Source: Actinomycetota bacterium
GTDB taxonomy: Bacteria > Actinomycetota > Humimicrobiia > Humimicrobiales > Humimicrobiaceae
DNA: 7,081 bases
Reading direction: 5' to 3'
Assembly (NCBI GenBank): GCA_016783995.1
Contig: JADHVN010000075.1
Coordinates: 1-7,081, forward strand
Shown here: in pieces, positions 1 through 7,081 of the stretch
Layout of the letters: every line of letters begins with the position of its first letter
Position numbering within the stretch: the first letter of the stretch is position 1
Notes under the pieces: generated by a model
What the model saw: the letters and a program-made list of their open reading frames with translations, nothing else
Told to the model about the DNA's origin: nothing
Database searches by the model: none
Position numbers and translations under genes: made by a program

Positions 1-139
1 TAAAATCTAAATACAACGGCATTTTTCTGATAGATGTCCCAAAGCCAAAGGAAGTTGTAAAGAAATTAAAAGCAGTAAGCAAGAAAAATAAAGAACTATT
101 TGGTAAAACTTTTCGCTATGTCCCGGTAGAGAAGTGGGT
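1..139. repeat. Left copy of exact 139-bp terminal direct repeat
   Basis: Bases 1-139 are identical, base for base, to 6943-7081 at the other end of the window. The repeat lies inside a coding sequence (THUMP gene) and the reading frame continues correctly across the join. This is the signature of a circular molecule written out with an overlap, giving a unit length of 6942 bp. An odd overlap length is also what a k-mer-based assembler leaves on a closed graph path, so the repeat itself is probably not a biological element. Confidence 0.97.
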
Positions 140-401
140 AACCTCAAAAGTACCTGATATGCAGAAAGCGGTAAAGTCATTTGTTCCAAAAATTGGTGAA
201 AATGAAAAATGGAAAATGGATTTGGAAAAAAGATATTATGATAAATATGACTTCAATGAATTGATTATTAAGTTGACGGATGTTGTTAATAGAAAAAAAA
301 TTGACCTGGAAAAACCAAAGAAGATAATAAAGGTTGAGATCATAGGTAAAAATGCTGGGATTTCACTGCTGGAGCCAGGTGAGCTGCTGGTAGTTTCTTA
401 G
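3..401 (+). CDS. THUMP-domain protein, C-terminal part (5' part at right end of window)
   Basis: Open from the window edge to TAG at 399-401. Joined to 6840-6942 through the terminal repeat it encodes a 167-residue protein, of which this part is about residues 36-167. An internal ATG at 159 is not the true start, because the frame and the family similarity run through it. The segment from about residue 73 has the look of a THUMP RNA-binding domain: an R-Y-V-P-V-E-x-W strand, a helix, I-G-E-N-E-K-W, the basic E-K-R-Y-Y motif (about 110-114), a helix, a D-L-E-K-P turn and a final I-K-V-E-I-I-G-K-N-A-G-I-S strand pair. THUMP domains bind the acceptor region of tRNA and recruit modifying activities. 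Stand-alone Tan1-like members assist tRNA cytidine acetylation in eukaryotes, and relatives occur in archaea. The protein has no catalytic domain of its own, so it would act as an RNA-binding adaptor. The family call comes from remembered motif pattern, not a search. Confidence 0.8.
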   Translation, partial: KSKYNGIFLIDVPKPKEVVKKLKAVSKKNKELFGKTFRYVPVEKWVTSKVPDMQKAVKSFVPKIGENEKWKMDLEKRYYDKYDFNELIIKLTDVVNRKKIDLEKPKKIIKVEIIGKNAGISLLEPGELLVVS

Positions 402-529
402 TAGAAAAAAGGTATTGCATAAATATAAGAACTTTGATAAATACTCTATCAGTGTATCTTAATAAAACTTTGATAACTATTATATATATTAGACAAAGTT
501 AGTGTACTGTGTCTAACACTTCTTTACAT

Positions 530-546
530 TTGGAGATCTTCTCCAA
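530..546. repeat. Perfect 7-bp inverted repeat (hairpin)
   Basis: TTGGAGA (530-536), a TCT loop, then TCTCCAA (540-546). It is followed by mixed sequence rather than a T-run, so an intrinsic terminator is not supported on either strand. It may be an operator-like dyad or part of the IS flank. Confidence 0.5.
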
Positions 547-615
547 TATACATTCTGCAGGTACACTCCACACAAATACCCGGGGATTTTGGTTGTGATT
601 GTCCAGGTAGTCTTT

Positions 616-630
616 ACTGACTTTGTCAGT
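616..630. repeat. Perfect 6-bp inverted repeat (hairpin)
   Basis: ACTGAC (616-621), a TTT loop, then GTCAGT (625-630). It lies about 80 bp beyond the transposase stop codon and may belong to the IS end or act as a weak transcription stop. On the plus strand it is followed by TGATTTT, which is a poor U-tract. Confidence 0.5.
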
Positions 631-711
631 TGATTTTGCAAATCCCGCACAAAAAGGGCGAATTTATACAAAAAAGTGTGCATTTTGCTACTACTATTTC
701 TTCTTATAAGT

Positions 712-1230
712 TTAGTTCTTCTTCGGGAGTAATGTTTTAGGGGGTTTAATTTTTAAGATTCTTAAGGTCTTATGGGCAAGCTCTGTTGCTTTGGCTTTAA
801 TAAAGTAGGCATTTTGATTAAAAGATACTTTTACAAAATTGCATGAATTTAGTGCTTCTCTTATTTTCTCTGCAGAAACGGCTATACCATTTTTATTTAG
901 CCTGAACTCAAGATGTCTTCCAAAAAGGAACGACAAAAAGCATACCACAAAATGGCCTTTAATTCTTTTTTTCGTCCAGACAAATATGGGACGCACCTCA
1001 AGACTTGATTTCATTATTCTAAAAGACTGCTCTATTTTCCATAAGTTATTGTAAGCAGAAAGTATATCTTCAGCATCCAGGTTATCCTGGTTTGTGGCTA
1101 TGGCATAGTAGCCGTCAAAGCGGCTTTCTTTTTCTATTGCAGCAGCATCTAGAAAATAGTTAATATCTGAACTTTCCTGTTTTATATATTTTTTAGCGCC
1201 TCTTCTGTTTGAAGTTTTTATCTTAATTCC
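712..1230 (-). pseudogene. IS1634-type (IS4-superfamily) DDE transposase, C-terminal remnant
   Basis: The minus-strand frame is open from about 1263 down to TAA at 712-714. Only the part from about 1230 or 1204 downward looks like transposase. In order it reads R-R-G-A-K-K-Y-I, F-D-G-Y-Y-A-I-A-T-N, then Y-N-N-L-W-K-I-E-Q-S-F-R-I-M-K, then L-E-V-R-P-I-F-V-W-T and R-I-K-G-H-F. The Y-x2-L-x3-E-x6-K stretch is the YREK-like signature, and its E (codon 1030-1032) is the third catalytic acid of the RNase H-fold DDE triad. W-T-x-x-R-I-x-G-H is typical of the IS1634 branch. Only about 170 of the usual 500-600 residues remain. The first two catalytic aspartates, the start codon and the upstream IS end are absent, so it cannot be active. 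The ATG at 1014 opens a 100-codon frame, but it is an internal methionine and not a real start. The remnant is head-to-head with the PBP and cuts off that gene's 5' end. Confidence 0.88.
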
Positions 1231-1231
1231 C
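1204..1231. other. Junction between transposase remnant and truncated PBP gene
   Basis: Transposase-like sequence (minus strand) extends up to about 1204-1230. PBP-like sequence (plus strand) starts by about 1231 with L-P-S-L-E-A-L, the segment that normally follows the membrane anchor of class A PBPs. Neither frame is complete at the join. This marks either an old IS insertion followed by deletion or a chimeric assembly join. No target-site duplication can be seen because only one side of each partner is present. Confidence 0.65.
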
Positions 1232-3222
1232 TTCCTTCCCTGGAAGCACTTACCCCATCTCCTCTAGCTCAGACTTCCAAGGTATATGCCATAGATGGAA
1301 CCTTAATTGCTGAGTTTCATGCCGAAAAAAATAGAGAGATCATAGATTTTAAAGAGATGTCACAGTATATAAAAGATGCTATAATTTCTGTAGAAGATAA
1401 AAGGTATTATGAGCATCAGGGGGTAGACTATATAAGAATTCTCGGAGCCCTGGTAGCTGATATTAGGGCTGGTGAAATAGTGCAGGGAGGAAGCACCATC
1501 ACACCAAGCAATATGTTAAAAATGTATATTTTACTCCTGAGCAAACCATGAAAAGAAAAATAAACGAAGCTGCCATATCCATAAAGCTGGAAAGACATTA
1601 TACCAAGGATAAAATACTGGAGATGTACCTTAATACCATATATTTAGGTTCAGGTACCTATGGGGTGGAAAAAGCATCCCAGGTCTACTTTGGAACCAGT
1701 GCCAAAGATCTTACTCTACCTCAGGCTGCACTTCTAGCTGGACTAGTCCGTGCACCAGAAAGCTATTCGCCCTTTAACAATATTGAGAAAGCTACAAGCA
1801 GGAGAAACCTGGTATTAAGGCTTATGCATGAGCAAGGTTTTATTGAAAGCAACCAGTATCTTGAAGTTATAGCTTCCCCAGTAGTATTAAGTGAATATGG
1901 ATTAAAAGATAATCTGGATTATAGTGATAGAATAGCACCTTATTTTGTGGACTATATAAAAGAGATTCTTTATATGAAAAAATTTACTGATTATGATGTA
2001 TTCAAAGGTGGATTAAAGATATACACCACCCTTGATTTGGATCTTCAAAATAAAGCTGAGGAGGCAATAAAGACTGTTTTTCCCCAGGAGATTGGACCCT
2101 CCTATGCCCTTATATCCATGAACCCCGGTAACGATTATATCCATGCCTTAATTGGTGGGAAGGATTATTCAGAGAGCAAATTTAATATAGCCATCCAGGG
2201 AAAGAGGCAGCCCGGCTCTATTTTTAAAACAATGGTTTTAATGGAATCGCTAAACCAGAACCTATCTCCGAATACCAAATATAACCCAAATGGCCCCATA
2301 ACCATTGATATGCCCAGTGACCCTGACTGGGTAGTAGACAACTATGGGGGTAAGAAATATGAAGATGAAATGTCGGTAGTAGACGCTACTATCTATTCGG
2401 TAAATGTGGTCTATGCACAGCTTATGATGAAAGTGGGTGCAGATAATGTAGATAGACTCTGCAGTCAAATGGAAATCTCTGATATTGGAAATAACCCCAC
2501 TATTGCCCTGGGAGGACTTGAGTTTGGAATCACCCCCCTGGATGTTTGTAAGGCATTCTCCACTCTGGCCTCAGGAGGCCATTATTATGAGCCGGTTGCC
2601 ATTCTTAAGATTGCAGATTCAGCAGACAATATTTTATATGAATACGATAACCAGGAAAATGAATCAAATAAGGAAATACTCGAAGAGCCAGTAGCATATT
2701 ACATCACCCAGATTCTAAAGAGGGTAATTACAGAGGGAACCGGTAAAGGTGCCAATATTGGTGTAGGCCAGTGGCTGGAAAAACTGGTACTACTACCAAC
2801 AATGCAGAGACCTGGTTTGGTAGTTATACTCCAGAGCTTGCCACAGTGGTCTGGATGGGCTATAAAGATTCAAGCAGGAAGATGGAACCCATAAATGAGC
2901 GCACTGTAGTAGAGGTGGTACGTTTCCTGCAGATATATGGAGGGAATATATGATGAGGGCTCTGGAAGGCAAGGAACCCAAAGATATATGTAATGTCTAC
3001 AACAAGGTAGAAGTGCCTGATGTAGTGGGAAAAGATAAGATTTTAGCCATAGAGGAGCTAAAAAACCTGGGGTTTGTGGTTTTATTTTATCCAGATCCCG
3101 ACTTATTGGGTAAGGTCTCAAATCAGATACCAGAGGCTGGAAGATACCTGGATTATGATTCTGAGGTTTCTATTGAATTAAAAGCTGAAAACAACTCTGT
3201 TGAAAATCAAGCAGAAGAATAA
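1213..3222 (+). pseudogene. Class A penicillin-binding protein (GT51 + transpeptidase + PASTA), 5'-truncated and frameshifted
   Basis: This bifunctional peptidoglycan synthase would polymerise glycan strands from lipid II and crosslink stem peptides on the outer face of the membrane. The segments are 1213-1503, about 1509-2770, 2771 to about 2913, and about 2914-3222 (stop 3220-3222). The GT51 domain shows the catalytic E in S-V-E-D-K (codon 1393-1395), G-G-S-T-I-T, R-K-I-N-E-A, M-Y-L-N-T-I-Y-L-G and R-A-P. The transpeptidase domain shows S-I-F-K with the active serine at 2217-2219, S-V-N at 2397-2405 and K-T-G-T at 2780-2791. One PASTA domain follows, about 3007-3183, starting V-E-V-P-D-V-V-G. 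Three breaks interrupt it: two extra bases near 1504-1508, where T-Q-Q-Y-V-K-N is expected; one base lost near 2769-2771, just before V-A-G-K-T-G; and one base lost near 2912-2914, before G-G-T-F-P-A. The first break leads to a stop at 1549-1551. The start codon and N-terminal anchor are missing at the IS junction. About 660 residues can be reconstructed. Confidence 0.93.
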
Positions 3223-3244
3223 TATAAAAAATATAAAAGTATTG

Positions 3245-4417
3245 ATGCATACCAATACGACAATTATAAATAAAATCTTTATACTGCTTTTTATTTTAAT
3301 GATTATTACTCCTCTGGTTATCCCAAAAAAAACAATAGGAGCCCAGGAGCTTGAAGAAGAGCTTGATCTAATAAGAAGTGAAAAAGAAAGAACCCAGGAA
3401 AGACTGGATGAAATTAAAAAGAAGGAAGCAGATTATTTTAAGCAGGTAAAGGAAGTTGAAGAAAACCTGATTTCCTCACTCTCTGAGCTGGAAGAACTTA
3501 ATTTAAAACTGGCAAAAGCCAAGAGCTCCATTGATGAGATCACTATAGAAATAATGGTTAATGAAGAAGAACTGATAGTAACTGAGCAGGAACTACAGGA
3601 TATGACCGGTGCCTTAAATAACAGGGTCATTGCTATTTATAAAAGTGGCAGTAAAAATTATTTGGACCTACTTATTGGTAGTAGGGATTTTATTGATTTT
3701 TTCTCAAAATTAAAGCTTATGAATATACTGGCAGGCAAGGATATGGAAATGCTAAAAGAAATCAAAGTCAGGAGGCAGTCCACCCTCTCAATTAAGAACA
3801 ATCTTATTGATCTTAGAGAGAAAGAGAAAAAACAGAGATCAGAAATTGAAAAGCTGATATCCCAGGCTGAGGTAAAAAAAAGAAACATAGAAGAGATATA
3901 TGGTGAAAAACAAAGTATTCTGTCAAGTACCAAAGCCAGCAAAGAATCTCTAATGGAGCTTGAGAGGCAGCTTTCAGCAAAAGAAGCAGAGATTATAAAA
4001 GTTCTTGAAAGTTACAGGTATGGTTCTGCTCCTGCGGGGAAGTTCCAGTGGCCCACAAACGGCAGGATATCGTCAGGATTTGGGTACCGGGGAAGTTCCC
4101 TGTCAGGTACCAGAAGGTTCCATTCAGGAATTGACCTCTATGCTCCCCTGGGCACAGCAGTAATTGCTGCTGATAGTGGCCAGGTTATACTAGCAGGATA
4201 TGAGGGTGGATATGGTTATGCAGTACTGATATATCATGGAGGTGGATTTGCCACCTTCTATGCACATCTTTCGGGTTTTGCCGTATCGCCCGGACAAATG
4301 GTGGAAAGAGGACAGTTAATAGGGCATATAGGTGTTACTGGTTGGACTACTGGCCCACATCTGCATTTTGAAGTAAGAATTAATGGAATAGCCCAGAATC
4401 CATTAAATTATCTTTAA
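3245..4417 (+). CDS. Secreted coiled-coil M23 (LytM/EnvC-type) murein endopeptidase
   Basis: The 390-residue product starts at ATG 3245. A longer frame from TTG 3200 would overlap the PBP end by 23 bases. I prefer 3245 because the signal peptide then begins properly (N-region to I-I-N-K, hydrophobic I-F-I-L-L-F-I-L-M-I-I core, cleavage near T-I-G-A/Q-E, about residue 33). Neither start has a good Shine-Dalgarno sequence, so translation may be coupled to the PBP. Residues about 35-265 are charged heptad-rich coiled coil (E-E-L-D-L-I-R-S-E-K and so on), as in EnvC and PcsB-like proteins, where it controls the enzyme. The M23 domain starts near F-Q-W-P (residue 267) with S-S-G-F-G-Y-R. All zinc and catalytic residues are present: H293 and D297 in H-S-G-I-D, H341 in Y-A-H-L, and H372/H374 in H-L-H-F-E. 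It should therefore be an active zinc endopeptidase cutting murein crosslinks outside the membrane, or an activator of one. The intact frame contrasts with the broken PBP upstream. Confidence 0.94.
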   Translation: MHTNTTIINKIFILLFILMIITPLVIPKKTIGAQELEEELDLIRSEKERTQERLDEIKKKEADYFKQVKEVEENLISSLSELEELNLKLAKAKSSIDEITIEIMVNEEELIVTEQELQDMTGALNNRVIAIYKSGSKNYLDLLIGSRDFIDFFSKLKLMNILAGKDMEMLKEIKVRRQSTLSIKNNLIDLREKEKKQRSEIEKLISQAEVKKRNIEEIYGEKQSILSSTKASKESLMELERQLSAKEAEIIKVLESYRYGSAPAGKFQWPTNGRISSGFGYRGSSLSGTRRFHSGIDLYAPLGTAVIAADSGQVILAGYEGGYGYAVLIYHGGGFATFYAHLSGFAVSPGQMVERGQLIGHIGVTGWTTGPHLHFEVRINGIAQNPLNYL

Positions 4418-4434
4418 ATAAATTGTAAAGAAAG

Positions 4435-4440
4435 AAAGGA
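4435..4440 (+). promoter_or_regulatory. Ribosome-binding site of the P-loop protein gene
   Basis: AAAGGA lies six bases before the GTG at 4447, which supports that non-ATG start. The gap from the M23 stop codon is only 29 bases, so the two genes are probably co-transcribed. Confidence 0.75.
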
Positions 4441-4446
4441 TTAATA

Positions 4447-6207
4447 GTGCATAATATAAAGCATCAGTTACTAGAAAACAAAGTAATAATAAGACTGAAT
4501 GGCAAGATCTGCCAAACTGGTGAAGAGCTTATTTTAAGCGAGCTGTTTCACAAAATTCTGGAAAGGTGCCTAAAGAGATTAGAAACGAAAAATTCAATTC
4601 TTCTTAGTTCTTTTTCCAAAAAGAATTTAAATAAAAAAGATATTGATTTACTGGTTGAAAGCTTAAAGCTGCTGCTGGAACTGTCTATAGGTCAAGTAAA
4701 GGAAAATATAGAAGGGTTTAAAAGATTATTAAAGGATGAGCAGGTTTTTAATAATTTTATCGAATATCTCTATAACTACTGGAGAAGTTTTAAAAGATTT
4801 ATAATATGTGAAAGGGATTCAGTAGAAGACGATAGGGATACAAAGCCATACCGCATCTTTAATGAAACTATAGAAAAGCTAACCCATCTTGTTAGATATA
4901 TTTACAGAAATATTCAGGAAAATATCACAGGAAACCATCCAAGAGTATACAGGCAGGTCAGGGCAGGTGCTGAGGTTGCAGCTATAGCTAAAAGTAAAAA
5001 GATTTTATTTCCTAATGATGGAAGATATAATAAATTAAGTAACATTTCTGTAATTCGTCAGGTTCTTCTCTACCCACCACTGGTTTTAAATACACCTATG
5101 AACAAAAGATCAGGCGAGTTTATTAAAGTAGATTTAAATCCCTTGGATCTGGTAACTATTGACAGAAGCGAATGGATATGTTATCCGGCAAAGGTAGGAA
5201 AATTAACCATCCTTATTTATTTTCATTATAAATTTTTTGAACTTGGGTTTTCCCTTTGCAATCTTTTTGAGCTTGCAAGCGGTAAAAACCTGGAAAAGAA
5301 ACCGGATGGGATATATTTGTTTGGAGTAGGAGAAAATTCTTTAGATAGTTTTGGTACAATCCCAACGGTCTTTTATGACGACGTAGTAAATGATATGCTG
5401 GTTGCTGCGGTTCCTGGAAGAGATGAATTTGGTTACTTTGGGTATCTTAAAAAAATGGTTTTAACCCTTCACAATATTAAGATGATGAAAAAAGGACTCT
5501 TTCCATTCCATGGAGCTCTGATAAAATTAACTTTTATAAATGGCTTACAAAAAATATTACTCATAATTGGAGATACTGGAGCGGGAAAGTCCGAGCTAAT
5601 TGAAGCTTTTAGAATTGTTGGAAAAGGTGAGCTTAGCGATATTAACGTCATTGCAGATGATATGGGATCAGTAGAAATTGACAAGAAAGGAAATATCAAA
5701 GGTTATGGTACTGAAATTGGAGCATTTCTAAGACTTGATGATCTTCAACCAGGTTATGCTTTTGGCCAGATGGATAGGGCAATTTTTATGAATCCCAGTC
5801 TTATCAATGCTAGATTAATACTACCTTTAACTCCTTTTGAAAGTGTCATAGAAGGCCTAAAAATTGATTATATTTTATACGCCAATAATTACGAACAAAT
5901 AGATGATGAACATCCAATTATTGAAAAAATTGAAAATTATGAAGATGCTATAAAATTATTTGGTGAGGGTACGGTTATGAGTAAGGGGACTACCACCTCT
6001 ACGGGTATTGTCCACTCCTATTTTGCCAATATATTTGGCCCACCGCAATATAAGGAGTTACATGATAAGCTTGCACTAAAGTATTTTAAGGCATTTTATA
6101 TAAAGAAAATATTTGTGGGACAGGTACGAACCAGACTGGGTATTGAGGGCTTTGAAATAGAAGGTCCAAAGGAAGCAGCTAAAGAGTTATTGAAAGTTTT
6201 AAGGTAA
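4447..6207 (+). CDS. P-loop protein of the HPr kinase/PEP carboxykinase superfamily, unknown substrate
   Basis: The 586-residue protein starts at GTG 4447 and ends at TAA 6205-6207, with no signal peptide or membrane segment, so it is cytoplasmic. The C-terminal third carries a Walker A loop G-D-T-G-A-G-K-S-E (375-383), resembling HPr kinase G-x-S-G-x-G-K-S-E. A strand ending V-I-A-D-D-M-G (401-407) matches the D-D kinase-2 motif of HPr kinase and PEP carboxykinase. G-T-E-I-G-A-F-L-R-L-D-D follows (421-432), then G-T-V-M-S-K-G-T-T-T-S-T-G and Y-F-A-N-I-F-G-P-P (508-533), which recalls the A-G-T-E-x-G and F-x-x-C-F-G-x-P region of ATP-dependent PEP carboxykinase. Residues 1-150 are helical and charged with no recognised domain. 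N-H-P-R-V-Y-R-Q-V-R-A-G-A (163-175) is a likely conserved block. It is much longer than HPr kinase (about 310 residues), and no HPr protein or PTS gene is nearby. A kinase or carboxykinase-like role is inferred from the loop motifs; the substrate is unknown. It follows the M23 gene closely, probably in one operon. Confidence 0.75.
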   Translation: MHNIKHQLLENKVIIRLNGKICQTGEELILSELFHKILERCLKRLETKNSILLSSFSKKNLNKKDIDLLVESLKLLLELSIGQVKENIEGFKRLLKDEQVFNNFIEYLYNYWRSFKRFIICERDSVEDDRDTKPYRIFNETIEKLTHLVRYIYRNIQENITGNHPRVYRQVRAGAEVAAIAKSKKILFPNDGRYNKLSNISVIRQVLLYPPLVLNTPMNKRSGEFIKVDLNPLDLVTIDRSEWICYPAKVGKLTILIYFHYKFFELGFSLCNLFELASGKNLEKKPDGIYLFGVGENSLDSFGTIPTVFYDDVVNDMLVAAVPGRDEFGYFGYLKKMVLTLHNIKMMKKGLFPFHGALIKLTFINGLQKILLIIGDTGAGKSELIEAFRIVGKGELSDINVIADDMGSVEIDKKGNIKGYGTEIGAFLRLDDLQPGYAFGQMDRAIFMNPSLINARLILPLTPFESVIEGLKIDYILYANNYEQIDDEHPIIEKIENYEDAIKLFGEGTVMSKGTTTSTGIVHSYFANIFGPPQYKELHDKLALKYFKAFYIKKIFVGQVRTRLGIEGFEIEGPKEAAKELLKVLR

Positions 6208-6232
6208 ATTAAAAATAACATACTTTTTTAAT
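6208..6232 (+). terminator. Possible weak AT-only hairpin after the operon
   Basis: ATTAAAAA (6208-6215) can pair with TTTTTAAT (6225-6232) across a 9-base loop, immediately after the stop codon of the P-loop gene. The stem has no G-C pairs, so termination strength is doubtful. I see no better candidate downstream. Confidence 0.25.
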
Positions 6233-6261
6233 GAGCTTTAATAACCAATTTAAGAGATTTT

Positions 6262-6426
6262 TTATTTATCTAAAAATACAAAGTTTAGAATATACTCCTC
6301 TTTATCTTGAATAGAATTTTTTGCAGTTGCGCTGATATTGTTAACTCCGTAGGATAGCTCACTTTTTGGAACCTCGGAAAATATTAGTAGCTCATAATGA
6401 TCGCTTCCTATTTTATTAATATCCAT
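6262..6426 (-). CDS. Small unrecognised ORF or gene remnant (54 codons)
   Basis: The minus-strand frame runs from ATG (6424-6426) to TAA (6262-6264). It is also open a few codons further upstream, to a stop at 6448-6450. The product, with stretches such as Y-E-L-L-I-F-S-E-V-P, S-Y-G-V-N-N-I-S-A-T-A and Y-I-L-N-F-V-F-L-D, has a balanced composition with alternating strand-like residues, like the end of a beta-rich domain. That is unlike a chance reading of AT-rich DNA. There is no Shine-Dalgarno sequence before the ATG, so it is more likely the 3' remnant of a larger lost gene than a complete small gene. It is convergent with the P-loop gene. I do not recognise the family. Confidence 0.35.
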   Translation of the reverse strand: MDINKIGSDHYELLIFSEVPKSELSYGVNNISATAKNSIQDKEEYILNFVFLDK

Positions 6427-6648
6427 GTTTTTATTATTCAATTTAATTTAATATCTTTAATGGCAAAAAAAGACCTTAAACTACATAATATCAGTAGAAT
6501 ATCAATAGCTGAAGATTTAATAGTGCTGTAGGGCTCCGGCATCTTAGGGGCTTACTTAAAAAATACTCACTTAAAGATTATCTTTGCTAACAATTTTAAG
6601 AAAATTTATTCAAATCAAATAAAACATCGTAATATCTGTAATGACCAT

Positions 6649-6776
6649 GTCACATAATATATTTCTTCTTGGGACGGTGTTGTATTATACATCAATTCAT
6701 TATAGTGATTTAAAGATTACACTTACAGGCTCCAGTTGTTTTATAATCTAGAGGTATAAAAAATCAATTATGTGAC
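6649..6776. repeat. Perfect 10-bp inverted repeat with 108-bp spacer
   Basis: GTCACATAAT at 6649-6658 and its exact reverse complement ATTATGTGAC at 6767-6776. Pairing does not extend on either side. It could be a pair of regulator sites around a promoter, the ends of a very small degenerate element, or chance in AT-rich DNA. Confidence 0.4.
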
Positions 6777-6794
6777 TTCCTATCCTATATACAA

Positions 6795-6800
6795 TATAAT
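6795..6800 (+). promoter_or_regulatory. Candidate -10 box of the THUMP gene promoter
   Basis: A perfect TATAAT lies 39 bases before the start codon. The region 17-18 bases further upstream (TGTGACT, about 6771-6777) is only a weak match to a -35 box and overlaps the right arm of the inverted repeat, so a regulator could bind there. A second TATAAT at 6742-6747 is an alternative promoter with an equally weak -35. Confidence 0.4.
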
Positions 6801-6826
6801 GATTACAAATATAAAAATTATCTTTT

Positions 6827-6831
6827 AGGAG
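6827..6831 (+). promoter_or_regulatory. Ribosome-binding site of the THUMP gene
   Basis: A strong AGGAG lies 8 bases before ATG 6840. It fixes the true start of the THUMP gene and excludes the internal ATGs seen at the left end of the window. Confidence 0.85.
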
Positions 6832-6839
6832 TGATTTTT

Positions 6840-7081
6840 ATGAAGGTAAAACTTGTAGTAACATATGATCCAGCTCATATTGCCAGCAGCAGGGAGAGTG
6901 TTGAAAACTTGATGAAGGAGATAAAGGTTAAACCAAAGTTTCTAAAATCTAAATACAACGGCATTTTTCTGATAGATGTCCCAAAGCCAAAGGAAGTTGT
7001 AAAGAAATTAAAAGCAGTAAGCAAGAAAAATAAAGAACTATTTGGTAAAACTTTTCGCTATGTCCCGGTAGAGAAGTGGGT
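6840..7081 (+). CDS. THUMP-domain protein, N-terminal part (runs off the right end)
   Basis: This is the 5' part of the gene described at 3-401. The start is ATG 6840, set by the strong AGGAG. The window ends inside codon 81, and bases 6943-7081 repeat 1-139, so the whole gene is 6840-6942 plus 1-401, 504 nt including the stop, 167 residues. Residues 1-70 (M-K-V-K-L-V-V-T-Y-D-P, then a helix, then a Y-N-G-I-F-L-I-D-V strand) fit the small alpha/beta N-terminal domain that precedes THUMP in Tan1-like proteins. The basic stretch at about 49-70 (K-x-x-V-V-K-K-L-K, K-K-N-K) suits RNA contact. The gene stands alone on its strand, with its own promoter region, separate from the cell-wall genes. Its family is best known from archaea, so horizontal transfer is possible, but its AT-rich base composition resembles the neighbours. 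Confidence 0.82.
   Translation, partial: MKVKLVVTYDPAHIASSRESVENLMKEIKVKPKFLKSKYNGIFLIDVPKPKEVVKKLKAVSKKNKELFGKTFRYVPVEKW
6943..7081. repeat. Right copy of exact 139-bp terminal direct repeat
   Basis: Identical to bases 1-139. Together they imply a circular unit of 6942 bp or a head-to-tail tandem copy. Confidence 0.97.

Follow-up and report, generated by a model that had tools for sequence, protein, structure and literature searches.

Insertion-sequence-mediated excision circles and tandem amplifications of chromosome segments are known, as are small cryptic plasmids. End overlaps of assembler k-mer length on circular-looking contigs are also already known. According to the legend of Extended Data Fig. 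3 of the CheckV paper, end repeats often have lengths such as 55, 77 and 99, which are likely assembler k values, and a passage of the same paper states that circular templates are apparently broken by assemblers at a random location (PMC8116208). The COBRA paper, with its 'self_circular' contigs, gives an end overlap of maxK for metaSPAdes and MEGAHIT and of maxK-1 for IDBA_UD, and the authors' own IDBA_UD runs used maxk=140 (PMC10914622). In the corresponding passage of Chen et al. 2020 (PMC7111523), the n and n-1 rule is reversed between IDBA-UD and metaSPAdes. In these passages, the two sources disagree on the name of the assembler but agree on the principle. A section of the PlasX paper lists 154,680 human-gut contigs that were seemingly circular yet not predicted to be plasmids; according to its authors, fewer read pairs supported these contigs, which may be viruses or ICEs (PMC10914615). 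A small contig that looks circular and carries ordinary genes is readily reported as a new plasmid.

The window (the whole stretch of DNA that was analyzed, 7,081 nucleotides; Table 1) resembles the contigs with k-length end overlaps, as far as these are described in the CheckV legend and under COBRA 'self_circular', in its exact repeat, its assembler-set length and its arbitrary cut within a gene. The example lengths named in the legend (55, 77, 99) exclude its 139 bases, which fit the IDBA_UD maxk of 140 given in the COBRA passage. With small cryptic plasmids the window shares size and apparent circularity. It differs from them in that the scanned open reading frames (ORFs) contain no replication, mobilisation or partition family, and the cargo is chromosomal in type and partly decayed. 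Like the excision circles and tandem amplifications mediated by insertion sequences, it combines chromosomal genes and transposase sequence on a loop, but its transposase genes are truncated remnants, and the comparison is one of sequence. Taken together, overlap length, cut position and gene content suggest that the contig is an assembly product or a loop derived from the chromosome. These three checks can precede the claim of a replicon for any contig of this kind. We consider it probable that the overlap was written by the assembler, with a length of k-1 or k, and that the contig represents a closed path on chromosome-type, Humimicrobiia-like DNA and no established replicon.

Table 1. Features of the window, with positions counted from its first base.
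Feature	Position	Strand	Evidence
THUMP-domain (TAN1-like) gene, 5' part, continues over the join at base 1	6840..6942	+	P0121 match, join alignments
THUMP-domain gene, 3' part, stop at 401	1..401	+	PF02926, E 0.00022
Terminal overlap, left copy, inside the THUMP gene	1..139		self-comparison
Terminal overlap, right copy	6943..7081		self-comparison
Transposase C-terminal remnant	499..624	-	DNA identity of 84% and 86% to two segments of the relative genome G026
IS1634-family transposase, C-terminal third, cut inside the gene	613..1226	-	NCBIfam NF033559, E 7.5e-43
Decayed PBP1A gene	1219..3222	+	comparison with relatives
Intact M23 peptidase with PcsB-type coiled coil	3245..4417	+	Pfam; identical to P0241 over 390 aa
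Intact 586-aa protein, PEPCK-like family	4447..6207	+	names of relatives; no Pfam match
Short possible VapC-like remnant (weak)	6262..6447	-	NCBIfam NF047863, E 0.0037, 17.6 bits (cut-off 140)

The initial annotation had described an exact 139-bp terminal repeat and a THUMP frame that runs uninterrupted across the join, and both were confirmed. In a self-comparison of the 7081-base contig, bases 1-139 were identical to 6943-7081, and this was the sole self-overlap in the range of 10-3,540 bases. On the given strand, 115 25-mers were present twice, every one of them from the terminal pair. The end match is far too long to have arisen by chance. When the ends are joined on the overlap, the contig becomes a circle of 6942 bases, on which the THUMP gene reads from the ATG at 6840 through the join to the stop at 401 with its frame intact. 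Its product is 96% identical to P0121 over the full length (167 aa). With PF02926, the THUMP domain of the window scored just above the cut-off and that of P0121 just below. The window encodes a stand-alone 167-aa THUMP protein in a bacterial lineage, and one source names its relatives tRNA(Ser,Leu) C12 N-acetylase TAN1. Woesearchaeota were found among the more distant matches.

A 544-base stretch spanning the join (located after base 143) was aligned to the THUMP loci of eight relatives. The DNA alignment was unbroken over the join in five of them (69-75% identity), including locus L030, where it begins just 15 bases before the join. In the remaining three loci it covered the part after the join only. 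At the protein level, the alignment spanned the join in all eight relatives (from residue 1 or 4 to residue 169 or 170). Because the loci and proteins of the relatives align across it, the cut would lie at an arbitrary point in an ordinary gene. Judged from these alignments, the join appears to be no rearrangement breakpoint, and the position of the cut looks arbitrary. An otherwise unique sequence with an arbitrary cut, as expected for an overlap made by an assembler, was found.

The overlap length equals k-1 for k=140, a published setting of IDBA_UD, and also k for k=139. A comparison with assembler k values, as had been proposed in the initial annotation, thus favors an overlap written by the assembler, possibly IDBA_UD. 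The conclusion stands for either value of k, while the name of the assembler is less sure. Graphs with k=140 were built for toy cases derived from the window (seven and four cases). A closed circle gave one 7081-base contig with a 139-base self-overlap. The same contig was obtained from a tandem array of ten with its flanks dropped, and from a segment bounded by two direct copies of 478-1224 but lacking both outer flanks, also when a 200-base piece of 478-1224 served as the flanking repeat. It was still obtained when one flank was present; by the graph rule, the contig ends would in that case be expected at the repeat and not in the THUMP gene. This contig was likewise obtained from a chromosome with a true direct repeat of 139 bases, a length of k-1, but not at k=120, 128 or 142. 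The observed contig was not produced at k=140 by a circle together with an equally deep linear copy, by a repeat-flanked segment with both flanks present, by a plain single copy or by a twofold tandem, whose largest segment contig had 6943 bases and no self-overlap. The initial annotation had left the choice between a circular molecule, a tandem duplication and a closed assembly path; the closed path agrees with the k=140 graph, and a simple duplication into two tandem copies of equal depth found no support. If k was 140, the contig is most simply a closed path in the assembler graph, and its overlap carries no biology. This contig would be the product of a circle, of a high-copy tandem array or of a segment between repeats whose flanks were not assembled.

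We suggest that a de Bruijn assembler would have printed a closed path as a linear contig, leaving an overlap of k-1 (k=140) or k (k=139), and that the 139-base repeat would then not be a biological terminal repeat. The path may have been closed by the assembler through a repeat, for example the transposase remnants at 499-1226, with the outer flanks unassembled. It may also have been closed by a chromosome-derived tandem array or an excised circle in the cells.

The gene content of the window is chromosomal in type: the THUMP, M23 and PEPCK-like genes are intact, PBP1A is decayed, and transposases are present as remnants. The named relatives of the THUMP protein included Candidatus Hydromicrobium (75% identity), which NCBI taxonomy places in the class Candidatus Humimicrobiia of the Actinomycetota, and those of the M23 protein included Candidatus Humimicrobiaceae (57% identity). 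Several relatives of the 586-aa protein are named phosphoenolpyruvate carboxykinase by their sources; the Pfam scan of this protein gave no match. Relatives of similar identity were also found in Omnitrophota, Spirochaetes and other records. We infer that the window derives from a Humimicrobiia-like actinomycetote. Among 40 genomes of the class of G001, eight had THUMP and six the PEPCK-like gene at E values of up to 0.001. At the stricter limits of 1e-60 and 1e-100, PBP1A or a paralogue was detected in 36 genomes and M23 in 30, respectively. Judged by eye, the sole pair of window genes on one contig was a second PBP paralogue and M23 in G010, about 23 kb apart, in a survey where many contigs were short and could hide shared neighbourhoods. 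In G009 (PEPCK, THUMP and one M23) and G010 (PEPCK and PBP), the genes are 6 kb or more away from the contig ends, and the other window genes were absent there.

For PBP (0.09; 25 of 30 loci) and M23 (0.17; 27 of 30 loci), coding-strand GC skew equaled the mean of the chromosomal homologues, and for PEPCK it was close, at 0.19 versus 0.08-0.18 in homologues (three of four loci). The THUMP piece, taken as bases 139-401 only, had a skew of 0.37 versus -0.04 to 0.15 in seven of eight relatives. Loci without a frame passing the filter were left out of these comparisons (five of 30 for PBP, three of 30 for M23, and one each for PEPCK and THUMP). A cumulative GC-skew test for an origin was dropped, since the skew follows the gene strand as in the chromosomal homologues, which holds for PBP and M23 and approximately for PEPCK.

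A self-replicating 6.9-kb plasmid with housekeeping-type genes, replicating via host proteins or an unrecognised origin, would give exactly such an isolated cycle at k=140, and the intact genes of the window all lie on one strand. However, families of replication, partition or mobilisation proteins were absent from the 17 of 26 ORFs of at least 50 aa that were scanned (14 by Pfam and three more by PHROGs only; the other nine lie inside the THUMP, PBP, M23 or PEPCK spans) and from the few shorter open frames included. The Rfam search of the window matched no family, and hence no described antisense-RNA control, and the tRNA search found none. Neither a replication initiator nor a known RNA-controlled origin was thus detected by these searches. 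No iteron-like array was present among the 20 of 28 direct-repeat families shown, the repeats including tandem repeats and 25 of 33 inverted pairs shown contained nothing origin-like, and there was no excess of DnaA-box-like sites (one versus 2.45 expected). The window had no DNA match among 72,556 plasmids. In plasmid protein searches, which covered the PEPCK-like protein and P0121, P0121 had no match and PEPCK only one (37% identity, in a 252-kb Limosilactobacillus record); beyond this, no similarity to known plasmids was seen. Moreover, the protein cluster represented by P0241, built at 90% identity and possibly including the window itself, comprises three member sequences and eight contigs, the longest of 23,544 bases, which may carry a variant of the M23 protein. 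A contig longer than the circle favors a location on the chromosome in at least one assembly, and a 6.9-kb plasmid alone would hardly account for the contigs of this cluster. A 6004-base contig encodes a PEPCK-like protein that differs from that of the window at two positions. A decayed PBP1A gene and transposase pieces would also be poor plasmid cargo. The 'unusual small replicon' suggested in the initial annotation therefore was not supported, and a self-replicating plasmid is unlikely. A real 6.9-kb circle of an uncultured actinobacterial lineage, built from chromosomal THUMP/TAN1-like, cell-wall hydrolase and PEPCK-like genes and lacking a recognised replication gene, is likewise improbable. 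That the 139 bases are a true biological direct repeat, such as a phage terminus or the end of a mobile element, would agree with their exactness and with the same contig arising at k=140 from a direct repeat of length k-1, and the M23 domain matched phage endolysin and tail families among 28 PHROGs in a search with ten proteins. The M23 domain is widespread in bacteria, and apart from it only the PBP piece (E 1.7e-17) and, weakly, the IS piece had a PHROG match. The repeat is part of a coding gene whose DNA is colinear with the chromosomes of relatives, and a length of k-1 would be an accident. No match was found in the phage DNA search, and IMG/VR contained no relative of PEPCK, M23 or the THUMP relative P0121, nor the left-end 40-mer; viral hallmark genes and viral relatives were thus not found. 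We regard a biological repeat as very improbable.

An assembler-written overlap may also have a counterpart in the cells, namely a chromosome-derived circle or high-copy tandem array formed by recombination between repeat copies. This is one form of the preferred reading and not an addition to it, and we propose it tentatively, as the less likely form. A tandem array whose low-copy flanks were dropped gives the same contig, transposase remnants are available at 499-1226, and the PlasX section indicates that circular-looking contigs other than plasmids are common (PMC10914615). On the other hand, a circle accompanied by an equally deep linear copy and a twofold tandem both failed to give the contig, and nothing in the analysis indicates a raised depth. 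Some observations count against a purely technical closure of the path. For an isolated cycle to form, the reads must normally contain junction k-mers, so a true circle predicts the same contig. The contig also ends in the THUMP gene, whereas a collapsed repeat with one flank left would break at the remnants. Against a chromosomal place of the DNA stand the GC skew of the THUMP piece, which is above that of the relatives, and the chance that the 23.5-kb contig may carry only a variant of M23.

The PBP1A gene lacks its N-terminal part compared with relatives, lost at the joint with the IS1634 piece. Relative to L127, it contains three separate 2-base insertions near 1505, 2761 and 2911; those near 1505 and 2761 were also seen in comparison with L126, which ends there. 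After the third insertion the frame is again the starting one, and part of the PASTA region is gone near 2953-3030. Seven relatives have open frames of 939-963 aa, and the eighth (569 aa) is cut by a contig end. The codon-position ratio of the PBP pieces (positions 1 and 2 over 3) averaged 0.83 (0.59-1.08) in the window versus 0.73 (0.52-0.97) in the 56 ordered pairs of eight relatives. Judged by this codon pattern, which is still near that of the relatives, the decay looks recent. The same ratio was 1.52 versus 0.82 for M23 and 1.22 versus 1.06 for PEPCK (window versus relatives). The M23 value could reflect faster protein change in the lineage of the window, or a paralogue.

The IS1634-family piece is 81% identical at the DNA level to L119, where a frame of 540 aa is open. 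It runs into PBP1A within its own reading frame, with a few bases common to both, as seen by eye. The adjacent remnant had no match in Pfam, NCBIfam and PHROG searches; by its motif it looks IS630-like. Between 499 and 1226 on the minus strand, an IS1634-family C-terminus thus adjoins, or lies inside, a probable IS630-like C-terminus.

The clusters P0251 (M23, 59%) and P0040 (PEPCK-like, 61%) each comprise two contigs with a longest of 5306 bases from the same source. They may share one contig with an M23-PEPCK neighbourhood like that of the window, or this may be a coincidence. The weak VapC-like match, for which Pfam and PHROG searches gave no match, sits between PEPCK and THUMP in a stretch without other recognised genes. 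An inverted repeat with 19-base arms (6649-6667 and 6758-6776), 84% complementary and 90 bases apart, possibly represents the ends of a small element, or chance.
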